Positions 1 to 64,000 of a stretch of 64,000 nt of DNA are shown piece after piece. The stretch lies in assembly GCA_903823665.1 (NCBI GenBank), contig CAIJTR010000053.1, positions 1-64,000 of the forward strand, in the 5' to 3' direction. The position numbers and the translations under genes were made by a program. The notes beneath the pieces are model-generated. The model did no database searches. It saw nothing but the letters and a program-made list of their open reading frames with translations, and was not told the origin of the DNA. Origin of the DNA: an uncultured Rhodospirillales bacterium (GTDB lineage: Bacteria > Pseudomonadota > Alphaproteobacteria > Acetobacterales > Acetobacteraceae). Numbering within the stretch: position 1 is the first letter of the stretch; every line of letters begins with the position of its first letter.

Positions 1-189
1 GTCCTGCAAGGCGTGGGTGGCCACGGCGCGGCAGGCCCCTATATGCCGGCTTTTGCTGCGGCACTGACTGACGACGATGTTGCGCTGCTGGCCGGTTACC
101 TAAGGCGCACGCGCAGCGATTTGCCAGCCTGGCCCAACCTGCCGCAGGCTGTTGCGTCACGCCGCTCTACTCCGGTTTCCACGCCATGA
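1..189 (+). CDS. C-terminal fragment of a c-type cytochrome subunit
   Basis: The frame is open from the first base and ends in TGA at 187-189. The 62 visible residues contain MPAF, then TDDDVALLAGYLR and SDLPAWPNL, the usual end of a cytochrome c domain: the axial Met lies in the MPAF segment and is followed by the last helix. The CxxCH haem motif would lie before the window. The gene overlaps the next one by ATGA, so the two form one operon. In related bacteria this pair serves membrane-linked aldehyde or N-heterocycle dehydrogenases, where the cytochrome takes electrons from the molybdenum subunit. The exact substrate cannot be told. Confidence 0.7.
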   Translation, partial: VLQGVGGHGAAGPYMPAFAAALTDDDVALLAGYLRRTRSDLPAWPNLPQAVASRRSTPVSTP

Positions 190-464
190 ATAACATCGCA
201 ATTACTACTACAAATTTTCAGCTCAACGGCAAAGCCTTCAGCGCAACCGCCAGCCCGGACACGCCCTTGCTGTGGATCATCCGTGACGTCGCGAACCTGA
301 CCGGAACCAAGTTCGGTTGCGGCATCGGCCTGTGCGGCGCCTGCACGGTGCACTTGGGCCGCCGCGCTGTGCGGTCGTGCATGACACCCCTGAGCGCATC
401 CACTCGACCAGAACCCCAACTTAACAACGCCTTACCAACACTTCGCCCCCACCCCTCGCCTTGA
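186..464 (+). pseudogene. Truncated (2Fe-2S) subunit of a xanthine-dehydrogenase-family enzyme
   Basis: 92 codons. Residues 1-65 match the plant-ferredoxin-like domain of IorA/AldH-type small subunits, with all four ligands of the first cluster (C45, C50, C53 in CGIGLCGAC, and C65 in RSC). Family members are about 150 residues and carry a second, helical 2Fe-2S domain (CxxC...CxC). Here similarity stops after CMTPLSA, near base 400, and the remaining residues are proline-rich and unlike the family. The C-terminal half is therefore missing, probably by a deletion or rearrangement whose right side brought in lptG. The first domain could still fold, but electron transfer from molybdopterin through the lost cluster should fail. 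It is coupled by ATGA to the cytochrome fragment. Confidence 0.75.
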
Positions 465-513
465 CGTTACGCAACAGCTAGACTGAACAAACTGCCAGGA
501 GTTCGTCCCACTC

Positions 514-1626
514 GTGCCGATTGCCGTCACTCTGTCGCTCTATATCGCGCGCGCGTTCATGTTCTCGGTTCTGGTCATGCTGGCCGGGCTGACCGGGCTT
601 GTGGCCCTGTTCGACTTCATCGAATTGCTCCGCCGCGCCTCGACCAAGCCCGATGCCACTTTCGCCATCATCACCACCATCGAAACACTGCGCCTGCCCT
701 GGATCGGCATGCAGATCCTTCCCTTCGCGGTCCTGCTTGGCGGAATCCTGGCGTTCTGGCGTCTCACCCGTTCATCCGAGCTGATTGTCGCCCGCGCCGC
801 CGGTGTCTCGGCCTGGCAGTTTCTCGCAGCCCCAGTGCTGTGCGCCATCGCCCTCGGCGCCTTCGCCACCGGTGCCGTCAGCCCGCTCTCCGCCGTCATG
901 CGCGCCCGTGCCGAGGCACTGGACAACACCTATCTTCGCGGCGGCGCGGGCCCCTTGGCTCTGAATGGCCAACAGCTCTGGCTGCGTCAGGCCGACAATG
1001 AACTCACCCCGCAGGGCATCGCCATCCTGCATGCCGGCCACGTCAATCTCACCGATGGCAAGATTTCGGCAACCGACGTCAGCTTGTTCCGTCTTGATGA
1101 CCAGGACCGCCTGCTTGAACGCATCCAGGTTGATCATGCCCTTCTCGGCCCCTACGCCTGGACACTGGAAAACGCCCGCGTGGTAAAACCCGGTGGTCTG
1201 CCCGGTCCTGCCGAAACCCGCAGCCTGTCCACCAACCTCACCGTGGGCCGCGTGCAGGACAGCTTTGCCTCGCCGGACACGCTCTCGGTCTGGGCGCTGC
1301 CCGGCTTCATCTCGCTGCTCGAACACTCAGGGTTTTCTGCCATCCGCCACCGCCTCCACTTCCAAACGCTGCTCGCCCTGCCGCTGCTCGCCGGTACCAT
1401 GTCGTTGCTCTCCGCTGGTTTCTCCATGCGCCAAACCCGGCGCGGCGGCGTGGCGCAGATGATCGGCAGTGGTGTTGCCGCCGGCTTCATGCTGTTCGTC
1501 GTCTCCAAGGTGGCGGAGGAATTTGGCCAAAGCGGTGCCATTCCGCCCATCCTCGCCGCCTGGGCACCGGCCGCGTCCGGGCTGATGCTCTCCGTGGCAC
1601 TGCTGCTGCATCTGGAAGACGGCTGA
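514..1626 (+). CDS. lptG: LPS export ABC transporter permease LptG
   Basis: 370 residues, YjgP/YjgQ family, normal length. LptG pairs with LptF and the ATPase LptB in the inner membrane to extract LPS and pass it to LptC/A/D. The expected pattern is visible: an N-terminal membrane helix (YIARAFMFSVLVMLAGLTGL), two further helices near residues 60-75 and 100-120, a large periplasmic jellyroll region, and three C-terminal helices from about residue 285. The start is GTG at 514 with AGGAG about 12 bases upstream; an ATG at 559 is a weaker alternative. It is 4 bases from lptD. LptF, which often sits directly upstream, is absent here; its place is taken by dehydrogenase remnants. Confidence 0.92.
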   Translation: MPIAVTLSLYIARAFMFSVLVMLAGLTGLVALFDFIELLRRASTKPDATFAIITTIETLRLPWIGMQILPFAVLLGGILAFWRLTRSSELIVARAAGVSAWQFLAAPVLCAIALGAFATGAVSPLSAVMRARAEALDNTYLRGGAGPLALNGQQLWLRQADNELTPQGIAILHAGHVNLTDGKISATDVSLFRLDDQDRLLERIQVDHALLGPYAWTLENARVVKPGGLPGPAETRSLSTNLTVGRVQDSFASPDTLSVWALPGFISLLEHSGFSAIRHRLHFQTLLALPLLAGTMSLLSAGFSMRQTRRGGVAQMIGSGVAAGFMLFVVSKVAEEFGQSGAIPPILAAWAPAASGLMLSVALLLHLEDG

Positions 1627-1630
1627 GCCG

Positions 1631-3868
1631 ATGACGGACAAGGCCCAATTCCGGGCCGCCCTTGCAGCGGCTCTCCTGCTGCTGCCGGCGGCCTCCCTCC
1701 AAGCCCAAGCGGCAGCCGCCGTGACGGTTCCAGCACAACCCGTACCCGGCCCCGCTGGCGCTCCTGGTGATCGCAATTCGCCGATCACCTTCCAGGCCGA
1801 CGATGTGCAGTATGACCGTGACGACGGCATCACCACCGCCACCGGCAATGTCGAGGCATGGCAGAATGACCGTTCGCTGGCGGCTGATCGCATCGTCTTC
1901 AACCGCAACACCGGCGTCGCCGCAGCCTTCGGCCACGTGGTGCTGCAACAGGCCGACGGCCAGACCGTGTTTTCGGATTACGCCGAACTCACCCAGGACA
2001 TGAAGGACGGCGTGCTCAATGGCATGCGCGCCCAGCTCGCCCAGGGCGGCAAGCTCGCCGCCAACGGGGCCAGGCGGACCGATGCCAAGCTGAACGAACT
2101 CACCCGCGCCATCTACAGCACCTGCAATCTCTGCGCGAAAGATCCCACCCGCGCCCCGCTCTGGGATATCCGTGCGCGCACCGCCGTGCAGGACATCGAC
2201 AACAAACGCATCGAATACACCGATGCCATCATCGATATCTACGGCGTGCCGGTGATGTATTTGCCCTACCTCACCCACCCGGACCCATCAGAAAAGCGCG
2301 CCAGCGGCGTGCTTCCCCCAGCATTCGGCTACAGCTCCAAGCTCGGTGCCAACACAATCATTCCCTACTACTACGTCATTGATAACAGCTCAGACGCCAC
2401 CCTCTCACCCTATCTGACCAGCAGCGGGGCGGAGGTGCTCAACTTCGCCTACCGCCGCCGTTTCAACTCCGGCACCGTCAAGACGGCCGGCTCGTTTGGC
2501 GAGGAACACGGCAAGCCGCAAGGTCATCTTTTCACCTCTGGCGTGTTCGCGCTGGATGACACATGGCGCTGGGGCTTTGACGTCAACCGCGCCAGCAACG
2601 CCACCTACGTGCGTGACTTCCACATCGCTTCAACCCAGAACTCCCTGGCCAGCAGCGTCTATCTCGAAGGCTTCGGTCAGGGCTCCTACGCGCGCACCGA
2701 TTTTCACCTTTATCAAAGCCTGACCAGCGGCTCGACCAACACCGTCCCGTTCGTGCTGCCGCGCACCCAATACAGCTATTTCGGCGAACCCGACGCGCTG
2801 GGCGGACGCCTCACCGTGCAGACCGGTGCCTACAACGTGCTGCGCACGAAGGGCACCAGCGACGAACGCGCCAATCTGACACTCGGCTGGGCCAAACCGT
2901 TCAGCGGCCCGCTCGGTGACCAGTGGAAGCTCGGCGTCGATGTGGACAGCGCCGCCTACTCGGCACACGGCCTCACTCTGCTACCCACCTACTCGCCCAT
3001 CAACTCCGGCACCTCTGCCCAGGCCATGCCGACGCTGTCCGTGCAAGGCAGCCTGCCCTTTGCACGCACCGAAAATGACGGCCTCGGCGTGCAAACCATC
3101 GAGCCTATCTTCAAGCTGATGGCCAGCCCACGTGGCTCCAGCTACAGCCGCACCCGCATCCCAAACGAGGACGCGCTGGACGTCGATTTCACCGACGCCA
3201 CTTTGTTCGACCGCAACCGCAACATCGGCACCGACCGTCTGGAAGGCGGCCTGCGCGCGGTCGCCGCGTTGAAAGGCAGCTGGATGTTCCCCGAGGGTGA
3301 ACAAATCAGCGGTCTCGTCGGCCAGTCCTACCGCACAAAGGCTGACCCGTATTTCACCGCCAAATCCGGCCTGCGTGACACGGTGTCGGACATCGTCGCA
3401 CGCCAAAGCTTCACGCCCGGCCCGTATCTGGACTTCACCACCCGCGAGCGGTTCGACCACAAAAGCCTCCGTCCACAATTTGCCGATGCAGTCATCTCGG
3501 CAGGTCCCGCAGCCTTCCGCCTGAACGCTGGCTACCTGTTCTCCACCACAACGCCGTATTCCAGCTATGATTATGCGCCCAACAGTGCGACGGCGATCAA
3601 GGCGCTGAACACACCGCGGGAGGAGGCATCGGTTGGTTTTGCGGCCAATTTCAGCCCGTGGAAGCTATCCGGCAACGTCCGTCGCAGCTTGCAGACCAGC
3701 CAGATGGTGGGCATCGATGCGGGTGGCAGTTACGAAAATGAGTGCTTCATCTTCGACGTGCGCTATTACCGGCGCTATACCTCCTTGCTGAACGACACTG
3801 GCGACAGTGCCGTGCTGTTCAACGTAACGCTAAAGACCGTGGGCGAATTCGGCTTCCACGCCAACTGA
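1631..3868 (+). CDS. lptD: LPS-assembly outer-membrane protein LptD
   Basis: 745 residues. LptD is the outer-membrane beta-barrel that inserts LPS into the outer leaflet. A signal peptide (LAAALLLLPAASLQAQA) comes first, then an OstA/LptA-like beta-jellyroll at about residues 50-150 (ITFQADDVQYDRDDGITTATG) and a long barrel rich in alternating Tyr/Ser/Asn strands. A CNLC pair near residue 164 and a Cys near residue 704 (NECFIF) are placed to form the inter-domain disulfides known in this family, with a different number of Cys from E. coli. The start at ATG 1631 follows the lptG stop by 4 bases. The order lptG-lptD-surA-rsmA is typical of alphaproteobacteria. Confidence 0.93.
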   Translation: MTDKAQFRAALAAALLLLPAASLQAQAAAAVTVPAQPVPGPAGAPGDRNSPITFQADDVQYDRDDGITTATGNVEAWQNDRSLAADRIVFNRNTGVAAAFGHVVLQQADGQTVFSDYAELTQDMKDGVLNGMRAQLAQGGKLAANGARRTDAKLNELTRAIYSTCNLCAKDPTRAPLWDIRARTAVQDIDNKRIEYTDAIIDIYGVPVMYLPYLTHPDPSEKRASGVLPPAFGYSSKLGANTIIPYYYVIDNSSDATLSPYLTSSGAEVLNFAYRRRFNSGTVKTAGSFGEEHGKPQGHLFTSGVFALDDTWRWGFDVNRASNATYVRDFHIASTQNSLASSVYLEGFGQGSYARTDFHLYQSLTSGSTNTVPFVLPRTQYSYFGEPDALGGRLTVQTGAYNVLRTKGTSDERANLTLGWAKPFSGPLGDQWKLGVDVDSAAYSAHGLTLLPTYSPINSGTSAQAMPTLSVQGSLPFARTENDGLGVQTIEPIFKLMASPRGSSYSRTRIPNEDALDVDFTDATLFDRNRNIGTDRLEGGLRAVAALKGSWMFPEGEQISGLVGQSYRTKADPYFTAKSGLRDTVSDIVARQSFTPGPYLDFTTRERFDHKSLRPQFADAVISAGPAAFRLNAGYLFSTTTPYSSYDYAPNSATAIKALNTPREEASVGFAANFSPWKLSGNVRRSLQTSQMVGIDAGGSYENECFIFDVRYYRRYTSLLNDTGDSAVLFNVTLKTVGEFGFHAN

Positions 3869-3927
3869 CGCCGCCTTATCACACGGATGCCGACGCGCTC
3901 AGCATCCACAGGAGTTCAACCGCCACC

Positions 3928-5265
3928 ATGCGCGCATCCAGCCTTTCACGCACGCTGCCATTGATGGCCCTGCTGGCGCTGCTGCCGCTCACCGCCTACG
4001 GCCAAGGCCAGGTGGTGGGCCGCCCGGCCAAGGGCGCACGCCCAGGCCCGGCTTTGTCTGACCAGAACGCGACGGGCATTGTCGCCGTCGTCAACGGGGA
4101 CGTGATCAGCGCCGGGGACGTGAACAACCGCCGCCGCCTGTTCGCGCTGTCCACCGGCCTGCCGGTTTCCAACGACGTGCTCGACCGCCTCACCAGCCAG
4201 GTCACCCGCCAGCTGATCGACGAGCGGCTCCGCCTGCAGGAGGCCCAGCGCCGCCACATCGTCGTGCAGGACAAGGAAATTGCCCAGGCCATCGCCGAGG
4301 TGGAGGGCCGCAACAACATGCAGCCCGGCCAGCTCGCCCGCCAGCTTTCGTCAAATGGCATCGAAATGCGCACGCTGATCGACCAGTTCCGCGTCCAAAT
4401 CGCCTGGAACCGAGTGCTCCGCCAGCTCGTCGCCGAACGCGGTGAACCGTCAGATGCAGACGTCGCCGAGCAGGTCAACCAGATCAAAGCCCAGCAGGGC
4501 CAGCAGGAATTTCACCTCGGTGAGATTTTCACCCCCGTCCCCTCGCCCACTCAGGATTCCGAGGCGCGACGCTTCATCGACACTGTCATCCAGCAATTGC
4601 GCGCCGGTGCGCCGTTCGCCGTCATCGCCGCCCAGTTCAGCCAATCGCAAACCGCACTCTCCGGTGGTGAACTCGGCTGGGTGAAAGCCTACGACCTCGA
4701 CCCCGCGGTCCTGCGCATTGCAAAGGAAATGCCGGTCGGTGCGGTCAGCAACCCCATCAAGGTGCCAGGCGGCTATTCCGTCATCACCCTGCGCGGCAAA
4801 CGTGAAGTGGGAAAGGATGTCACCACCGTGATGAACGTCCGACAGGCGTTCCTGCCCTTCACCACCCGCCTCAACCCGCAGGCCCCAACGCCGCAGCAGC
4901 TTGAGCAATTGGCCACCGCCAAGCGCATCAGCAGCACCGTCACCAGCTGCCCGGCGATGGAGGCTGCGAACGATGCCGCCGGCAAGGTCCGGCCCAGCGA
5001 CCCCGGCGAGATCCATCTGGAAACCGTCGGCAACCCGCAGATGCAGCAGCTCCTCGCCGGCCTCACCGTCGGCAAGCCCAGCCCGCCATTGCCGACCGAA
5101 GACGGCATCGCAGTCATTCTGGTCTGCTCTCGGGAACAAAAAACACAGGGCATTCCGTCACGCGGTGCAATACTCGACAAAATCTTTGCTGATCGCCTGG
5201 AACTCTCCTCACGCCAGCTGATGCGCGACCTGCAGCGCCGGGCGGTGATCGATCAACGCGCCTGA
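3928..5265 (+). CDS. surA: Periplasmic peptidyl-prolyl isomerase / chaperone SurA
   Basis: 445 residues from ATG 3928, chosen because AGGAG (3910-3914) precedes it and a signal peptide follows (LMALLALLPLTAYGQG). The longer frame runs back into lptD and is not needed. The SurA N-terminal domain spans about residues 45-185 (VAVVNGDVISAGDV). A parvulin domain starts near residue 194 (FHLGEIF) with GGELGWV and GGYSVITLRG. The region after about residue 300 looks like a degenerate second parvulin fold. SurA escorts unfolded porins and LptD through the periplasm, which fits its place behind lptD. Confidence 0.92.
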   Translation: MRASSLSRTLPLMALLALLPLTAYGQGQVVGRPAKGARPGPALSDQNATGIVAVVNGDVISAGDVNNRRRLFALSTGLPVSNDVLDRLTSQVTRQLIDERLRLQEAQRRHIVVQDKEIAQAIAEVEGRNNMQPGQLARQLSSNGIEMRTLIDQFRVQIAWNRVLRQLVAERGEPSDADVAEQVNQIKAQQGQQEFHLGEIFTPVPSPTQDSEARRFIDTVIQQLRAGAPFAVIAAQFSQSQTALSGGELGWVKAYDLDPAVLRIAKEMPVGAVSNPIKVPGGYSVITLRGKREVGKDVTTVMNVRQAFLPFTTRLNPQAPTPQQLEQLATAKRISSTVTSCPAMEAANDAAGKVRPSDPGEIHLETVGNPQMQQLLAGLTVGKPSPPLPTEDGIAVILVCSREQKTQGIPSRGAILDKIFADRLELSSRQLMRDLQRRAVIDQRA

Positions 5266-5278
5266 AGCCCTGCCAATC

Positions 5279-6112
5279 GTGCCCGCGCCGGTCACAGCGC
5301 TCACCCCGCTGCGTGATGTTGTCGGCGCGTATGGGCTCGACGCGCGCAAATCGCTCGGCCAGCACTTCCTGCTCGACGCCAATCTGATCGCCCGCATCGC
5401 CCGTCAGGCCGGCGACCTCGAAGGCCGCCATATAGCCGAAATCGGCCCTGGCCCCGGCGGCCTCACCCGCGCTTTGCTCGACACCAACGCTGCCAGCGTC
5501 ACCGCCATTGAAATCGACCACCGCGCCGTGCGCGCCATCACCGAACTCCAGGCTCATCACGCCGGAAGGCTACACCTCATTGAAGGCGACGCACTCGCCC
5601 TCGACCTCACCACCCTCATCCCCGCCCCGCGCCAGATCATCGCCAACCTGCCCTACAACATCGGCTCGCCTTTGCTCATCGGCTGGCTCCGGCAGGCTGC
5701 TCAGTGGGAACAGATGACGCTGATGTTCCAGGAAGAAGTCGCCGACCGCATCTGCGCCGCCCCCGGCAGCGACGGCTACGGCAGGCTCTCGGTGCTGGCG
5801 CAATGGCTCGCCACCTGCGAGTTCCGCCTGCGCATCCCGCCCCAAGCCTTCAGCCCGCCGCCGAAAGTCATGTCCGCCGTCATCGTCATCCGCCCACACG
5901 CCGAGCAACCCTCGCCCGACTTATTCCGAGCCATGGAACGCGTCACTGCCGCAGCCTTCGGTCAGCGCCGCAAAATGCTGCGCGGCTCGCTGAAATCCAT
6001 CGGCGGTGAGCGGCTTTTGGCCGAATGCGAGATTGACGGCGCCCGCCGCGCCGAAACGCTGGACATCGCCGAGTTCAACCGCCTCGCCCACTGCCTTTTG
6101 GGGACAGCATGA
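5279..6112 (+). CDS. rsmA: 16S rRNA (adenine1518/1519-N6,N6)-dimethyltransferase RsmA/KsgA
   Basis: 277 residues from GTG 5279. The enzyme dimethylates two adjacent adenines in the 3' hairpin of 16S rRNA late in 30S assembly. Visible signatures are KSLGQHFLLD near residue 24, the SAM-binding motif IAEIGPGPGGLT near residue 52, IEIDHRAV, and the catalytic NLPYNIGSPL loop near residue 122. The C-terminal helical domain carries FGQRRKMLRGSLK. The gene sits 13 bases after surA; pdxA, often found between the two, is absent. Its stop overlaps the start of the next frame by ATGA. Confidence 0.95.
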   Translation: MPAPVTALTPLRDVVGAYGLDARKSLGQHFLLDANLIARIARQAGDLEGRHIAEIGPGPGGLTRALLDTNAASVTAIEIDHRAVRAITELQAHHAGRLHLIEGDALALDLTTLIPAPRQIIANLPYNIGSPLLIGWLRQAAQWEQMTLMFQEEVADRICAAPGSDGYGRLSVLAQWLATCEFRLRIPPQAFSPPPKVMSAVIVIRPHAEQPSPDLFRAMERVTAAAFGQRRKMLRGSLKSIGGERLLAECEIDGARRAETLDIAEFNRLAHCLLGTA

Positions 6113-6681
6113 CGGTCAAGCCCTCGTCATTGCGAGCCGCCGCTTGGCGGCGTGGCAACCCAGAGCAACGCGACGCGCCACTGGGTTGCTTCGCCCGAGC
6201 GCTTGCAATGACGCGATCAGCAGCGCTGGTGACGCTTGCACTGACCCTGCCCGCGCAGGCCGCCCCACGCTTCATCGGCCCGTGGTTCGTGGACGTCACG
6301 CTCAACACCGCCACCGAAACCACATCGCTCACCGCGGGCCAAAACACCACGGCCATGGGCATCACGCTCACCTGCTTTGACCGCCACCTCACCCTCGGCG
6401 TCTGGAAGCCGGGCTCCGGCCTGCGCCTCGTGGTGCCCTCCAAGGCCCTCGTCTCGGTCCAGGTTGACGCACAGGACCCGATCATCGTGAAGGGCTACGC
6501 CACCGCCCCAAACCTCGCCGAATTCTACACGAACGTCGAACCAATCATGCGCCAGATGCTGGCTGGCGAACGGGTTGCCGTCACCCTTACCGACGGCGAC
6601 GGCAACACCCGCAGCGAAAACTTCCCGCTGGCCAACACCGCGCAAGCCTTCTCAGGCCTGACGCGATACTGCCCGCTCTAA
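6109..6681 (+). CDS. Small secreted protein of unknown function, with repeat-encoded N-terminal extension
   Basis: 190 codons from ATG 6109, which overlaps the rsmA stop (ATGA) and has GGGGA upstream. I recognise no family. Residues 1-33 are encoded largely by a palindromic repeat and are Arg-rich. Residues 34-51 (MTRSAALVTLALTLPAQA) are a good signal peptide whose own ATG (6208) is supplied by the right end of that repeat. ATG 6208 has no visible Shine-Dalgarno sequence, so translation from 6109 by coupling is more likely, but a 157-residue product from 6208 is possible. The mature part of about 140 residues contains two Cys (TCFDRH and RYCPL) that could form a disulfide. A second repeat copy follows the stop at once. 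Confidence 0.6.
   Translation: MTVKPSSLRAAAWRRGNPEQRDAPLGCFARALAMTRSAALVTLALTLPAQAAPRFIGPWFVDVTLNTATETTSLTAGQNTTAMGITLTCFDRHLTLGVWKPGSGLRLVVPSKALVSVQVDAQDPIIVKGYATAPNLAEFYTNVEPIMRQMLAGERVAVTLTDGDGNTRSENFPLANTAQAFSGLTRYCPL
6125..6213. repeat. Dispersed palindromic repeat, family A, copy 1
   Basis: An imperfect 89-bp inverted repeat. The ends are CGTCATTGC and GCAATGACG, and an inner pair AACCCAG / CTGGGTT (6157-6163 / 6181-6187) flanks the centre. It lies inside the open frame that begins at 6109 and provides an ATG at 6208. The end and inner arms match copies at 6690-6791 and 42881-42966. This CATTGCGAG...CTCGCAATG type of element is scattered in many proteobacterial genomes. Confidence 0.85.
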
Positions 6682-6689
6682 GCCCCCTC

Positions 6690-6791
6690 CGTCATTGCGA
6701 GGGGCCACAGGCCCCGTGGCAATCCAGGAGCCGCAAGGCGAGACCTAAGACCTCTGGATTGCCACGCCCCCAAGCGGGGGCTCGCAATGAC
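6690..6791. repeat. Dispersed palindromic repeat, family A, copy 2
   Basis: 102 bp with ends CGTCATTGCGAG and CTCGCAATGAC and inner arms GTGGCAATCCAG / CTGGATTGCCAC. It starts 8 bases after the stop of the small secreted gene and ends 40 bases before the stop of the convergent transporter gene. It could fold in RNA from either strand and act as a bidirectional terminator or 3' stabiliser. There is no T-run. Confidence 0.85.
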
Positions 6792-6831
6792 AAACCCTAT
6801 GGAAAACCAACCAACCTCAAACCCAGCCCGC

Positions 6832-7656
6832 CTACTCCGCAGCCCGAGCCACCACCCGCGTCGCCCCTGTGCGGGCGTGGGTCGAGTAGAGCATCAGCCC
6901 GGTGAATGCGAGACCACCGACAATATTGCCCAGCAAAGTCGGGATCTCGTTCCAAACGAGATAGTCCACCACCGAGAAATGCCCGCCCATGATCAGCGCC
7001 GACGGGAACAGGAACATGTTCACCACCGAGTGCTCAAACGTCATGAAGAAGAACACCATGATCGGCATCCACATCGCGATCACCTTGCCCGGGACGGAGG
7101 TGGAGACCATCGCCCCGATCACGCCGGTGGAAACCATCCAGTTGCACATCACCGCGCGGATGAACAATGTCAGCATCCCAGCCGCACCATACTTCGAATA
7201 ACCCAGCGTCCGCGCCTCACCGATGCTGGCAATCAGCTTGCCCACCGGGCTCGGCTCCGTCGCAAATCCGAACGTGAAGATGATCGACATCATCACCGCC
7301 ACCGTCAGCGCGCCTATGAAGTTGCCGACGAACACAACGCCCCAGTTGCGCATCATACTGCCAAATGTGACACCGGGCCGCCGGTCCAGCAGCGCCAGCG
7401 GCGTCAGCACCACCACCCCGGTGAAAAGGTCATAGCCGAGCAGATAGAGCATGCAGAACCCAACCGGGAACAGCAGCGCCCCCACCAAAGGCTGCCCCGT
7501 CGTCTGCGTCACCGTCACCGCGAACGCCGCCGCCAGCGCCAGGATGGCACCGGCCATATAGGCGCGAATAAAGCTGTCCTTCGTCGCCATCATCACCTTC
7601 GCCTCACCAGCGTCGATGGCTTTGCGAACAAACTCAGCCGGTGCCAGATATGCCAT
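6832..7656 (-). CDS. Formate/nitrite transporter (FNT) family channel
   Basis: 274 residues from ATG 7656, which has GAGGGG upstream; a TTG two codons earlier is an alternative. FNT proteins are pentameric inner-membrane channels for formate, nitrite or hydrosulfide. Six hydrophobic segments are visible. The helix-break loop FEHSVVNMF (about residues 210-220) carries the pore His of FocA/NirC, and LLGNIVGG is the conserved Asn-containing turn of the last break. It is the last gene of a minus-strand run gph-eamA-fnt. No formate, nitrite or sulfite enzyme lies nearby, so the anion is not known. Confidence 0.9.
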   Translation of the reverse strand: MAYLAPAEFVRKAIDAGEAKVMMATKDSFIRAYMAGAILALAAAFAVTVTQTTGQPLVGALLFPVGFCMLYLLGYDLFTGVVVLTPLALLDRRPGVTFGSMMRNWGVVFVGNFIGALTVAVMMSIIFTFGFATEPSPVGKLIASIGEARTLGYSKYGAAGMLTLFIRAVMCNWMVSTGVIGAMVSTSVPGKVIAMWMPIMVFFFMTFEHSVVNMFLFPSALIMGGHFSVVDYLVWNEIPTLLGNIVGGLAFTGLMLYSTHARTGATRVVARAAE

Positions 7657-7694
7657 GCTCAAAGCCCCTCACGTTTGAGCCACATGACTTGCAA

Positions 7695-8606
7695 TTATCG
7701 TACCAACGCACCCCGGATCGCCCGCCTCGGCCGTAACGCCAACGCCACCCCGGCCAAGGTCAGCCCGCCGCCGATGGCATGATACCAATGCAGCGTCTCG
7801 CCCAGCAGACCCCAGGCCAGCAGCGCCACGCCCACCGGCAGCAAATTGACGAAGCTGGAGGCGCGGGAGGCTCCCAGCACCTTCACCCCCACAATCCAGC
7901 AGAACGGGGCCCCCAATGAGGCGGGAATGCCGGCATACAGCACAATCGCCGCGTTCGCAGCGTTGATCGGCCCCATTGGCCCAGCCAGCCAGAACGGCAC
8001 CGAGATCACGATGGCAAACATCATCTGCACCAGCATTTGCTGCCACGTCGAAAGCGGGATCGCCCAACGCCGCAGCAGCACGCCGTAGAGCGAGTTTGCC
8101 ACCACCGCGAGCAGCATCAGCACGTCACCCACGCCCGACGCGCCCACCGACAACGCCGCCGGATCGCCATGCGTCGCCAGCACAACCACGCCCACCAGCG
8201 AAATCGCCGAGCCGAGCAGCGCCCACAATGTCAGCCCTTCACCCGCCAGCACGCTCGCCATCAGGGCTGCGAACAACGGCATCAGCGCCTGGATCACGCC
8301 CATATCCACCGCCGACGCCGTGCGCGCCGCCACATAGGCGAGCCCCTGATAGGTCGCCATGCCCAGCGTGCCGAGAATGCCGATCTGCCAAAAATGCGCC
8401 CGCACCACCGCCCGCGCCCGCCAGGTTGAAACCGCCACAAACGGGGCCAGCAGTGCAAATGCGATCAACCAGCGATACAGCGTGATCGACGCCGGATCGA
8501 TCACCGTCGCCGCCGATTTCGTCACAATCGTATTGCCCGACCAGATCGCAACCGCGCCGAGCGGAGCAAGTGCTCCCCAGGAAAACCCGCCAGCCTTCGC
8601 CGTCAC
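7695..8606 (-). CDS. EamA/DMT-family small-molecule exporter
   Basis: 303 residues from GTG 8606, chosen because GTGA there overlaps the gph stop and the first EamA helix follows shortly (GALAPLGAVAIWSGNTIV). The longer frame would run far into gph. Ten hydrophobic segments arranged as two EamA repeats are visible (about residues 10-140 and 155-290), and GEGLTLWALLGSAISLVGVVVL and GETLHWYHAIGGGLTLAGV are the usual ends of each repeat. Members of the drug/metabolite transporter superfamily export amino acids, nucleosides or toxic metabolites; the substrate cannot be inferred. Confidence 0.85.
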   Translation of the reverse strand: MTAKAGGFSWGALAPLGAVAIWSGNTIVTKSAATVIDPASITLYRWLIAFALLAPFVAVSTWRARAVVRAHFWQIGILGTLGMATYQGLAYVAARTASAVDMGVIQALMPLFAALMASVLAGEGLTLWALLGSAISLVGVVVLATHGDPAALSVGASGVGDVLMLLAVVANSLYGVLLRRWAIPLSTWQQMLVQMMFAIVISVPFWLAGPMGPINAANAAIVLYAGIPASLGAPFCWIVGVKVLGASRASSFVNLLPVGVALLAWGLLGETLHWYHAIGGGLTLAGVALALRPRRAIRGALVR

Positions 8607-9250
8607 GCCGCAATCAGCCCGTTCAGAATATCCGGCAATTCCGCAAAAGAACCAGCCTGCGCCGTGGCACCAACATCCTCCGTCCCATACCCCCAACGCG
8701 CCCACACAGTGGCAATGTCCGCACCACGACCCGCCAGAATGTCGTTGCGATGATCGCCCACCATCACCGACCGCGACGGCTCAGCCCCACAGGCTTCCAG
8801 CGTTTTCAGCACATGACCGGGATCAGGCTTGCGCACGTCGAAGCTGTCGCCCCCCGCCACAAAGGCGAAAAATTTGTCCAGCTTCAGCCCGCGCAATTCG
8901 GCCGTGGCAGCGGAGGACGGCTTGTTGCTGCAAACCGCCATGCCCCAACCCAGCTCGCGCAACAGCCCCAGCGTCTCCACCACACCCGGATACGGACGGC
9001 TCAGCTGCGCCGCATGCGCGGTGTAATCAGCCACCAATTCACCCATCACCTCAGCATCCGCCACCCGCCCGCGCACAGCGAACGCCCGCTGCAGCAGCAC
9101 GCCCGCGCCATCGCCGATCATGGGCCGCACCTCGTCCTCGGTGAACGCCTCCATGCCCCGTTTGACCACCGCCCGGTTCAGCGCCCCCAGCAAATCTGGC
9201 ACGGAATTGACCAGCGTTCCGTCCTGATCGAACACCACAAAGCGCTGCAT
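8603..9250 (-). CDS. gph: HAD-family phosphoglycolate phosphatase
   Basis: 215 residues, normal for Gph. HAD motifs are in order: FDQDGTLVNS (residues 7-16; nucleophile and acid/base Asp in DxDGT), VCSNKP near residue 106 (motif II), the conserved Lys in RKPDP near residue 140, and MVGDHRNDI near residue 162 (Mg-binding Asp residues). The enzyme removes 2-phosphoglycolate, formed by DNA repair or by Rubisco oxygenation. It is first in the gph-eamA-fnt run, divergent from glmU. Related sugar-phosphate or pyrophosphate phosphatases cannot be fully excluded. Confidence 0.85.
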   Translation of the reverse strand: MQRFVVFDQDGTLVNSVPDLLGALNRAVVKRGMEAFTEDEVRPMIGDGAGVLLQRAFAVRGRVADAEVMGELVADYTAHAAQLSRPYPGVVETLGLLRELGWGMAVCSNKPSSAATAELRGLKLDKFFAFVAGGDSFDVRKPDPGHVLKTLEACGAEPSRSVMVGDHRNDILAGRGADIATVWARWGYGTEDVGATAQAGSFAELPDILNGLIAA

Positions 9251-9338
9251 GTCCCGTCCCCGTGTTGCATTCGGTCACCAAGAGTGATCCATCGCCCCTT
9301 TGACACGGCCACCCCCGCACCGCTACCGGACATATCGC

Positions 9339-10652
9339 ATGACAGCCACCGCCATCATCCTCGCCGCCGGTCTCGGCACCCGCATGAAATCGGCGCTGCC
9401 CAAGACCCTACATAAGGTCGGCGGACGCGCGATGCTGCATCATCTGCTCGACAGCGCATCACAGGTGTTCGACCGCATCGTGGTGGTGATCGGCCCAGAC
9501 ATGGACCAACTCGCCGCCGCCTGCGCGCCGCATCCGGTGGTCATCCACCACGACCGCCTCGGCACCGCCCACGCCGCGCTGCAGGCCGAAGCCCATTTCG
9601 GTGACGGTGAAGTGGCCGTGCTCTACGCCGACAACCCGCTGATCTCCGCCCACACCATGGGCCGCCTGCTCGAACGCCGTGCGGAAGGGGACGTGGGCCT
9701 CGCCCTCCTCGCCATGCGCCCCGCCGACCCCGGCCGCTACGGTCGCGTGCTCACGGAAGCCGGCTACGTCACCAGCATCGTCGAATACGCCGACGCCACA
9801 CCCGAACAACGCGCCATCGGCCTATGCAACGCAGGCGTCCTCTGCGCCGAGGCCGGGCAGATGCGGCAATGGCTACAATCCGTCCGCCCCGACAATTCCA
9901 AAGGTGAATACTACCTCACCGACCTCGTCACCCTCGCCCGCGCCAGCGGCCACAACGTCGCCAGCATCGAGGCGGCGGAGGACGAGCTACGCGGCATCAA
10001 CTCCCGCGCCGAACTCGCCGAGGCCGAAGGTGCCCTCCAACGCCAGCTCCGCCGTGCCGCCATGGACGCAGGCGTGACCCTCACCGCCCCCGAAACGGTG
10101 TTCTTCTCCTTTGACACCAAAATCGCCCCCGACGTGATCATCGAGCCGAACGTCGTATTCGCCCCCGGCGTGGTCATCGAAACCGGCGCCACCATCCGCG
10201 CCTTCAGCCACCTCGAAGGCTGCCATGTCGGCCCGGACGCCATCATCGGCCCCTACGCCCGTCTGCGCCCCGGCACCGTGATCGGGAAGGCCGCCCATGT
10301 CGGCAACTTCGTCGAACTCAAGGCCACGCATCTCGGTGACGGTGCGAAAGCCAACCACCTCAGCTACCTCGGCGACAGCGAAATCGGGGCCCGCACCAAT
10401 GTCGGCGCAGGGACCATCACCTGCAATTACGACGGCTTCGCGAAACATCGCACCACCATCGGCACCGATGCGTTCATCGGCACATGCAGCGTCCTGGTCG
10501 CCCCCGTCACCGTCGGAAACGGCGCATTCACCACCGCAGGCAGCGTCATCACTGAAAATGTGGAACCGGACGCCATGGCCTTCGGTCGCGCCCAGCAGGT
10601 CAACAAGCCCGGCCGCGCCGCCACTTTCCGCGCCGCCCGCACAAAGAAATAG
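9339..10652 (+). CDS. glmU: Bifunctional GlcN-1-P acetyltransferase / UTP uridylyltransferase GlmU
   Basis: 437 residues from ATG 9339; a TTG-started extension from 9300 is not needed. GlmU acetylates glucosamine-1-phosphate and then couples it to UTP, giving UDP-GlcNAc for peptidoglycan and lipid A. The N-terminal half has the nucleotidyltransferase signature ILAAGLGTRMKS (residues 7-18) and LYADNPLI. The C-terminal half is a left-handed beta helix of hexapeptide repeats with RLRPGTVIG, HVGNFVELK and the acetyl-CoA site region NVGAGTITCNYDG. Eleven bases separate it from glmS, so the two steps of the pathway are co-transcribed. Confidence 0.97.
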   Translation: MTATAIILAAGLGTRMKSALPKTLHKVGGRAMLHHLLDSASQVFDRIVVVIGPDMDQLAAACAPHPVVIHHDRLGTAHAALQAEAHFGDGEVAVLYADNPLISAHTMGRLLERRAEGDVGLALLAMRPADPGRYGRVLTEAGYVTSIVEYADATPEQRAIGLCNAGVLCAEAGQMRQWLQSVRPDNSKGEYYLTDLVTLARASGHNVASIEAAEDELRGINSRAELAEAEGALQRQLRRAAMDAGVTLTAPETVFFSFDTKIAPDVIIEPNVVFAPGVVIETGATIRAFSHLEGCHVGPDAIIGPYARLRPGTVIGKAAHVGNFVELKATHLGDGAKANHLSYLGDSEIGARTNVGAGTITCNYDGFAKHRTTIGTDAFIGTCSVLVAPVTVGNGAFTTAGSVITENVEPDAMAFGRAQQVNKPGRAATFRAARTKK

Positions 10653-10663
10653 GAAGACCTCGC

Positions 10664-12487
10664 ATGTGTGGCATCGTCGGCGTTATCGGCTCCCATTCGG
10701 CAGCCCCGCTGCTGCTCGAAGCTCTGCGCCGCCTCGAATATCGCGGCTATGACAGTGCGGGCATCGCAACGCTGAACAACGGCCATATCGAGCGCAGGCG
10801 CGCCGAGGGCAAACTCGGCAACCTCGCCGCCGTGCTGGAAACCAAGCCCCTCACCGGCATCACCGGCATCGGCCACACACGCTGGGCCACGCATGGCGCC
10901 CCCACCGAGAGCAACGCCCACCCCCACGGCACCGCCCGCGTCGCCGTCGTCCATAACGGCATCATCGAAAATCACGCCGAGCTAAAAACCGAGCTTCAGG
11001 CCAAGGGCCAGGTGTTCACCACCGAGACCGATACCGAAACCGTGGCGCAACTGCTCGATCTCCACCTCGCCGCCGGCATGACGCCGCAGGAAGCCGCCGC
11101 CGCCACCTTCCCCCGCCTGCAAGGGGCCTACGCCATTGCCGTCATCTTCACGGGCCATCCCGAGCTGATGATCGGTGCCCGCCACGGCGCACCGCTCGCC
11201 ATCGGCTTCGGCGAAGGCGAAATGTTCATTGGCTCTGATGCCCTGGCCCTCGCCCCGCTCACCCAGCGCATCGCCTATCTCAATGACGGTGACTGGGCCG
11301 TCGTCACCCGCGACAACTGCGCCTTCTTCGATGAATACGGCGCGTCCGTGGAGCGCCAAATCCGCCTCACCGCGCTGACCGGTGCCGCCGTCGGCAAAGG
11401 CAATTTCCGCCACTTCATGGAAAAAGAGCTGCACGAGCACCCCGCCGTGATCGGTGACACGCTGCACCAGATGGTCAACCCCGCCACCCGCGCCGTGGGC
11501 CTGCCACCGCTCCCATTCGACCTCGCCGCCATCCAACGCATCACCATCGTCGCCTGCGGATCATCATTCTACGCAGGCCTCGTCGCCCGCAGCTGGTTTG
11601 AGAATGTCGCAGGCATCGCGTGTGACGCCGACGTCGCCAGCGAATTCCGCTACCGCACGCCACCGATGGAAAAGGGCGGCCTCGGCCTGCTCATCAGCCA
11701 ATCCGGTGAAACCGCCGACACGCTGGCCGCGCTCCGCTACATGAAGCAGCAGCACCAGCACATCTTAAGCCTCGTCAACGTCCCCGAAAGCAGCATGGAG
11801 CGCGAGAGCGACGCCGTGCTCGCCACCATCGCAGGCCCCGAAATCGGCGTTGCCAGCACCAAGGCCTTCACCGCCCAGCTCGCCGTCCTCGCCTGCCTGG
11901 CGCTCGCCATGGGCCGAGCCCGCGGCACGATTTCCGCCGCCGAAGAAGCCCGCATGACCGACGCGCTGCTCGAAGTCCCCAGCCGCGCCGCCGAAATCCT
12001 CGACCACAGCGCGGCCATCCAACGCATCGCCGCCCGGATCGCCGAGGCGCGCGACGTGCTCTATCTCGGCCGCGGCTCCTGCTTCCCCATCGCCATGGAA
12101 GGTGCCTTGAAGCTGAAAGAAATCAGCTACATCCACGCCGAGGGCTATGCTGCCGGCGAAATGAAGCACGGCCCTATCGCGCTGATCGACCGCCACGTCC
12201 CGGTCATCGCCATCGCGCCCTCCGGCCCACTCTTCGAGAAAACCGCCAGCAACCTCCAGGAAGCAGCAGCCCGCGGCGGCCAGCTCATCGTGTTCAGTGA
12301 CGCCGAAGGTGCCGCCAAACTCGCCAACATCGCGGTGGAAACCGTGATCCTGCCCGACGTGGACCCCTTCGTGGCCCCCATCCTCTACGCCATTCCCGTC
12401 CAGCTGCTCGCCTACCACGTCGCCGTCCTCAAAGGCACCGACGTCGATCAGCCGCGCAACCTGGCGAAATCCGTCACAGTCGAATAG
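10664..12487 (+). CDS. glmS: Glutamine-fructose-6-phosphate aminotransferase (isomerizing)
   Basis: 607 residues, the normal length. GlmS makes glucosamine-6-phosphate from fructose-6-phosphate and glutamine. Cys2 (MCGIVGVIG) is the N-terminal nucleophile of the glutaminase domain, followed by GHTRWATHG and NGIIENH. Two SIS domains follow, with ACGSSFYAG, SQSGETADT and YLGRGSCFPIAMEGALKLKE. The protein ends NLAKSVTVE, the conserved C-terminal decapeptide region that closes both active sites. I see no glmS ribozyme or long leader in the 11-base gap after glmU. It converges with a dehydrogenase gene 3 bases away. Confidence 0.97.
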   Translation: MCGIVGVIGSHSAAPLLLEALRRLEYRGYDSAGIATLNNGHIERRRAEGKLGNLAAVLETKPLTGITGIGHTRWATHGAPTESNAHPHGTARVAVVHNGIIENHAELKTELQAKGQVFTTETDTETVAQLLDLHLAAGMTPQEAAAATFPRLQGAYAIAVIFTGHPELMIGARHGAPLAIGFGEGEMFIGSDALALAPLTQRIAYLNDGDWAVVTRDNCAFFDEYGASVERQIRLTALTGAAVGKGNFRHFMEKELHEHPAVIGDTLHQMVNPATRAVGLPPLPFDLAAIQRITIVACGSSFYAGLVARSWFENVAGIACDADVASEFRYRTPPMEKGGLGLLISQSGETADTLAALRYMKQQHQHILSLVNVPESSMERESDAVLATIAGPEIGVASTKAFTAQLAVLACLALAMGRARGTISAAEEARMTDALLEVPSRAAEILDHSAAIQRIAARIAEARDVLYLGRGSCFPIAMEGALKLKEISYIHAEGYAAGEMKHGPIALIDRHVPVIAIAPSGPLFEKTASNLQEAAARGGQLIVFSDAEGAAKLANIAVETVILPDVDPFVAPILYAIPVQLLAYHVAVLKGTDVDQPRNLAKSVTVE

Positions 12488-12490
12488 GCG

Positions 12491-13429
12491 CTAATACCCC
12501 CGCACCGGATCATACAACCCGGGAAACGACTCCCCACGCTCAAACGCCGCAATCACGCCCGCAATGTGCCGTGCCCGCACCCGCCGTGACCCGAACGACG
12601 CCACGTGCGGCGTCACGATCACCTTCGGATGCTCCCAATACGGATGCTCCTTCGGCAGCGGCTCCGGATCGAACACGTCCAGCACCGCCCCCGCCAAATG
12701 CCCGCTATCCAGCGCCGCGATCAAATCCGCATCCACCACATGCCGCCCACGCCCGGCATTGATCACGCCAGCCCCTTTCGGCAACTGCGCTATCGTCTCC
12801 GCGCGAACAATCCCCGTCGTCGCAGGCGTCAGCGGCAGCAGACACACCAGAATATCCGTGCGCGCCAGAAACGCCGCCAAATCCGCGTCACCGACGAAAT
12901 CCTGCACGCCTGGAATTTTCTTCGCACCGCCAGACCAGCCCGCCACCTGAAACCCAAGCCCGGCCAGCATCACCGCAGACCGCGCGCCCATCGCGCCCAG
13001 CCCCATCACGCCAACCCGAGTATCAGGTGCCGCCTCACCGGTCAGCGCCGTGTCAAACCCGCGCTCCCGCTGGCCCACCAAAATCTCAGGAATCCGCCGC
13101 AGCAGCGACAGCGCCGCCCAGCACACATAATCACCCATCCGCTGTGACTGATCCGCCGTCACCAGCCGAACCAACGGCAGATGCTTCGGCAGGCTCGGGT
13201 CGGACAGAATGTGATCAATCCCCGCCGCCGCACTGCACACCATGCGCAAATTCGGGAACGTCGCCAGCCGGTTATGCTCCGGCTCCCACACCATCACGTA
13301 TTCCACACAGGCCGGATCAACATCCGGATCGCTCCAATTGCGCACCTCAAGCCCGGGAGAAAACTCCGCGAAAGCTGCGTGCCATTCCAAAAAGGCTTCG
13401 GCGTTGCCGGATCGAACAAGAAGGGTCAT
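12491..13429 (-). CDS. ghrA: D-2-hydroxyacid dehydrogenase, glyoxylate/hydroxypyruvate reductase A type
   Basis: 312 residues. This NAD(P)H-dependent cytosolic enzyme reduces glyoxylate or hydroxypyruvate. The Rossmann motif VMGLGAMGARSA is near residue 138. The catalytic triad is present: Arg in NAGRGRHVV, Glu in DVFDPEPLP and His in TPHVAS. PYWEHPKVIVTPHVAS and the overall length fit GhrA better than longer SerA-like enzymes. ATG 13429 overlaps the stop of the upstream MATE gene (ATGA). Note the gph gene nearby: both act on two-carbon acids, but they are in different transcripts. The symbol is by similarity of motifs only. Confidence 0.82.
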   Translation of the reverse strand: MTLLVRSGNAEAFLEWHAAFAEFSPGLEVRNWSDPDVDPACVEYVMVWEPEHNRLATFPNLRMVCSAAAGIDHILSDPSLPKHLPLVRLVTADQSQRMGDYVCWAALSLLRRIPEILVGQRERGFDTALTGEAAPDTRVGVMGLGAMGARSAVMLAGLGFQVAGWSGGAKKIPGVQDFVGDADLAAFLARTDILVCLLPLTPATTGIVRAETIAQLPKGAGVINAGRGRHVVDADLIAALDSGHLAGAVLDVFDPEPLPKEHPYWEHPKVIVTPHVASFGSRRVRARHIAGVIAAFERGESFPGLYDPVRGY

Positions 13430-14793
13430 GCGTCCAGTGTAACGTCATGCCGCACCGCAGCAAGGGTGCGCTGCATGAACCGCCATGTCAGCAAAACCGC
13501 CGCCACACTCAGCCCCGCCAGCAGACCAACCCACATGCCCCGCGCCGCCATATGGCCCGCAAACGCCAGAACCAGCCCAAGCGGCATGCCCACCACCCAA
13601 TAGGCCAGCAGCGTGATCACCGCCGGATAACGCGTGTCCTGCAACCCACGCAATGCGCCATTGGCCGCCACCTGCACCGCATCGGAGAACTGAAAAAGTG
13701 CTGCAAACGCCAGCAGACTCACCGTCGCGCCCTGCACATCGGCATCAGCCGTATAAAGTGCCGCAATACCGGCCGGCATCGCCACCATCAGCGCGCAACT
13801 GATCGTCTGAATGCACGCGGCAAGCGTGATCCCCAGCAGCCCCGCCAGCCGGGCCCGCACCATGTCACCCGCCCCCAGCGCCATGCCCACCCGCACCGTG
13901 ATCGCCCCGGACAAGCCCAGCGGCACCATGAACGCCAACCCGGCCACGTTCAGCGCAATCTGGTGCGCCGCAATCTGCACCGCGCCGAACCGCGCAATGG
14001 CAAAGGCGGCGACGCTGAACATGCTCACCTCCATCGTCACACTCACAGCCATCGGCACCCCAAGCCGCAGCAGCCCGGCCAGCACCGGACGGTCCGGACC
14101 GAGCCGCCCGCAGCCCCAGCCAATGCCGCGATAAGGCCGCGCGGTCGCCACGTAGCCGACAAAAAGCGCCGCCTGAATCCAGATCACCAAAGCCGTCGCC
14201 AGCCCGCTGCCATAGGCCCCCATCGGTGCAATCCCGACCGCGCCATACATCAACGCGTAGCCAATCGGGATCAGCAGCAGCAGGCCAAGCAGCCCGAACC
14301 ACATCGCGGGCCGGGTCAATGACAATCCATCCGACAGCCCACGGCACGCCATGAACACCGCAAGCGGCGGACCAGCCCAGGCAATCGCGCGCAAAAAGGC
14401 GGCTGCTCCCTCGGCAATGTCCGGCGCCACACCCAGCAACGGCCCCACCGCGTCGGCAGCGAGACGGATCGCCATCAGCACCAAAACGCCCATCGTCACG
14501 GCCAGGAACAATATCTGGCGAAACAGCGCGCCCACATCCGCGCGCTTCCCCGCGCCCATCAGCTGCGACACCCGCGCGGGCACCACGAACATCATCCCCT
14601 GCAACGCCATCAGCGGCAGCATCCAAACCTGCCCGCCAAGGGCCACCGCGCTCAGCACCTGCGGCCCCAAATGCCCGGCCAGCAGCGTGTCGATCACATT
14701 GACGCCAAACAGCAGCACCTGCCCCGCCACCAACGGCAGCGCTAAACGGATCATGGCACGCAGTTCGGTGCGGGTTTCGTCTGACGCGATCAT
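13426..14793 (-). CDS. MATE-family multidrug/sodium antiporter
   Basis: 455 residues from ATG 14793; the longer frame upstream has no support and lacks hydrophobic sequence. Twelve membrane helices are visible in two MatE halves starting near residues 18 and 240. The first helix has LALPLVAGQVLLFGVNVIDTLLAG, in the position typical of NorM-type pumps. MATE pumps use Na+ or H+ gradients to expel cationic drugs and dyes. The stop overlaps the ghrA-like start, so the two are translated together. Confidence 0.9.
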   Translation of the reverse strand: MIASDETRTELRAMIRLALPLVAGQVLLFGVNVIDTLLAGHLGPQVLSAVALGGQVWMLPLMALQGMMFVVPARVSQLMGAGKRADVGALFRQILFLAVTMGVLVLMAIRLAADAVGPLLGVAPDIAEGAAAFLRAIAWAGPPLAVFMACRGLSDGLSLTRPAMWFGLLGLLLLIPIGYALMYGAVGIAPMGAYGSGLATALVIWIQAALFVGYVATARPYRGIGWGCGRLGPDRPVLAGLLRLGVPMAVSVTMEVSMFSVAAFAIARFGAVQIAAHQIALNVAGLAFMVPLGLSGAITVRVGMALGAGDMVRARLAGLLGITLAACIQTISCALMVAMPAGIAALYTADADVQGATVSLLAFAALFQFSDAVQVAANGALRGLQDTRYPAVITLLAYWVVGMPLGLVLAFAGHMAARGMWVGLLAGLSVAAVLLTWRFMQRTLAAVRHDVTLDA

Positions 14794-14926
14794 GTTATGG
14801 CATTGCCCCGAGACGCGACCTGGTGGGCCAGCGCTTATGCCCATGCCAGCACGCCCACACAACCAAACCGGCATGACAAATCCGCGTATCGGATGATCAT
14901 CCAGGTGACACGTCGCATTCGCCAAG

Positions 14927-14982
14927 GTTAGCCAGCGTCGGGTGGGATGCCCTCCCGCACCCCACCCTGCGCCTGAGCTAAC
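14927..14982. terminator. Hairpin downstream of the RraA-like gene
   Basis: An imperfect palindrome with outer arms GTTAGC / GCTAAC and inner arms GGGTGGG / CCCACCC around a short centre. It lies directly after the stop of the minus-strand RraA-like gene and before the MATE gene. It probably acts as a terminator or mRNA 3' end. There is no T-run, so a repeat of unknown function is also possible. Confidence 0.45.
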
Positions 14983-15677
14983 TAGTGAATTTCGCCCGAC
15001 TTCTTCAGCGCCTCACGCATGATCTCCGAATTGAACCCCGGCGCTTTCGCCAGATCTAAAATCACCTTCTCGCGGCGTGTGATCAGATCAATCGCCGCCG
15101 GAAGCTTCTTCACGCAATCAGCCGGGATCACCACCGCCCCATGATAATCGGCGTGAATGACGCTGTCGTGTTGCACTTTCATGCCAAGCACATCCACCTC
15201 GCACGACATCGCCGTCATATGCACATGCGCATGGCTCGGCACGATGCAGCCGCCGATGATTTGAAAGCCCGGTGCCAGCATGTCCACGTCGCGGAACGAA
15301 CCATTCGTGACGCACCCGAGCACGCCGAGATGGAAATGCACCGTCGATTGCACCTCCCCCCAGAACGCGCCGAAGCCGGGCAAATCGTCGATGTCCTGCA
15401 ACACCGCAACCGTCGGCATCGCACCCGCCGCCACATACGAATACCAGTCCTCACGGGTAGGAATCGGCCCCATCGGCTTCTCCCGCGAGCGGATCACGCC
15501 GGTGCGCGCCAGCCCCACAATCGGCTTCAGCGCACGGTCGGCGGTGACCATGTTGCGGGTGGTGAACCCCATCGCGCGGCGCTCCGGCACAATGATCTCC
15601 AGCCCGTTGCAGATCGTCGGCGTGTCCCACTGCGCGAGCAGTGCGAGATCAGCGGCGGTAAACAATGCGTCAGCCAT
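14982..15677 (-). CDS. RraA-like protein / putative 4-hydroxy-4-methyl-2-oxoglutarate aldolase
   Basis: 231 residues from ATG 15677, which has an excellent AGGAGG 6 bases upstream; the longer TTG-type start is rejected. The family covers regulators of RNase E and class II aldolases that share a trimeric fold. GCVTNGSFRDVDML near residue 113 is the signature loop, with the Arg-Asp pair that binds substrate and metal in the aldolases. In proteins of this kind outside enterobacteria, aldolase or oxaloacetate decarboxylase activity is more usual than RNase E control. It is divergent from a NIPSNAP gene, with 83 bases between them. Confidence 0.8.
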   Translation of the reverse strand: MADALFTAADLALLAQWDTPTICNGLEIIVPERRAMGFTTRNMVTADRALKPIVGLARTGVIRSREKPMGPIPTREDWYSYVAAGAMPTVAVLQDIDDLPGFGAFWGEVQSTVHFHLGVLGCVTNGSFRDVDMLAPGFQIIGGCIVPSHAHVHMTAMSCEVDVLGMKVQHDSVIHADYHGAVVIPADCVKKLPAAIDLITRREKVILDLAKAPGFNSEIMREALKKSGEIH

Positions 15678-15760
15678 GGCGTCCTCCTTGGTTTTGCGCT
15701 CAACATTACAAGCCACTGGCCTTCACACAAGCGGGCCACCAAAGGGAGCACGAACCGCCA

Positions 15761-16087
15761 ATGATCTACGAACAACGCACCTACACCACCATTCCAGGCC
15801 GCATGCCCAACCTGCTGGCCCGCTTCCGCAACCACACCCTGCGCATCTGGGACCGTCACGGCATCCGCACCGTCGGCTTCTGGACCACGCTGGTGGGGCC
15901 GGACAACAACGAGCTCACCTACATGCTGGTCTGGGATAGCCTCGCCGAACGTGAAGTCAAATACGCCGCCTTCATGGCCGATCCCGAGTGGCTCAAGGTG
16001 AAGGCAGAAACCGAGGCCGATGGCCCGATCAACGCCAAGATCGCCAACGCATTTCTGATCCCCACCGATTTCTCGCTTCTGAAGTAG
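15761..16087 (+). CDS. NIPSNAP-family protein
   Basis: 108 residues from ATG 15761; the longer frame overlaps the divergent promoter region and is rejected. It starts MIYEQRTYTTIPGRMPNLL, the usual NIPSNAP beginning, continues with HGIRTVGFWTT and LVWDSLAERE, and ends with a strand-rich tail. The dimeric alpha/beta ferredoxin-like fold is common next to catabolic genes, but the biochemical role is unknown. The divergent RraA-like aldolase gene suggests both may serve the same degradative pathway; this is inference. Confidence 0.85.
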   Translation: MIYEQRTYTTIPGRMPNLLARFRNHTLRIWDRHGIRTVGFWTTLVGPDNNELTYMLVWDSLAEREVKYAAFMADPEWLKVKAETEADGPINAKIANAFLIPTDFSLLK

Positions 16088-16164
16088 GCCCGCGAAGTGA
16101 TTGCGGCGGCGGCGGCGCTGGGCCTAGAGTTTGGGTTGGAGCAATATCGAGCGGACACAGCCGC

Positions 16165-16449
16165 ATGACCGAGATCGTGCCTCTCGCAGCCTCTCGTGAT
16201 GACACGCTCTGGGCCGTCATGGCCCGGATCGGACGCATCAACCGGGTGGCGGAAATCTACCCCAACCGCGCCGCCGCCCTGGCGGATCGGGAGTGGCGAG
16301 AGGCGCAGGTCAAGGCCCACGCCAATTTCCTGCGCAACAGCACCCAGCCGCCGCCGCATTACTCCGTCGCCCCCGTCCGCCGCACCGATCTGCCAAAGGG
16401 CTGGAAACCTCTCCCAGCGCTCGGCTTCCTGCGCGGCCAGTTCATCTGA
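16165..16449 (+). CDS. Hypothetical 94-residue protein
   Basis: The likely start is ATG 16165, giving MTEIVPLAASRDD. I recognise no family. The sequence is charged and soluble, with an Arg/Ala-rich helical middle (NRAAALADREWREAQVKAHANFL, shown in parts: NRAAALADREW and REAQVKAHANFL) and a Pro-rich C-terminal third ending GFLRGQFI. It lies 77 bases after the NIPSNAP gene and 59 before ccdA. Coding is supported by its third-position GC and by the lack of any better frame. The reverse strand also has a long open frame, so the call is moderate. Confidence 0.5.
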   Translation: MTEIVPLAASRDDTLWAVMARIGRINRVAEIYPNRAAALADREWREAQVKAHANFLRNSTQPPPHYSVAPVRRTDLPKGWKPLPALGFLRGQFI

Positions 16450-16508
16450 GGCCAGCCCCGGTTTAAGTTGAACTGCGTATGGTGCATGCGCATAGTCATG
16501 GGTAATTC

Positions 16509-16772
16509 ATGCCCATGGACACCAACATGCCGCCCGCAAAACCTGCCAGCTCCCCCCGTCGCGCCACCAACGTCACGCTGCCGGAGGCACTGCATCAGGA
16601 GGCGAAGGCCCTCGGGATCAACATTTCCCAGGCATGCGAGGCGGGCCTGGAAATAGCCGTGGCGGATGCGCGCCGCGCTGTCTGGCTGGCGCAGAACGCG
16701 GCGGCCATTGAGTCGTGGAACGCCTACTATGAGAAAAACGACCTCACTCTCGCCGCCTACCGGCAATTTTAG
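16509..16772 (+). CDS. ccdA: CcdA-type antitoxin
   Basis: 87 residues. The N-terminal half has a ribbon-helix-helix pattern (RRATNVTLPEALHQEAKALG) as in CcdA. The C-terminal half is helical and ends AAIESWNAYYEKNDLTLAAYRQF in two parts: AAIESWNAYYEKND and LTLAAYRQF. The NxWNxxYEKxG-like segment is typical of the CcdB-binding tail. Its stop overlaps the first base of the toxin gene (TAGTG), the normal antitoxin-first arrangement. The CcdA-CcdB complex usually represses its own promoter. Two starts are possible (ATG 16509 and ATG 16515). Confidence 0.88.
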   Translation: MPMDTNMPPAKPASSPRRATNVTLPEALHQEAKALGINISQACEAGLEIAVADARRAVWLAQNAAAIESWNAYYEKNDLTLAAYRQF

Positions 16773-17074
16773 TGGCCCGCCTGGACGTCTACCCAATGCC
16801 CAATGGCAGGCCCGGATATCTGCTGGACGTGCAAGCCAGTCTTATTGATCAAATTCCAACCAGGGTCGTGGTGCCACTCAAGGCCTCAACGCAAACTCCA
16901 ATAGCGATGAGAGACCTTCACCCAACACTTAGCGTCAACGGCGAGCAACTTGTGATGTGGAGGCATGAGATCGGCTCAATTCACAAACGAGAACTCCGCA
17001 AACCCATCGCCTCCCTCACCGCCGAGCACGACGCCATCACCCGCGCGCTCGACATCCTCTTCACCGGCTTCTGA
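16772..17074 (+). CDS. ccdB: CcdB-type toxin with altered C-terminal tripeptide
   Basis: 100 residues from GTG 16772, almost the 101 of F-plasmid CcdB. MARLDVYP, GYLLDVQASLIDQIPTRVVV and PLKA fit the family's SH3-like barrel, and HDAITRALDILF fits its final helix. CcdB poisons DNA gyrase by trapping cleaved DNA. In F CcdB the last three residues, Trp-Gly-Ile, are essential for killing; here the end is Thr-Gly-Phe (residues 98-100), so the Trp is missing. Toxicity toward gyrase is therefore uncertain. The pair is chromosomal with no plasmid genes around it. Confidence 0.87.
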   Translation: MARLDVYPMPNGRPGYLLDVQASLIDQIPTRVVVPLKASTQTPIAMRDLHPTLSVNGEQLVMWRHEIGSIHKRELRKPIASLTAEHDAITRALDILFTGF

Positions 17075-17092
17075 GGCACCAGCGCATTCAAT

Positions 17093-18715
17093 TCAGTCCG
17101 GAAACCCCGCCAGCAACAGCAAATTGCCATAACGTGCCCGCCGCTCCGGATCGCGATACGGGTGGCGAGAGACGATGTCCGAAGCGCTGATGCCCGAATG
17201 CTCGCGCAAGAACAGATCCGCAAAGCTGCGCGCTTCCTCAAACCGGCCCAAAGCCGCCGCACTCGCCGCTGCATAGTTCAGGAACGAGCCAGGCCGTGGG
17301 GACATCGCATGGGAACGCTTGGCCCACGAAATCGCCTGCTCATAGGAACCCTCGGTGTAATGCCCCAACGCCAAGGCGGTATAGGTCTGAAACACCATCG
17401 GGTCTGCCGGCGACAGTTGCAACGCCCGCTCGGCATGACGAATGGCAGCATCGCCGTCCCCAAGCCACGACATCACATAGCTGCTCAATTCCCAGCCCTT
17501 TGGGTAGCTCGGCCCGGCATCAAGCGCCCTGTCCAGATATTCAGTCGCGCAGTCGAAATTTCGATGATGCAGCGCGTAGCCATGGCCTATGCGGGCAAGA
17601 GCCGCCGCGTTGGAGCCATCAAGCGAAATCGCCGTCAACGCACAACGCTCCATCGCCGCCAGATCAACCCGCCGGTCCGTCGTCCAGGCCTGCGAGATTT
17701 GATAGCTGTGCCATTCAGCCGCCAGCGCATAGGCCGGCGCACAATTCGGATCGCGTAGAATCGCCTGATCAAGCAGCGGCTTTGCCTGCTCAAGCTCATC
17801 GCGCAACCACCGCATCATCAACAGCCGTGCCTGCAGCAGCAGCTGATGGACCGACGTGTCCCGCACCGGCACATGGCGCAAATGGCGAATTTCCTGCTCG
17901 CGCACCCGTGGCAGCAACGTGTTGACGATCAAGGCCACGATCGGCACCGGCGCATTGGGTGCCTCGGCTTCCGACGTGACAAAGCTGCGTGACCAAACAA
18001 CCACGCCGGTCGAACTATCTGCCAACTCAAGCAAAATACGCACGCCGCTGCCCTGCCGCCGCACGCTGCCGGACAACAAATAGCTTGCCCCCAGATCACG
18101 CCCCGCCCGCAACACCTCCAGGCCCGTGCGCAGTGCCGCATTGGTGGACACGCGGGAGATCACCACAATGTCGCGCAACGAGGCCAACATGCTCACGATG
18201 TCATCTGCCAAACCCTCGGCAAAATCCGCCAAGCCCGGATCAGGCACCCGAAGTTGCATCATCGCCAACACAGGTGGGCCATCAGCCCCGGCTGAGGCTG
18301 GCTGGGCGGCCCATTTGTTGTCCGTGCCGAGCGTCGTCCGGTCGGCAACTGGCCCCACGAAGCGATAGCCACGCCTGGGCTGTGTCTGAATCCAGCTCTG
18401 CCCACCTGAAGCCGATGCAAGCGCACGCCGCAGCGCTGATATCTGCGTGTCGAGGTTGCTTTCCTCAACGATCAGCCCATGCCACCCGGCCTCCATCAGC
18501 GCGGTGCGGCTGACCAGTTCGCCCGGCCGCTCAACCAGCTTGATGAGAAGCGACACCGCCCGCCGGCCCAGCGGCAATGGCGAACCGCCCCGAAACAGCA
18601 ACTCACCGCGCCGATCGAGCAGAAGATCGCCAATTTCACAACGCCGCCGGTCTAGCGGATGTAAGAATGTGGCTGGTCGATCAATGACGGCGTCTTGCAA
18701 AGCGGCTGCCTCCAA
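17093..18715 (-). CDS. Winged-helix transcriptional regulator with TolB/FlgO-like and TPR domains
   Basis: 540 codons from TTG 18715. No ATG or GTG lies between that codon and the in-frame stop 39 bases upstream. Residues 25-120 form an OmpR/CadC-type winged helix: PLGRRAVSLLIKLVERPGE, the recognition-helix region ESNLDTQISALRRAL and the wing PRRGYRFVGPV. Residues about 150-265 resemble the FlgO/TolB-like domain common after such DNA-binding heads (LADDIVSMLASLRDIVVISR, DLGASYLLSGSVRR). The rest is helical repeat, with TPR-like blocks such as ALALGHYTEGSYEQAISWA. There is no membrane helix and no receiver domain, so activation is probably by ligand or protein binding to the C-terminal part. 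It is divergent from a 60-residue peptide gene. Confidence 0.82.
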   Translation of the reverse strand: MEAAALQDAVIDRPATFLHPLDRRRCEIGDLLLDRRGELLFRGGSPLPLGRRAVSLLIKLVERPGELVSRTALMEAGWHGLIVEESNLDTQISALRRALASASGGQSWIQTQPRRGYRFVGPVADRTTLGTDNKWAAQPASAGADGPPVLAMMQLRVPDPGLADFAEGLADDIVSMLASLRDIVVISRVSTNAALRTGLEVLRAGRDLGASYLLSGSVRRQGSGVRILLELADSSTGVVVWSRSFVTSEAEAPNAPVPIVALIVNTLLPRVREQEIRHLRHVPVRDTSVHQLLLQARLLMMRWLRDELEQAKPLLDQAILRDPNCAPAYALAAEWHSYQISQAWTTDRRVDLAAMERCALTAISLDGSNAAALARIGHGYALHHRNFDCATEYLDRALDAGPSYPKGWELSSYVMSWLGDGDAAIRHAERALQLSPADPMVFQTYTALALGHYTEGSYEQAISWAKRSHAMSPRPGSFLNYAAASAAALGRFEEARSFADLFLREHSGISASDIVSRHPYRDPERRARYGNLLLLAGFPD

Positions 18716-18909
18716 TGGATCCGGGTCGGAAAAGCGTTCAGAGAGCCAGCACTACGGAGAACAAGATAGGTTAACCGTTATATCATCGTGAAATTAGGAT
18801 TAAAAAGCGTTAATTCGAATTTAGAACTTATTTAGAATTGCTTCAGGACTCAGCACCCGCGGTTCAACGAGGGTGTGTGGGTCATCAACGACCAACGGAG
18901 CACGACACA
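18716..18909. promoter_or_regulatory. AT-rich divergent promoter island
   Basis: This gap between the regulator and the peptide gene stands out: about 18770-18840 is strikingly AT-rich in an otherwise GC-rich window. It holds the palindrome AATTCGAATT (18812-18821) and a near-repeat TTTAGAAC / TTTAGAAT just after it. These are plausible binding sites for the divergent winged-helix regulator and promoters for both genes. No experimentally known motif is recognised. Confidence 0.5.
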
Positions 18910-19092
18910 ATGTTCATTCAATCATCCATCAGCACTGCTCGCAGCTTCGCCATCGCCCTGCTCGTTCCCACCGGCCTGATGCTGGCCGTGACGGTCGTGC
19001 CGTCGGACATCACCCTCACCCAGACCCAGGTTTCGGCACCGCAGCATGCAGCCCAGAACGTCCTGGCCGATGACGGCGGCGCTGGCGGCTGA
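18910..19092 (+). CDS. 60-residue hydrophobic peptide, unknown function
   Basis: The start is ATG 18910 with GGAG at 18897-18900. The peptide has a short polar N-terminus (MFIQSSISTARS), one hydrophobic segment at about residues 13-31 (FAIALLVPTGLMLAVTVV), a Ser/Thr/Gln-rich stretch (SDITLTQTQVSAPQHAAQ) and a C-terminus ending ADDGGAGG. It could be a single-pass membrane peptide or a secreted peptide with a signal sequence. I recognise no family. The gene is divergent from a large regulator across an AT-rich gap and followed by a hairpin, so it is most simply the regulator's target. A longer frame from 18838 lacks a good ribosome site. Confidence 0.6.
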   Translation: MFIQSSISTARSFAIALLVPTGLMLAVTVVPSDITLTQTQVSAPQHAAQNVLADDGGAGG

Positions 19093-19122
19093 TTTCAGCC
19101 CTGGCCTCACATTTAGCAACGA

Positions 19123-19152
19123 AGGGTGGAATGCGCGCGCGTATTCCACCCT
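19123..19152. terminator. Hairpin after the 60-residue peptide gene
   Basis: A perfect 10-bp stem, AGGGTGGAAT (19123-19132) with ATTCCACCCT (19143-19152), around a GC-alternating loop. It lies 31 bases after the peptide stop and 32 bases before the convergent flavin reductase stop, so it may end transcripts from both sides. No T-run follows. Confidence 0.6.
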
Positions 19153-19183
19153 GCTCGCATAAGCACTCGCCTCAGCACGCGCC

Positions 19184-19846
19184 TCAGTCACGCATCGGAC
19201 GCCCCTCCAACCCAGCCAGCTCCGCCTCGCCCTGGCCTGGGATGATCATCTGAAACACCGACTCGATCGATGTATAATCGTAATATCCCAGCCGCGCGAT
19301 AGGCCGCAGCTTCAGCACATCCACAAGCCCATCCGCCCCCAGCGCATGATCGGCAATGTGCACGCCGAGCACCCGGCCAATCACCACATCCACCGTCCCC
19401 ACCGTCCCGCCACCAGGCAGGCGCAGCGTCGCATGATAGCTGCACTCAAACTGAATGGGTGATTCCGCCACACGCGGCGGCCTCACCAGCGTGGACGCAG
19501 CCCGCGTCACGCCGGCCAGCTCAAACTCGTCCACCTCCGGCCCCACCGCCTGCGCCGAGCGATTGACGGCATCGCGCAGCTCATACGTCGCCATGTTCCA
19601 TACAAACTCACCGGTCTGCTCGGCATTGGCGACCGAATCCTTCCGGTTGCCCCAGATGTTTTGGTTCGCCGCAAACATCACATAAGGAGGGTCAAACGTC
19701 AGGTTCTGGAACTGGCTATACGGTGCCAAATTCGCCACCCCATCCCGGCTCAGCGTTGAAATCCAGCCAATCGGGCGAGGAATCACGCAGGATTTGAACG
19801 GATCATGCGGCAGACCGTGTGCCGTCACCCCTGGCTGATAGAACAA
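19184..19846 (-). CDS. Flavin reductase-like FMN-binding protein
   Basis: 220 residues from TTG 19846, chosen because GGAGGG lies 7 bases upstream in the gap after the preceding gene and because the family begins MFYQPG...HGLPHDPFK as here. The segment SCVIPRPIGWISTLSRDG is the FMN-binding signature of the DIM6/NTAB flavoprotein group, followed by NLAPYSQFQNLTFDPPYVMF. Such proteins reduce flavin or act on small aromatic substrates. It is the third gene of a propeller-hydroxylase-reductase transcript. Supplying electrons or flavin to the neighbouring hydroxylase is possible but unproven. Confidence 0.82.
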   Translation of the reverse strand: MFYQPGVTAHGLPHDPFKSCVIPRPIGWISTLSRDGVANLAPYSQFQNLTFDPPYVMFAANQNIWGNRKDSVANAEQTGEFVWNMATYELRDAVNRSAQAVGPEVDEFELAGVTRAASTLVRPPRVAESPIQFECSYHATLRLPGGGTVGTVDVVIGRVLGVHIADHALGADGLVDVLKLRPIARLGYYDYTSIESVFQMIIPGQGEAELAGLEGRPMRD

Positions 19847-19859
19847 ACAAACGCCCTCC

Positions 19860-20810
19860 CTATGGGGCGGAGGCGTCAGCCCGGACCAGACTGCGCAGCA
19901 TCCGCCTGATGCCGGCCCATTGTTGTGCAAAATACGACCCCGTGGCCATCGCCTCCTCAGCCGTCGGGTCGCCGGTCTTGACGTAGTCCGCCGAGAAATC
20001 CGCCGTGCCGAACATCATGTCCCACCACGGCAGCACCGCACCATAATTCACGCTGCGCACACCGGCGGCCAGCATGCCATGATGCGCCCGGTGAAACCGC
20101 GGCGAGACCAGCAGCCGCTCCCCCAGCCAGCCAAAATTCACCCGCGCATTGGCGTGCGACAGGCTCTCCAGCAGCCGCAGCAGCAGCACCATCATCGGGA
20201 ACTGCAACGGCGGCACACCGACGATCAGCGCTATCACCATGAACCAGACAAAGCCAATCATGTCGTCAATCAGATGATTGCGATCATCCGACCAGAACGT
20301 CATCTGCCGCTGCGCATGATGCACCGCATGCAGCGAATACCACCAGTTGAACACATGGCTCAGGCGATGACGCCAATACTCACCAAAATCCAAAATCGCC
20401 GCGTAGATCAGGAACACCAGCACCGGCTTGCCCAGCAGCCAGGGAAACACCCCCTCCAGCGTCGGCGCCACCAAACCCTGATCCGCCAGCCAGCCGTTCA
20501 GCGTCATCTGAATTTGGCTGAACAGCACGAACGTCACCAGCGGCAGCACGCCCACGCGTGAAACAAGGGTGTAGAACACATCCACCCATTCCGATTTGTG
20601 GTCGTCCCACTTCTCCACCGGACGCCACCATTCCAGCGGCATGCAGATCATGAACGTAATCGCCACCTGGGCCGCGCCATACACCGCAAACAGTGCCCAG
20701 CCGAACGACCACTCCTCCCACTGCATCAGCCCAAGCTGATACAAAGCGGGCAAAATGACGCCCTCTTGCAGCATCCCCGCCACAGCATCGAACGGCGCTG
20801 CTAGCGACAT
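19860..20810 (-). CDS. Sterol desaturase / fatty acid hydroxylase superfamily protein
   Basis: 316 residues. The eight-His di-iron signature of integral-membrane hydroxylases is present in order: HRLSH, HAVHHAQRQ and HRAHH, with an extra RNH between. Hydrophobic segments surround the clusters, placing the active site at the cytoplasmic face of the inner membrane. Substrates in bacteria include fatty acyl chains, carotenoids and hopanoid-like lipids; nothing here fixes the choice. It starts 1 base after the propeller gene ends and is followed by a flavin reductase 13 bases on. Confidence 0.88.
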   Translation of the reverse strand: MSLAAPFDAVAGMLQEGVILPALYQLGLMQWEEWSFGWALFAVYGAAQVAITFMICMPLEWWRPVEKWDDHKSEWVDVFYTLVSRVGVLPLVTFVLFSQIQMTLNGWLADQGLVAPTLEGVFPWLLGKPVLVFLIYAAILDFGEYWRHRLSHVFNWWYSLHAVHHAQRQMTFWSDDRNHLIDDMIGFVWFMVIALIVGVPPLQFPMMVLLLRLLESLSHANARVNFGWLGERLLVSPRFHRAHHGMLAAGVRSVNYGAVLPWWDMMFGTADFSADYVKTGDPTAEEAMATGSYFAQQWAGIRRMLRSLVRADASAP

Positions 20811-20811
20811 G

Positions 20812-21789
20812 CTAATGCACCCCGCTGCCGCTGTTCACCGCACCTTGGATGTAGATGCCATGCGGCGAACGCCCAACCGCCAAGGTCTCCACCGCCCCGG
20901 TTTTCGGATCGAGCACGCCCACCTTGCCGGCAAAGCGCAGCGTCGCCCAAATATGGCCATCTCCTGGGAAAATCAGATCATCCGGCCCACCCGGCACCTT
21001 ATACGTGCGCAGCAGATCCAACGACTTGGAATCATAAGCCGAAATCGTGCTGTCAATCCGGCTGTTGACATAAAGCGTGCCGCGATCCGGCGACAGGAAC
21101 ATCTGATGCGCCCCCCGCCCCGCCCGCACACGCCCAGTCTCCACACCCGTCGCCGGATCCAGCATCGCCACGTAATCCGAGCCCATAATCGCCACGAACA
21201 ACCGCCCGCGCCACAGCATCACACCCGCAGGCGCAGGCCCCACCGGCTGGTTCCACAGCACCGCCATCGACTTCAGATCGATTGCCGCCACGCGGTTGCT
21301 GCCCTGCAGGCTCACGTAAACGATGCCAGAATCCGCCGAAAAATCGATGTGGCTGGGCAGGGATTTAAGCGGAAAGCGCTTGATCAGCGTATAGGTCGCC
21401 GCGTCATACACATCCAACTGGCCGCGCAGCAGCCCCGTCACCACCAATAATTTGCCGTTCGGGCTGAAGCCCAGCTGATACGGGTCCGCCATCGGCACCC
21501 GGCGCTTCAGCGCGAAATTCACCGGGTCCAGGAACAACATCTCGTTCGCCCCGGTGTCACCGATCAACAAATCATGCCCGTCCGGTGAAAGCGCCCAATG
21601 ATGCGGCTCGCGCAGCACCGGAATGCGGGTGTGCTCGGTCCGGCTGGCAAAGTCGATCACGCTGAGGCTCGCCTCACCGGAGTTGATCACCAGCACCTTG
21701 TTCGGCAGCGGTGCGGCACCAGCCGAACCGGCAAACAGCAGGAATGCCAAGGCGCAAACGCGCGCGATACCAGGGAAATTGATCATCAT
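20812..21789 (-). CDS. Periplasmic YVTN/YncE-type beta-propeller protein
   Basis: 325 residues from ATG 21789 (ATGATG). This start gives a signal peptide (INFPGIARVCALAFLLFAGSAGAA); the longer frame upstream is rejected. The rest is a run of blades of the type NKVLVINSGEASLSVIDF, HWALSPDGHDLLIGDTGANE and HQMFLSPDRGTLYVNSR, as in YncE and cytochrome-cd1-like propellers. No haem motif is seen. These proteins often bind small ligands, DNA or metal, and many lie next to redox enzymes. It is first in the three-gene transcript and divergent from urtA, with 307 bases between. Confidence 0.82.
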   Translation of the reverse strand: MMINFPGIARVCALAFLLFAGSAGAAPLPNKVLVINSGEASLSVIDFASRTEHTRIPVLREPHHWALSPDGHDLLIGDTGANEMLFLDPVNFALKRRVPMADPYQLGFSPNGKLLVVTGLLRGQLDVYDAATYTLIKRFPLKSLPSHIDFSADSGIVYVSLQGSNRVAAIDLKSMAVLWNQPVGPAPAGVMLWRGRLFVAIMGSDYVAMLDPATGVETGRVRAGRGAHQMFLSPDRGTLYVNSRIDSTISAYDSKSLDLLRTYKVPGGPDDLIFPGDGHIWATLRFAGKVGVLDPKTGAVETLAVGRSPHGIYIQGAVNSGSGVH

Positions 21790-21933
21790 ACGCGCTCGTT
21801 TAGCACTGATCGCCCCCGCGCCGCGATGGTGTGGGTCAAATCCAAACATGAACTCGCCGTTATTCGACTGCCCATCAATTAGGCATTTAAAAATGCGCAA
21901 TGAGACGGCACCGAACCAAAACACAGCAATCTC

Positions 21934-21950
21934 TGCGCCCACAGCGTGCA
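21934..21950 (+). promoter_or_regulatory. Candidate NtrC-binding site upstream of urtA
   Basis: TGCGCC-N5-CGTGCA, 17 bp, differs from the textbook NtrC site TGCACC-N5-GGTGCA at one base in each arm. It is centred about 60 bases before the sigma-54 element, a position suited to a bacterial enhancer-binding protein. Another palindrome, GCATTT-AA-AAATGC (21883-21896), lies further up. The intergenic stretch 21790-22096 holds no gene that I can support. Confidence 0.5.
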
Positions 21951-22000
21951 TCAGCCAAAACAATGACGCAGGATCAGCCATGCAAACGCCCCCAAAAACT

Positions 22001-22016
22001 TGGCACGAAGGTTGCT
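22001..22016 (+). promoter_or_regulatory. Sigma-54 (RpoN) promoter of urtA
   Basis: TGGCACG-AAGG-TTGCT matches the -24/-12 consensus TGGCACG-N4-TTGCW completely. The -24 GG and the -12 GC have the required spacing. Transcription would begin near 22028, about 70 bases before the urtA start. Urea transport genes are classic NtrC/RpoN targets under nitrogen limitation, so both position and context fit. Confidence 0.85.
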
Positions 22017-22096
22017 TATCACCGGCGTCGTTGCAACCGCACGCATCTTTGCCCGTCAAAAGGCGGCAAAACCGTGCTCATACCGAGGGAATAGAA

Positions 22097-23434
22097 ATGG
22101 CCGCGTCTTGCTCGACATCAACCCGCCCGTCGTTTGCGCGATGGCTGCGCGGGACCGCCCTGGCGGTTGCCACCACCGCTCTCACGCTGGGTGCGTTCGC
22201 TCCGGCACAAGCAGCTGACACCATCAAGGTCGGCATCTTGCACTCGCTCTCCGGCACCATGGCGATCAGCGAGACGACCCTGAAGGACGTCATGCTGATG
22301 CTCATCGAGCAGCAGAACAAAAAGGGCGGTCTGCTCGGCAAGAAGCTCGAAGCCGTCGTCGTCGATCCGGCATCGAACTGGCCGCTGTTCGCCGAGAAGG
22401 CGAAAGAGCTCATCAACGTCGATCACGTCGCCGCCGTGTTCGGCTGCTGGACCTCGGTTTCGCGCAAATCCGTGCTGCCGGTGTTCAAAGAGACCAACAA
22501 CATCCTCTTCTACCCCGTCCAGTACGAGGGTGAAGAGTCTGAGAAGAACGTGTTCTACACCGGCGCTGCTCCGAACCAGCAGGCAATTCCGGCTGTCGAC
22601 TACCTGATGAGCAAGGACGGCGGTTCGGTGAAGCGTTGGGTGTTGGCTGGCACCGACTACGTGTATCCGCGCACGACCAACAAGATCCTTGAGGCCTACC
22701 TGAAGGCCAAGGGCGTCGCCGCCGATGACATCATGATCAACTACACCCCGTTCGGCCACAGCGACTGGCAGAACATCGTGGCCGACATCAAAAAGTTCGG
22801 CTCGGCCGGCAAAAAGACCGCCGTGGTCTCGACCATCAACGGTGACGCCAACGTGCCGTTCTACAAGGAACTCGGCAACCAGGGCATCAAGGCGACCGAT
22901 ATTCCCGTCGTCGCATTCTCGGTCGGTGAAGAAGAACTCGCCGGCATCGACACCAAGCCGCTGGTGGGTCACCTTGCCGCCTGGAACTACTTCGAGAGCG
23001 TGAAGTCGCCGATCAATACGGCGTTCATCAACGAGTGGCACGAGTTCACCAAGAAGCCGAAGCGCACCACCAATGACCCGATGGAAGCCGCCTATATCGG
23101 CTTCAACATGTGGATCAAGGCTGTGCAGAAGGCCGGCACCACCGACCAGACCAAGGTCATCGACGCCATGATCGGCGTGGCCGTGCCGAACCTCACCGGC
23201 GGCCTATCGACCATGATGCCGAACCATCACATCACCAAGCCGGTGCTGATTGGCGAAGTGAAGGCCGATGGTCAGTTCAACGTGGTCTGGAGCACCCCGG
23301 GCACCGTGGTGGCCAATGAGTGGTCGCCATACCTCGAAGGCTCGAAGGACCTGATCGCCGACTGGCGCGCTCCGATGTCCTGCGGCAACTTCAACGTCAA
23401 GTCCGGCAAGTGCGGCGGTTCGGCCAGCAATTGA
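22097..23434 (+). CDS. urtA: Urea ABC transporter substrate-binding protein UrtA
   Basis: 445 residues from ATG 22097, preceded by GAGGGA with 6-base spacing; upstream in-frame sequence is leader. A twin-lobed periplasmic binding protein of the branched-chain amino acid/amide class. The signal peptide runs to about residue 38 (TTALTLGAFAPAQA), then ADTIKVGILHSLSGTMAIS, the typical UrtA start. VFGCWTSVSRKSVLPV, FYPVQYEGEE, GTDYVYPRTTNKI and NYFESVKSP are characteristic. It captures urea for UrtBCDE. The gene sits behind a sigma-54 promoter and is followed by its own strong terminator, so it is probably made in excess over the permease. Confidence 0.96.
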   Translation: MAASCSTSTRPSFARWLRGTALAVATTALTLGAFAPAQAADTIKVGILHSLSGTMAISETTLKDVMLMLIEQQNKKGGLLGKKLEAVVVDPASNWPLFAEKAKELINVDHVAAVFGCWTSVSRKSVLPVFKETNNILFYPVQYEGEESEKNVFYTGAAPNQQAIPAVDYLMSKDGGSVKRWVLAGTDYVYPRTTNKILEAYLKAKGVAADDIMINYTPFGHSDWQNIVADIKKFGSAGKKTAVVSTINGDANVPFYKELGNQGIKATDIPVVAFSVGEEELAGIDTKPLVGHLAAWNYFESVKSPINTAFINEWHEFTKKPKRTTNDPMEAAYIGFNMWIKAVQKAGTTDQTKVIDAMIGVAVPNLTGGLSTMMPNHHITKPVLIGEVKADGQFNVVWSTPGTVVANEWSPYLEGSKDLIADWRAPMSCGNFNVKSGKCGGSASN

Positions 23435-23464
23435 TCCGACTTTGACCAACGCCTAAAAAGGAAG

Positions 23465-23496
23465 GGGGCGTGCGCCTTGTGCACGCCCCTTTTTTT
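23465..23496 (+). terminator. Rho-independent terminator between urtA and urtB
   Basis: A perfect 9-bp GC-rich stem GGGGCGTGC (23465-23473) / GCACGCCCC (23481-23489), a 7-base loop and then seven T residues. It lies 31 bases after the urtA stop and about 47 before the urtB start. It should end most urtA transcripts and let a fraction read into urtB and the urease genes. Confidence 0.9.
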
Positions 23497-23542
23497 GCCG
23501 ACGCGCGCTTCTACTTGGCCGCAGTATGAAACAAGGATTCCA

Positions 23543-25150
23543 ATGACCGCCCTGCGCCACATCCTCGCCGTGCTTCTCCTGGCACTGGCCCTGATCAGCG
23601 CACCCGCGTTTGAGGCGCGCGCCGATGATGACGCGGCCGATCCGTTCGCGGGCCTGACCTCGCAAAGTTTTGACGATGTCGCCCAGGCGCTGACCGCACT
23701 CGCCGTGTCCGGCAACAAGCAGGCGGGCCCCACCGTGACCGCGCTGCAGAACGAGGCACTCTTCGTCACCCCCGATATGGCGCTGCTGATCAAAACCGAT
23801 GACAGCTACGTCAATGCCCGAACCGGCGAAAAAGTCGCTGATGTGAACGAGGACGATCTCTCACCGGTCCGCGTCAACAACGCTGTGCGTGCCGCCATTG
23901 AAGCAGCCAAGGGTGGCCTTGATCTCGTGTCGACGGACGTTGCGGCCCGTGCCCATGCTGCCGAGCAACTCTTCGCCTCGCACGATGCAGCCGCCCTGCC
24001 ATTGCTCGCCACCGCCCTCATCGCCGAGAAAGATGCAGGCGTACGCGCGATCATGCTGCAGGCCCAAGCCGCTGCCCTGCTCAGCTCTGATACCGGCACC
24101 GAAGCCGAACAGCTCGCCGCAATCGCAACGTTGCGCGCGCGTGGTGACATCGAATCAAAGGCGCTGCTTGGCTCCCTGCACGACAAATCTCCAGCCGTCG
24201 CCGCAGCCGCTGCTGCCGCTATCTCGTCGCTCAACCAGCTTGAGCAGATCTGGGGAGTTGCCCAAGGCGTGTTCTACGGCGTCTCGCTGGGCTCGGTGCT
24301 GCTGCTCGCCGCCGCCGGTCTTGCCATCACCTTCGGCGTAATGGGCGTCATCAACATGGCGCATGGCGAGATGGTGATGCTCGGGGCCTACACCACCTAC
24401 ACCGTGCAAAGCGTCATTGCCTCGGTGGCACCGCAATGGGCGGGGCTCAGCATTTTGCTCTCAGTGCCGCTGGCGTTCCTCGTCTCCGGCCTCGTCGGCG
24501 TGCTGATCGAACGCTGCATGATCCGCTTCCTCTACGGCCGCCCGCTCGAAACCCTGCTCGCCACCTGGGGCCTCTCCCTCGTGCTGCAACAGGCCATCCG
24601 CTCCATCTTCGGCTCCTCGAACCGAGACGTGCTGACGCCCGCCTGGATGGCCGGTGCCACAAGGCTTGGTGGCCTCACCATCACGTATAATCGTTTGTAC
24701 ATCATCATCTTTGCGGTGATCGTGATTGCAGCCCTGATGGCCGTGCTGCGCTACACTGCCTTGGGCTTGAGGATGCGCGCTGTGACGCAGAACCGGCGCA
24801 TGGCTGCCGCCATGGGCATTCGCACGCCCTGGATCGACGCACTCACCTTTGGCCTCGGCTCCGGTGTGGCCGGCATGGCGGGCGTGGCGCTCAGCCAGAT
24901 CGACAATGTGAGCCCCAATCTCGGGCAAAGCTACATCATCGACAGCTTCATGGTCGTGGTGTTCGGCGGCGTCGGCAATCTCTGGGGCACCGTCGTCAGC
25001 GCCATGACGCTTGGCATCGTCAACAAATTTCTGGAGCCGTTCGCCGGTGCCGTGTTGGGAAAGATCGTGGTGCTGGTGGCCTTGATCTTGTTCATTCAGC
25101 GCAAGCCGCGCGGAATGTTCCCGCTCAAGGGAAGGGCTGTTGAGCAATGA
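23543..25150 (+). CDS. urtB: Urea ABC transporter permease UrtB
   Basis: 535 residues from ATG 23543 (AAGGA upstream; a longer start would overlap the terminator). UrtB proteins are longer than LivH because of an N-terminal exported region: here a signal peptide (LAVLLLALALISAPAFEARA) and about 220 residues of Ala-rich helical repeat. The permease part begins near residue 245 (VAQGVFYGVSLGSVLLLAAAG) with GVINMAHGEMVMLGAY, the LivH signature, and ends KPRGMFPLKGRAVEQ. It forms the membrane channel with UrtC. The stop overlaps urtC by ATGA. Confidence 0.95.
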   Translation: MTALRHILAVLLLALALISAPAFEARADDDAADPFAGLTSQSFDDVAQALTALAVSGNKQAGPTVTALQNEALFVTPDMALLIKTDDSYVNARTGEKVADVNEDDLSPVRVNNAVRAAIEAAKGGLDLVSTDVAARAHAAEQLFASHDAAALPLLATALIAEKDAGVRAIMLQAQAAALLSSDTGTEAEQLAAIATLRARGDIESKALLGSLHDKSPAVAAAAAAAISSLNQLEQIWGVAQGVFYGVSLGSVLLLAAAGLAITFGVMGVINMAHGEMVMLGAYTTYTVQSVIASVAPQWAGLSILLSVPLAFLVSGLVGVLIERCMIRFLYGRPLETLLATWGLSLVLQQAIRSIFGSSNRDVLTPAWMAGATRLGGLTITYNRLYIIIFAVIVIAALMAVLRYTALGLRMRAVTQNRRMAAAMGIRTPWIDALTFGLGSGVAGMAGVALSQIDNVSPNLGQSYIIDSFMVVVFGGVGNLWGTVVSAMTLGIVNKFLEPFAGAVLGKIVVLVALILFIQRKPRGMFPLKGRAVEQ

Positions 25151-26217
25151 GCCGCGTTTCAACCTCCATCTGCATCCTGCTGGTGCTGGGCATCGCCATC
25201 GGCATGGCCGCCCTCAATCTCGGCACCGACGCAGGCTCTGCCGCACACGTTTCCACCTACTGGATATCGCTGGTCGGCAAGTATCTGTGCTTCGCCATCC
25301 TCGCACTCGCCCTTGATCTGGTCTGGGGCTTTGCCGGCATCCTCTCGCTGGGCCATGCCGCCTTCTTCGCACTCGGCGGCTACGCTATGGGCATGTATCT
25401 CATGCGCCAGATCGGCACCCGCGGCGTGTATGGCAACGCCATTCTGCCGGATTTCATGGTGTTCCTGAACTACAAGGAACTCCCCTGGTTCTGGCACGGC
25501 TTTGACAATCCTGCCTTCGCCATTCTGATGGCAATGCTGGTGCCCGCCGTGCTCGCGCTGATATTCGGCTTCTTCGCCTTCCGCAGTCGCGTCACCGGTG
25601 TGTATCTGTCGATCATCACCCAGGCCCTCACCTTCGCCCTTTTATTGGCCTTCTTCCGCAACGATATGGGCTTCGGCGGCAACAATGGCCTCACCGACTT
25701 CAAAGACATGTTCGGCTACTCCCTGCAATCGGACGCGACACGATCGGGCCTGCTGGTTGCCTCCGCCATCTTCCTCGTGCTCTGCCTGCTCGTCGCCCGC
25801 TACGTCGTCACGTCGCGTTTCGGCCAAGTTCTGATCGCGGTCCGCGACACTGAAAGCCGCACGCGCTTCCTTGGATATCGCCCGGAGAGCTACAAGCTGT
25901 TCGTGTTTGTACTCTCCGCCATCATGGCCGGAATTGGTGGCGCGCTTTACGTACCCCAAGTCGGCATCATCAACCCCGGCGAATTCGCCCCCGCAGGCTC
26001 CATCGAAGCGGTGATCTGGGTCGCCGTCGGCGGACGCGGCACACTCGTCGGTGCCATCCTCGGGGCCATCCTGGTGAACGCGGGCAAAACCTACCTCACC
26101 GGGGCCTTCCCCGAGATCTGGCTGTTCGCCCTGGGCGCGTTGTTCATCCTGGTAACCCTGCTGCTGCCACAAGGCGTGTTGGGATTGCTACAGTCCATGC
26201 GCGGAGCAAAATCATGA
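25147..26217 (+). CDS. urtC: Urea ABC transporter permease UrtC
   Basis: 356 residues, LivM family. DLVWGFAGILSLGHAAFFALGGY (in parts DLVWGFAGILSL and GHAAFFALGGY) is the family signature after the first helices. Later come AVRDTESRTRFLGYRPESYK, the cytoplasmic loop that meets the ATPases, and VGGRGTLVGAILGA near the end. About nine hydrophobic segments are visible. It overlaps urtB and urtD at both ends (ATGA each), indicating tight translational coupling of the subunits. Confidence 0.95.
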   Translation: MSRVSTSICILLVLGIAIGMAALNLGTDAGSAAHVSTYWISLVGKYLCFAILALALDLVWGFAGILSLGHAAFFALGGYAMGMYLMRQIGTRGVYGNAILPDFMVFLNYKELPWFWHGFDNPAFAILMAMLVPAVLALIFGFFAFRSRVTGVYLSIITQALTFALLLAFFRNDMGFGGNNGLTDFKDMFGYSLQSDATRSGLLVASAIFLVLCLLVARYVVTSRFGQVLIAVRDTESRTRFLGYRPESYKLFVFVLSAIMAGIGGALYVPQVGIINPGEFAPAGSIEAVIWVAVGGRGTLVGAILGAILVNAGKTYLTGAFPEIWLFALGALFILVTLLLPQGVLGLLQSMRGAKS

Positions 26218-26960
26218 GCGCCATTGGCTCCCTCCTCTATCTCGATGGCGTGTCGAAGAACTTCGACGGCTTCAAGGCCATCAACAACCTGTCGCTGATG
26301 CTGGCACCCGGCGAAATGCGCGCCGTGATTGGCCCGAACGGGGCTGGCAAAACTACGATGATGGACATTATCACCGGCAAAACCCGCCCCGATGAAGGCC
26401 AGGTGATTTTCGGCGCCAAAACCGACCTCACCAAAATGGACGAGCCCGCCATCGCGGCCCTCGGCATTGGCCGAAAATTCCAAAAGCCCACCGTGTTCGA
26501 GCCGCTGACGGTGTGGGACAATCTACTCCTCGCCCTCGCCGGTGATCGCCGCCCCCGCTTCACCCTCTGGGCGCGGGAGACGGACGAAGAACGTGCCAAG
26601 ATCATGAACATTCTCGACACCATCCGTTTGCACAACAACATCAAGGCCCGTGCCGGTGACCTTTCGCACGGCCAAAAGCAGTGGCTCGAAATCGGCATGT
26701 TGCTGGCACAGGAGCCGCAACTCCTGCTCGTCGATGAACCCGTCGCCGGCATGACCGACAGCGAAACGGAACAGACCGCTGAACTGTTGCGCGAGATCAA
26801 CAAAACCCGCAGCGTCGTCGTCGTCGAGCACGACATGGCCTTCGTCCGCGCGCTGGGCGTGAAGGTGACGGTGCTGCACGAAGGCTCCGTGCTGTCCGAG
26901 GGCAGCATCGATTTTGTGAGCCAAGACCAAAAGGTCATCGAAGTCTATCTGGGGCGCTGA
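26214..26960 (+). CDS. urtD: Urea ABC transporter ATP-binding protein UrtD
   Basis: 248 residues, LivG type. Walker A is GPNGAGKTT (residues 40-48), the Q-loop region is RKFQKPTVFEPLTVWDN, the ABC signature is LSHGQKQWLEIG (LSHGQ instead of LSGGQ, usual for UrtD), and Walker B is LLLVDEPVAGM. The family's LivG-type C-terminal extension is short here. With UrtE it powers urea uptake. It is 3 bases upstream of urtE. Confidence 0.95.
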   Translation: MSAIGSLLYLDGVSKNFDGFKAINNLSLMLAPGEMRAVIGPNGAGKTTMMDIITGKTRPDEGQVIFGAKTDLTKMDEPAIAALGIGRKFQKPTVFEPLTVWDNLLLALAGDRRPRFTLWARETDEERAKIMNILDTIRLHNNIKARAGDLSHGQKQWLEIGMLLAQEPQLLLVDEPVAGMTDSETEQTAELLREINKTRSVVVVEHDMAFVRALGVKVTVLHEGSVLSEGSIDFVSQDQKVIEVYLGR

Positions 26961-26963
26961 GAG

Positions 26964-27659
26964 ATGTTGGAAGTCAAAGACGTCGATCTGCTCTACGGCG
27001 CCGCCATCGCGCTCCGTGGTGTGTCGTTGAATGCGGAGATTGGAGAGACCACCTGCATCCTCGGCCGCAACGGCGTGGGCAAAACCAGCTTGCTGCGCGC
27101 CATCACCGGGGCCCACCCCATTGCCCGCGGCTCCATCAAATGGGACAGTGAGGAAATCTCCAAACTCCCCATCTATGACCGCGCCAAACGCGGCATCGCC
27201 TGGGTGCCACAGGGCCGCGACATCTTCCCACTGCTGACAGTGCGCGAAAACCTCGAAACCGGTTTCGCCGTGCTGCCGCGGCGTGAGCGGAAAGTGCCAG
27301 ACGAGATCTTCGAACTCTTCCCTATCCTGAAGTCCATGCTCGGCCGGCGTGGTGGCGACCTGTCCGGCGGCCAGCAACAACAGCTCGCCATCGGTCGCGC
27401 CTTGGTGATGAAGCCGCGCCTGCTCGTGCTCGATGAACCCACGGAGGGCATTCAGCCCAGCATCATCAAAGACATCGGCCGCGTCATCGACCTTCTGCGC
27501 GGCCGCGGCGAGATGGCGATCCTTTTGGTCGAGCAATATTTCGACTTCGCCCGCGACCTCGGCCAGCGCCTCATCGTCATGGATCGCGGTGACATTGTCG
27601 TGAACAGCACGCGCGCCGAGCTGAATGAGGATGACGTCCGCCGCAGGCTGTCGGTCTAG
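26964..27659 (+). CDS. urtE: Urea ABC transporter ATP-binding protein UrtE
   Basis: 231 residues, LivF type. Walker A is LGRNGVGKTS, the signature is LSGGQQQQLAIGRAL and Walker B is LLVLDEPTEGIQPSII, with EQYFDFARDLGQR near the end as in other UrtE proteins. It is the last transporter gene; ureD begins 5 bases after its stop, so transport and hydrolysis genes are on one transcript. Confidence 0.95.
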   Translation: MLEVKDVDLLYGAAIALRGVSLNAEIGETTCILGRNGVGKTSLLRAITGAHPIARGSIKWDSEEISKLPIYDRAKRGIAWVPQGRDIFPLLTVRENLETGFAVLPRRERKVPDEIFELFPILKSMLGRRGGDLSGGQQQQLAIGRALVMKPRLLVLDEPTEGIQPSIIKDIGRVIDLLRGRGEMAILLVEQYFDFARDLGQRLIVMDRGDIVVNSTRAELNEDDVRRRLSV

Positions 27660-27664
27660 CGCGC

Positions 27665-28468
27665 GTGATCCATCAACGCTCCCGCGGCGACCTACTCGTG
27701 GACATGAAACTGCGAGACGGCATCACCACGCTTTCCGATCTGCGCCAGGACGGCTGCCTGAAGGCGCGCTTCCCCCGCAGCGTTGATTGGACCGAAGCCG
27801 TCACCCTCAACAGCTCCGGCGGTGTGGCCGGTGGTGACACCCTGACGGCGCGGTTTCGCGTGCAGGCCGGCGCTCGGGCGACGTTTGCAGCACAAGCGGC
27901 GGAACGTTTCTATCGCGTGCTGCCTGGCCAGCCCTCCTCCACCGTGCGCACCGAGATAGACGTTGAAGCCGGTGCCTGCGCCGAATGGCTGCCGCAGGAA
28001 ACCATCCTGTTCGACCGCTCCGCGATGGATCGTGTGCTCACCGTCAACATTGCCAAAGGCGGCTGGTTCCTCGGCATCGAAACGCTGGTGTTCGGCAGGT
28101 CCGCCATGGGCGAGACCGTCACCACCGCCCGCATCGCCGATACGATCCGCATCCGCATCGACGGCAAGCTGGTCCTGCACGACGCCATTCGCATCGACGG
28201 TGAAGTCGCCCATGCCCTCACCCGCGCCGCCATCGGCCAAGGTGCCGCCGCCGTGGCCACACTCGTGCTGGCCGGTGCCGACGCCGCATGGCAACTAGAC
28301 GACCTTCGCACCGCCCTCGCCCCATTCGAGGCAGGCGTGAGTTGCTGGAATGGTGTTTTGGTGGCACGAATTGCAGCCAAAGACGGGGCCAGCGCCCGCG
28401 CCGCAATTGCGGCCGGATTGGCCGTGTTGAGAGACGGCCGCGCCCTGCCGCGCGTTTGGAACTGCTAG
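27665..28468 (+). CDS. ureD: Urease accessory protein UreD (UreH)
   Basis: 267 residues from GTG 27665. UreD is the scaffold that binds apo-urease and, with UreF and UreG, allows lysine carbamylation and nickel insertion. [21 protein letters not shown] near residue 41, in parts [14 protein letters not shown] and [13 protein letters not shown], is the family signature. [16 protein letters not shown] and FGRSAMGE follow, and the end is [10 protein letters not shown]. It is the first urease gene, 10 bases before ureA. Confidence 0.93.
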
Positions 28469-28478
28469 AGGTGACGCA

Positions 28479-28781
28479 ATGAACCTAACGCCCCGCGAGA
28501 AAGACAAGCTGCTGATCTCCATGGCCGCCATGGTCGCCCGCAAACGGCTCGAACGCGGCGTGAAGCTCAACCATCCCGAAGCGGTTGCGCTGATCAGCGA
28601 CTTCGTGGTGGAGGGTGCGCGGGATGGCCGGACGGTGGCCGATCTCATGCAGGCCGGCGCCCACGTCATCACCCGCGATCAGGTGATGGAGGGCATCGCC
28701 GAGATGATCCATGACGTGCAGGTGGAGGCGACGTTTCCGGATGGAACAAAGCTCGTCACCGTGCATGAGCCGATCCGGTAA
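28479..28781 (+). CDS. ureA: Urease gamma subunit UreA
   Basis: 100 residues, the standard gamma length. [20 protein letters not shown], then [31 protein letters not shown] (in parts [13 protein letters not shown] and [13 protein letters not shown]), and [14 protein letters not shown] at the end are near-consensus. It packs with beta and alpha chains in the (abg)3 holoenzyme. Unlike most urease operons, ureB does not follow directly: a small ORF lies between. Confidence 0.97.
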
Positions 28782-28789
28782 AGACCCAG

Positions 28790-28960
28790 ATGGCGGAACT
28801 ATTTGGTTTTGTCGCAAAATTTCTGGCACTTCTCATTGCTAAGTTATTTACAACCTTCGCCCCGGCCCAGGCGCTGATGATGCTTCTGATTGTTGCAGTT
28901 GCAGTTGGTGTTTTCACCATCGTCAAACGCTCGCGAGCCAGACAGGAACCTAACAAATGA
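28790..28960 (+). CDS. 56-residue membrane protein encoded between ureA and ureB
   Basis: ATG 28790 to TGA 28958-28960, 56 codons, 8 bases after ureA and overlapping the ureB start by ATGA. The product begins [20 protein letters not shown], an amphipathic to hydrophobic helix, then a short TTFAPAQ turn, a clear membrane helix ([18 protein letters not shown], residues 28-45) and a basic tail ([11 protein letters not shown]). The positive-inside rule puts the tail in the cytoplasm. Codon use is less GC-rich than in its neighbours (TTT, ATT, GTT, TTA are common). I recognise no family. Exact fit between two urease genes with coupling at the downstream side argues that it is translated. A role in tethering urease or in nickel or urea handling is only a guess. 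Confidence 0.7.
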
Positions 28961-29261
28961 TCCCCGGTGAAATCGAAACCCTCCCAGGCGACATCGAACT
29001 GAACGCGGGTCAGCCGCGCACAACGCTTACCGTCGCCAACACCGGTGACCGGCCGATCCAGGTGGGCAGCCATTATCACTTTGCCGAAACAAACCCAGCG
29101 CTGAAGTTTGATCGCGCGGCCGCACGCGGCCAGCATTTGGATATCGCGGCAGGCACCGCCGTTCGCTTCGAGCCTGGGCAGAGCAGGGAGGTTGCACTTG
29201 TGTCGTTCCAGGGCGCGCGCAAGATCTACGGCTTTCGCGGCGACGTGATGGGAGCGATCTG

Positions 29262-29262
<1 letters not shown>
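28957..29262 (+). CDS. ureB: Urease beta subunit UreB
   Basis: 101 residues, standard beta length. It starts [18 protein letters not shown], contains [21 protein letters not shown] (in parts [14 protein letters not shown] and YHFAETN) and [13 protein letters not shown], and ends FRGDVMGAI, all typical. The start overlaps the small ORF stop (ATGA) and the stop shares a base with ureC (TGATG). Confidence 0.97.
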
Positions 29263-30970
<1,708 letters not shown>

Positions 30971-30971
<1 letters not shown>

Positions 30972-31408
30972 TGCGCGCCACATCTGTGTTGACCAGCGGC
31001 CAGTGGCCGGCCTCACGTGAGGTAGGCCATATCGTCGCAGATTTCGAACAACGCTTCCGCCGTCGTTTCTTGTTCGACACGCAAGCCGGCTGGAGCTTCC
31101 TGCTCGACCTGCGCGAACCCGTCCGCCTCCGCCACGGTGACGGCTTGGTGCTGGAAGACGGCGGCATTGTTCGCGTGGAGGCACTGGCTGAATCTCTCGT
31201 TGAGATCACAGCCTTTGATGACCGCAGCATCACCCGCATCGCATGGCATCTCGGCAACCGGCACATCCCCGTGCAAGTGATGCGGAACACCCTACGCATC
31301 CGCGCCGAGCCAGTGACGATGGATCTCGTCGAACGTCTCGGCGGAGATCTCGCGCCCCTCACCGCCCCGTTCGACCCAGAGCCGGGGGCTTACGAACAAC
31401 ATGGCTGA
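30971..31408 (+). CDS. ureE: Urease accessory metallochaperone UreE
   Basis: 145 residues. The N-terminal domain binds peptide and the C-terminal ferredoxin-like domain binds nickel and hands it to UreG. RRFLFDTQAGWSFLLDL and AWHLGNRHIPVQVM (with the conserved interface His) are recognisable. The C-terminus, [11 protein letters not shown], lacks the His-rich tail of the Klebsiella protein, as is common in alphaproteobacteria, so nickel storage is unlikely. The start shares TGATG with ureC and the end overlaps ureF by 8 bases. Confidence 0.93.
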
Positions 31409-32072
31409 TCCCGCCCTCGCCTTGCGTCTGCTGGCGTGGCTATCACCCGCCTTCCCCACCGGGGCCTACGCCTACTCCCACGGCCTGGAATGGGCGGTGG
31501 AAACTGGCGACATCATAGATGAGACCACGCTGTTCGCCTGGATCGCCGACCTTCTGCAACACGGCAGCGGGCGATCGGATGCCATTCTGCTGCGCCATGC
31601 CTACCGTGCCCACGCCAAACCCGAAGCCCTCAGCGACCTCGTAGAACTTGCACTGGCAGCCCAGCCCAGCCGCGAGCGCCGCGCCGAGGCCACCGGCCAG
31701 GGCAACGCGTTCGCCGTCGCCACCCGCGCCTGGGATCACGCTGTGCTGCGCGACTTACAAGCCCAGCACAGCGAACTTCCCTATGCCGTAGCCGTCGGTG
31801 CCCTCGCCGGAGCCTGCGGGCTGGATGAGGAACTGACCGTCGCTGGCGTACTGCAAGGCTTTGCCGCCAACCTCATCTCCGCCGCCGTCCGCCTCGTCCC
31901 GCTCGGGCAGACCACCGGCCTTGCCGTGCTGGCGCGGCTGGAGCCGACCATCCTCGCCGTCACCGCCCAAACATCCAGTGCCACACTGGATGATCTCGGC
32001 TCGTTCTGCTTTCGCTCCGACATCGCGGCGATGCGCCATGAAACCCAATACACAAGGCTGTTCCGCTCATGA
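31401..32072 (+). CDS. ureF: Urease accessory protein UreF
   Basis: 223 residues, all-helical. [28 protein letters not shown] (in parts [20 protein letters not shown] and GLEWAVE) is the UreF signature, and [19 protein letters not shown] near residue 160 is the second conserved block. UreF bridges UreD and UreG and acts as a checkpoint on GTP hydrolysis. ATG 31401 lies inside the last codons of ureE. Confidence 0.94.
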
Positions 32073-32686
32073 AATCACCCAATGGCCCGCTGAAGGTGGG
32101 CGTCGGCGGCCCCGTCGGCACCGGCAAAACAGCACTCATGGACGCGCTGTGCAAAACATTCCGCGAGAAATACGACATCGCGGCCATCACCAACGACATC
32201 TACACCAGTGAGGACGCCGAGTTCCTCACCCGCGCCGGATCGCTCACGCCAGACCGCATTCTCGGCATCGAAACCGGCGGCTGCCCACACACCGCCATCC
32301 GCGAGGACGCCAGCATCAACCTCGCCGGTGTGGACGAAATGAACCGTCGCTTCCCCAACCTCGATCTTATCCTGATTGAAAGCGGCGGCGACAATCTTTC
32401 CGCCACGTTCAGCCCGGAACTGGCGGACGTGACGATTTACGTGATCGACGTGTCCGCCGGGGACAAAATCCCGCGCAAAGGCGGCCCCGGAATCACCCGC
32501 AGCGACTTACTCGTCATCAACAAAATCGACCTTGCCCCACACGTGGGTGCCAGCCTTGAAGTCATGGACCGCGATTCGAAAAAGATGCGCCCCACGCGCC
32601 CCTATCTGTTCACCAATATCCGCGCTGGCCAGGGTGTGGCGGAAATCGCCGCCTTCATCGAACAGCGCGGCGGGCTCACAAGCTAA
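32069..32686 (+). CDS. ureG: Urease accessory GTPase UreG
   Basis: 205 residues, SIMIBI-class GTPase that drives nickel delivery. The P-loop [11 protein letters not shown] is at residues 13-23. [13 protein letters not shown] contains the CPH motif that binds nickel between the two subunits of the dimer, and [17 protein letters not shown] and VINKIDLAP (guanine specificity, NKxD) follow. The start overlaps ureF (ATGA). It ends the cluster; a minus-strand gene converges 10 bases on. No nickel transporter gene is in the window. Confidence 0.96.
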
Positions 32687-32696
32687 ACCAGGGTGC

Positions 32697-33698
32697 CTAA
32701 CGCAGGATCAGCACATCCACGCCAGCAGTACCGCTGCCCTGCCCAAGCTTCACCGGCAGCTTGGGAAGGCCGTGGCCGGTCAGCCAGTCATGCACCCGCT
32801 CCGCCCGCTGCGTTGCGATGGCCGCCTCAGGCCCTTGGCCGGTGATGCGCAAGCCGGAGGGGTTGATCAGGCCGATCAACGTCGCCAACCGAGCCAGTTG
32901 CGTCTCTCCCGCAGGTGAGATCAGAGGGCCGTTGAACACCGCCACCGGCAGCTTCACCACCGTGCCCGCACGCACCACCACGCCGTCGAGGTCGCGCATC
33001 AACAGCGGAACCGAGGCCACAACGCCCGTCGGCAGCACCACCGGCGGCGTCTGGCCGCCCTCTCGCGTCACCGAACTGCCCATTCCCCGCACGCTCATGG
33101 CCGGGGGCACGCCATCACCCGCCACGGTATAGACAAGGCTGATGCCGTTTCCCTCAACCAGCACAGAGGCATTCGCGGCAAGGTCGGCATGCACCCGGTT
33201 CGCCTCCCCCCGCACCGTCAGTGCGGAACAGGCACCGCGTAAGCGAATGGTGGAACGTGTTCCCTGCAACGTGACAGACTTGCCGGCGCAATCCAGTTCC
33301 AGCGTCAGGCTGTTGCCGGAGAGGCTTGCCGTGTCAGCAGCAGGGGCCGCGCTGCCCACATTGGGTTTCACCTCAGTGAGATTGCCGGACACACGCAGCC
33401 GCGGTGACACTGTGCTTGCGAACTGAACGTGGTTGCCGGTGCCCTCAATATCGATCAGCGAACCTGGTGCAAGCGTGACACTGACCCGGTTTTCCTCCCC
33501 CCGTATCTGCAATCCCGTACACGAACCCGTGAACGTGATTGTGTTACGGCTGCCGCCAATGCTCGCCTGCGCATTGTTGCAGACCACATCACGAGAAATG
33601 CCCTCAGACTGAACCGCAGCCGGGGCCGGTTGCGCCTGCGCTAGCCCCGCCAGTGCCGCAAAAATAGGCGTCAAAAACAGGTATTGCCTTGCAATCAC
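32697..33698 (-). CDS. Exported protein with two DUF3060-like repeats and an OmpA-like C-terminus
   Basis: Start GTG 33698 has GGGAG 7 bases upstream; ATG 33713 in the same frame lacks one. A signal peptide (YLFLTPIFAALAGLAQAQP) is followed by two related beta-rich segments at about residues 40-100 and 130-190 that share the pattern of a Cys pair around NTITFTG or STIRLRG, then LQIRGEENRV or LTVRGEANRV, as in DUF3060. The C-terminal 90 residues resemble an OmpA-like fold (AGETQLARLATLIG, LRITGQG, RAERVHDWLTGHGLP) but the peptidoglycan-binding Asp is not evident. Probably periplasmic and envelope-associated; function unknown. It is divergent from a response regulator. Confidence 0.65.
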   Translation of the reverse strand: MIARQYLFLTPIFAALAGLAQAQPAPAAVQSEGISRDVVCNNAQASIGGSRNTITFTGSCTGLQIRGEENRVSVTLAPGSLIDIEGTGNHVQFASTVSPRLRVSGNLTEVKPNVGSAAPAADTASLSGNSLTLELDCAGKSVTLQGTRSTIRLRGACSALTVRGEANRVHADLAANASVLVEGNGISLVYTVAGDGVPPAMSVRGMGSSVTREGGQTPPVVLPTGVVASVPLLMRDLDGVVVRAGTVVKLPVAVFNGPLISPAGETQLARLATLIGLINPSGLRITGQGPEAAIATQRAERVHDWLTGHGLPKLPVKLGQGSGTAGVDVLILR

Positions 33699-33813
33699 GC
33701 AACATCTCCCCATGTATGGAGGTTGTAGCCAAACCTGCCGCACTGGGAAAGCCTCATTGGCACACGAAGTCGTGCCTTGCTTGGAACGGACGCTAAGTTT
33801 ATCCCTTGCCGCA

Positions 33814-34182
33814 ATGAAACCTTTTCGTATCCTATTGGTCGAAGACGAAGATCTCATTCGCCTGATCCTTTCAGAGGCGCTGCAAGATTATGGCTTCGAG
33901 GTAACCTCCGCTGCAAACGGAGACGAAGCAATTGCTCATCTGGGTGATGAGCACTCATTTGATCTGTTATTAACTGATATTCAGTTACCTGGCGGACTGG
34001 ACGGCCTGGATATTGCCCGCGCCGCCCGTCGCACAGCTCCGGATATGCCGATTATTTTCACAACAGGCCAACCCGACCGGATGGACCCGTGGAGTCCAGG
34101 TGCGAAGGACGCCTTCATCGCCAAGCCATATCGCCCGTCCGACATTTGCGCCGCCGTGCGCCGGATGGTGGGAGCGACGTAA
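33814..34182 (+). CDS. Single-domain response regulator
   Basis: 122 residues from ATG 33814 (MKPFRILLVEDED); a longer frame from 33712 reaches back into the divergent promoter and is rejected. It is one receiver domain: the acidic pocket VEDED, the phospho-acceptor Asp in LLTDIQLP near residue 55, the Thr in IFTTGQ, and the Lys in IAKPYRP. There is no output domain, so it probably works by protein contact, as CheY- or DivK-like proteins do. No histidine kinase lies nearby. An inverted repeat GGCAC / GTGCC (33759-33776) lies in the gap before it. Confidence 0.88.
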   Translation: MKPFRILLVEDEDLIRLILSEALQDYGFEVTSAANGDEAIAHLGDEHSFDLLLTDIQLPGGLDGLDIARAARRTAPDMPIIFTTGQPDRMDPWSPGAKDAFIAKPYRPSDICAAVRRMVGAT

Positions 34183-34202
34183 CCCCCAACCATCCGGCAT
34201 CT

Positions 34203-36626
34203 TCAGCAGGAAGGCCTACCTGGCGGACACACCCTTGCCGGGGCTGGCCGCGGCTGCGGTGCAGGCTGCGGCGGCGGAGCAGGCCGAGCCATCTGTGGCG
34301 CAGGCTGCGGCGGCGGAGCAGGCCGAGCCATCTGTGGAGCCGGCTGCGGCGGCGGAGCAGGCCGAGCCATCTGTGGAGCCGGCTGCGGTGGCGGGCGTGA
34401 TACTTGCGGAGCCTGCTGCTGAGGGGCCGGCCTTGGCAACTGCGGCGCATTGGGTGCGGCCTGTGATGCTGGTGCCGGCAACTGCGGATTGGGTCGCGCT
34501 CCCTGTGGAGTTGCCCCAGCGCCTGCTGCGGCTGCCTGGGGGACGGGCAATGGCTGCGCCAGCGCGGGCCTCCCCGGCTGCGGAACCGCCGAGGTATGAG
34601 GCACTGCCCCAGGCTGTGCGGCCCCTGCTTGCGCGCCGGGGAGCGGTGGCTGCCCAGGTCTGGCTGGCGAAACCCCGGCGGCCGCGGCGGATGGCACAGG
34701 TGGTGCCGCTCCTTGTGTGGTCGGCCGCCCAGCTTGTGGTGCCACCGTTGCGGCTGCCGGCGGAATGGCCGGACGCCCCCCAGGACCGGCGGGTTGCGGG
34801 GACGCCGCAGTGGATTGGCCAGCAGCACCCGGCTGGAGGCGCCCACCATTCGGCCCCGTGAGTGCTGGGGTGCCGGGCACCGTAGTTTGGCCTGGCAGAT
34901 TGGCCGGACGGCCCTGCGCTCCAACCACAGCCCCCACTCCGACACCAACTGCAGCAGCACCGGCCACCGCCCCCAAACCAACCCCAGAGCCACCGCCAGC
35001 GCCCGTGCCAGCGCCCGTGCCAACTGCCGTGCCGGGTGCGGCGGTAGATCCTGCGCCAAGTCCGGCCGGGCGGGGATTTGCATAGGATTTGATTGCCGCT
35101 GGGGTCGCACCGCGCGTGGCCAGCGTCGGCGGCACTTGTGCCCGCTCCTGCGGCTGCAGCGACGCGGTCTGCAACTGCGGGGCCGCACGATATTGCTGCG
35201 CCACCGGCAGCGAGCGCTGCAAGGCGTTGGTCGGCACTACCGTGCGGTAGTTGTTGTTCACATAGTTGGTATTGTTATTGACCCTCGTAATGTTGGTCAC
35301 GTTCGTCACATTGGTGACGTTCACCCGCCGGTAATAGTTGTTCGAAACCGCATAGGGCGGCCGGTAGACCTCACGCGGGCCCAGCGGAATCCAACCCACA
35401 GCGGCACCAATCCCAACACCCACGGCCACACCTGCCGTTACGCCCAGGAATGTCACCAGTGCTGGCGAATAGACCGGCCTTTCACTCACGACCACGTCTG
35501 GCGCCACCGGAATCCAACCCCAGCGCGGGCCGATCTGCGCCCAGCGGCCATAATGGAAGGGTGCAAATCCCCAGGCGGCGTCATCCACCCAGGTCCAGCC
35601 CCAGGGTGCGACATAACTCCACCGCCCCTGGCGATACGGAACCCAGTCCGGTGCCACCGGCGGATACCAAACCTGCCCGTAATCTGGCGTCTGCTGCCAT
35701 TGTCCGGTGCTGGCGACAGCGTCATAGCCGGTCATTTCCCGCACCACGGGCGGCAAATCCGCAGGGACCGTCGTTGCAGCAGCAACGGGCGCGAAGGCTG
35801 CGGAGGTCCCGGTCCCGGCTCGGGCAATGGCCCCACCAGGCCGCAGGCGCGCCATCTGGCGCTCCAGAAAATCATCCGGCACCTCTGACACCACAATCCC
35901 GTCGAACGGGTCGGCACCGCTGATCTGCCCCGTCTGCTTCGACCCGACGGCCAGATGCTCCACGCCGGGACCGTTGAACTCGGCCGCCCCATCCACAACC
36001 GTCAACAATGTGGGCGACTGTGTGTCCCCGACGGTGATCTCGTAGTGACCGGGTTGGGTGATGCTGACGGTCCCGCGCGGGGTGCGGATCGTCGCCGCCT
36101 GCCCTTCGCCCAGAATGCGGACGGACACGAACATGCGGCCAAGCGCCAGCGTTGTGTTCAGCGTCTGGTCGTCCAGCGTATCAACCGTGAACTGGGAAGA
36201 CTGATCCAGTGTGAACCGCGCACCCCCGGCCTCGATATCGGTCGCAGCATTGGGCGATGTCCAAAACGAATGGCCCGACGTCACCGGGAAATTCTGCGTG
36301 GCAAACTCCCAATGGTCCGCGTCGCCCTGATGAAACGAGACCGTGCCGGTGATCGAGGCCACCCGGCCGACACGACCAGGCGGATCGCCCGATTCCTGGA
36401 TTGCAGGCTCCTGCGGGGTCTGAGCATCCGACGGTGCCATATTGTCCACCGGAATGGCCTTCAGGCCAACCGAGGTTTCAAAGCCAGGTGCAGCAGCAGG
36501 TGCGGGCTCGGGCAACGGTGCGGCTGGGGGCACCTGCGCATATGCCGGCACCATCGTCGTCAGCAGCATTGACGTCAGGGCCGTGGTGGCGGTCAGGCGA
36601 AACAGAGGCCGGTTGTGTGCACGCAT
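34203..36626 (-). CDS. Large exported FecR/DUF6600-type protein with Pro/Ala/Gln-rich tail
   Basis: 807 residues from ATG 36626 with AAGGAAAAG upstream. A signal peptide (TALTSMLLTTMVPAYAQ) is followed by a FecR-like domain at about residues 85-240 (GRVASITGTVSFHQGDADHW, TIRTPRGTVSI). Next is a Trp/Tyr-rich block, 320-400 (YPPVAPDWVPYRQGRWSYV, WGWTWVDDAAWGFAPFHYG), like DUF6600 proteins. A Gly/Val hydrophobic stretch near residue 405, an Asn/Thr repeat (NVTNVTNVTNIT) and a low-complexity Pro/Gly/Ala/Gln tail follow, ending with three 13-residue repeats. Probably a surface or periplasmic structural protein; no enzyme motif is seen. It is divergent from a Gly-rich lipoprotein. Confidence 0.75.
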   Translation of the reverse strand: MRAHNRPLFRLTATTALTSMLLTTMVPAYAQVPPAAPLPEPAPAAAPGFETSVGLKAIPVDNMAPSDAQTPQEPAIQESGDPPGRVGRVASITGTVSFHQGDADHWEFATQNFPVTSGHSFWTSPNAATDIEAGGARFTLDQSSQFTVDTLDDQTLNTTLALGRMFVSVRILGEGQAATIRTPRGTVSITQPGHYEITVGDTQSPTLLTVVDGAAEFNGPGVEHLAVGSKQTGQISGADPFDGIVVSEVPDDFLERQMARLRPGGAIARAGTGTSAAFAPVAAATTVPADLPPVVREMTGYDAVASTGQWQQTPDYGQVWYPPVAPDWVPYRQGRWSYVAPWGWTWVDDAAWGFAPFHYGRWAQIGPRWGWIPVAPDVVVSERPVYSPALVTFLGVTAGVAVGVGIGAAVGWIPLGPREVYRPPYAVSNNYYRRVNVTNVTNVTNITRVNNNTNYVNNNYRTVVPTNALQRSLPVAQQYRAAPQLQTASLQPQERAQVPPTLATRGATPAAIKSYANPRPAGLGAGSTAAPGTAVGTGAGTGAGGGSGVGLGAVAGAAAVGVGVGAVVGAQGRPANLPGQTTVPGTPALTGPNGGRLQPGAAGQSTAASPQPAGPGGRPAIPPAAATVAPQAGRPTTQGAAPPVPSAAAAGVSPARPGQPPLPGAQAGAAQPGAVPHTSAVPQPGRPALAQPLPVPQAAAAGAGATPQGARPNPQLPAPASQAAPNAPQLPRPAPQQQAPQVSRPPPQPAPQMARPAPPPQPAPQMARPAPPPQPAPQMARPAPPPQPAPQPRPAPARVCPPGRPSC
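34283..34399. repeat. Tandem 39-bp coding repeat, three copies
   Basis: Three head-to-tail units start at 34283, 34322 and 34361, each beginning GCCGAGCCATCTGTGG. On the minus strand they encode QMARPAPPPQPAP repeated in frame at the end of the FecR/DUF6600 protein. A unit of 39 bp keeps the frame, so copy number could vary without breaking the gene. Confidence 0.92.
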
Positions 36627-36714
36627 CAAACTTTTCCTTCGGACCGGACAATGACCGGCACCTTACTTATCCCCGACAAACATGGCGAAAACGGGTCCAT
36701 TGCCTTACCGCAAC

Positions 36715-36730
36715 GTGAACAAGAGTTCAC
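36715..36730. promoter_or_regulatory. Perfect inverted repeat in a divergent promoter region
   Basis: GTGAAC-AAGA-GTTCAC, two perfect 6-base arms with a 4-base spacer. It lies between the FecR/DUF6600 gene (start 36626, minus) and the Gly-rich lipoprotein (start 36798, plus). A dimeric repressor or activator controlling both genes is plausible. The protein is not known. Confidence 0.45.
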
Positions 36731-36797
36731 CGCATCCGCCGCCAATTGGCCACACTCTGCACCCATATTCAGCATTGATCCAACCAGGAGCAGTGAC

Positions 36798-37103
36798 ATG
36801 TCGACGCAGCGTTTCCCCAAAGTGCTGAGGCTGGCCGCCGGTGCCACTTTGCTGGCACTTGGCGGCTGCGTGGCCTACCCGGCAGGTCCTGGATACTACG
36901 CCGCAGGTCCAGGCCCCGCACCCTACGCGGCACCCTATGACAGCGGTGGATATTATGCGGCAGCCCCTGCCCCGGTCGTGGTCGAAGCGCCAATCGTCGT
37001 GCCGTTCGGCGGCTATTATGGCGGATATCGGGGCGGATATGGCGGAGGTCACTATGGCGGTGGCGGCTGGGGTGGCGGCAGCTGGCACGGCGGTCGTCGC
37101 TGA
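36798..37103 (+). CDS. Small Gly/Tyr-rich lipoprotein
   Basis: 101 residues from ATG 36798, with AGGAG 8 bases upstream. A lipoprotein signal (LRLAAGATLLALGGC) ends in a lipobox LGGC at about residue 20-23, so the mature protein would be lipid-anchored. The rest is low complexity: Pro/Tyr/Gly/Ala first (AYPAGPGYYAAGPGP), then GGYYGGYRGGYGGGHYGGGG and a basic end HGGRR. Such proteins usually sit in the outer membrane; the function is unknown. It is followed by a strong bidirectional terminator. Confidence 0.75.
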   Translation: MSTQRFPKVLRLAAGATLLALGGCVAYPAGPGYYAAGPGPAPYAAPYDSGGYYAAAPAPVVVEAPIVVPFGGYYGGYRGGYGGGHYGGGGWGGGSWHGGRR

Positions 37104-37138
37104 GCCCGAAGCGCCCGGAGTTCGAACGCGCGCATCAA

Positions 37139-37168
37139 AAAAGGCCGGGGATCGCTCCCCGGCCTTTT
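37139..37168. terminator. Bidirectional rho-independent terminator
   Basis: A perfect 12-bp stem AAAAGGCCGGGG / CCCCGGCCTTTT with a 6-base loop. The A-run on one side and T-run on the other give an intrinsic terminator on both strands, suited to the convergent lipoprotein and pntB genes. Confidence 0.9.
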
Positions 37169-37174
37169 ACGTTG

Positions 37175-38581
37175 TCAGTGGCCGAGGCCCTTGACGATCT
37201 CTTCCGTCATCTTCTTCGCGTCACCGAACAGCATCATGGTGTTCGGGCGGAAGAACAACTCGTTGTCCACACCCGCATAGCCTGACGCCATCGATCGCTT
37301 GACGAACAGCACCGTCGCCGCCTTGTCCACTTCCAGGATCGGCATGCCGTAAATCGCCGAGCTCGGATCGGTCTTGGCCGCCGGGTTGGTCACGTCATTC
37401 GCACCGATGACATAGACGACGTCAGCTGTGGAGAAGTCGTTGTTGATTTCCTCCAGCTCGAACACCTCATCATACGGCACGTTGGCTTCCGCGAGCAAAA
37501 CGTTCATGTGGCCGGGCATACGACCAGCCACAGGGTGAATGGCGTATTTCACCTCAACGCCCTCTTTCTTCAGCAGATCGCCCATCTCCCGCAGCGCGTG
37601 CTGGGCCTGAGCCACCGCCATGCCGTAGCCGGGCACGATGATGACCTTGCCGGCATTCTTCATAATGAACGCCGCGTCATCCGCGTTGCCGGTCTTCACC
37701 GTGCGATCAGTCGCACCCGCGGGGCCCGCCGGACCAGCGCCGCTATCCGTGCCAAAGCCGCCCAGCAGCACGTTGAAGATGCTGCGGTTCATGCCTTTGC
37801 ACATGATGTAGGACAGAATGGCACCGGACGCACCGACGAGGGCACCGGTGATGATCAAAGCCAGGTTCTGAATGGTGAAGCCGATGCCGCAGGCCGCCCA
37901 GCCGGAATAGCTGTTCAGCATGGACACCACCACCGGCATGTCCGCGCCACCAATCGGGATGATCAGCAGGAAGCCTAGGCCGATCGCGAGCACCGCGATG
38001 ATCCAGAAGATCAGCTGGCTGCCGGTCACCACGAAGCACACGATCAGCAACGCGAGCAAAATACCGAGGCCGAGATTGATCTGGTGCTGGAACTTGAAGG
38101 TGATCGGGTTGCCCTTCATCAGCGCCTGCAGCTTGGCAAACGCGATGAGCGAGCCGGAGAAGGTGATCGCACCAATCGCCAGACCCAGCGACATCTCCAC
38201 CAGACTTTCGGTGTGGATGTTGCCTGCCGTGCCGATGCCGAAAGCTTCCGGCGCGTTGAGTGCGGCAGCCGCCACGAACACCGCGGCCAAACCAACCAAC
38301 GAGTGGAAGGCGGCGACCAGCTGCGGCAGCGCCGTCATCTGGATCTGCTTGGCCAGATACATCCCAATCGAGCCGCCAATGGCGACCGCGATGATGATCA
38401 GCACATAGCCATGCGCGGACATCCCGGCATGCGCAAGCGTTGCCACAATGGCGATGCCCATGCCGATCATGCCGTAGCGGTTGCCCTGCTGCGACGTCTC
38501 GGGGTTGGAAAGGCCGCGCAATGCTACAATGAACAGCACGGCTGCGACGAGATAGGCGACCGAGGTCAAGGATGCGGACAT
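37175..38581 (-). CDS. pntB: NAD(P) transhydrogenase beta subunit PntB
   Basis: 468 residues from ATG 38581; the longer frame runs into pntAB and is rejected. The first half has about nine membrane helices (domain II) with AAFHSLVGLAAVFVAAA, the proton-channel region. The C-terminal 180 residues are the NADP(H)-binding domain III, with VIIVPGYGMAVAQAQHALREM, shown in parts VIIVPGYGMAVAQ and AQHALREM, and YAIHPVAGRMPGHMNVLLAE likewise typical. The enzyme uses the proton gradient to reduce NADP+ with NADH in the inner membrane. It lies 4 bases after pntAB. Confidence 0.95.
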   Translation of the reverse strand: MSASLTSVAYLVAAVLFIVALRGLSNPETSQQGNRYGMIGMGIAIVATLAHAGMSAHGYVLIIIAVAIGGSIGMYLAKQIQMTALPQLVAAFHSLVGLAAVFVAAAALNAPEAFGIGTAGNIHTESLVEMSLGLAIGAITFSGSLIAFAKLQALMKGNPITFKFQHQINLGLGILLALLIVCFVVTGSQLIFWIIAVLAIGLGFLLIIPIGGADMPVVVSMLNSYSGWAACGIGFTIQNLALIITGALVGASGAILSYIMCKGMNRSIFNVLLGGFGTDSGAGPAGPAGATDRTVKTGNADDAAFIMKNAGKVIIVPGYGMAVAQAQHALREMGDLLKKEGVEVKYAIHPVAGRMPGHMNVLLAEANVPYDEVFELEEINNDFSTADVVYVIGANDVTNPAAKTDPSSAIYGMPILEVDKAATVLFVKRSMASGYAGVDNELFFRPNTMMLFGDAKKMTEEIVKGLGH

Positions 38582-38585
38582 CGGA

Positions 38586-38981
38586 TTACTTCGCCTTCTT
38601 CTTGAACATCGAAAGCATGCGCTGGGTGACCATGAAGCCACCGAAGATGTTCACACTCGCCAACATCACCGCGATGAAGCCGAATGCCATTGCCCAATAG
38701 CTGGTCGAAAGGCCGGTGACGAGCATGGCACCGACGATGATCACGGACGAGATCGCGTTGGTCACACCCATCAGCGGGGAGTGCAGCGCGGGCGTCACGT
38801 TCCAGACGACGTAGTAGCCAACGAAGCAGGCCATGAGGAAGATAGCGAGCAGGAAGATGAAGGGCTCAACCGCTTCGGCCACCGGGCCAGCGGCCTGGGT
38901 GAATTGCCGCGCGCTGTCGGCAAGTTCCTGCGCGCGGGTGGCGATTTGGGCGGCCTGTTGGGCCAGCTGATCGGGGGTCAT
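38586..38981 (-). CDS. pntAB: NAD(P) transhydrogenase alpha subunit part 2, PntAB
   Basis: 131 residues from ATG 38981 (MTPDQLAQQ). It holds the membrane part that is fused to PntA in enterobacteria: [20 protein letters not shown], then [20 protein letters not shown], shared by all PntA membrane segments. The N-terminal 45 residues form an Ala/Gln-rich helix. The split into PntAA and PntAB is normal in alphaproteobacteria. Confidence 0.94.
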
Positions 38982-38991
38982 TGGGCGTTCC

Positions 38992-40146
38992 TCAGGCGGC
39001 AGCGGTTGCTGCAGGAGCGGGGGGCTGGAAGGACGGATGCACCACAACACCGCCGCGCGTGAGCATCACGCCTTTGACGATATCGTCGCTCTCGGGAAGC
39101 TTCGGGGCTTTCGCCTCCTTGTCCCAGAACGTGCTCAGGAAGGTGTATAGGTTCTTCGAGTAAAGTTGGCTTGCCGCCACCGGAATACGGCCCGGCCAGT
39201 TGGTCCAGCCCACAATTTTCACGCCGTTGGGTGAGACGATCATGTTGCCCGGCTGCGTCAGTTCGCAGTTGCCGCCGGCATCAGAGGCGATGTCCACGAT
39301 CACGCTGCCGGCCTTCATGCTGGCCACGTGTGCCGCGTTGACGATGATCGGTGCCTTGCGGCCCATCACCAGCGCCGTGCAGATCACCATGTCGTTCTTG
39401 GCGATGGTGGTGCTCATCAGCTCCGCCTGTTTGGCGCGGAATGCCTCGCTCATCTGGCCGGCATAGGCACCGGTCTGCTTGGCGCTCTCCTCGTCATCAA
39501 CACCGATATAGGTGGCTCCGAGCGAGCGGATTTCCTCCTTCGCGGCGGGGCGCACGTCAGTCGCCGAAACCAGCGCGCCGAGGCGACGAGCGGTGGCGAT
39601 CGCCTGCAGACCCGCCACACCGGCACCGATCACAAACACACGCGCGGGCGGCACGGTGCCGGCGGCGGTCATCATCATCGGGAAGCCACGGTCGAACGCC
39701 GCGGCACCCTCGATCACGGCGCGATACCCGGCCAAGTTCGCTTGGCTCGACAGAATATCCATCGACTGCGCGCGGGTGATGCGCGGCAGCAATTCCATCG
39801 CGGCGCAATCAATCCCGGCGGCGGCCAATGATGGCACCAGCTCGGCATCTGCGAAGGCGTTGGCGGTGCACACCAGCAGCGTGCCGCGGGCGATCATTGG
39901 CCGGATCGTGGCGTCGGGAGCCTGAACGGCAAACACGACATTGGCATTGGCCAGCGTGCTCGCCGCGTCCTGTGCTACTTCCGCCCCGGCGGCCACGTAA
40001 TCCGCGTCGGAAATCGAAGAGGCAAGCCCCGCCCCATGTTCGACCACGACGGTGATCCCAAGGGCCGTCAGCTTCTTGACCGTCTCCGGTGTGGCAGCCA
40101 CGCGCGTCTCAAAGGCGCGCCGTTCTCTGAGCACCGCAAGGCGCAT
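38992..40146 (-). CDS. pntAA: NAD(P) transhydrogenase alpha subunit part 1, PntAA
   Basis: 384 residues from ATG 40146. This is the soluble NAD(H)-binding domain I, related to alanine dehydrogenase: [18 protein letters not shown] at the start, [20 protein letters not shown] (Rossmann, near residue 168) and GAPIIV-like [20 protein letters not shown]. The mobile loop near residue 225 is present. It is first in a pntAA-pntAB-pntB run, so all three parts of the pump are made together. Confidence 0.95.
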
Positions 40147-40272
40147 CGGATTTTATCCTCAATGGTGATGACGACGCAGCACGGGCGACCGTTGCCCGAC
40201 CGAGTGAACAAAGTTTATGCCCGCCAGTGCCCGTCTAGCGCAAGAGGGCCAGTGCAAGAGGGCAACGAGCGC

Positions 40273-41517
40273 TCAGATACGGACTGGTGACGTAACGTCA
40301 AGCTGTGGTGGCGCGCTTAAAACCTGAACGCCGGGAAGCCCCGCCTGTCGCGCGTCCAGACCATACACCTTCACGTTGCTCGCCTCCGCCTTGATGAGCC
40401 GCGATCCTTTGCCGCTGGCCGCCTCCCCTGCCCCGCTTTGATTGGCGAATCCCAGGATCGGCCAGCTTGGATGGCGGGTGAGCCTGGCCGGCGCGATCAT
40501 CACAAGATTGCGAATGCTGATGCTTGACACCGGATGGAACATCACACCCGCCGCATCCTGGTTCTCCCCGCCATAATGGATCACCCAGCTGGCGTCCGAT
40601 TTGGGGCTCTTCTCACAAATCACGTCCTCCATCTCCAGCACACCGCCGTCCGGCACATCCAGACAAGCAGAGGCCGTGCCATCGATGTCGATCAGCCGAG
40701 TGCGGCGGATAATGGTCCGTGCCGCGCGGGATTTCAGCAGATGTCCAATTTCACATTGTGTTGAAAGCGTGTCTTCGACGGTCAGCAGATCGACCGGCCC
40801 GATATAGATGTTGTGCGTCCGCCCGATTGGCCCACCATTGCGGCGAAACTCGCACCGCCGCAGCGTCACCGTCTGGCCGGGTGAGCCGCCGAGAATGCCG
40901 TCATCGCATCCGGTAAGACGCACGTCCTCGAACAGCATATTGCCTGGGCGCGACACATTTTCCCCGAGGGTTCCGATGCGAATGGCCGAGTAGTTGCCCT
41001 GCCCGTCCGGGCGCTTGAAGCCATCAAAATTGAGGCGTCGGAATGTGGTGTCATAATCAGAGGTGATGAATGCACCTTGCTGGAGATAAATGACGCCCTC
41101 CCCGCCGCCTGAACACGTAAGCTCCGGCGCTGGCTTGCCTGGCTCCCCCTCAATCACCGCCGGTCCCAGCAGATTGCCGTGATAAGGCGGCCAGCCGCCA
41201 TGGTTGTTCTTCGGCCATTTCCGCGAATAGCTGTCCACGTCCTGATCATAATAGCCCGGCGGCCCGGGGCTGATGATCATGTGAATGGGGTCGTGATTGG
41301 GCGTTTTGGCAAACGGGTCCCACTTCACCGCCAAACGCTCCCCGGCCGCGGTGATCGACTTGTAGTGCTGGTCAGGCCCGACCAGCAGCATTTCCGGCCC
41401 GCCATCCTTGGGGACTGCAGCAACCGTCGCCGCCCGCTCCCTGGGTGCAGCGCATCCCGCCATCGCTGAAATCGCGGCTGTGGCAAGGGCACGGCGGGTG
41501 AGGCGAATGGATGTCAT
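40273..41517 (-). CDS. Lipoprotein with right-handed beta-helix (pectate-lyase-like) fold
   Basis: 414 residues from ATG 41517 (MTSIRLTRRALATAAIS). The signal has twin-Arg-like RR before a hydrophobic stretch and a lipobox AMAGC, so it may be exported and lipidated. The body has the irregular repeats of parallel beta helices: FEDVRLTGCDDGILGGS, TVTLRRCEFRRNGGPIGRTH, RTIIRRTRLIDIDG, LEMEDVICEKS. No specific lyase or hydrolase active site can be named. It is in the same direction as pnt but separated by the 126-base gap that holds their promoter, so it is probably an independent gene. Confidence 0.65.
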   Translation of the reverse strand: MTSIRLTRRALATAAISAMAGCAAPRERAATVAAVPKDGGPEMLLVGPDQHYKSITAAGERLAVKWDPFAKTPNHDPIHMIISPGPPGYYDQDVDSYSRKWPKNNHGGWPPYHGNLLGPAVIEGEPGKPAPELTCSGGGEGVIYLQQGAFITSDYDTTFRRLNFDGFKRPDGQGNYSAIRIGTLGENVSRPGNMLFEDVRLTGCDDGILGGSPGQTVTLRRCEFRRNGGPIGRTHNIYIGPVDLLTVEDTLSTQCEIGHLLKSRAARTIIRRTRLIDIDGTASACLDVPDGGVLEMEDVICEKSPKSDASWVIHYGGENQDAAGVMFHPVSSISIRNLVMIAPARLTRHPSWPILGFANQSGAGEAASGKGSRLIKAEASNVKVYGLDARQAGLPGVQVLSAPPQLDVTSPVRI

Positions 41518-41597
41518 AACAATGCGGCTCCCAGGTCTGGCAGTGGCATGTGCATGCATGGCGCACTCCCGCGCACGGCGCCAGTGGTGCCGAGATG

Positions 41598-42830
41598 TCA
41601 GGCAGGCTGAGCCGTCTGCCGGCTTTGTGGAACATCGCCCGTAGCTGAAGCCATAACCGAGACAACCAACGCCGGAAGCAGCAACAGCGGCCCGATTTCA
41701 AGCCCCACGCCGTATGCCACCATCGGCACCACCAACGGGGCCAAGATCAACGGCACACTCGCCGTGATCCAGGCCCTCGGTGACACGCCCGCCTGCAACA
41801 GCCATAGCGGCACCAGCATGGCCACCACCAAATCGTAAACCTGAATGTACGGCGTGGCGAAGAACGTGCCCATGACGAGTGCTGCGTATTTGGCCGAAAG
41901 CGGCCCGACCCCACGCCACGCATACACGACGGCCCCGAGCGCCAGCACTCCAGCCACCGCCTGCACCACGTAGGCCGTGGAAACCGAGGCGGGCAGATGG
42001 CGAACGGTGACGAAAACCGAGGTGAACAGATACCAAAAATCCGTCCCATCCTCGAGCACGCGCGGCCCCAGCACTGCCACCTGATGCCGATACTCAACCC
42101 AACGATCCAATCCGAAGATCATCACAGAACCCGCCAGCAGCAGCGCCGCGGAGCCCGCCGTGGCGAACAGCGCCGCCCAGCGTCGCCCGGCCAGCAAGGC
42201 AAACGGCAGCAGAAACGCCAGTTGCGGCTTCACCACCAACACGCCCAGCAAAGCACCCGCCAAAATCGGACGGGCAGGCAGCAGCATTAGCCCAAACCCG
42301 AGGATCGCCGCCATCCACGTGCCGTTTTGCCCAGCCATCGAGTTGAGAAACACCGCCGGTGCCGCCACGGCATAAAGCACCACGTCCACCCACCGAGCGC
42401 CCGGCCAGGCGACACGCACGGTGAGGGCAAACACCACAATGCCGCCAAAGAACCAGAAGGCGAGCCCCGGCAGATAAGGCAGCACCGCCATCGGCAGGCT
42501 CAGCAGAAACATCACCGGCGGATACGAATAGTGATAGAGCGTCATCTTGCCGCCCAGCACGCTCTCTTCGAACGCATGAAACCGGGCGAAATCATAAATC
42601 TCGTCCGACCGCCCCAGCCACGCGAGCCGCGGGGCGGACCAGAAATTGATGAAATCATCGCCAAACACATACGTGCCGTCAGCGGTCAGCCCGGTCGCCA
42701 ACGCCCCGCGCAAATGGCCGACCAGCAGCCCCACAAACACCGCGAGCGCTGCCACCGCCACAATCCGCATCACTCTCGGGTTCGGCCAGAAGGCGGTGGC
42801 TGGCATTGGGGTCTCCGCAATACGTATCAT
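41598..42830 (-). CDS. GT87-family (DUF2029) membrane glycosyltransferase
   Basis: 410 residues with about ten hydrophobic segments. After the first helix comes GDDFINFWSAPRLAWLGRSDEIYD, in parts GDDFINFWSAPRL and AWLGRSDEIYD: the acidic loop and DF..FW pattern typical of GT87, the family of polyprenyl-phosphate-mannose-dependent alpha-mannosyltransferases. YHYSYPPVMFLLSLPMA and GQNGTWMAAILGFGLMLLP are further conserved spots. It probably adds sugar to an envelope glycan or lipid on the periplasmic side. The acceptor is unknown. Confidence 0.78.
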   Translation of the reverse strand: MIRIAETPMPATAFWPNPRVMRIVAVAALAVFVGLLVGHLRGALATGLTADGTYVFGDDFINFWSAPRLAWLGRSDEIYDFARFHAFEESVLGGKMTLYHYSYPPVMFLLSLPMAVLPYLPGLAFWFFGGIVVFALTVRVAWPGARWVDVVLYAVAAPAVFLNSMAGQNGTWMAAILGFGLMLLPARPILAGALLGVLVVKPQLAFLLPFALLAGRRWAALFATAGSAALLLAGSVMIFGLDRWVEYRHQVAVLGPRVLEDGTDFWYLFTSVFVTVRHLPASVSTAYVVQAVAGVLALGAVVYAWRGVGPLSAKYAALVMGTFFATPYIQVYDLVVAMLVPLWLLQAGVSPRAWITASVPLILAPLVVPMVAYGVGLEIGPLLLLPALVVSVMASATGDVPQSRQTAQPA

Positions 42831-42880
42831 TCCACGCTACACGAAATGCCCGAATTGAACCGGCTGCGTTGATCGAAAAC

Positions 42881-42966
42881 CGTCATTACGAGGAGCCGCT
42901 TGGCGACGAAGCAACCCAGAGTCACCGACTGTGACTCTGGGTTGCTTCGCTTCGCTCGCAATGACG
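42881..42966. repeat. Dispersed palindromic repeat, family A, copy 3
   Basis: 86 bp with ends CGTCATTACGAG and CTCGCAATGACG. A long central inverted repeat is CAACCCAGAGTCAC / GTGACTCTGGGTTG around CGACT. It fills most of the gap between the GT87 and UbiB-like genes and belongs to the same family as the copies at 6125 and 6690. Confidence 0.9.
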
Positions 42967-42984
42967 TTGGTGTTATTTATCGTG

Positions 42985-44337
42985 TCAAAGCGGTGCCGGA
43001 ACCCCCGCCTTCACCATCGCCGCCGCCTGCCGATCCGCCAGTGCCTGGGTGTCGAAATCCTGGATCAGTTCCTGGAACAACCGGCTCCAGTTGATCTCCG
43101 CCTTCAGCCGGAAGAACACACTGCCCAGACCGATGGCACTGCGATCCATCAGCACGAACTCACGCGGCGGCCGCACGCCGCCAGTGCGCTTCAGCCCCTC
43201 ATGCACCTTCATGGCAACCGACCGGCCAAATGAGGGATCATCCACCTCAGTGATCTTGCGCACCCGGTCATCCATCAGCGGCTCATACAAAAAGCGCGCC
43301 CACAGGTTGAGAATGTCCATCTTCTCGTTGGACAGATCGGTGAAGCCCCATTGCTCATACGCATGATGCGACTTCTCGCGGTCATCGTCGCGGATCGCCT
43401 CATACAGATCGATCACCGCGCGGACGAAATGCGCCGGGAACACCCGGATCGCACCGTAATCGAGCAGGTTCACCGTGCCATCCGGGCGAACCTGATAATT
43501 GCCCAAATGCGGATCGCCATGAATAACACCGTATTGATAAAACGGCACATACCACGCGCGGAACAGAGCCTCGGCCATCACGCTGCGTTCTTCCGGCGGC
43601 GGATCTTCCTCCAGCCGCTTCATCATCGCCCGGCCCTCAAGCCAGCTCATCGTCACCAGCCGCTTGGTGCACAAATGCTCAACCGGCACGGGGACATGCA
43701 CCAAAGGCTGATTTTCCAGCATGATGCCATAAAGCCGCATCTGAGCCGCCTCACGGGTGTAATCCAGCTCCTCACGCAGCCGCTCATCGAGCTCGGTGTA
43801 GATGTCCTCGGTCTGGATCGAGCTATCCATGCGGCGATAAACCGACATGGCCAGCCGCAGCTGCCGCAGATCGGCCTCCATCGTGCTTGCCATATCTGGA
43901 TATTGCAGCTTGCACGCTACGCGCTCACCGGTGGTCAACGTTCCCCGATGCACCTGCCCGAGCGAGGCCGCAGCAGCAGCCTGCAGATCAAACTCGGAGA
44001 AATGGCTCATCCAGTTCGCCCCAAGCTCTCCCTGCATGCGCCTGCGCACAAACGCCGCCCCCATCGAGGGCGCGTTGGCCTGCAACTCCGACAATTCCGC
44101 CGCATACTCCGCAGGCAGCGCGTCCGGGATGGTAGTGAGGAACTGCGCCACCTTCATCATCGGGCCTTTCAGCCCACCGAGGATGGTTTTCAGATCCTCC
44201 GCATGCCCGGCGCGATCACCCTTCAGCCCAATCCGGCTGCCCGCCACGCGCAATGCAATTCCGCCGACGGCACCGGAGGTTTGCGCCATCCGTTTGATTT
44301 CGCCGAACAGCGACGACTTGTCTTCCGTGCCACTCAC
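42985..44337 (-). CDS. ABC1/UbiB-like atypical protein kinase
   Basis: 450 residues from GTG 44337, whose GTGA overlaps the pepF stop. UbiB/COQ8 proteins are ATPases needed for ubiquinone synthesis. Family marks are the Ala-rich nucleotide loop AAAASLGQVHRG near residue 137, the Lys in ACKLQYPDM, REELDYTREA, HGDPHLGNYQV (catalytic loop) and NLLDYG (metal-binding DYG). The diagnostic KxGQ motif is KVAQ here (residues 62-65), a Gly to Ala change. A length below 500 residues and no C-terminal membrane helices separate it from canonical UbiB, so I give no symbol. Confidence 0.85.
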   Translation of the reverse strand: MSGTEDKSSLFGEIKRMAQTSGAVGGIALRVAGSRIGLKGDRAGHAEDLKTILGGLKGPMMKVAQFLTTIPDALPAEYAAELSELQANAPSMGAAFVRRRMQGELGANWMSHFSEFDLQAAAAASLGQVHRGTLTTGERVACKLQYPDMASTMEADLRQLRLAMSVYRRMDSSIQTEDIYTELDERLREELDYTREAAQMRLYGIMLENQPLVHVPVPVEHLCTKRLVTMSWLEGRAMMKRLEEDPPPEERSVMAEALFRAWYVPFYQYGVIHGDPHLGNYQVRPDGTVNLLDYGAIRVFPAHFVRAVIDLYEAIRDDDREKSHHAYEQWGFTDLSNEKMDILNLWARFLYEPLMDDRVRKITEVDDPSFGRSVAMKVHEGLKRTGGVRPPREFVLMDRSAIGLGSVFFRLKAEINWSRLFQELIQDFDTQALADRQAAAMVKAGVPAPL

Positions 44338-46124
44338 GACGCTGTTGCCTCCAATTCGTCAATGAAGCCCGAAATCACGTCCAATCCCTTGCGCCAAAAC
44401 GCCGGGTCTGACGCATCCAGCCCAAATGGGGCGAGCATTTCCTTGTGCCGCTTGGTGCCACCGGCCTTCAGCATTTCCAGATATTTGGCCTGAAAACCGG
44501 GATGGCCAGACTGGAACACGCCATACAGCGCATTCACCAAACAATCGCCGAACGCATAGGCGTACACATAAAACGGTGAGTGGATGAAATGCGGCACATA
44601 CGCCCAGAACACATTATATTCCGGCGTGAACTCGAACGCTGGCCCGAGCGAATTGCGCTGCACATCCATCCATATCTCGCCGATCTGCTCGGCCATCAGC
44701 TCGCCATTGCGGCGCTCGTCATGCAGTCGCTTCTCGAACTGGAAGAACGCAATCTGGCGCACCACCGTGTTGATCATGTCCTCCACCTTAGAGGCCAGCA
44801 TGATCCGCTTGCGCGCCGGGTCCGTCTCACCATCGAGCAGCGCGCGGAAGGTCAGCATCTCACCGAACACCGACGCCGTCTCGGCCAAGGTCAGCGGCGT
44901 GCCGCTCATCAGATAGCCCTGCTTGGCCGCCAGCACCTGATGCACGCCGTGGCCCAGCTCATGCGCCAGCGTCATCACGTCCCGCGTCTTGCCGTGATAG
45001 TTCAGCAGCAGATAAGGATGCGCGGACGGCACGGTCGGATGTGCGAACGCCCCGCCGGACTTGCCGGGGTTCGGCCCCGCATCAATCCAGGCATTCTTGA
45101 AGAATTTCGACCCCACCTCCGCCAGCTCCGGCGAAAACGCGCCGTAGGCGGCCAGCACCCGGCGCTCGGCCTCGGCCCACGGGATCAGGCTGTCATCATC
45201 GCCCGGCAGCGGCGCATTGCGGTCCCAATGCTGCAACTTCTCCAGCCCCAGCCATTTCGCCTTCAGCGCGTAATAGCGATGCGACAGACGCGGGAAATCC
45301 TGCGAAACCGCCGTCACCAGCGCATCGACCACCTCGTCCTCGACCATGTTCGAGCGATTGCGATAGCTGACGGGCTTCGGATATTTCCGCCAGCTGTCGA
45401 TGATCTCCTTGTCCTTGGCCAGCGTGTTGGTGATCAGCGCGAACAGCTTCGAGTTCGCCTGAAACACCTTCCCAATCGCATGGCCCGCCGCTTCCCGCAC
45501 CGAGCGATCTGTGTCCGACAGCCGGTTGAGTGCTGCCGAGACCGTCAGCTCCTCGCCATTCACATTCACCCGCAAGCCAGCAATCGTCTCGTCGAACAGC
45601 CGACTCCAGGCGCGATCCGTCACGTCTTTCTCGTGCAGCAGCCGTTCCAGCGTGTCCTCCAGCTGATGCGGGCGGAACACCCGCAGATTGGCCAGCCACG
45701 GGCGATACCGGGCCAGTGCCGGGTCCGCAAGCTTCGCCTCCAGCGCCGCATCCTCCAGCCGGTTCAGTTCCAGCGTGAAAAAGATCAGCTGCGCCGAAAT
45801 CGCCGTCACCCGCTCGCCCATCGACTGGTAGAACTTGCCGATCACCGCATCCGTGCTGTCCCCCGCGAACAGCAACTGCGCATAGGACATGACGCGACCG
45901 AGAATTTCCTCAATCGCCTCATACTCCGCTATAGCCGCAGCCAGAGCCTTGCCACTGGCGGCAGCCAGCTTGCCGGAATGCGCAGACTGAAACGCCTTGC
46001 CCATCCGGTCTGCGCGATCAAGGTCGGCTGCCAATTCCGGCGATGACGGGCTTGGATAGAGATCGGTGAGGTTCCATGTCGGCAGGGCGTCGGTGGCCGC
46101 GCTGGTCAATGAGGCATCTGACAT
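44334..46124 (-). CDS. pepF: M3B-family oligoendopeptidase (PepF-type)
   Basis: 596 residues from ATG 46124. The frame stays open far upstream, opposite the acyl-CoA ligase gene, but similarity starts here (LPTWNLTDLYPSPSSPEL, the usual PepF N-terminus). The zinc motif HELGHGVHQ lies near residue 385, with the third ligand Glu in LAETASVFGEMLTF about 25 residues on. HPYLLLNYHGKTRDVMTLAH and HFIHSPFYVYAYAFGDCLV are family blocks. It cleaves oligopeptides in the cytoplasm. Its stop overlaps the UbiB-like start. Confidence 0.92.
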   Translation of the reverse strand: MSDASLTSAATDALPTWNLTDLYPSPSSPELAADLDRADRMGKAFQSAHSGKLAAASGKALAAAIAEYEAIEEILGRVMSYAQLLFAGDSTDAVIGKFYQSMGERVTAISAQLIFFTLELNRLEDAALEAKLADPALARYRPWLANLRVFRPHQLEDTLERLLHEKDVTDRAWSRLFDETIAGLRVNVNGEELTVSAALNRLSDTDRSVREAAGHAIGKVFQANSKLFALITNTLAKDKEIIDSWRKYPKPVSYRNRSNMVEDEVVDALVTAVSQDFPRLSHRYYALKAKWLGLEKLQHWDRNAPLPGDDDSLIPWAEAERRVLAAYGAFSPELAEVGSKFFKNAWIDAGPNPGKSGGAFAHPTVPSAHPYLLLNYHGKTRDVMTLAHELGHGVHQVLAAKQGYLMSGTPLTLAETASVFGEMLTFRALLDGETDPARKRIMLASKVEDMINTVVRQIAFFQFEKRLHDERRNGELMAEQIGEIWMDVQRNSLGPAFEFTPEYNVFWAYVPHFIHSPFYVYAYAFGDCLVNALYGVFQSGHPGFQAKYLEMLKAGGTKRHKEMLAPFGLDASDPAFWRKGLDVISGFIDELEATAS

Positions 46125-46205
46125 AAGAAGATGTGGTCCCGGCTGATGTGCTGCCTTCCTCATGTAAGGTGAGGGCAGGCAAGTCAAAGGGGCAGGAGAG
46201 GATAC

Positions 46206-47888
46206 GTGATGCAAGCCTTGCCGAATTGGCCGAATACCGCCGCCATGATGTGGGCACTCGCCCGCGCCCGTGGCGGCAAAACCATGCTGCGCAGCTTTCA
46301 GGACGGCATTTGGCAGTCCATGACATGGCAACAATTCGCCAGCCGCACCGCCGCCTGCGCCCGCGCCCTGCGCGTCGCCGGTGTGTCCGCCGGCGACCGC
46401 GTGCTGCTGGTCAGCGAGAACAGGCCAGATTTCCTGATTGCGGAAGTGGCCCTGCAATCCATCCGAGCCATTCCGGTGCCAACCTACGTCACCAACACCA
46501 CCGCCGACCACGCCCACGTGCTGGCCGATAGCGGGGCCCGCGCCGCCATCGTCTCCACCGCAGCCCTGGCCGACCGCGTGGCGCAGGCCGGGCCACTCGA
46601 CTTGCTCGTCTGCATGGAAAAAGGCGCGCCCTCCGGCCTCGACTGGCAAGCCCTGGCCGATGCGCCAGCGGATTATTCCGATATCGCAGCCGAGGCCGCC
46701 GAGATCGCAAGCGGGGCGCTGGCGGTGATCATCTACACCTCCGGCACCGGCGGTGCCCCACGCGGCGTCATGCTGCCGCACCGCGCTTTGCTCGCCAACA
46801 TCGCCAGCGTGCAAACGCTGATCGGCCGGCTCAATCTGGAACCAGGTCAGGTCTATCTCTCCTTCCTGCCCCTCGCCCACGCCTATGAACACACCGTCGG
46901 CGGCTTCATCCTGCCGCTGCTGGGGGCTGAAGTGGTGTATGGCCGCGGCGTGGAGCATCTCGCCGCCGACATGCTCACCGTCCGCCCTACCATCATCGCC
47001 ATGGTGCCGCGCCTGCTCGAAGTGCTGCGCAGCCGCATCCTCACGCAGGTCGCCCGGCAAAAGGAGTGGCAGCAGAAGCTATTTCACACCGCCATTTCCA
47101 TTGGCCGCAAGCGCGTCGTCGGCGAAAGCCTCGCGTGGTGGGAGTATCTGGCCGATCCGATCCTCGAACGCCTCGTCCGCCGCAAGCTGCGCGACCGCTT
47201 TGGCGGACGTTTCGCCATCGGCCTGTCCGGCGGAGCACGGCTCGACCCGGAACTTGGCCGCTTCTTCCAGGCGCTCGGCCTCACGCTGCTGCAAGGCTAC
47301 GTCCAAACCGAGGCAGGCCCGCTGATCTCAGCCGTTGCCCCACCAAACCTACGCCTCGACAATATCGGCTATCCCGTGGATGGCGTGGAACTGCGCATCG
47401 CCACTGACGGCGAAATCTGCGTGCGCGGCGATCTGCTGATGGACGGCTATTGGGGCCGCCCGGACGAGACGGCACGGACCATCATCGACGGCTGGCTGCA
47501 CACCGGCGACGTTGGCGAAATCGGGCGAGATGGAGCACTCAACCTCACCGACCGCAAGCGCGACATCATCGTGCTCTCGGGCGGCGAAAACGTCGCCCCG
47601 GCGCGGATCGAGGGCCTGCTGATGGCCGAGCCCGCCATCGCCCAGGCCGTCGTCACCGGCGATGGCAGGCCGTGGCTTTCGGCCCTGCTGGTCCCCGCCG
47701 ACGGAGTGGGCGAACATGACGTGGCCGTGGCCGTGGCGCGCGTGAACAAAACGCTGTCGGTCACCGAGCGGGTGCGCAAACATATTCTGGTGGGGCCGTT
47801 CACCCTGGAGAACGGCCTGCTCACCGCCACCCAAAAAGTCCGCCGGCAGTTGGTCATCAAAGCACATCAGGCCTTGCTGGAGGCGTAA
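46206..47888 (+). CDS. AMP-dependent long-chain acyl-CoA synthetase-like ligase
   Basis: 560 residues from GTG 46206 or ATG 46209, behind GGAGAGG. The ANL-family P-loop is YTSGTGGAPRGVMLPHRA near residue 178. The A5 motif QGYVQTEAGP and A7-A8 HTGDVGEIGRDGALNLTDRKRDIIV, shown in parts HTGDVGEIGRDG and LTDRKRDIIV, are present, and the catalytic Lys is in TATQKVRRQ near the end. LPLAHAYEH fits fatty acyl-CoA ligases that act at the membrane. The P-loop has TGGAPRG where TGxPKG is more usual; the Lys is replaced by Arg. Substrate length cannot be judged. Confidence 0.87.
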   Translation: MMQALPNWPNTAAMMWALARARGGKTMLRSFQDGIWQSMTWQQFASRTAACARALRVAGVSAGDRVLLVSENRPDFLIAEVALQSIRAIPVPTYVTNTTADHAHVLADSGARAAIVSTAALADRVAQAGPLDLLVCMEKGAPSGLDWQALADAPADYSDIAAEAAEIASGALAVIIYTSGTGGAPRGVMLPHRALLANIASVQTLIGRLNLEPGQVYLSFLPLAHAYEHTVGGFILPLLGAEVVYGRGVEHLAADMLTVRPTIIAMVPRLLEVLRSRILTQVARQKEWQQKLFHTAISIGRKRVVGESLAWWEYLADPILERLVRRKLRDRFGGRFAIGLSGGARLDPELGRFFQALGLTLLQGYVQTEAGPLISAVAPPNLRLDNIGYPVDGVELRIATDGEICVRGDLLMDGYWGRPDETARTIIDGWLHTGDVGEIGRDGALNLTDRKRDIIVLSGGENVAPARIEGLLMAEPAIAQAVVTGDGRPWLSALLVPADGVGEHDVAVAVARVNKTLSVTERVRKHILVGPFTLENGLLTATQKVRRQLVIKAHQALLEA

Positions 47889-47902
47889 CCTCATCGCCGT
47901 CC

Positions 47903-47981
47903 CGTAGGGTGCAGTCCGCTTTGGGACTGCACCACCTTCGCGGCGAGAATGGCGCAGTTCCAAAGCGACTTGCACCCTACG
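47903..47981. repeat. Dispersed palindromic repeat, family B, copy 1
   Basis: 79 bp with ends CGTAGGGTGCA and TGCACCCTACG and a nested pair GTCCGCTTTGG... / ...CAAAGCGAC. It lies between the acyl-CoA ligase and the alpha/beta hydrolase. A related element is at 54034-54093. This CGTAGGGTG type of repeat is widespread in proteobacteria. Confidence 0.8.
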
Positions 47982-48048
47982 AAGCCACCCCCCTCGACGC
48001 CGCTCCGCAGCAGTCGCAGACTGTCTCCCGCCTTATCAGGAGACACAC

Positions 48049-48870
48049 ATGACCGCAGCCCCCCGCGCCCGTGGCCAGCTTCAGCGCCCAGATGGCAGCA
48101 TCTATTACGAAAGCACCGGCGCAGGCCCGGCCATCGTGTTCGCCCACGGCCTTGGCGGCAACCATTTGTCGTGGTGGCAGCAGGTCCCGCATTTCGTCGC
48201 CACCCACACCTGCATCACCTTCAGCCATCGCGGCTTCTTCCCGTCCGACGCGCCTGCCGACCCGGCGCAATTCGCCGATGACGTGCTCGCCCTGATCGAC
48301 CATCTCGGCCATGCCCGCATCAGCATCGTCGCGCAATCCATGGGCGGCTGGACGGCCATCGAATTCGCCCTCGCTCACCCAGGCCGCCTGACCGCCATGG
48401 TCCTCGCCGCCACCTCTGGCCGCATCGCCCCGGCCATGGCAGGCCCCGGTGCCGAGGCGCTGCTTGCCGAGTGGAACACCCGGGCCGAAGCAGCACACAC
48501 CGCCGAAGCCGGGGTCGGCGCCCACCCCGCCATGGGCATGCGCGGTTTCACCGAGCAACCCGCCGCCCACCAACTCTACCGCGCCGTGGACGAACTCAGC
48601 ACCACGCTCGACAAAGTTGCCCTTCGCGGACAACTCGGCCAATCACGCACCCGCCCGGCGACCGACCTCGCCGCCATCACAACGCCCACCCTTTGGCTCA
48701 CCGGGGCGGAGGATTGCGTGTTCCCCAGCCCGGTCGCGCCCCTGATGGCCGCCCACATGCCCCACGCCCGCCACACGCAAATCGACCGCGCCGGCCACTC
48801 CGCCTATTTCGAGCGACCCGCCGACTTCAATCGCATTGTGGCGGACTTTCTGGCGGAGAACGCAGCATGA
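48049..48870 (+). CDS. Alpha/beta hydrolase
   Basis: 273 residues behind AGGAGACACAC. The fold is clear: the oxyanion-hole region VFAHGLGGNHLSWWQQV near residue 30, the nucleophile elbow AQSMGGW near residue 95, the acid in GAEDCVFPS, and the final His in DRAGHSAYFERP. Family members include 3-oxoadipate enol-lactonases, esterases and dehalogenases; the sequence does not choose among them. It overlaps the M20 amidohydrolase start by ATGA, which suggests a shared catabolic role, perhaps ring opening or ester cleavage before amide hydrolysis. Confidence 0.87.
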   Translation: MTAAPRARGQLQRPDGSIYYESTGAGPAIVFAHGLGGNHLSWWQQVPHFVATHTCITFSHRGFFPSDAPADPAQFADDVLALIDHLGHARISIVAQSMGGWTAIEFALAHPGRLTAMVLAATSGRIAPAMAGPGAEALLAEWNTRAEAAHTAEAGVGAHPAMGMRGFTEQPAAHQLYRAVDELSTTLDKVALRGQLGQSRTRPATDLAAITTPTLWLTGAEDCVFPSPVAPLMAAHMPHARHTQIDRAGHSAYFERPADFNRIVADFLAENAA

Positions 48871-50069
48871 GCCTTGATACCGCCCGCTTCCTCGCCGACC
48901 TCAACGAACTCCGCCAGATCGGGGCCTACAAAACCGGCGTGCATCGCCCAACCTACTCGCCAGACGACATGCGCTCCCGCCAATGGCTGATGAACAGCAT
49001 GACCGAAATCGGCCTCAAGCCTGAGATCGACGGCATCGGCAACGTCATCGGCCGCCACACCGGCCCCGGCCCGCATCTGCTTGCCGGCAGCCATATCGAA
49101 ACGCAGAATTACGCGGGATGGCTGGACGGAGCCCTCGGCGTCGTGGCCGCGTTGGCCCTTGCCCGCGCCGGTCTGCCCGTCGATGTCGTGGCCTTCGCCG
49201 ATGAGGAGGGCCATTTCGAAGGCGGCTTCCTCGGCAGCCGCTCGGCGGCGGGCGATCTGACCGAAGCACAGATCGACGCCTCCCGCAGCCGCAACGACGG
49301 CACGCCGTTGCGGGATGCGCTCGCCACAGCAGGCCTCGAAGGCAAGCCGCGTATCGTGCTCGACCCCAGCCGCTACAAGGGCTTTTTCGAAATGCACATC
49401 GAGCAAGGCACGCAGCTTGAGAACGCCGGCGAGCACGCGGGGGTCGTCACCGGCATCATCGCCATCTGGCAGTTCCGCATCGTCATCACCGGCCAGCAGG
49501 ACCACGCCGGCGGCACCACCATGGCCGAACGACGCGATGCGGGCCTGACCGCCGTACGCCTCCTCGCCGCCATCGACGCCGAATTCCCCCGAATCTGCGG
49601 CCCGCACACGGTCTGGACAACCGGCAGCATCAAGCTCGACCCCGGTGCGCCCTCCATCATCCCAGGCGGGGCCGACATCCTGTTCCAAATCCGCGACATC
49701 AGCACCGAAACTCTGCAACGCATGGAAGAGACGCTGGTCCGGCTCATCCAAGAGAGCAACCGCCGCGAGCGCTGCACCACGGAGCTGATCGTCATCCGCC
49801 GCTCCGTCCCGGCGCTGTGCAACCCCGCGATGATGGCAGCCCTCGATACCGCCGCCGAGCACTTCGCCCCCGGCAAATGGCGGCGCATGCAAAGCGGTGC
49901 GGGCCATGACGCGCAGGTGATGGCCCCCCTCATGCCCGTCGCCATGCTGTTCACCCCCAGCATCGGCGGCATCAGCCATCACTGGGCGGAGGACACCAAA
50001 GAGGAAGACCTCGCCCTCTGCTGCCAAATTCTCGAGCACGCAGCGCGGAGTTTCCTCGCCTCGTCATAA
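48867..50069 (+). CDS. M20-family Zn-dependent amidase/hydantoinase-type hydrolase
   Basis: 400 residues from ATG 48867, coupled to the hydrolase before it; the longer frame is a shadow. This is the allantoate amidohydrolase / N-carbamoyl-L-amino acid hydrolase group. Metal-site motifs are LLAGSHIETQNYAGWLDGALG near residue 73 (His and bridging Asp; in parts LLAGSHIETQ and GWLDGALG), ADEEGHFEGGFLGSRSA, the family's FFEMHIEQGTQLE, GQQDHAGGTTM and the late His in GGISHHWAE. It releases ammonia and CO2 or amino acids from ureido compounds. Acting on allantoate would feed urea or ammonia metabolism, but the gene is far from urease. Confidence 0.85.
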   Translation: MSLDTARFLADLNELRQIGAYKTGVHRPTYSPDDMRSRQWLMNSMTEIGLKPEIDGIGNVIGRHTGPGPHLLAGSHIETQNYAGWLDGALGVVAALALARAGLPVDVVAFADEEGHFEGGFLGSRSAAGDLTEAQIDASRSRNDGTPLRDALATAGLEGKPRIVLDPSRYKGFFEMHIEQGTQLENAGEHAGVVTGIIAIWQFRIVITGQQDHAGGTTMAERRDAGLTAVRLLAAIDAEFPRICGPHTVWTTGSIKLDPGAPSIIPGGADILFQIRDISTETLQRMEETLVRLIQESNRRERCTTELIVIRRSVPALCNPAMMAALDTAAEHFAPGKWRRMQSGAGHDAQVMAPLMPVAMLFTPSIGGISHHWAEDTKEEDLALCCQILEHAARSFLASS

Positions 50070-50108
50070 TTCATTGCGTCCACCGGCGCGGCGCGGCAGT
50101 CTTCGCAC

Positions 50109-52901
50109 ATGCAGCAAAATGTGCCCCGCCCCGCGTCCGATCTCGCCGATGATCTCATCGATCAAGTCGCCCGCCTGCGCGTCGAGCATGAGACGGACCC
50201 GTTCGGCAACCCGATCCTCTCCGCAGCACTGGCCATCAGCCGCAGAGTGGACACCGGCGAGCTTGGCATCGAGCAGATCACTGCCCTCGTGGCCCATCTG
50301 CGAGACGCAGCCTTCGCCGACCGCGCCACCAACATCGCGGGTTATCTCGGCGGCGTGGACCTACCTGCCAACGAAAAAGCCTTGTCCGACCTCGCCGCCC
50401 GGCTGATCCGGCCCGACCCAGCCGACAGCCCGGTGCCGCTCGCAGCCTTCCGCGCCGCCACCGAACAAACCCGCTTCTCCGCCGTGTTCACCGCCCATCC
50501 CACCTTTTCACTGCCCGCCCCAGTCGAAGCAGCCCTCGCCGAGGCCGCCAGCGGCCGCACCGCCCCAAGCTTCGCCAGCCATCGCCCCGCGCGCATCACG
50601 CTGGAGGAGGAATTCGTCCGCGCCACCACCGCCATCGCCCACGGCCGCGACGCTCTCGACGCGCTCACCCAATCGCTCCTGCAAGCCGCCAGCACCACCT
50701 GGCCCGGCCGCTGGACGGACATGATCCCGCGCCCGATCATCCTCGCCAGCTGGGTCGGCTACGACACCGATGGCCGCAACGACATCTTCTGGTGGGACAC
50801 GCTGCGCCTGCGTTTGCGCATGAAGCAGATGCAGCTTGCCCGCCTGCACGCCCAACTCACCGGCATTCCCTCCGCCGAAACCCTCACCACACGCATCGCC
50901 GACGCCCAGGGTGCCCTTGCCGCGCAGATCGCCGCTTGCCCTTGCTCGCCGGAGCCGGATGACGTCGCCAACTTCGCCCATGAAGTCATCGACCGCCGCG
51001 AGCAGGCAATCCTCTCGCCCGACGTCCTGCTGCCACTGTTCGAAACCGCCATCGCCAAGGCCACGCCGGCCGAGCAACTGAGCCTCGCGGTCGCCCGCGC
51101 CGGCCTCGCAGCCCACGGCACGTCCCTCGCCGGAAGCCATGTCCGCCTCAACGCCACCCAAATTCACAACGTCGCCCGCCAGCGCCTTGGCCTTGATGAC
51201 CAGCCGGAAGATCTGTCGCAACGCCGCGCTTTGCTGTCCGCCATCAACACCGCGTTGGAAACAGTCGAACCCGTCGCCGTCGATTTCGGCGCCCTCCTCA
51301 GCGAGCAAGCCTCCGCCGCCCGGCTGATGATGACGGTGGCGCAGATCGTCAAACACATCGACAGCGCAGCCCCCGTCCGCTTCCTCATCGCCGAGACCGA
51401 AACCGGCTACACCCTGCTCTGCGCGCTATGGCTCGCCCGGCTGTTCGGCATTGAGGCGAACGTCGAAATCTCCCCGCTGTTCGAAACCGCCGACGCTCTG
51501 GAACAAGGCGGCCGCATCATCGAAGAAGCCCTGCGCAGCCCGCATTACCGCGCCTATCTCAATCGCACCGGCAAGCTCGCCGTGCAGTTCGGCTATTCCG
51601 ACAGCGGCCGCTACGTGGGCCAAATTCCCGCCACCTACCTCATCGAACGCCTGCGCCTGAAAATCGTCGAAGCCCTGGTCAAGCACGGCCTCGAACACAT
51701 CACCGTCGTGCTGTTCGACACCCACGGCGAAAGCGTTGGCAGAGGCGCGCACCCAGGCAGCCTCACCGCCCGCCTGTCCTACCTCTCACCCCCGCAAGCA
51801 CGCCGAGCCTTCGCCGACCGCGGTATCGCCACCCAGGAGGAAAGTGCGTTCCAGGGCGGCGACGGCTACCTCCTCTTCGCCACCCCCGAACTGGCGCTGG
51901 CCACCATCGCGCGCATCGCCGAGCACGCCTTCCCGATGGCACTCCCGTCCGGCGACCCGATTTACGACGAGGTCGATTTCACCGCCGATTTCTTCGCCAG
52001 CGCCCGCACCGCCATGCAGGAACTGGTGGAAGACCCAGGCTACGCGGCCCTGCTTGGCGCATTCGGGCCGGCGTTGCTCGACCCCACCGGCAGCAGACCG
52101 TCGGCCCGGCAATCAGACGGCATGGGCGGGCCGGTCAGCATCCGCCACCCGCGCGAGCTGCGTGCGATTCCCAACAACGCGATCCTTCAGCAACTCGGCT
52201 GGATGGCCAACACGCTGCATGGCCTCGGCACCGGAGCGGCGCGCAACCCGCCAGTCTTCGCCGAACTGCGCGAACAAAGCGAACGCTTCAGCCGCGCGCT
52301 CGATCTCGCAGGCCACGCCCTGGCGCATTCCGATCTCGACGTGCTCCGCGCCGTTGTGGCAACGCTCGACCCCGGCATGTGGCTGGACCGCGCCGGTCAG
52401 GCCCGCATTGCCGGCAGGCGCGAGCAACTCGTCTCCGTCGCCCGAGCCCTCGAACGTGCAGGCCTCGGCGCCCCCGTCTACGCCATGTTCCGCCGCATTC
52501 AGGCCGATCACGTCGCCCTGCGCGCCAACTGGCCGGATGCCCCGGTGATGTCCGCCCGCCACGCCGTACTGCACGCGCTGCGTCTGGCGCTCGTGCATCG
52601 CATTTGGCTGCTGGAAACCGCCATCCCGGATTTCTCGCCCCGCTTCGGCGTCACCCGCATCGCCCTCGAACAACGCATCCTCCGGCTGGACATTGCCGAG
52701 GCGATGAAACTGCTCGCCCAGATCTTCCCAGCAGCCCCCGACCCCGCCGCCGACCGCGATTACGCCGAACCCCGCGGCCCGCGCGCGCATTCAGCCTATG
52801 CGCGGGAGCACAGCGACATCTTCATCCCCATGCAAAAGCTGTTCGACCTCGTGCGAGAGATCGGCACCGCCATCACGCATGAAGTGGGAGCCTTTGGCTG
52901 A
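50109..52901 (+). CDS. ppc: Phosphoenolpyruvate carboxylase, divergent subfamily
   Basis: 930 residues, full length. PEPC makes oxaloacetate from PEP and bicarbonate. The catalytic His is kept in FTAHPTFS (H130; canonical TAHPTE). GSRPSAR and LRAIPNN match the Arg blocks near residues 655-690. Elsewhere the enzyme departs from canonical PEPC. The SDSxKDxG loop reads SDSGRYVG near residue 496, with Lys replaced by Arg, and the loop FHGRGGSxGRGG reads FDTHGESVGRGA near residue 536, so the His and first Arg are Asp and His. The C-terminus ends HEVGAFG, not NTG. It may be a distinct alphaproteobacterial subfamily or have altered activity. Its 3' end overlaps the convergent DegT gene by 29 bases. 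Confidence 0.8.
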   Translation: MQQNVPRPASDLADDLIDQVARLRVEHETDPFGNPILSAALAISRRVDTGELGIEQITALVAHLRDAAFADRATNIAGYLGGVDLPANEKALSDLAARLIRPDPADSPVPLAAFRAATEQTRFSAVFTAHPTFSLPAPVEAALAEAASGRTAPSFASHRPARITLEEEFVRATTAIAHGRDALDALTQSLLQAASTTWPGRWTDMIPRPIILASWVGYDTDGRNDIFWWDTLRLRLRMKQMQLARLHAQLTGIPSAETLTTRIADAQGALAAQIAACPCSPEPDDVANFAHEVIDRREQAILSPDVLLPLFETAIAKATPAEQLSLAVARAGLAAHGTSLAGSHVRLNATQIHNVARQRLGLDDQPEDLSQRRALLSAINTALETVEPVAVDFGALLSEQASAARLMMTVAQIVKHIDSAAPVRFLIAETETGYTLLCALWLARLFGIEANVEISPLFETADALEQGGRIIEEALRSPHYRAYLNRTGKLAVQFGYSDSGRYVGQIPATYLIERLRLKIVEALVKHGLEHITVVLFDTHGESVGRGAHPGSLTARLSYLSPPQARRAFADRGIATQEESAFQGGDGYLLFATPELALATIARIAEHAFPMALPSGDPIYDEVDFTADFFASARTAMQELVEDPGYAALLGAFGPALLDPTGSRPSARQSDGMGGPVSIRHPRELRAIPNNAILQQLGWMANTLHGLGTGAARNPPVFAELREQSERFSRALDLAGHALAHSDLDVLRAVVATLDPGMWLDRAGQARIAGRREQLVSVARALERAGLGAPVYAMFRRIQADHVALRANWPDAPVMSARHAVLHALRLALVHRIWLLETAIPDFSPRFGVTRIALEQRILRLDIAEAMKLLAQIFPAAPDPAADRDYAEPRGPRAHSAYAREHSDIFIPMQKLFDLVREIGTAITHEVGAFG

Positions 52902-54009
52902 TCTCAGCCACCATGTCACACACCGTGCCCACCTGCACATCGGTCAGCTCCGGGAACATCGGGAAGCTCATCACCTCCTCCGCCGCCTTCGCCGTCACCG
53001 CGCACCCAGCCGGACCCATCGCAATCCGCCCGGCATAAGCAGACTGCAGATGCACCGGCACCGGATAATGCACCCCGGTCGCCACACCCTTCGCTCGCAG
53101 CGCCGCCTGAACGCCAGCGCGATCCGCCACCCGCACCACGTATTGATGGAACACATGCGTCGCATCCGCACGACGCGCAGGTGCCGCCCAAGCGCCACCG
53201 GCCACCGCCGCGTCATACCGGGCCGCAATCGCCTGACGCCGGGCGTTGTTGGCGTCCAGATGCTCCAGCTTCACCCGCAAAATCGCCGCCTGCAGCTCAT
53301 CGAGCCGGGAATTCACCCCCGCCGCCTCGCTGATGTAATGCGTCTTCCAGCCATATTGCCGCAGGGCCGCGATCTCATCGGCCAACGCCGCATCGCCCGT
53401 CGCCATCACCCCGCCATCGCCGAGTGCGCCCAAATTCTTCGTCGGATACAGACTGAAGCACGAAGCCTCGCTGAACGTGCCAACCTTCTGCCCGCCCAAA
53501 GTCGCCCCATGCGCCTGACTGCAATCCTCGATCACCGGAATGCCGTACTTTTTCCCGAGCGCCAGAATGGGCAAGAGATCAACGGGCTGGCCATAAATAT
53601 GCACCGGCATAATGGCCGCAATCGGCGGCAGCCCAGCAGGCGGATGCGCCAAAACCTCGGCCAATTCCGCCGGGTCCATCGTGTAATGCAGCTTATCGAT
53701 GTCGATCAGCACCGGCGTGGCCCCAGCCATCTCAATCGCCGCCACGGTTGCCACCGCCGTGTGCGAGACCGTTGCCACCGCCTTGCCCGGTCCGATCCCC
53801 ATCGCGCGCAACGTCAAAGCCAGCGCATCCGTGCCATTGCCGCAGCCCACCGCCCGCGGCGTGCCAAGCCAGTGTGCGAACTCGCTCTCAAACGCGCGTC
53901 CCTCAGCCCCCAGCACATACCAGCCAGAGCCCAACGCACGCGCCACCGCCGCATCAATCTGCGGCTTCAGCGCCTGATAACCAGCACCCGGATTGGCCTG
54001 TGGGATCAT
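52873..54009 (-). CDS. DegT/DnrJ/EryC1/StrS-family sugar aminotransferase
   Basis: 378 residues from ATG 54009. PLP-dependent enzymes of this fold transfer an amino group to a keto-sugar nucleotide. The PLP Lys is K191 in SLYPTKNLGALGDGG, and EDCSQAHGA (D162) contacts the pyridine nitrogen. GCGNGTDALAL is the phosphate-binding start. Product identity (for example a 3- or 4-amino-4,6-dideoxy sugar) cannot be told. The epimerase/dehydratase gene just upstream, same strand, is its likely partner in making an amino sugar for a surface glycan. Confidence 0.88.
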   Translation of the reverse strand: MIPQANPGAGYQALKPQIDAAVARALGSGWYVLGAEGRAFESEFAHWLGTPRAVGCGNGTDALALTLRAMGIGPGKAVATVSHTAVATVAAIEMAGATPVLIDIDKLHYTMDPAELAEVLAHPPAGLPPIAAIMPVHIYGQPVDLLPILALGKKYGIPVIEDCSQAHGATLGGQKVGTFSEASCFSLYPTKNLGALGDGGVMATGDAALADEIAALRQYGWKTHYISEAAGVNSRLDELQAAILRVKLEHLDANNARRQAIAARYDAAVAGGAWAAPARRADATHVFHQYVVRVADRAGVQAALRAKGVATGVHYPVPVHLQSAYAGRIAMGPAGCAVTAKAAEEVMSFPMFPELTDVQVGTVCDMVAEISQRLPLHA

Positions 54010-54033
54010 AGTCGTCTGTCCTTCAAACTTGCT

Positions 54034-54093
54034 TCGTAGGGTGGAGTGCGCTTTGGCACCCCACCATCGTGTCGAATGGTGAGATGGTGCCTA
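54034..54093. repeat. Dispersed palindromic repeat, family B, copy 2 (degenerate)
   Basis: About 60 bp between the DegT and epimerase genes. It begins CGTAGGGTGGAGTGCGCTTTGG, read in parts as CGTAGGGTGGAG and TGCGCTTTGG, like copy 1. It has an internal pair CCACCAT / ATGGTG and ends at GGTGCCTAC, which overlaps the last codon of the epimerase gene. The match to copy 1 is good only on the left. Confidence 0.6.
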
Positions 54094-55059
54094 CAGATAA
54101 GCCGCCAACCGAGGTCGATACCATTCCAGCGTCCGGGCAATACCCTCCGCCAGCGGGGTCGCCGCGTTCCAGCCGGTGGCCGCGCGAAACGCCGTGTCAT
54201 CCGCATGATAGCTGCCGATATCGATGGCCGCCCGATCCTGCGGAAATTCCCGCGTGGTAAAGCTCGCCCCAGGGCACGCCGCCACCGTCATCTCCGCGAT
54301 CTCGGTCAAGGAAGCCGGCGGCGCACCCCCCAGATTGTAGACGTGCCCATAACATTCCGGCGTGGACGCAGCGCGCAAGAACGCATCGGTCACGTCATCC
54401 ACATACGTCATGTCGCGCAGCTGCGAGCCGCCCCAGACCTCAAACGGCCGCCCCTCCAGCACACAGCGGATCCAGATGCCGAGAAACGTCTGCCGCGCAT
54501 CGCGAATGCGCAACCGCGGGCCATAGCAGTTCGTCAGCCGAAGGCTCACCACCGGCCGTCCCGCCGTGCGATGCTCAATCATCCAATACTGCTCACCCGC
54601 GAACTTCGACACGCCATTGGCGTCAGGCGGGGCCACCGGATGCGTCTCATCCACCGGCAGCCGGATCGGGCGACCATAAAACTGCCGGGTCGAGGCATGC
54701 ACCACAACCGCATTCGGTGCCGCCTCCCGTGCCGCCTGGATCAATCGAACCTGCGCCACCGCATTCACCGCGATATCCGCCAACGGATCGCGCTGCCCGC
54801 CCATATGGCTGGTCTGTGCCGCCAGATTGAAAATAACGTCGGCCCCCTCGCACAGCGTGCGCAGATCCACCTCGCGAATATCCTCGCGCACGAGTGTGAC
54901 GTCGGAGCCTTCAAGATTGGCCGGATTGGCCCCGCCACCGAACAAAAACCCGTCCAGCGCCGCAACCTTCGCCCCACGCGCGGCCAGCGCCAGACAGAGA
55001 TTGGAGCCGAGAAACCCAGCCCCACCCGTCACCAACACCCGCGCCCGATCCCACTGCAT
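54091..55059 (-). CDS. NAD-dependent epimerase/dehydratase with substituted catalytic Tyr
   Basis: 322 residues, extended short-chain dehydrogenase. The NAD-binding TGGAGFLGSN is at residues 11-20, then NLAAQTSH and the catalytic Ser/Thr region HASTRQFYG. The usual YxxxK is NGVSK (N148, K152): the Tyr that acts as general base is Asn. LRLTNCYGPR and GGSQLRDMTYVDDVTDA are normal for NDP-sugar epimerases. It may use another base, or have lost oxidation chemistry. With the DegT gene it probably forms a sugar-nucleotide pathway. Confidence 0.83.
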   Translation of the reverse strand: MQWDRARVLVTGGAGFLGSNLCLALAARGAKVAALDGFLFGGGANPANLEGSDVTLVREDIREVDLRTLCEGADVIFNLAAQTSHMGGQRDPLADIAVNAVAQVRLIQAAREAAPNAVVVHASTRQFYGRPIRLPVDETHPVAPPDANGVSKFAGEQYWMIEHRTAGRPVVSLRLTNCYGPRLRIRDARQTFLGIWIRCVLEGRPFEVWGGSQLRDMTYVDDVTDAFLRAASTPECYGHVYNLGGAPPASLTEIAEMTVAACPGASFTTREFPQDRAAIDIGSYHADDTAFRAATGWNAATPLAEGIARTLEWYRPRLAAYL

Positions 55060-55118
55060 CGTATCTCTCCCGACCTGTGCCGTTATTGCTCGGCATCATG
55101 GCGCAACCATGTTGAATT

Positions 55119-55967
55119 TCAGGCGATCCTGCGTGCGAGCAAGCTTTCATAAGGCCCCGCCGCCACGCTGGCCAGCCAGATCCCCCCCGCCACCAACAGC
55201 ACCGCAGGCCCCGCCGGCAAATCGGCATAATAAGACAGCAGCAACCCGCCCACCGACGAGACCACCGCCACCGCCACCGAGGCCACCACCTGCCCGCCGA
55301 GATGCGCCGACCAATGACGGCTCGCAATCGCAGGCAGCATCATCAACCCCACCGACATCAACGTGCCGAGTGCCGTAAACCCGCCGACCACACACAGCAC
55401 CACCAGCGCCATAAACGCCGCGTGCCACATCCCGCCGCGCCCGCCCTGGCCCTGCAAAAACGCCGCATCGACGCTCTCCACAATCAACGGCCGCCAGATC
55501 ACTGCCAACCCCAGCACCGCCACGCTGGAGACGGACGCCATCAACACCAACGCCGCATTGTCCACCGCAAGCACGCTGCCGAACAGCAGATGCGTGAGAT
55601 CAATCCCCCGCTCCCGCGCCGCAATCGCCACACCCGCCGCCAGCGCCACGAGATAAACCCCCGCCAACTGACTGTCCTCCCGCCCATCCGTCGCCCGCGT
55701 GAGCAGGCTCGCCAGCAGCGCCACCGCAAGCCCCGCGATCAGCCCGCCCAGCCCCATCCACACAATCGACAACCCACCAAACACGGCCCCCACCGCGATG
55801 CCGGGCAAAATGCCATGCTGCAACACATCCGCCGTCAGGCTCATTCGCCGGATCACGAGAAATACGCCCAGCGGAGGGGCCGCCACGCTCAATGCCAAAC
55901 ACCCGGCCAACGCCCGGCGCATGAAGCCGAACGAAAACGGCTCAGTCACCAGATTGAGCAGGCTCAC
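55119..55967 (-). CDS. znuB: Metal ABC transporter permease (ZnuB/ABC-3 family)
   Basis: 282 residues with about eight hydrophobic segments, ABC-3 family. FLVIRRMSLTADVLQHGILPGIAVG, in parts FLVIRRMSLTADVL and QHGILPGIAVG, is the family signature (S.. .D.l.H..lpGia). GFTALGTLMSVGLMMLPAIASRHW is the second conserved block. The family moves Zn2+, Mn2+ or Fe2+ inward. The Zur-like box upstream of the operon supports zinc. The start overlaps the znuC stop. No substrate-binding protein gene is next to it. Confidence 0.85.
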   Translation of the reverse strand: MSLLNLVTEPFSFGFMRRALAGCLALSVAAPPLGVFLVIRRMSLTADVLQHGILPGIAVGAVFGGLSIVWMGLGGLIAGLAVALLASLLTRATDGREDSQLAGVYLVALAAGVAIAARERGIDLTHLLFGSVLAVDNAALVLMASVSSVAVLGLAVIWRPLIVESVDAAFLQGQGGRGGMWHAAFMALVVLCVVGGFTALGTLMSVGLMMLPAIASRHWSAHLGGQVVASVAVAVVSSVGGLLLSYYADLPAGPAVLLVAGGIWLASVAAGPYESLLARRIA

Positions 55968-56671
55968 GCCGCCAGCCCCATCCAGCGCTCCGACAACAGC
56001 CGGGCGGTCCTGCGATTGGCTTCCGACAACACCGCAACACTCGGCCCAAACGCCACCGCCTCACGCGCCATCAGCAACGTGGTGGGAAAATGCTGCAGGA
56101 TCATCTCGCGGTCATGCAGCACGGCCACCACAATCCGCCCCTCGCCGCCCCACTCAGCCAAAAGATCCAGAATATCCGCCTCCGTCGCCGCATCCACCGC
56201 GGTGAACGGCTCATCGAGCAGGATCACGCCGGCATTCTGCAAAATCAGCCGGGCAAACAGCACCCGCTGAAACTGACCGGCGGAGAGTGCCGCGATCATG
56301 CGATCACCGAGCCCCGCCACCCCCATCCGCGCCATCGCCGCATCCACCAGCGTTGCGTCCGCAGAACCCAGTCGCCCAAACGGCCCAATCCGGCTCCACG
56401 CCCCGAAGATCACCAGTTCCCGTGCCGTGATCGGAAAATGTCGGTCAAGTCCGCCAGATTGCGGCAGCAGCGCAATATCCCGCGACGGCGGCAGCCCCTC
56501 AATCCGCCCGGAGGCCAACGGATGCAGCCCCGCCATCGCGCGCAGCAACGTGGTTTTGCCCGCCCCGTTCGGCCCAGCCACCGACGAAAGCCCCGGACCG
56601 AACACGGCAGTGACCCGCTCCACCGCCAGCCTGCGGCCCTGCATCAGGCTCACCGCGTCCAGCCGGATCAC
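55964..56671 (-). CDS. znuC: Metal ABC transporter ATP-binding protein (ZnuC-like)
   Basis: 235 residues from GTG 56671 (start of VIRLDAVSLMQGRR). The frame is open far upstream, but ATG 56785 lies inside the Zur-like palindrome and earlier sequence is antisense to DUF445. Walker A is AGPNGAGKTTLLRA, the signature region is ALSAGQFQRVLFARLI, Walker B is VILLDEPFTAVD, with the switch His in VAVLHDREM. It energises ZnuB. The gene is divergent from DUF445 with a 156-base gap that holds the presumed operator. Confidence 0.85.
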   Translation of the reverse strand: MIRLDAVSLMQGRRLAVERVTAVFGPGLSSVAGPNGAGKTTLLRAMAGLHPLASGRIEGLPPSRDIALLPQSGGLDRHFPITARELVIFGAWSRIGPFGRLGSADATLVDAAMARMGVAGLGDRMIAALSAGQFQRVLFARLILQNAGVILLDEPFTAVDAATEADILDLLAEWGGEGRIVVAVLHDREMILQHFPTTLLMAREAVAFGPSVAVLSEANRRTARLLSERWMGLAA

Positions 56672-56769
56672 GCCGCCCACCACACGCCCAGCCAGATTGC
56701 GCACACCAAAGCCGCCGCCAGCGCCAGCCGCGATGCCAATCCGGCGCTGACGGAGAGGGGGTTTGTCAT

Positions 56770-56784
56770 TGTTACTGTATAACA
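56770..56784. promoter_or_regulatory. Zur-box-like operator upstream of znuCB
   Basis: TGTTA-CTGTA-TAACA is a 15-bp palindrome whose two 5-base arms match the core of the Zur box (TGTTATAWTATAACA) exactly. It lies about 100 bases before the znuC start and about 30-45 bases before the DUF445 start, so it could control both. Zur represses zinc uptake genes when zinc is sufficient. Confidence 0.7.
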
Positions 56785-56827
56785 TCGCTCGGTTTACCCG
56801 GCAAAGCCCGCTATGGTAGCAGCAGAC

Positions 56828-58111
56828 ATGAATTCCATACTCCAGCCCCACGACCCCGATCGCGCGGCGCGCCTGCGGCTGCGGCGACATCGGCGCTTTG
56901 CAACGGGGTTGCTGGTGCTGATGGCGATTCTCACGCTCGCCAGCTACGCCCTGCCGGAAGGCTGGCCCGCGGAACTTCTCCAAGCCTCGGCAAAAGCAGG
57001 CTTCGTCGGCGGCATTGCCGACTGGTTCGCCGTCACCGCCCTGTTCCGCCATCCGCTCGGCATCCCCATCCCGCACACCGCCATCATCCCCAACCAAAAG
57101 GAGCGGCTTGGCCGAGCACTGGGCCGGTTCGTCGCGGGTCACGTCTTCACCGAAGCCGAAATCGCCCGCACCCTCGAACGGCTCGACATCGCGGGCATTG
57201 TGCAGAAATTCCTGGCCGACCCCGCCTCCACCCGCCCCGCCGCCGAAGCACTCGCAGCCCTCATGCCGCGCCTGCTTGCCTCCATCGAAGACGGCCGTGC
57301 CCGCCGCGTCGCCGGCCGCATCATTCCGCGCATCCTCGGCGGAGAAGCCGCGGGCCGCGTTGTCGGTCGCGCCCTGCGTGGCCTGATGGAAGGCGGCAGG
57401 CACCAGGAAGTGTTCAGTTTCATCCTCATCGAACTCAAAAAACTCCTCGGCGAGCGCGAGGAAGCCCTGCGCCACGCCATCGAGCAGCGGGTCCGCGAGC
57501 AGGGCGGCAAGCTCGTCGGCTGGGCCATCGGGGCCACGGTCGCCCGCCGCGCCATCACCCAGATCAACGCCGAACTCGCCAAGATGGACGCCGACGGCTC
57601 CGACCTGCGCGCCGCCTTCGACGAATGGGCCAACCGGGAAATCGCCCGCATCGAAACCGAGCCCAAACGCGCCGCCGAAATCGGCCAGGCCCTGCGCCGG
57701 GTGATGACACACGACACCATTCAGGCCTGGATCAGCGATGTCTGGTCGCGCCTGCGCATGGCCATCGAGGCCGACGCCAAACGCTCCTCCGGCCACACCG
57801 TCACCCTGTTCGAGGGCGCACTCGCCAATTTCGGCACCCTGCTCGCCTCTGACCAAGCCGCCCGCGCCCGCCTGCAGCGCAGTGTGGAAAGCGTCGTCAC
57901 CCCCCTCATGCCCGCCGCCCGCGAGCGCCTGGAAACCTTCATCGCCAGCGTCATCGGCGGCTGGGACGCCCGCACCATCACCGAAAGGCTGGAACTGCGC
58001 GTCGGCACCGACCTACAATATGTCCGTATCAACGGAACCCTCGTGGGTTTCTTGGTCGGCGGCCTTGTCTGGGCGATCCTGCGCGCGACATTTGGACACG
58101 TGGCTTTCTGA
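56828..58111 (+). CDS. DUF445-family membrane protein
   Basis: 427 residues from ATG 56828; ATG 56813 in frame is equally possible, as neither has a clear ribosome site. A membrane helix near residue 25 (FATGLLVLMAILTLASYALP) is followed by GGIADWFAVTALFRHPLGIPIPHTAIIP, in parts GGIADWFAVTALFRHPLG and IPIPHTAIIP, the DUF445 signature. A long helical charged middle follows, then a C-terminal helix (INGTLVGFLVGGLVWAILR). It is related to E. coli YjiN. The function is unknown; the topology suggests an inner-membrane protein with a large domain. Its promoter region holds the Zur-like box. Confidence 0.85.
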   Translation: MNSILQPHDPDRAARLRLRRHRRFATGLLVLMAILTLASYALPEGWPAELLQASAKAGFVGGIADWFAVTALFRHPLGIPIPHTAIIPNQKERLGRALGRFVAGHVFTEAEIARTLERLDIAGIVQKFLADPASTRPAAEALAALMPRLLASIEDGRARRVAGRIIPRILGGEAAGRVVGRALRGLMEGGRHQEVFSFILIELKKLLGEREEALRHAIEQRVREQGGKLVGWAIGATVARRAITQINAELAKMDADGSDLRAAFDEWANREIARIETEPKRAAEIGQALRRVMTHDTIQAWISDVWSRLRMAIEADAKRSSGHTVTLFEGALANFGTLLASDQAARARLQRSVESVVTPLMPAARERLETFIASVIGGWDARTITERLELRVGTDLQYVRINGTLVGFLVGGLVWAILRATFGHVAF

Positions 58112-58122
58112 AAGGCAGCACC

Positions 58123-59148
58123 ATGCGGCTCTCCGTTCTCGACCAGTCCACCATCGTCACCGGACGCGACGGGGCCGATTCCATTCGCGAGTCGATGGCG
58201 CTGGCCCGCGCGTGCGAACGCTTCGGCTATCACCGCTACTGGGTCGCCGAGCACCACAACTCCGCCAGCCAGGCCGGCACCGCGCCCGAAATCCTGATGG
58301 CCGCCATCGCCGCCACCACCACCCGCATCCGCATCGGCAGCGCCGGCGTGATGCTTCCCCATTACGCCGCCCTCAAGGTCGCCGAGCAATTCCGCGTGCT
58401 CGAAGCCATCGCCCCCGGCCGGATCGATATGGGCCTCGGCCGCGCCCCCGGCTCTGACGGCCTCACCGCGCACGCGCTCAACCCCAATGCCGGGTCCGCC
58501 GCCGACAATTTCCCCGCCCAAATCCGTGACCTCCTGGCGTGGGTGTCCGGCGAACCCCTCGTCGAGCGCCACCCGTTCCGCAGCGTCATCGCCCAACCGC
58601 AGGGGCCCACCTCGCCCGAGCCCTGGATTCTCGGCAGCAGCGATTACGGGGCCCAGGTCGCCGCCCATTTCGGCCTGCCTTACTGCTTCGCCCATTTCAT
58701 CACCGATGGGACCGGCGCCGCCGAAGCCATCGACACCTATCGCACGCTTTACAAACCCAGCGCCCGCTTCCCTGATCCCATGCCCGCCATCACCGTCTGG
58801 GCCATGTGCGCCGCCACCCAGGAAGAGGCCGACCACCACTTCATGTCCCGCGCCATCTGGCGTCTCGGTCGGGATCGCGGCGTCTACACCGCCCTGCCAT
58901 CTCCCGAGGAAGCCGCCGCCACGCCCCTGACGGACGCCGAGCGCGCCAAAATCGCCCGCACCCGCGAACGCGCCTACTACGGCACGCCGGACGCGGTCGC
59001 CGCACGCCTCACCGCGCTGGCCACCGAATGCGGCGTGGAGGAAATCGCCGTCCTCACCACCATGCACGACAAATCCGCCCGCCTGCGCAGCTACGAACTC
59101 CTTGCCCGTGCCTTCGGCCTCAACACCCTCAGCATGGCCGCGGAGTGA
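58123..59148 (+). CDS. LLM-class (luciferase-like) flavin-dependent oxidoreductase
   Basis: 341 residues, 11 bases after the DUF445 gene. MRLSVLDQSTIVTGRDG and YHRYWVAEHHNSASQAGTAP are the start of the bacterial-luciferase-like TIM barrel; RIGSAGVMLPHYAALKVAEQF, in parts RIGSAGVMLPHYA and ALKVAEQF, and GRIDMGLGRAPGSD follow. WILGSSDYGAQVAAHFGLPY is the flavin-phosphate region. These enzymes use FMNH2 or F420; proteins of this exact type (MsnO8-like) have no assigned substrate. There is no flavin reductase close by. Confidence 0.88.
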   Translation: MRLSVLDQSTIVTGRDGADSIRESMALARACERFGYHRYWVAEHHNSASQAGTAPEILMAAIAATTTRIRIGSAGVMLPHYAALKVAEQFRVLEAIAPGRIDMGLGRAPGSDGLTAHALNPNAGSAADNFPAQIRDLLAWVSGEPLVERHPFRSVIAQPQGPTSPEPWILGSSDYGAQVAAHFGLPYCFAHFITDGTGAAEAIDTYRTLYKPSARFPDPMPAITVWAMCAATQEEADHHFMSRAIWRLGRDRGVYTALPSPEEAAATPLTDAERAKIARTRERAYYGTPDAVAARLTALATECGVEEIAVLTTMHDKSARLRSYELLARAFGLNTLSMAAE

Positions 59149-59182
59149 AACCAGGTCGATTTTTATTGCGATATCGAAACGA

Positions 59183-59644
59183 TTAGAGCGTGCGGAGGTG
59201 AGGCACTCGAATCGCGCGAAAAAAGCGAAAAAATGAGAGCGGCGCCAACAGCCGCGTGACGCTCCAACCGGGCCTCGGCGCAGGACGCCCCGAGAGACAA
59301 ACTGGTGGTGCGACCACCACAGGCACGATCACGGCGAGACCAAACCGCGTCACATGCCGCCACAGCACCACACGCCCTCGCGGAGTCGTCCTTGCAGGAT
59401 AATACCCGTCCGGCCCGCCCCAGCCCGCCTCGATCACGCCGGGCTCCTCCTCAAACTCCAAGCCTGCATAACGGTCTTCCGTGGCGATCCAGGCCAGCAG
59501 AGCGTGTTTGAGCAAGGGGCTGCACGTTGCGATGAACATCAGTTGCAGCAGAAGATTGAGCTCCCCGGCCCCGCGCACAGCTCCGCCAATGAGGCAGAGT
59601 GCCGCCATCGGATCTGAGGTTGCGGGAGAACGAGAGGCGGTCAT
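59183..59644 (-). CDS. Hypothetical 153-residue membrane protein
   Basis: Start ATG 59644 with AGGAAC upstream. Two hydrophobic segments are visible: about residues 28-52 (AGELNLLLQLMFIATCSPLL, then KHALLAWI) and 103-117 (GLAVIVPVVVAPPVCLS). The middle is acidic (EFEEEPGVIEAGWGGPDGYY). I know no family. The last 15 residues run into AT-richer sequence next to a TAGAGCGTGC motif like the arm of the palindromes at 59800, so the true 3' end may have been altered. Coding is uncertain. Confidence 0.42.
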   Translation of the reverse strand: MTASRSPATSDPMAALCLIGGAVRGAGELNLLLQLMFIATCSPLLKHALLAWIATEDRYAGLEFEEEPGVIEAGWGGPDGYYPARTTPRGRVVLWRHVTRFGLAVIVPVVVAPPVCLSGRPAPRPGWSVTRLLAPLSFFRFFRAIRVPHLRTL

Positions 59645-59799
59645 CGGGGCGAGGTTCCTGTGTCAGAGAATGAGTTATTTTGTATGACACATCCGTCATC
59701 ATAATGCAAGTTAAAATGACGCATGGTGCGCCGCGCTCGGGCGTCGTACCTTTTACGGCGTCACTCCAAAACCTCCCCACCCGCTTTGTTGATGCCTCA
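59645..59799. other. Intergenic stretch without a recognised gene
   Basis: This stretch and the palindromes after it make a 307-base gap between the hypothetical minus-strand gene and the small coiled-coil gene. The first part is AT-richer (around 59665-59720) and may hold the promoter of the minus-strand gene. I see no ORF, RNA gene or known motif in it. Confidence 0.4.
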
Positions 59800-59852
59800 C
59801 TAGAGCACGTTTCGACCAGATGGAATCATCTGGTCGAAAGTTCGTGCTCTAG
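59800..59852. repeat. Palindromic repeat, family C, copy 1
   Basis: A 53-bp palindrome. Outer arms are CTAGAGCAC / GTGCTCTAG and inner arms are TTTCGACCAGAT / ATCTGGTCGAAA around a 6-base loop. It would form a very stable hairpin. A second, related palindrome follows after 13 bases. Confidence 0.9.
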
Positions 59853-59865
59853 AAACATATGACTC

Positions 59866-59928
59866 TAGAGCAACTTAGCGCCGACCAGATTGCACCGGAA
59901 CGGTTCAATCTGGTCGGGCGTTGCTCTA
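59866..59928. repeat. Palindromic repeat, family C, copy 2
   Basis: A 63-bp imperfect palindrome with outer arms TAGAGCAAC / GTTGCTCTA and inner arms CCGACCAGATTG / CAATCTGGTCGG. It shares the TAGAGCA and CGACCAGAT cores with copy 1. An open frame from ATG 59859 reads through it into the downstream small protein, but a later start is more likely for that gene. Confidence 0.88.
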
Positions 59929-59951
59929 ACCCATTCCTGATATTCTATCGT

Positions 59952-60209
59952 ATGGACGGCATGGCGGCGCGCATGGAGGGAATGTCGGTGCGCGTGGAGG
60001 GAATGTCGGTCCGGATGGGCGGGATGTCCGAACGTCTCGACGGAACCAAGGCCGACGTCTCCGACCTCAAAAAGGGCGTCGATCAGCTCCGTGTCGATGT
60101 CGCCGAACTCAAGGGCCGCGTCTCACAACTCCCAAGTACCATCACCATGATCGGCTTCGTCATCGCCGTCCTCGCCACCGGGGGCTTCATGAAATACTTC
60201 TTCCAGTAA
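59952..60209 (+). CDS. 85-residue coiled-coil protein with C-terminal membrane anchor
   Basis: The preferred start is ATG 59952; an upstream ATG (59859) would add 31 residues encoded by a palindrome. The N-terminal third is a degenerate repeat (MDGMAARMEGMSVRVEGMSV, then RMGGMSERLDG), followed by a heptad-like coiled coil (ADVSDLKKGVDQLRVDVAEL) and one membrane helix near the end (TITMIGFVIAVLATGGFMKY). The pattern is that of tail-anchored DUF1640-like or haemolysin-XhlA-like small proteins, but I do not assign it. It converges with the Dcp-type peptidase gene 4 bases on. Confidence 0.6.
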   Translation: MDGMAARMEGMSVRVEGMSVRMGGMSERLDGTKADVSDLKKGVDQLRVDVAELKGRVSQLPSTITMIGFVIAVLATGGFMKYFFQ

Positions 60210-60213
60210 TCCA

Positions 60214-62241
60214 TCAGGCCGCCGCCGCCAGACCCCGATTGCGCATCAACGCCGCCGTCCCCGGCTCCTGCCCCCGGAACGCCACATAAAGCTCCATCGG
60301 GTCACGCGTATCGCCCGCCGAAAGCACCGTGCGCAGCCGCCCCGCCATCACCGGATCGAACAAATCGCCCGACTGCTCGAACGCCTCAAACCCGTCGGCA
60401 TCCAGCACCTCGGCCCACAAATACGAGTAATACCCCGCCGCATACCCGCCACCGGCAAAGATATGCTGGAAATGCGAAGGCCGGTGCCGCGCCCCGATCT
60501 CCGCCGGCATTCCCATGGCGGCCAAAGTCTCGCGCTCAAACGCCTCAATATCCAGCGATGCCGGATCATCATGCTCATGCAACTGCATATCGAGCATCGA
60601 CGACGCCGTGTATTCCAGCGACGCTGCCCCCTGATTGAAATTCCGCGCCGCCAGCAGCTTGTCGATCAACGCATCCGGAATGGGCTCACCGGTTGCATGA
60701 TGCCGCGCGTACTCGCGCAAATTCTCCCGTGCGGCAAACCAATGTTCCATGATCTGCGAAGGGAACTCGACAAAATCCCGCCGCACCGACGTGCCGGATT
60801 GTGACGGATACCGCACCTGGCTCAACAGCCCATGCAGCGCGTGCCCAAACTCATGAAACAGCGTCTCCGCATCATCAAAACTCAACAACGCCGGGCTCGC
60901 CTTGGCGAAATTGTTGTTGTTGACAATGATCGGCGTCACCGGCCCATCGAGATTTTCCTGATCCCGATAGCTGCTCATCCACGCGCCCGAGCGCTTATCC
61001 GCCCGCGCAAACGGGTCCGAAACAAACAGCCCCATGTGCTGGCCGTGTTCCTGCACATCATAAATCACCACATCCGGGTGATAGACCGGCAAATCCGGCC
61101 GCGGCACGAACGAAATCCCGAACAGCTTGCCCGCCGTGTCAAACGCCGCGCGCTGAATATTCTCGAACACGAAGTAAGGCTTCACCTCCGCCGCATCGAT
61201 CGCATAATGCCGGCTGCGCACCCGCTCGGCGTAAAACGCCCAGTCCCAAGCCTCCAGCCCCTCGTTCAACCCATCCGCCCGCGCCTCGGCCAGAAGCTGT
61301 TCGCGCTCCACGCCGAACTTGCGCAAAGCCGCGTCCCACACCTCACCGGTCAGCCCCGCCACGCGATCGGGTCTGCCCGCCATCATGTCCGAAAGCCGGA
61401 ACTCGGCGAAATTCGCATACCCCAACAGCCGCGCCCGCTCCGCCCGCAACGCCAAAATCTCCGGCATCAGCGGCCGGTTGTCATGCGCCCCCGCATGCGA
61501 CCCGCGCGCCACCCACGCCGCATGCGCCCGCTTGCGCAACGAACGCGACTGCGAGAACATCATAAAAGGCTCGATCAACGAACGGGACAGCGTCACCACA
61601 TGGCCATCCAAGCCACGCTCCACCGCCGCCTGACGCAGCCCCTCGAGCACGAAATCCGGCAGGCCCGCCAAATCAGCCTCAGCCAGATGCAACACCCAGT
61701 CCTTCTCGTCATGCAGCACGTTCTGGCCAAACTGCGTGTGCAGCACCGCCAGACGCTGCGAAATCTCGCTCATCCGCGCCCGCGCCGCCTCGTCCAGCCC
61801 GGCCCCGCTGCGAATGAAGCCCAAATGCGTCCGCTCCAGCAGCCGCATCTGCACCGCGTCCAGCCCAAGCGTCGCGCGCCGCGCATAAACCTCCGCCACC
61901 CGTGCGAACAGGCCAGGATTGAGCGACACCTTCATGCCATGCTCCGCCAGTCTCGGTGCCATTTCCGTATCAACCGCCCGCAGCGCATCACTGCCGTTGC
62001 TGGCATTGAGGTTGAAGAAAACCGAGCTCACCTGCCCCAGCAATCGCCCCGCCCGCTCCATCGCCACAATGGTGTTGGCGAAATCAGCCGGCTGCGGATC
62101 GCCCACAATCGCGTCGATCTCATCAAGATGCCGCCGCATCCCGTCCTCGAACGCGGGCACGAAATGCTCCGGCTGAATAAGGTCGAAAGGGGGCGCTCCG
62201 AACGGGGCGGGCCAAGGTGCGAAGAGTGGGTTTGTGCTCAT
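60214..62241 (-). CDS. dcp: M3-family peptidyl-dipeptidase (Dcp-type)
   Basis: 675 residues from ATG 62241 (MSTNPLFAPWPAPFGAPPF). The zinc motif HEFGHALHGLL lies near residue 465, with the third ligand Glu in the DFVEFPSQIMEHW segment downstream. HFQHIFAGGGYAAGYYSYLW, then AEVLDADGFEAF, are substrate-site residues typical of Dcp rather than OpdA. The enzyme removes C-terminal dipeptides from peptides in the cytoplasm. This is the second M3 peptidase in the window; it is from a different subfamily than PepF. Confidence 0.9.
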   Translation of the reverse strand: MSTNPLFAPWPAPFGAPPFDLIQPEHFVPAFEDGMRRHLDEIDAIVGDPQPADFANTIVAMERAGRLLGQVSSVFFNLNASNGSDALRAVDTEMAPRLAEHGMKVSLNPGLFARVAEVYARRATLGLDAVQMRLLERTHLGFIRSGAGLDEAARARMSEISQRLAVLHTQFGQNVLHDEKDWVLHLAEADLAGLPDFVLEGLRQAAVERGLDGHVVTLSRSLIEPFMMFSQSRSLRKRAHAAWVARGSHAGAHDNRPLMPEILALRAERARLLGYANFAEFRLSDMMAGRPDRVAGLTGEVWDAALRKFGVEREQLLAEARADGLNEGLEAWDWAFYAERVRSRHYAIDAAEVKPYFVFENIQRAAFDTAGKLFGISFVPRPDLPVYHPDVVIYDVQEHGQHMGLFVSDPFARADKRSGAWMSSYRDQENLDGPVTPIIVNNNNFAKASPALLSFDDAETLFHEFGHALHGLLSQVRYPSQSGTSVRRDFVEFPSQIMEHWFAARENLREYARHHATGEPIPDALIDKLLAARNFNQGAASLEYTASSMLDMQLHEHDDPASLDIEAFERETLAAMGMPAEIGARHRPSHFQHIFAGGGYAAGYYSYLWAEVLDADGFEAFEQSGDLFDPVMAGRLRTVLSAGDTRDPMELYVAFRGQEPGTAALMRNRGLAAAA

Positions 62242-62294
62242 GCCCAAAGAGTTGCAGCAAGGTGGCCGCAATTCAACCCCGAGGCACCAGCCGC

Positions 62295-63128
62295 ATGAAC
62301 CCCACCCGCCGCATCATCATGCCAGGGCCAGAGCCACAGCCGCGCGCCGCCGTCGTGCCCACCAACGTGCAGGAACACGCCCTCACCCTGCCACGCGGCC
62401 AGACGCTGCTCGACGCTGTGGCGAACGCTGTCGGCCGCTGCCCCGGTGCCGTCCTGCACCTCACAGGCGGTGGCTTCGGCCCGTTCAACTACGTCATCCC
62501 GGCACTCGCCAAAACGCCGGACCACGCCGCCTTCTACAGCGACACCCGAGCCCCCCCCGGCATCACCCAACTCGACGAAGCCCGCATCACCTACGGCACC
62601 CGCAACGGCGAGCCCTGGCTGCACTGCCACGGCTTCTGGACAGAGGCAGACGGCACCAAAAGCGGCGGCCACGTCCTGCCCGACCTCGCACTCATTGCTC
62701 AACCAATTGCAACCCAGGCGTGGCTTACAACCAACGCCGCCTTCACCGCGCGCCACGACCCAGAAACGAACTTCACCCTGTTCGCCCCAGAGCCAACCAC
62801 CGGCCAAGGTGACCACCTCGCCATCCGTCTGCGCCCCAATCAGGACATCAGCGCAGCACTCGAACAACTCTGCGCCGACCATAACATCGCCCGAGCCACC
62901 ATCCGCGGCGGCGTCGCCAGCATCATCGGTGCTGCGTTCGACGACGGCCGCACCGCCGAACCATTCGCCACCGAAATTTTCATCCGCTCCGGCGAAGTCA
63001 CGCCGCACGCCTCACGCATCGACATCGCCCTGGTCAATTACCTCGGCGAGATGTACGAGGGCCGCCTGCTGCGTGGGGCCAATCCGGTTCTGATGACAGC
63101 CGAATTGCTCCTGCACCAAGAGGCCTGA
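62295..63128 (+). CDS. Protein with two tandem PPC/DUF296 domains
   Basis: 277 residues from ATG 62295. Residues about 25-150 carry a DUF296 (PPC) domain with the typical HCHGFWTEADGTKSGGHVLPD block, in parts HCHGFWTEADG and TKSGGHVLPD, where His residues could bind metal. Residues about 175-275 look like a second, more diverged copy (IRLRPNQDISAALEQLCADH, IRGGVASIIGAAFDDG) without the GGH motif. PPC domains form trimers; in plants they are fused to AT-hook DNA-binding motifs, but none is seen here. Function unknown. Its stop is followed directly by the amine oxidase start. Confidence 0.7.
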   Translation: MNPTRRIIMPGPEPQPRAAVVPTNVQEHALTLPRGQTLLDAVANAVGRCPGAVLHLTGGGFGPFNYVIPALAKTPDHAAFYSDTRAPPGITQLDEARITYGTRNGEPWLHCHGFWTEADGTKSGGHVLPDLALIAQPIATQAWLTTNAAFTARHDPETNFTLFAPEPTTGQGDHLAIRLRPNQDISAALEQLCADHNIARATIRGGVASIIGAAFDDGRTAEPFATEIFIRSGEVTPHASRIDIALVNYLGEMYEGRLLRGANPVLMTAELLLHQEA

Positions 63129-64000
63129 TTGCCACAGCTTCCCGTTCTGATCATCGGCGCCGGCGTGGCCGGTCTCTCCGCCGCGTCCCACTTGCGCGCC
63201 GCCGGCATCGAATACCTCATTGTCGAGGCCTCCGCCCGCATCGGCGGCCGCGCCCGCACCGTCATGCTTGGCTCTGACGCGTTCGACCTCGGGGCCAGTT
63301 GGCTGCACGATGCTGCCCGCAACCCGCTTGTCGCCCTCGCCCGAGAAGACCACGCCACCATCATCGACAGTGACGCCGTGCGCACCCGCCGCGTCCTCAT
63401 TGGCCAAACCCCAGCCACCGCCAGCGAACTCGCCAACCGCGCCGCCGCATGGGAGCGCTTCGACCAAACCGCCAGCGCCGCCCCACGCGACATCGCCTTG
63501 GCCTCCGCCATCGACAGCCTTCGCGCCGATCCCTGGACCGCCAGCATCGAAGCCTGGGAAGCCTGCCAAATCGCCGCCGCCGACCCGCGCGATTTCAGCG
63601 TCGTCGATTGGCGCATCAACGCGCTCGAAGGCCAAAACCTCGCCCTGCAAGGCGGCATCGGCGCGTTTGTCGAGCGCAGCCTCGGCCGCAGAGCCGGCCC
63701 CGTCCACCTCGGCGTGCCCGTCCGCGCCATCGATTGGAGGGACGGCATCACCGCCAAAACCGATCACGGCAGCATCAAAGCATCCGCCTGCATCGTCACG
63801 GTCTCCACCGCAGCCCTCAGCCGCATCGCCCTCACGCCATCTTTGCCGATCAGCACTGAAGGCCTGCCCATGGGCACACTCACCAAAATCGCCCTGCGCG
63901 CCTCAGGGGCAGAGCGGCTGGGCCTGCGCCCCGATGAAAGTGTCACCGCCCGCATCGAACGCGACGAGCCGATGATGTCCTGCATCGCCTGGCCGGGCGG
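63129..64000 (+). CDS. FAD-dependent amine oxidase (5' part)
   Basis: The frame opens with TTG 63129, the first codon after the TGA of the previous gene, and stays open to the window edge (290 codons seen). The N-terminus [20 protein letters not shown] is the dinucleotide-binding fold, followed by IVEASARIGGRARTV (the GG motif of flavin monoamine oxidases) and FDLGASWLHD. LQGGIGAFVERSL and IVTVSTAALSRIALTP match the later FAD and substrate strands. It should oxidise a primary or polyamine, or desaturate a related substrate. Coupling to the DUF296 gene suggests joint function. Confidence 0.85.
   Translation, partial: MPQLPVLIIGAGVAGLSAASHLRAAGIEYLIVEASARIGGRARTVMLGSDAFDLGASWLHDAARNPLVALAREDHATIIDSDAVRTRRVLIGQTPATASELANRAAAWERFDQTASAAPRDIALASAIDSLRADPWTASIEAWEACQIAAADPRDFSVVDWRINALEGQNLALQGGIGAFVERSLGRRAGPVHLGVPVRAIDWRDGITAKTDHGSIKASACIVTVSTAALSRIALTPSLPISTEGLPMGTLTKIALRASGAERLGLRPDESVTARIERDEPMMSCIAWPG

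Follow-up and report, generated by a model that had tools for sequence, protein, structure and literature searches.

A regulator without a membrane segment and a 60-residue single-pass membrane protein, encoded divergently in the window (the whole 64,000-nucleotide stretch of DNA analysed here), seem likely to form a dedicated cassette, in which the regulator binds a triplet of short repeats and controls the membrane protein. By sequence comparison, regulator, triple repeat and divergent gene for a predicted single-pass membrane protein co-occur twice in the same genome (4,538,145 bases, 211 contigs), and the distance between the repeat and the peptide gene is kept. The evidence base for the pair is thus two copies in one genome. 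By analogy with known systems, the control is probably activation of the peptide gene rather than repression.

Organization of the locus

The preliminary description had read a regulator, a gap, a peptide ORF and a hairpin from this region, and all four are present (Table 1). The 540-codon regulator is an open frame on the minus strand, with the 60-residue ORF diverging from it on the plus strand across an AT-rich gap. Upstream of the chosen TTG the regulator frame, which spans 552 open residues in all, offers no further ATG, GTG or TTG, and since no ribosome site is evident before this TTG either, the start is uncertain over the first ~25 residues.

The gap (18716-18909) was described as strikingly AT-rich, and indeed it has 46% GC versus 64% for the whole window; the minimum of the window falls within it, and the next distinct GC low in the window is 39%. 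The palindrome and the short direct repeats mentioned for the gap were also located: AATTCGAATT, 10 bp at ~18812-18821 (a reading by eye), ATTTAGAACTT/ATTTAGAATTG at 18819 and 18830, and AAAAGCGTT at 18730 and 18803. In this AT-rich stretch the score of the 11-bp-lag repeat is matched by 0.9% of dinucleotide shuffles, and by 4.6% once any lag from 9 to 13 is permitted; judged from the window locus by itself, the repeat is suggestive only. No sigma-70-like promoter consensus was found in the gap, and no RNA families were detected in 14-24 kb of the window.

The hairpin that closes the peptide ORF has no T run, which rules it out as a standard terminator, and many shuffles of its stretch fold at least as well (z -1.1). 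From its position it might possibly serve as a two-way terminator. At the other end of the locus a CcdA/CcdB antitoxin-toxin pair (16509-17074, plus strand; Pfam E 2e-22 and 3.7e-25) is convergent with the regulator gene, and 18 bp separate their ends.

Table 1. Features of the regulator-peptide locus (positions in the window)
Feature	Position	Strand	Details
Regulator gene	17093..18715	-	540 aa, TTG start; winged helix, TolB-N-like domain and TPR; without membrane segment
TPR helical array, ~residues 287-536	17108..17857	-	Pfam TPR families, PDB profile; model pLDDT mostly 85-97
TolB-N/FlgO/LpoB-fold domain, ~residues 149-281	17873..18271	-	predicted model m704393addbd4, pLDDT 75
OmpR/PhoB-type winged helix, residues 45-119	18359..18583	-	Pfam Trans_reg_C, E 7.5e-13
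AT-rich island	18760..18839	.	26% GC; lowest 80-bp GC in the 64 kb window
Proposed operator, TTTAGAA-N4-TTTAGAA-N4-TTCAGGA	18820..18848	+	common to the second copy at matching distance
Operator heptads	18820-18826, 18831-18837, 18842-18848	+	7-bp repeats, 4-bp spacers
GGAG, likely ribosome site of the peptide gene	18897..18900	+	~9 nt 5' of the ATG
Small membrane protein, 60 aa	18910..19092	+	ATG 18910, stop 19090-19092, ends ADDGGAGG
Predicted membrane segment, residues 12-30 (SFAIALLVPTGLMLAVTVV)	18943..18999	+	19-residue hydropathy mean 2.23
Hairpin	19123..19152	.	15-nt arms, 93% complementary; boundary between the peptide gene and a convergent flavin-reductase-like gene

The two proteins

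The winged helix and the TPR domains assigned to the regulator earlier hold up, the former by Pfam and the latter by both Pfam and the PDB profile. Among solved structures, a profile of 15 relatives finds TPR proteins along with the DNA-binding domains of CadC, ToxR and PhoB, that of CadC (5ju7) at E 7.6e-20. The TolB/FlgO-like domain proposed for the middle of the protein was the right call by fold, Pfam being nearly blind to it (at E<=0.01, FlgO is found in 1 of the 15 relatives and LpoB in 1). When this domain was modelled alone, structure search matched TolB (E 2.8e-7), PelC (3.4e-7), FlgT (5e-7), LpoB (1.1e-6) and the CadC periplasmic domain (6.4e-5); the alignments give Z 12.6 with TolB (rmsd 3.6, 119 aligned), Z 12.5 with FlgT (rmsd 4.8, 142 aligned) and Z 9.8 with CadC (rmsd 3.6, 113 aligned). 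On the predicted model, then, the middle domain belongs to the TolB-N/FlgO/LpoB fold superfamily. The full-length model, with an overall pLDDT of 64, is of good quality over the TPR part but poor over the N-terminal 150 residues.

No membrane segment was found in the regulator, whose top 19-residue hydropathy mean is 1.37 and lies inside the middle domain. The layout is that of CadC minus the membrane helix, and because the helix is missing the sensor part is predicted to be cytoplasmic. Among the fold matches of the TPR part are a pheromone-bound Rap (Z 18.6, rmsd 3.2, 222 aligned) and also RapF (Z 16.7, rmsd 3.6, 239 aligned), which are tied with many unrelated TPR proteins; since the latter resemble the TPR part about as well, the Rap match does not discriminate.

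The peptide ORF is well started, as had been noted, with its GGAG before the ATG. Codon preference favours the frame of the ORF (positive), both shifted forward frames giving negative values and two reverse frames values near zero. A longer start (TTG 18838, 84 aa) is ruled out by negative codon preference. The peptide has no match in Pfam, NCBIfam, PHROGs or plasmids, and as a single sequence it found itself and weak matches only (E>=0.16) in 60 genomes; by itself it did not pick up the second copy described below at E<=1.

A second copy in the same genome

A second regulator, on contig C101 (G000:C101), is 54% identical to the window regulator over residues 19-537. Upstream of it lies a divergent ORF of 76 aa with one predicted membrane segment (hydropathy 2.93), which was chosen by position and not by score. 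The two peptides align at score 59, with 22 identical columns over the 60 residues of the window peptide, and their common core reads STxR, A, LLVPxxLM. This score was attained by none of 5000 shuffles. Nor was it attained by any of 383 ORF pieces with a membrane segment, drawn from 362 kb of this genome; the best of these pieces reach 43 against the window peptide and 45 against the second one. It should be noted that three ORFs drawn in by the two-peptide profile score 61-66 against the second peptide, so scores of this size can arise when ORFs are picked for them. Codon preference supports both peptide ORFs, while differences across the 42 aligned codons fall 23/14/22 by codon position, with no concentration at the third. 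The similarity lies mainly in the membrane segment; towards the C-terminus the tails are unlike, and the second copy does not end in ADDGGAGG. CGGAGCA before the ATG is common to both.

The two-peptide profile, run against 299 genomes of the family, gave matches in 19 other genomes (E 1.4e-4 to 0.08) and nothing convincing outside the own genome: the 11 non-own matches that were translated looked like fragments of other genes, like chance reads or, in the case of L090, like the unrelated start of a lipoprotein-like product. No flanking genes common to the two copies were seen, the second one sitting between a PAP2-family gene and a frame that, from its sequence, we take to be DNA-polymerase-IV-like. 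That regulator, operator and peptide recur together as a diverged second set suggests that regulator and peptide work as one unit.

Several further features of the second copy were observed. On its contig (L047 1936-2566, minus strand) the second peptide is followed by two small ORFs of 61 and 73 aa with ATGA overlaps at each step, so the target there looks like a three-gene operon of which the window copy has only the first gene. The coding signal of the 61-aa ORF is weak and the 73-aa ORF weakly resembles a single other small ORF (L164, E 1.5e-4); no useful relatives were found for the two. Between the operator and the regulator of the second copy there is a near-perfect palindrome of ~53 bp with CTAGAGCACG ends (L047 2686-2738), also present at 59800-59852 of the window and at L120 23-75, and such palindrome ends recur at several places in the genome. 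The same genome has at least six more broadly similar regulators (contigs C202, C58, C91, C6, C199 and C99), with 26-36% identity and several of them with longer frames.

A triple-heptad putative operator

The heptads of the second copy read TTCATAA, TTCAGAA and TTCAAGA. DNA alignment of the two gaps scores 35 versus at most 27 in 300 shuffles, and in a joint scan of both gaps period 11 reaches 36 of 42, with periods 8-10 and 12-15 at no more than 29; the score of 36 was attained in none of 60 block shuffles (best 31). Allowing up to three mismatches, the triplet pattern occurs at two sites in 4.54 Mb, namely the window and the second copy; as the pattern was derived from both sites, finding them again was bound to happen, but finding no others was not. 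When only two heptads were required and one mismatch was allowed, this looser pattern hit the same two sites only, versus 2 matches for the reversed control.

The triplet ends 61 bp from the peptide ATG in the window and 59 bp in the second copy, whereas its distance to the regulator start is 104 bp in the former and 130 bp or more in the latter. That the triplet is fixed relative to the start of the peptide and not to that of the regulator points to the peptide gene as the regulated product.

Relatives of the regulator and a family rule

Regulator matches at E<=1e-20 occur in 155 of the 299 family genomes, other domain layouts included. No closer orthologues were found among 395 genomes of the order or among the 299 of the family, two samples that overlap partly: besides the own two copies, the best among the matches listed for the 395 genomes are 34-38% identical full-length and 41-42% identical over the C-terminal three quarters. 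The cassette is absent from seven genus mates, and a synteny route through the flavin reductase was abandoned as these mates are too distant (best 48%). Among named genomes no relative was found with the window protein as query, and the two regulators as queries found Shewanella winged helices only (7 loci).

The upstream search for peptides started from 55 loci, of which eight, with matches that start after residue 60, were dropped; the 47 kept are the window, the second copy and 45 others, two of which are further regulators of the own genome. Conservation of the peptide next to homologous regulators holds in one respect and fails in another. Six-frame comparison over up to 1.2 kb of upstream DNA (shorter at five of the 47 loci) revealed no related peptide beside the 45 other full-length relatives, the best score there being 46 versus 59 for the peptide pair. 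The only relative above ~38% full-length identity, the second copy, does have one.

What relatives retain in part is the spacing of the repeats. Period 11 is found at p<=0.01 in 9 of the 47 upstream regions, and any other period from 8 to 15 in at most two. Leaving out the two own copies, the mean z is 1.17 for period 11 versus 0.79 for the next, period 9, which may be favoured by coding ends within the upstream regions; cluster means are 0.95 +- 0.29 (n=35) and 0.48 +- 0.16, respectively. We regard the family-wide excess of period 11 in these sequences as moderate, and a clear triplet is lacking at most single loci of relatives. Some relatives of 30-37% identity nevertheless bear their own 11-bp-period arrays, facing unrelated targets.

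Repeats clearly outlast spacers in two of the four groups of relatives compared. In genus g126, five relatives have retained heptads of the CCGAA type and have changed 4-bp spacers; L050 and L162, from other genera and tested alongside, have no array. In L051/L055/L058 there are four heptads and the spacers are more variable. The three heptads of L005/L065/L070/L072 keep a TTG core only and the spacer contrast is weak, while L052/L054/L057/L059 are conserved throughout and so are uninformative on spacers. Measured in 12 loci, the operator edge precedes the start of the target by 59-97 bp. By group, the targets are NmrA-like, a TauE/SafE permease, and a gene with a weak dienelactone-hydrolase match (Pfam); the g126 target has no Pfam match and by eye reads as a secreted hydrolase. 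In all five g126 loci (L048, L049, L159, L160, L161) the CCGAA-type triple heptad precedes a divergent small-hydrolase-like gene with a secreted-protein-like start, which makes them a clean set of regulator, operator and target.

How the cassette may work

The regulator would be, by analogy, a soluble one-component switch for its divergent neighbour. Three monomers would bind head to tail, one per heptad, on a single face of the DNA, and the bound regulator would contact RNA polymerase just upstream of the peptide promoter and so turn transcription on. The TolB-N and TPR part may restrain the regulator until a cytoplasmic ligand or partner is met. Binding, activation and this control are inferred from the known systems discussed below. 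The output would be the small protein, with a short N-terminus inside, one membrane helix bearing the shared LLVPxxLM core and a short tail outside; it is predicted to sit in the inner membrane, and there it would act most likely by binding another envelope protein. The preliminary description had proposed a self-contained circuit with the peptide as its product and perhaps its signal. Of this, the circuit and the regulated product gain support from the second copy of the unit and from a repeat that tracks the start of the peptide; the signal does not.

It is also conceivable, if rather unlikely, that the small membrane protein is a feedback anchor which binds the TolB-N/TPR part and holds the regulator at the membrane, like a CadC that obtains its membrane helix in trans, from the product of the gene it controls. 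The C-terminal part matches the fold of the CadC periplasmic domain, as does the middle domain alone, the regulator has no membrane segment and its partner is little more than one, and both genes stayed together in two copies. What the peptides have in common, however, is mainly the membrane core, and relatives of the same layout face unrelated products, which argues against an anchor as a general need of the family. Equally improbable in our opinion is a split CadC in the full sense, where the regulator would turn on a tiny protein that provides its membrane helix in trans and draws it to the membrane, and the feedback would couple membrane state to its own transcription.

We also doubt that the regulator mainly controls itself, with the peptide ORF a bystander or untranslated and its similarity to the second copy a chance hydrophobic match. 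The match is short, profile-selected unrelated ORFs score equally high against the second copy, and the 45 other relatives do without the peptide; but no unselected membrane segment among the 383 reaches the score of the pair, codon preference backs both ORFs, and ribosome site and operator spacing are kept in both copies. Least of all do we expect a peptide signal, exported and cut, whose C-terminal fragment would be re-imported and bound by the TPR part: a short ORF with a hydrophobic N-terminal half and Rap pheromone receptors among the fold matches would suit it, but those matches are non-specific, the winged helix is of the OmpR/CadC type, and the shared part of the peptides is mainly the membrane segment while their tails, ADDGGAGG included, differ (though signals of paired systems can diverge).

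The dedicated cassette with the small protein as output, if correct, has some general use. In several groups of relatives the target gene and its operator can be read from DNA, as the divergent neighbour and the 11-bp-period heptad array, respectively. Each recognition helix can thereby be matched with its heptad, and comparing such pairs across relatives could allow DNA-reading rules of OmpR-type winged helices to be derived and tested. In the window, a small membrane protein has kept, in two copies, what seems to be a regulator of its own, and this would give direct access to the function of a protein whose size puts it beyond homology searches. In the open-licence literature we found no study of this regulator layout, though family relatives are common, and no match for the combination of a soluble CadC-like layout, a divergent target, a heptad array and a small membrane protein.

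Comparison with known systems

Each element of the cassette is of a known kind. Rap/RRNPP regulators combine an Xre-type HTH (or none) with TPRs and have the peptide gene downstream, unlike the window regulator with its OmpR-type winged helix and divergent peptide gene. HilA is soluble and consists of a winged helix plus TPR. HilA/EilA is the best NCBIfam match of the regulator (NF009037, E 1e-15 over residues 26-467), but at 57.1 bits versus a cut-off of 589 the regulator falls outside that family, and in contrast to HilA/EilA no virulence context was seen around it.

CadC and ToxR share with the regulator an N-terminal OmpR-type winged helix, a mixed alpha/beta subdomain and a helical subdomain, a two-subdomain layout described for the CadC sensor (PMC5936718). 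In Foldseek the regulator matches the CadC periplasmic domain (3ly7-3lya) at E 1.3e-6 to 2.9e-6 with a TM-score on the query of 0.22-0.25 and 11-13% identity, so the modelled likeness to the CadC sensor fold is weak. CadC has a membrane helix between its DNA-binding and sensor parts and the window regulator does not; its CadC equivalog score is 55 versus a cut-off of 400, and, unlike CadC, it faces a divergent one-gene target with a triple 11-bp repeat.

With PhoB, PhoP and OmpR the regulator shares the DNA-binding fold and, through its putative operator, the rule of 7+4 bp repeats: PhoP requires 7-bp motifs with 4-bp spacers and binds three motifs tighter than two (PMC4832192). It has no receiver domain by Pfam, and TolB-N and TPR stand in its place.

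SARP-family regulators are defined by the bacterial transcriptional activation domain. This domain and the ATPase domain are absent from the Pfam matches of the regulator at E<=0.1. SARPs such as AfsR and PimR nevertheless place a winged helix on 11-bp-period heptads, and the window operator has, by sequence only, the same pattern. PimR activates from a site upstream of the -35 box that consists of three heptads spaced by 4 nt (PMC5930380). AfsR has C-terminal TPRs and activates afsS, its NOD and TPR domains being inhibitory until ATP binds (PMC10936776). The afsS gene adjoins afsR and encodes a small protein described as sigma-factor-like (PMC10972967), whereas the window peptide is mostly membrane segment. 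With its C-terminal TPRs and adjacent gene for a small protein, as in the window, AfsR-AfsS is by analogy the nearest functional counterpart of the proposed cassette.
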